NCBI GenBank assembly: GCA_003644825.1
Contig: QNDJ01000139.1
Span: 1 to 5,545 of the forward strand
Source: B21-G16 sp003644825 [NCBI: Candidatus Zhuqueibacterota bacterium]
Lineage (GTDB): Bacteria; SM23-31; B21-G16
Reading direction: 5' to 3'
Length of the DNA stretch: 5,545 nucleotides
Positions 1 through 5,545 of this stretch are shown piece after piece. Under the pieces are notes generated by a model. The model saw nothing but the letters and a program-made list of their open reading frames with translations, ran no database searches and had not been told where the DNA came from. The stretch's first letter is position 1. Every line of letters starts with the position of its first letter. The position numbers and the translations under genes are program-made.

Positions 1-1707
1 CTCATCTCCGTATATGATTATGTGAGATGTTTTCAGGTTATTGGCAGAGATATTACAGAAAGAAAACAAGCTGAAAAAGAATTAATACGCCTATCTACTG
101 CTATTAGAACAACCTCTGATAGCGTGGTAATATGTGACCCTGAGTTTAAGATAGTTGACTGTAATGATGCGGCTCTACAGATTTATGGAACAAAGAACAA
201 GAATGACCTGGTCGGGAAAAATTGTTTTGATTTTTTAGCGCCTGAAGAAGTAGAGCTCGCCTTAAAAGATAAAGATGAACTGATGAAGAAAGGATTCTTA
301 AGAGGTAGAGAATATAGAGCTTTTAAAAAGAATTGTGAAATATTCCCGGTTGAGGTAAGTATATCTCTTATGAAAGATAAAAATAACGAGCTTACGGGTT
401 TTGTTACAGTTACCAGAGACATCTCTGAAAGAAAAAAGCTTGAAGAATCTGTTAGATTAAGCGAAGAAAAATACCGAACTTTAGTGGAAAATATTGATAT
501 AGGGATTTTCAGAAATACCGGTATAGATGGAAAAATTATCGAGGTGAACAGGGGATGGTTAAAAATTTTTGGTTATAGCAGTAAAAAAGAAGTCCTGGGG
601 AAAAACGTTATAGAGGTCTACTGCGACCCAGAGGATAGAAAAGAATTAAACAAAAAGATGGTAAATAAAGGTTTTGTTAAAAATATGGAAGTGAACTTGA
701 GAAAAAAAGATGGTACTCCTTTTATAGGTTCTATTACTGCTGTTACTATTAAGGATGATAAGGGAAATATTAAATACTACGATTGTGTTATTGAGGATAT
801 TACCGAAAGAAAGAATACGGAAAATGCTCTCTGGAGAAAAAATAAATTGATTCTAAAAAAGAATAGAGAACTACACAAAGCTATGAAAGAACTGAAATCT
901 GCTCAGAATATGTTGATTCAATCAGAAAAAATGGCATCCATCGGAACCCTCGCAGCTGGAGTTGCTCATGAAATTAATAACCCTTTGAGTTATGTTAGCA
1001 GTAATATAAAATATATAAAAAAATATGTAGAAAAAATGGAAAATTTCATTAAAGAACTGCCTGAAGTTTTTTCCAAATTTCCGTTCTATTCAGAGTTTTC
1101 ATCAGAGTTTCAGAAGATAAAAAACAGTTATAAAATAGATTTCATTCTGGAAGACCTAACCTCAGCGATAAATGAATCTATTGAAGGTGCAGAAAGAGTT
1201 AAAAAGATTGTGCAGGATTTAAAAAGTTTTTCACACCCTGTTGTAGAAAGTATGAGTTATGCCAATATAAATGAAGGTATAGAAACAACCCTTAATATTG
1301 TATGGAATGAACTTAAATATAAAGCCGAAGTCAAAAAGGAACTGGGTGATCTCCCGGAGGTCTACTGCAATATTCAGAAATTAAATCAAGTTTTTATGAA
1401 CATCCTTGTTAATGCTGCTCAGGCAATCGAAAATCACGGCATCATTAAAATTAAAACCTATGTAAAGGGTGAGAATGTTTTTATTGAAATAAGCGATACA
1501 GGATGCGGTATCCCTGAAAAAAACCTGCATAAGATATTTGACGCTTTTTATTCCACAAAAGAAATTGGAAAAGGAACAGGATTAGGGTTAAGTATTGCTC
1601 AAAAAATAATTAAAGAACACAGCGGCATAATAAACGTTAAAAGCAAAGTGGGAAAAGGAACAACATTTACTATCAGGATTCCTGTTAATGGTGGTAAAGT
1701 GAAATAA
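1..1707 (+). CDS. Multi-PAS sensor histidine kinase, 5'-truncated by the window edge
   Basis: Cytosolic-looking histidine kinase of the HPK4 type; numbering is from base 1, 568 codons visible. The frame is open to the window edge, and residues 1-22 are the end of a PAS domain (GRDITERK), so GTG at 22 is not a credible start and the gene begins upstream. Two complete PAS/PAC domains follow (about 31-146, ending RDISERK; about 154-271, ending EDITERK), then a helical linker (272-310). HisKA has the H-box AAGVAHEINNPL with phospho-acceptor His323. The HATPase has an N-box (Asn467, Asn471), G1 (DTGCG, 499-503), F-box (DAFYSTK) and an intact G2 (GKGTGLGL, 523-530), so it should be active. HisKA helix 2 (about 381-411) lies unusually far from the H-box. 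No transmembrane segment is visible, but the missing N-terminus could hold one. The signal sensed is unknown. The next kinase starts 31 bases downstream, probably in the same operon. Confidence 0.95.
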   Translation, partial: LISVYDYVRCFQVIGRDITERKQAEKELIRLSTAIRTTSDSVVICDPEFKIVDCNDAALQIYGTKNKNDLVGKNCFDFLAPEEVELALKDKDELMKKGFLRGREYRAFKKNCEIFPVEVSISLMKDKNNELTGFVTVTRDISERKKLEESVRLSEEKYRTLVENIDIGIFRNTGIDGKIIEVNRGWLKIFGYSSKKEVLGKNVIEVYCDPEDRKELNKKMVNKGFVKNMEVNLRKKDGTPFIGSITAVTIKDDKGNIKYYDCVIEDITERKNTENALWRKNKLILKKNRELHKAMKELKSAQNMLIQSEKMASIGTLAAGVAHEINNPLSYVSSNIKYIKKYVEKMENFIKELPEVFSKFPFYSEFSSEFQKIKNSYKIDFILEDLTSAINESIEGAERVKKIVQDLKSFSHPVVESMSYANINEGIETTLNIVWNELKYKAEVKKELGDLPEVYCNIQKLNQVFMNILVNAAQAIENHGIIKIKTYVKGENVFIEISDTGCGIPEKNLHKIFDAFYSTKEIGKGTGLGLSIAQKIIKEHSGIINVKSKVGKGTTFTIRIPVNGGKVK

Positions 1708-1738
1708 AAAAACAACTAAAAACTTTCAGGTTGTTAAG

Positions 1739-4225
1739 ATGAAAGAAAAGTTTGAAAACAAAAAAAATCAAAATGAAAAAATGAAAGAGTTAGAATACGG
1801 CATTAATATTCTTGATAAAGCTTTACTGAAACAGTTAGAGGCTATTGAGGCTTCCATTAATGGTATAGCAATATTTAATGAAACTGGAGAGTTCACGTTT
1901 CTTAACACTTCCTATGCTAAAATTTTTGGTTATAATGGTCCTGAGGAATTAATAGGTAAAAACTGGAGAGACCTTTATGACAAAGATGAACTTAAAGAAC
2001 TTGAAAAGAAAGTTATACCTGAATTCAGAAAGAAAGGCCGATGGAGGGGCGAAATATCAGGTAAAAAACTTAATGGGGAAAAAATTCATCTGGATATCTC
2101 TGTAGTCAGAATTGAATCCGGTGATTCTATATGTATCGCACGAGATATCACGGAGCAGAAAAAAGCTGAAGAAGAATTGAAAAAATACAAAGACCATCTT
2201 GAGGAACTTGTTGAAGAAAAAACCCTGGAACTGAAAAAAGTTAATCAAAAGTTAAGCAAAGAAAAAGAAAAACTGGAAAAATACCTCAATATTGCTGGTG
2301 TAATATTTGTCGTTATCGATTCCGAGCAAAGAGTAAGCCTGATTAATAAAAAAGGATGTGAGGTATTAGGCTATGAAAGGGATGAGATTATCGGGAAAAA
2401 CTGGTTTGAAAACTTTCTGCCAGAAAAAGTAAGGAAAGATGTAAAGGTTGTTTTTGAAGGACTAATGAAAGGGGAAGTTGAAAAGTACGAATATTTTGAA
2501 AACCCGATTATTACAAAGAGTGGAAAGGAAAGAATAATCGCCTGGCATAATACATATCTGACGGATGAAAAAGGAAAAATCATCGGCACTTTAAGTTCTG
2601 GAGAAGATATAACTGAACGAAAAAAAATTGAAAACGCTCTTCAAATTGAAAAGGCATACTTTGAACAGTTGTTTGAAAACGCTCCTGAAGGAATAGCACT
2701 AATTGATAATAATAGCAATATTCTACGCGTAAATAAACAATTTACAGAGATGTTTGGATATAAAATTAATGAAATAGCTGGTAAATCAATTGAGGAACTT
2801 ATTGTACCTGAAGAACTTCGAGAAGAAGGTCTTGCTCTTACTAAACAGACATTAAAAGGCAATTCAGTTACCTGTGAGTCTGTACGAAAAAGTAAAAATG
2901 GAAAACTAATTAATGTATCAATTCTTGGAACTCCCATAAAAATTGATCAGGAACAGGTTGCAATTTACATCATTTACCGAGATATTACGGAACGAAAAAA
3001 ATCAGAAAAAGCTTTAAAAGAAAGTGAAGAGAAATATCGTACATTGTTTAATTATATTGCTGACCCGGTCTTTATTATTGATAGGGAAACACATCGTTTT
3101 TTAGATTGCAATGAAACTGCATTAAAAGTGTATGGATATTCTATGGACGAATTAGTTAATATAACTCTAAAAGCAATACATCCACCTGAAGAATTAGAAT
3201 TAGTTGAAAAAAATATAAATAAAAAAATTACTCCATATCCATATACACATATTACAAAAGATGGAAAGAGTTTTCCTGTTGAAATACATACAGAAGAAAT
3301 TGAATATAAAGGCAGAAAAGCCTGGATAAGCATCGTAAGAGATATTACTGAACGGAAAAAAGCCGAAGAGGAAATTGAAAGAAAAAATAGAGAACTTGAA
3401 CTAACCCTCAAAAAACTTAAAGAAGTTCAGGAACACTTAATCCAGAAAGAAAAGTTAATTTCTATTGGCACCCTTGCTGCAGGTATTGCCCATGAAATAA
3501 ATAATCCTGCAGGATACATAAAAAGCAACCTTAATTCTATCATCAGGTATTCTAACAAACTACTTAATGTTTGTAAATTAATTGTGGAAAATACCAATGA
3601 TGATAAAATAAAAAAAATAATGAAGGAAAATAAGGTTAGTTATCTTTTAACTGCCAACAAAGAGGCAGCAGAAGAATCCATTGAAGGTGTTGAAAAAATA
3701 AGTGATATTGTTAAAAATATGCAGGGGTTTGCAAGAAGTGATCTGATTGGCATTGGATACCATGACATAAATGAAGCTATTATCAGCACTGTTAATGTTT
3801 TATGGAATGAACTAAAATATAAGGTAGAAGTAATACAGGACCTGGGAAAAATCCCAGAAATTAAATGTAATATTCAGAGATTAAATTTAGCATTTATGAA
3901 CATACTATTAAACAGTATTCAGGCAATTAAAAAGAAAGGTAAAATCTTTATAAAAACGTATAACGACGATAAATACGTAATAATTGAAATAAAAGACACA
4001 GGTATAGGTATCCCTGAAGAAAATCTTGATAAAATAACAAATGCATTTTTTACTACAAAGATGGCAGATAAACATATCGGTTTAGGTCTAACTACTGCAA
4101 ATAAAATAATTACAGAACATTCGGGAAAACTTAAAATTAATAGCCAGACAGGTAAAGGAACAACTGTAAAAATTTATTTACCTGTGGATGAAAAATCTTT
4201 TAAAGAGGAAAATTTTTACTATTAA
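1739..4225 (+). CDS. Histidine kinase with four PAS domains and an altered ATP-lid G2 box
   Basis: Complete 828-residue HPK4-type kinase with no signal peptide or membrane segment. Four PAS/PAC domains end in DITE(R/Q)K at residues 136, 290, 415 and 535 (spans about 33-140, 184-295, 308-420, 429-541). A coiled coil with LEELVEEKT separates PAS1 from PAS2, and another (541-575) leads to HisKA. The H-box is AAGIAHEINNP with His585. The HATPase has N-box Asn721/Asn725, G1 DTGIGIP (753-759) and F-box NAFFTTK. Its G2 box reads DKHIGLGL (777-784), lacking the usual first glycines and threonine (GKGTGLGL next door), so ATP-lid function may be weakened. From WNELKYK to the final PV, about 75 of 128 residues match the upstream kinase by hand count, marking paralogs. 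ATG 1739 is the first start after an in-frame TGA at 1700; only a weak AGG (1728-1730) precedes it. ATG 1781 (Met15) has no Shine-Dalgarno and is less likely. Confidence 0.95.
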   Translation: MKEKFENKKNQNEKMKELEYGINILDKALLKQLEAIEASINGIAIFNETGEFTFLNTSYAKIFGYNGPEELIGKNWRDLYDKDELKELEKKVIPEFRKKGRWRGEISGKKLNGEKIHLDISVVRIESGDSICIARDITEQKKAEEELKKYKDHLEELVEEKTLELKKVNQKLSKEKEKLEKYLNIAGVIFVVIDSEQRVSLINKKGCEVLGYERDEIIGKNWFENFLPEKVRKDVKVVFEGLMKGEVEKYEYFENPIITKSGKERIIAWHNTYLTDEKGKIIGTLSSGEDITERKKIENALQIEKAYFEQLFENAPEGIALIDNNSNILRVNKQFTEMFGYKINEIAGKSIEELIVPEELREEGLALTKQTLKGNSVTCESVRKSKNGKLINVSILGTPIKIDQEQVAIYIIYRDITERKKSEKALKESEEKYRTLFNYIADPVFIIDRETHRFLDCNETALKVYGYSMDELVNITLKAIHPPEELELVEKNINKKITPYPYTHITKDGKSFPVEIHTEEIEYKGRKAWISIVRDITERKKAEEEIERKNRELELTLKKLKEVQEHLIQKEKLISIGTLAAGIAHEINNPAGYIKSNLNSIIRYSNKLLNVCKLIVENTNDDKIKKIMKENKVSYLLTANKEAAEESIEGVEKISDIVKNMQGFARSDLIGIGYHDINEAIISTVNVLWNELKYKVEVIQDLGKIPEIKCNIQRLNLAFMNILLNSIQAIKKKGKIFIKTYNDDKYVIIEIKDTGIGIPEENLDKITNAFFTTKMADKHIGLGLTTANKIITEHSGKLKINSQTGKGTTVKIYLPVDEKSFKEENFYY

Positions 4226-4230
4226 ATACA

Positions 4231-4250
4231 GGGATTGTCCAAAAAGTTAA
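4231..4250 (+). repeat. Left terminal inverted repeat of the intergenic element
   Basis: GGGATTGTCCAAAAAGTTAA; pairs with the right end at 4479-4498 at 18 of 20 positions (mismatches at positions 5 and 10). It begins 5 bases after the TAA stop of the upstream kinase gene. Confidence 0.8.
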
Positions 4251-4296
4251 TTATTATGTCATTTTGAGTTCTGATTGCTATGAAAAAATTTTCATT

Positions 4297-4341
4297 GGTC
4301 AGGCAGGGATGCCTGACCTACAACTTGTGCTCAATTACATT
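4297..4341 (+). repeat. Direct repeat copy 1 with perfect 9-bp hairpin
   Basis: First of two 45-base direct repeats with a 54-base period; 40 of 45 positions match copy 2, including 23 identical bases (4300-4322). It begins with an inverted repeat: GGTCAGGCA (4297-4305), loop GGGA, TGCCTGACC (4310-4318), a perfect 9-bp G+C-rich stem. No T-run follows the stem, so it does not look like an intrinsic terminator. The motif resembles REP-like palindromes. Confidence 0.85.
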
Positions 4342-4350
4342 AACAAGCCC

Positions 4351-4395
4351 GGCCAGGCAGGGATGCCTGACCTACAGTTTGTTCTCAATTATATT
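4351..4395 (+). repeat. Direct repeat copy 2 with 9-bp hairpin bearing one mismatch
   Basis: Second copy, 9 bases (AACAAGCCC) after the first. The hairpin is GGCCAGGCA (4351-4359), loop GGGA, TGCCTGACC (4364-4372), with one C/A mismatch in the third pair. The five differences from copy 1 are one in the stem and four in the 3' half, so the palindrome core is the best-kept part. Confidence 0.85.
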
Positions 4396-4478
4396 TGTAG
4401 AATGAGCATCTGAGCTCTTCTATTTAAAGTTTTCACCTGGCCTGGAGTGATCGGAGCTCATAATGATAGCAATAAATT

Positions 4479-4498
4479 TTAACTTTTTAGACATTCCC
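4479..4498 (-). repeat. Right terminal inverted repeat of the intergenic element
   Basis: Read on the minus strand it is GGGAATGTCTAAAAAGTTAA, matching the left end at 18 of 20 positions. It abuts the regulator's Shine-Dalgarno, which starts at 4499. An 8-bp inverted match also lies inside the element (ATTGCTAT at 4274-4281, ATAGCAAT at 4466-4473), at unequal distances from the two ends. Confidence 0.8.
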
Positions 4499-4506
4499 GG
4501 GAGGAG
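4499..4506 (+). promoter_or_regulatory. Strong ribosome binding site of the response regulator gene
   Basis: GGGAGGAG lies 8 bases before ATG 4515 and fixes that start. It is far stronger than the weak AGG before the second kinase. It begins at the first base after the element's right inverted repeat, so the translation signal is intact while everything upstream of it is element sequence. No convincing -10/-35 pair at normal spacing is visible in the element, although isolated -10-like hexamers (TAGAAT at 4398, CATAAT at 4459) occur. Confidence 0.8.
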
Positions 4507-4514
4507 TAAAAAAT

Positions 4515-5534
4515 ATGAGTCAGCATAAAATTCTTATAGTAGATGATGAGGAGAACATTTTAAGAGCCTTAAGAAGGTTATTTATTGAAACAGATTATGT
4601 TGTTTCTGTTGAAACAAGCCCTAAAAGAGCCCTTAAGTTACTGGAAAAAGAGAAATTTTCTCTGATTATTTCAGATCAGAAAATGCCTGAAATGACGGGA
4701 ATAGAAATGTTAAAAATCGCAAAAAAAATCCAGCCAGATGCAATAAGAATTGTTCTTTCCGGTTATGCAGAAGTTGGAATAATTATCTCAGCAATAAATG
4801 AAGGTGAAATATATAAATTTATTACAAAACCCTGGGACGATGATAATATGCTTCTTGAAGTAAAAAAGGCACTTGAGTATTATGAATTGAAAACAGAAAA
4901 AGAAGCATTAATGAAAAGAATAGAAGAACAAAATAAACAGCTTAAAAGATTTAATGAAGAGCTCGAAAAAAAGGTCGAAGAAAAAACAAGAGAACTGAAG
5001 CTGGCTTATTCTGAAAAAGTGTTGTTGACAGAACAACTCAAGGAAAAAGTAGAAGAACTTAAAGGCAGGGACATAATCCTACAGCACCTGCTCTCAATTC
5101 ACAGCCTCGATGAAACACTAAAAGTAACATTAAAAGTTATTAACAATATTCTCAAAATTAAGAAAGCTGTTATATATATTAAGGACTATAAAGACAATTT
5201 TCTTGAGGCTAAATCAGGAATCGGAACAGATGAAGAACCGAAAAAATCAGGTAAAATTGAATTAAATAACGAAGACAATGACATTGTAAAGGTCTTTAAG
5301 TCAGGTAAAATTATAAAAAACGATGAAGACAATTATCTACTTCAACCTATTAAAAAAGACCAGAAATCTCTGGGGGTTATAGAAATTGTGAGCAATGAAA
5401 AGATTACCGAAGGTTTTATCGAAAAACTGAGCGGGTTTACAAGTTTAGCAGCAATAGCAATCAATGATAGCATTATCAATGAGAATTTACCCGAAATCCA
5501 GAGTAAAATAGAAGAAATTTTAGGTGAGATATAA
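4515..5534 (+). CDS. Response regulator: REC, coiled coil and GAF, no output domain
   Basis: A 339-residue protein, complete, with ATG fixed by the strong Shine-Dalgarno at 4499-4506. The REC domain (about 4-122) has the acidic pocket Asp10, Asp11 and Glu12, phospho-acceptor Asp54 in SDQKMPEMTG, switch Ser82 in VLSGYAE, Tyr100, and Lys105 in ITKPW; all canonical residues are present, so it should accept phosphate. A charged coiled coil (about 124-186) includes VEEKTREL, like the linker in the upstream kinase. A GAF-like domain (about 186-322) follows and ends in a short acidic tail. There is no helix-turn-helix, HD-GYP, GGDEF or kinase module, so output is probably by protein contact or by ligand-modulated REC-GAF signalling. 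The REC sequence resembles those of RpfG-like regulators and of REC-GAF proteins in kinase clusters (family knowledge, not searched). The neighbouring kinases are the likely phosphodonors (inference). Confidence 0.93.
   Translation: MSQHKILIVDDEENILRALRRLFIETDYVVSVETSPKRALKLLEKEKFSLIISDQKMPEMTGIEMLKIAKKIQPDAIRIVLSGYAEVGIIISAINEGEIYKFITKPWDDDNMLLEVKKALEYYELKTEKEALMKRIEEQNKQLKRFNEELEKKVEEKTRELKLAYSEKVLLTEQLKEKVEELKGRDIILQHLLSIHSLDETLKVTLKVINNILKIKKAVIYIKDYKDNFLEAKSGIGTDEEPKKSGKIELNNEDNDIVKVFKSGKIIKNDEDNYLLQPIKKDQKSLGVIEIVSNEKITEGFIEKLSGFTSLAAIAINDSIINENLPEIQSKIEEILGEI
5522..5528 (+). promoter_or_regulatory. Possible Shine-Dalgarno for a following gene
   Basis: AGGTGAG, inside the end of the regulator gene, complements the 16S rRNA tail reasonably well and stands 7 bases before GTG 5536. 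A chance match in coding sequence is possible. Confidence 0.4.
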
Positions 5535-5535
5535 A

Positions 5536-5545
5536 GTGAAAAAAG
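5536..5545 (+). CDS. Possible start of the next gene (only GTG and two codons visible)
   Basis: GTG AAA AAA begins 1 base after the regulator's stop codon and 7 bases after AGGTGAG. Such tight spacing fits an operon, and the missing output of the regulator would make a partner gene sensible here. Only ten bases are visible, so no product can be named and the call may be wrong. Confidence 0.35.

What the first reader, a model, noticed from the sequence alone, without database searches (positions are those of the whole stretch)
4226..4514. MITE-like element lodged exactly between a kinase gene and its regulator's Shine-Dalgarno
The 268-bp block has 20-bp inverted ends (18/20) and starts 5 bases after a stop codon. 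Its last base touches GGGAGGAG. Removing it would leave about 21 bases between stop and start, so it looks like an insertion into a formerly tight operon. It may now change how much regulator is made relative to the kinases, by adding structure to the mRNA or supplying its own promoter.
Basis: partly seen in the sequence, partly recalled or inferred. Interest (0 to 1): 0.6.

Follow-up and report, generated by a model that had tools for sequence, protein, structure and literature searches.

The report
REP repeats nested in MITE-like insertion
A 268-base non-coding repeat, made of a transposon-like inverted-repeat frame around two palindromes of a family found dozens of times in this genome, sits between a sensor-kinase gene and a response-regulator gene; it is a lineage-specific example of a well-known kind of bacterial repeat DNA.

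Summary
Window 4231-4498 (268 bp) has 20-bp inverted ends matching 18/20, starts 5 bases after the kinase stop and abuts GGGAGGAG; without it 21 bases would separate stop and start. As RNA it folds far better than shuffles (z -8.0).

It is a mosaic. The outer arms recur in this assembly, as a pair, only as the ends of a different 124-bp intergenic element on contig C26. The core holds two palindromes of a genome-wide family: 51 exact GGCATCCNTGCC cores against 0 for the reversed control. On the minus strand 45 of 50 examined carry GTAG just before the palindrome, and the arms covary. These look like GTAG-tagged REPs in a decayed BIME-like arrangement. A 25-base REP pattern hit none of 289 other genomes.

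The two full-length regulator relatives in the class (45-46% identity) have no such block upstream, but their upstream neighbour differs. I found no IS with these ends and no promoter or terminator above chance. Best reading: mobile-repeat insertion, perhaps an mRNA-decay barrier favouring kinase over regulator (inferred). Novelty is low.

The parts
4231..4498 (.). whole inserted block: MITE-like inverted-repeat frame around a REP core
4231..4257 (+). left terminal inverted repeat (18/20, 22/27; extends at lower identity to about 4275)
4472..4498 (-). right terminal inverted repeat (extends at lower identity back to about 4450)
4297..4321 (-). REP 1: GTAG tag plus palindrome, exact match to the 25-base family pattern
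4351..4375 (-). REP 2: GTAG tag plus palindrome, one substitution in the 3' arm
4397..4420 (+). GTAG facing REP 2 at 21 nt, followed by a decayed palindrome (BIME-like head-to-head partner); its limits are by eye
4499..4506 (+). Shine-Dalgarno-like GGGAGGAG of the response regulator, directly after the element
1739..4225 (+). upstream gene: multi-PAS histidine kinase, 828 aa
4515..5534 (+). downstream gene: response regulator with weak GAF-like C-terminal match, 339 aa

Best explanation
The block is a nested, non-coding mobile-repeat insertion. An outer miniature inverted-repeat element (about 27-bp ends, imperfectly paired to about 49 bp) carries a core of GTAG-tagged repetitive extragenic palindromes: two intact REPs in direct orientation and a decayed facing one. 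It sits just behind the kinase stop codon and in front of the regulator's ribosome-binding site (position shown; that it arrived by insertion is inferred). Read through as RNA it should fold into one long closed stem from 4231 to 4498 with inner hairpins, leaving the Shine-Dalgarno about as accessible as in the joined-flank sequence (predicted). The most likely effect is that of intercistronic REPs and hairpins in general: a barrier to 3'-5' decay that stabilises the upstream kinase message relative to the regulator, with no promoter or intrinsic terminator of its own (inferred). I put about 0.45 on a measurable effect of this kind and about 0.4 on no appreciable effect.
For: Core family: 51 exact cores in the own genome against 0 for the reversed pattern; 81 matches of the covariance model at E<=0.01, of which four are the opposite strand of a place already listed, so 77 places (only 150 of 714 candidates were scored, and the model was built from 50 of these copies). 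GTAG directly 5' of the palindrome in 45 of 50 copies. 33 cells with changes on both sides against 9.0 +/- 2.3 in shuffles, 96.9% of cells paired, and slid registers far worse. 21 of 44 GTAG-tagged copies have a facing CTAC 20-22 nt upstream, 16 at exactly 21, and no CTAC at any other distance in the 40 nt looked at. 0 of 50 lie inside an ORF of at least 100 aa. Ends: paired ends on C26:4984-5107, left arm 88% over 34 nt and right arm 95% over 20 nt to it. Lineage-specific: 0 of 59 other genomes match the whole block; 0 of 289 others match the REP pattern at up to 2 mismatches against 47 in the own genome. Fold z -8.0 (+) and -6.6 (-); terminal stem pairing probability 1.0 at 4231/4498; first six SD bases unpaired at 0.68-0.91 with the block and 0.52-0.80 without. 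Passages of PMC5927463 describe hairpins that protect upstream operon segments (26 of 34 cases, 'akin to malEFG').
Against: No target-site duplication is evident by eye at either end. The end pattern at up to 1 mismatch is not in itself above its control (6 places against 5 reversed), two of the six lie in long ORFs, and at 3 mismatches it is 4 against 3; the case for the ends rests on the exact pattern (3 against 0) and on the paired C26 element. No second copy of the whole composite exists in the assembly. The exact site is not shown empty in a close relative: only class-level relatives at 45-46% identity are held, with a different upstream neighbour. No intact RAYT close to these REPs was found. 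No expression data.
Confidence: 0.65

Rival explanations
1. The block is one ordinary MITE mobilised as a unit by a DDE transposase of an IS with the same ends, and the palindromes inside are incidental cargo that later spread or were captured.
For: 268 bp without coding capacity and with 20-27 bp inverted ends fits the MITE size and end range given in PMC3733652 (70-300 bp, 15-30 bp ends); a second element with matching ends exists.
Against: The only other paired ends enclose a different 124-bp sequence; no full IS with these ends in the own assembly or the five other class genomes, nor an exact 20-base end in viral contigs; no target duplication seen by eye.
Confidence: 0.2
2. A fixed regulatory RNA (attenuator or cis element) evolved for this operon.
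For: Position between kinase stop and regulator SD; very stable predicted fold on the transcribed strand (z -8.0).
Against: The core is a dispersed family; no Rfam match at gathering score in the window; no similar DNA in 59 other genomes; the reverse strand also folds well (z -6.6); the upstream gap of the G005 relative (about 343 bp) is unstructured (z -0.05) and in G003 the genes overlap.
Confidence: 0.06
3. The outer arms are not transposon ends at all but the outermost palindrome of a mosaic repeat, or a terminator-like stem, as in the C26 element, whose ends run on into AAAA/TTTT.
For: C26 arms extend to AAAAGGGGCTGTC.../...GACAATCCCTTTT; no target duplication seen; the genome is full of small palindromic modules; in PMC3733652 section 7, GTAG-15 dimers of A. 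variabilis are described as lying within long palindromes.
Against: No T-run follows the window stem and no intrinsic terminator is called in 3900-4700.
Confidence: 0.25

Closest known systems
GTAG-tagged REPs and BIMEs (Di Nocera et al. 2013, PMC3733652: abstract, part 1 of 8 of the text, sections 7, 15, 16 read; Nunvar et al. 2010, PMC2817692: passages)
   Same: Short palindrome with unpaired GTAG at one end, dozens of copies, outside genes, often paired in opposite orientation at fixed spacing, arms covarying between subfamilies.
   Different: Stem sequence GTCAGGC/GCCTGAC found in none of 289 other genomes; two copies here are in direct rather than opposite orientation; no intact flanking RAYT seen.
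GTAG-15 dimers of Anabaena variabilis lying within long palindromes (PMC3733652, section 7)
   Same: REP dimer nested in a larger inverted-repeat frame.
   Different: Different sequences; here only one framed case plus one frame without REPs was found.
Bacterial MITEs (RUP, NEMIS, ERIC, Nezha and others, as listed in PMC3733652)
   Same: Size, terminal inverted repeats, no coding capacity, intergenic, folds as RNA.
   Different: Only two places with matching paired ends, different lengths, no target duplication seen, no parent IS found.
Intercistronic REP/hairpin mRNA stabilisers such as malE-malF (Dar and Sorek 2018, PMC5927463: passages; Newbury et al. 1987: seen in a reference list only, content recalled)
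   Same: Stable hairpins directly behind the upstream stop within an operon, without a U-tract.
   Different: No expression data here.

Membership tests
GTAG-tagged REP | short palindrome present in many copies in the genome | tested here: met
   51 exact cores, 0 reversed control; 77 model places at E<=0.01
GTAG-tagged REP | unpaired GTAG at one end | tested here: met
   45 of 50; the tag lies outside the 12-nt pattern used to find the copies
GTAG-tagged REP | palindromic arms maintained by compensatory change | tested here: met
   33 cells changed on both sides against 9.0 in shuffles; the four inner pairs are fixed by the search pattern and say nothing
GTAG-tagged REP | mostly outside genes | tested here: met
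   0 of 50 inside an ORF of at least 100 aa; 44 of 50 had no such ORF on at least one side within the stretch held, so gene orientation could be read for only 6
GTAG-tagged REP | cognate RAYT gene flanked by the same REPs | tested here: inconclusive
   Two Y1_Tnp genes. C338 is IS200-type (NF033573 84.2 bits, cut-off 55; REP_Tyr_transpos 36.1, cut-off 80) and is flanked by another palindrome module. C167 is a RAYT-like remnant (51.8 bits, cut-off 80) at a contig end, with a different GTAG palindrome inside. The assembly is 84% complete.
BIME | REPs in alternating orientation at regular spacing | tested here: met
   Family: 21 of 44 with a facing CTAC at 20-22 nt. Window: one facing decayed copy at 21 nt plus a second REP in direct orientation
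MITE | terminal inverted repeats, 70-300 bp, no coding capacity | tested here: met
MITE | multiple copies with the same ends | tested here: inconclusive
   one other element with the same paired ends
MITE | target-site duplication | tested here: inconclusive
   none evident by eye in the flanks printed; no systematic test
MITE | parent IS with the same ends | tested here: not met
   not found in the own assembly or five class genomes; incomplete assemblies, and no search by transposase family was made
fixed regulatory RNA | conserved at the orthologous locus | tested here: not met
   no match in 59 other genomes; absent upstream of the two full-length class relatives, whose upstream neighbour differs

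The most novel reading that the evidence does not exclude
Large palindromes act as landing sites for single-strand (HuH-type) REP transposition: REPs would preferentially insert into hairpin-forming frames such as this one, giving composites of two mobilisation systems that accumulate inside operons and re-set kinase/regulator ratios in an uncultivated lineage.
Probability: 0.12. Interest if true: 0.45.

Novelty: new member of a known kind. Interest (0 to 1): 0.22.

Why it matters
It extends GTAG-tagged REPs, with clear compensatory changes in the arms and a fixed head-to-head spacing, to a poorly sampled lineage, and shows one copy nested in an inverted-repeat frame at a kinase/regulator junction. 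If the block alters relative expression, it would be a simple case of repeat DNA tuning a two-component pair. The kind of element and the possible effect are both already known.

Tried and rejected
Fixed regulatory RNA: rejected as above. Promoter or terminator supply: 4 promoter-like sites against 3.0 +/- 1.6 and 0 terminator-like against 0.2 in shuffles for 3900-4700. Plasmids (blastn): no match. Viral contigs with the REP pattern and with the 20-base end: no match. Rfam, gathering scores: none. Genome-contig scan with the regulator: 80 loci kept, best 46-49% over about 160 residues, spread over many phyla; it did not name the organism, and I did not compare their upstream regions. Tandem-array idea for the repeat-rich contig stretches L038 and L040: TRF found no rows. 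The idea that the C338 palindromes are the same family as the REPs: rejected, different stems, and the module follows only 7 of 48 REP cores within 45 nt. The GGCATCCNTGCC core in the other five class genomes: 0, 0, 1, 2 and 3 matches, with 2 reversed-control matches among them in all, so no family there. Paper searches.

Row dropped: of 51 cores, one search kept 50; by equal scores the missing one appears to be the C64:6411-6446 copy, identical to C64:7382-7417. One search printed 47 contexts because fewer loci had been fetched by then. In one search the window itself (L173) was left in by mistake and its rows are self-matches; the C26 locus also appears under four overlapping loci. A first attempt to hand in the report was sent back with a request to check it; the report was then checked against the calls and completed.

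Full report
Observation. The block at 4231-4498 is real. It is 268 bp long, with 18 of 20 and 22 of 27 matching terminal bases; 40 dinucleotide shuffles of the region reached 11-15 of 20. It begins 5 bases after the stop of an 828-aa PAS/HATPase_c kinase and ends where GGGAGGAG, the presumed ribosome-binding site of a 339-aa response regulator, begins. Joining the flanks leaves 21 bases between stop and start. As RNA the region has an MFE of -107.3 kcal/mol against a shuffle mean of -66.3 (z -8.0); the other strand has z -6.6.

What it is made of. Searching the own genome (2.48 Mb, 493 contigs, 84% complete) with the whole block gave 48 matches; besides the window itself, all listed rows but one (C26) cover only inner parts of the query. 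These reflect two direct repeats at 4297 and 4351, each beginning with a palindrome. The core GGCATCCNTGCC occurs 51 times exactly, the reversed pattern not at all. In 50 aligned copies (one, apparently an identical copy, dropped) 45 have GTAG directly before the palindrome, outside the pattern used to find them. The outer arm pairs exist as GTCA/TGAC, GTCG/CGAC, CTCG/CGAG and AACG/CGTT, among others; pair counting gives 96.9% of cells paired and 33 cells with both sides changed against 9.0 +/- 2.3 in shuffles, 0 of 500 reaching it, while slid registers give at most 9. The inner four pairs are fixed by the search pattern and are not evidence. The counts of pairs with double changes (3) and of further pair types (8) are not above shuffles (337 and 358 of 500 reach them). 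Of 44 GTAG-tagged copies with 40 nt upstream, 21 have a facing CTAC at 20-22 nt, 16 of them at 21, and no CTAC at other distances: the head-to-head arrangement of BIMEs. A covariance model from the 50 copies finds 81 matches at E<=0.01, 77 places after removing four opposite-strand duplicates; 150 of 714 first-look candidates were scored, so this is a lower bound, and the training copies match by construction.

The frame. The ends GGGNYTGTCYAAAAAG, exact, occur in the own genome only at the left end of the block and at both ends of a 124-bp intergenic stretch on C26 (3 places, reversed control 0) and in none of the other five genomes of the class. With one mismatch there are 6 places against 5 for the control, and two of them lie in long ORFs on C147 and C249, so single looser matches mean nothing; the argument is the paired arrangement on C26 (20 nt, 90% complementary, 92 nt apart) and the 34-nt 88% and 20-nt 95% similarities to its right end. 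No IS with these ends turned up. I see no target-site duplication by eye.

Age and distribution. The whole block matches nothing in 59 other genomes. The 25-base REP pattern at up to two mismatches occurs 47 times in the own genome and in none of 289 others; the short core has 6 matches in total in the other five class genomes, with 2 reversed-control matches. The two full-length relatives of the regulator in the class (G003, 46%; G005, 45%) have another response-regulator gene upstream, overlapping in G003 and about 343 bp away in G005; the G005 gap is unstructured (z -0.05). They are not close enough to count as a true empty site.

How it may work. There is no promoter signal above chance and no intrinsic terminator. 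In the predicted fold the terminal stem closes with probability 1.0, and the first six Shine-Dalgarno bases remain as open (0.68-0.91) as with joined flanks (0.52-0.80); the last two SD bases and the start codon are mostly paired in both. I therefore expect little direct effect on initiation and, if anything, a 3'-5' decay barrier protecting the kinase part of the message, as described for hairpins in operons in passages of PMC5927463. This step is inference.

Comparison. By tag, copy number, covarying arms, extragenic location and head-to-head spacing the core fits the GTAG REPs of PMC3733652 (abstract, first part of the text, sections 7, 15 and 16 read) and PMC2817692 (passages). Section 7 of the former describes GTAG-15 dimers lying within long palindromes in Anabaena variabilis, so nesting is not new. 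A cognate RAYT is not established: the two Y1_Tnp genes are an IS200-type gene with other palindromes around it and a RAYT-like remnant.

Verdict. A good observation of an ordinary thing: a MITE-like frame with a REP core, lineage-specific, at a two-component junction. New member of a known kind; the expression effect is open.

Noticed in passing
L177 (G000:C167) 1-420: The contig begins in a RAYT-like remnant whose open frame contains in-frame GTAG-tagged palindromes of another stem (GTCAACCG TCT CGGTTGAC) and runs on into a stretch matching the DUF1156 anti-phage-associated model over part of its length, below its cut-off. It looks like REPs inside their own kind of transposase gene, next to or within a defence gene.
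   Followed up: partly
L176 (G000:C338) 1-900: An IS200-type Y1 transposase gene (157-606, minus strand) has ATATCG(C/T)CCC..GGG(G/A)CTC and ATACCGCTCC..GGAGCTC palindromes on both sides (5 found); a similar module follows 7 of 48 REP cores.
   Followed up: partly
L038, L040, L041 and other repeat-bearing contig stretches: 44 of 50 REP cores have no ORF of 100 aa or more on at least one side in the stretch held; contigs C64, C306 and C340 hold long non-coding mosaics of REPs and other modules (such as CATTGCGAG..GAAGCAATCTC), which probably break the assembly.
   Followed up: partly
L040 (G000:C64): Two REP pairs about 971 bp apart (6277/6411 and 7248/7382) look like a local duplication.
   Followed up: no
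L036 (G000:C26:4984-5107): 124-bp element with the same ends as the window block, extended by AAAA/TTTT, lying before a gene that by recall resembles lpxB; it could be a bidirectional terminator or a MITE.
   Followed up: partly
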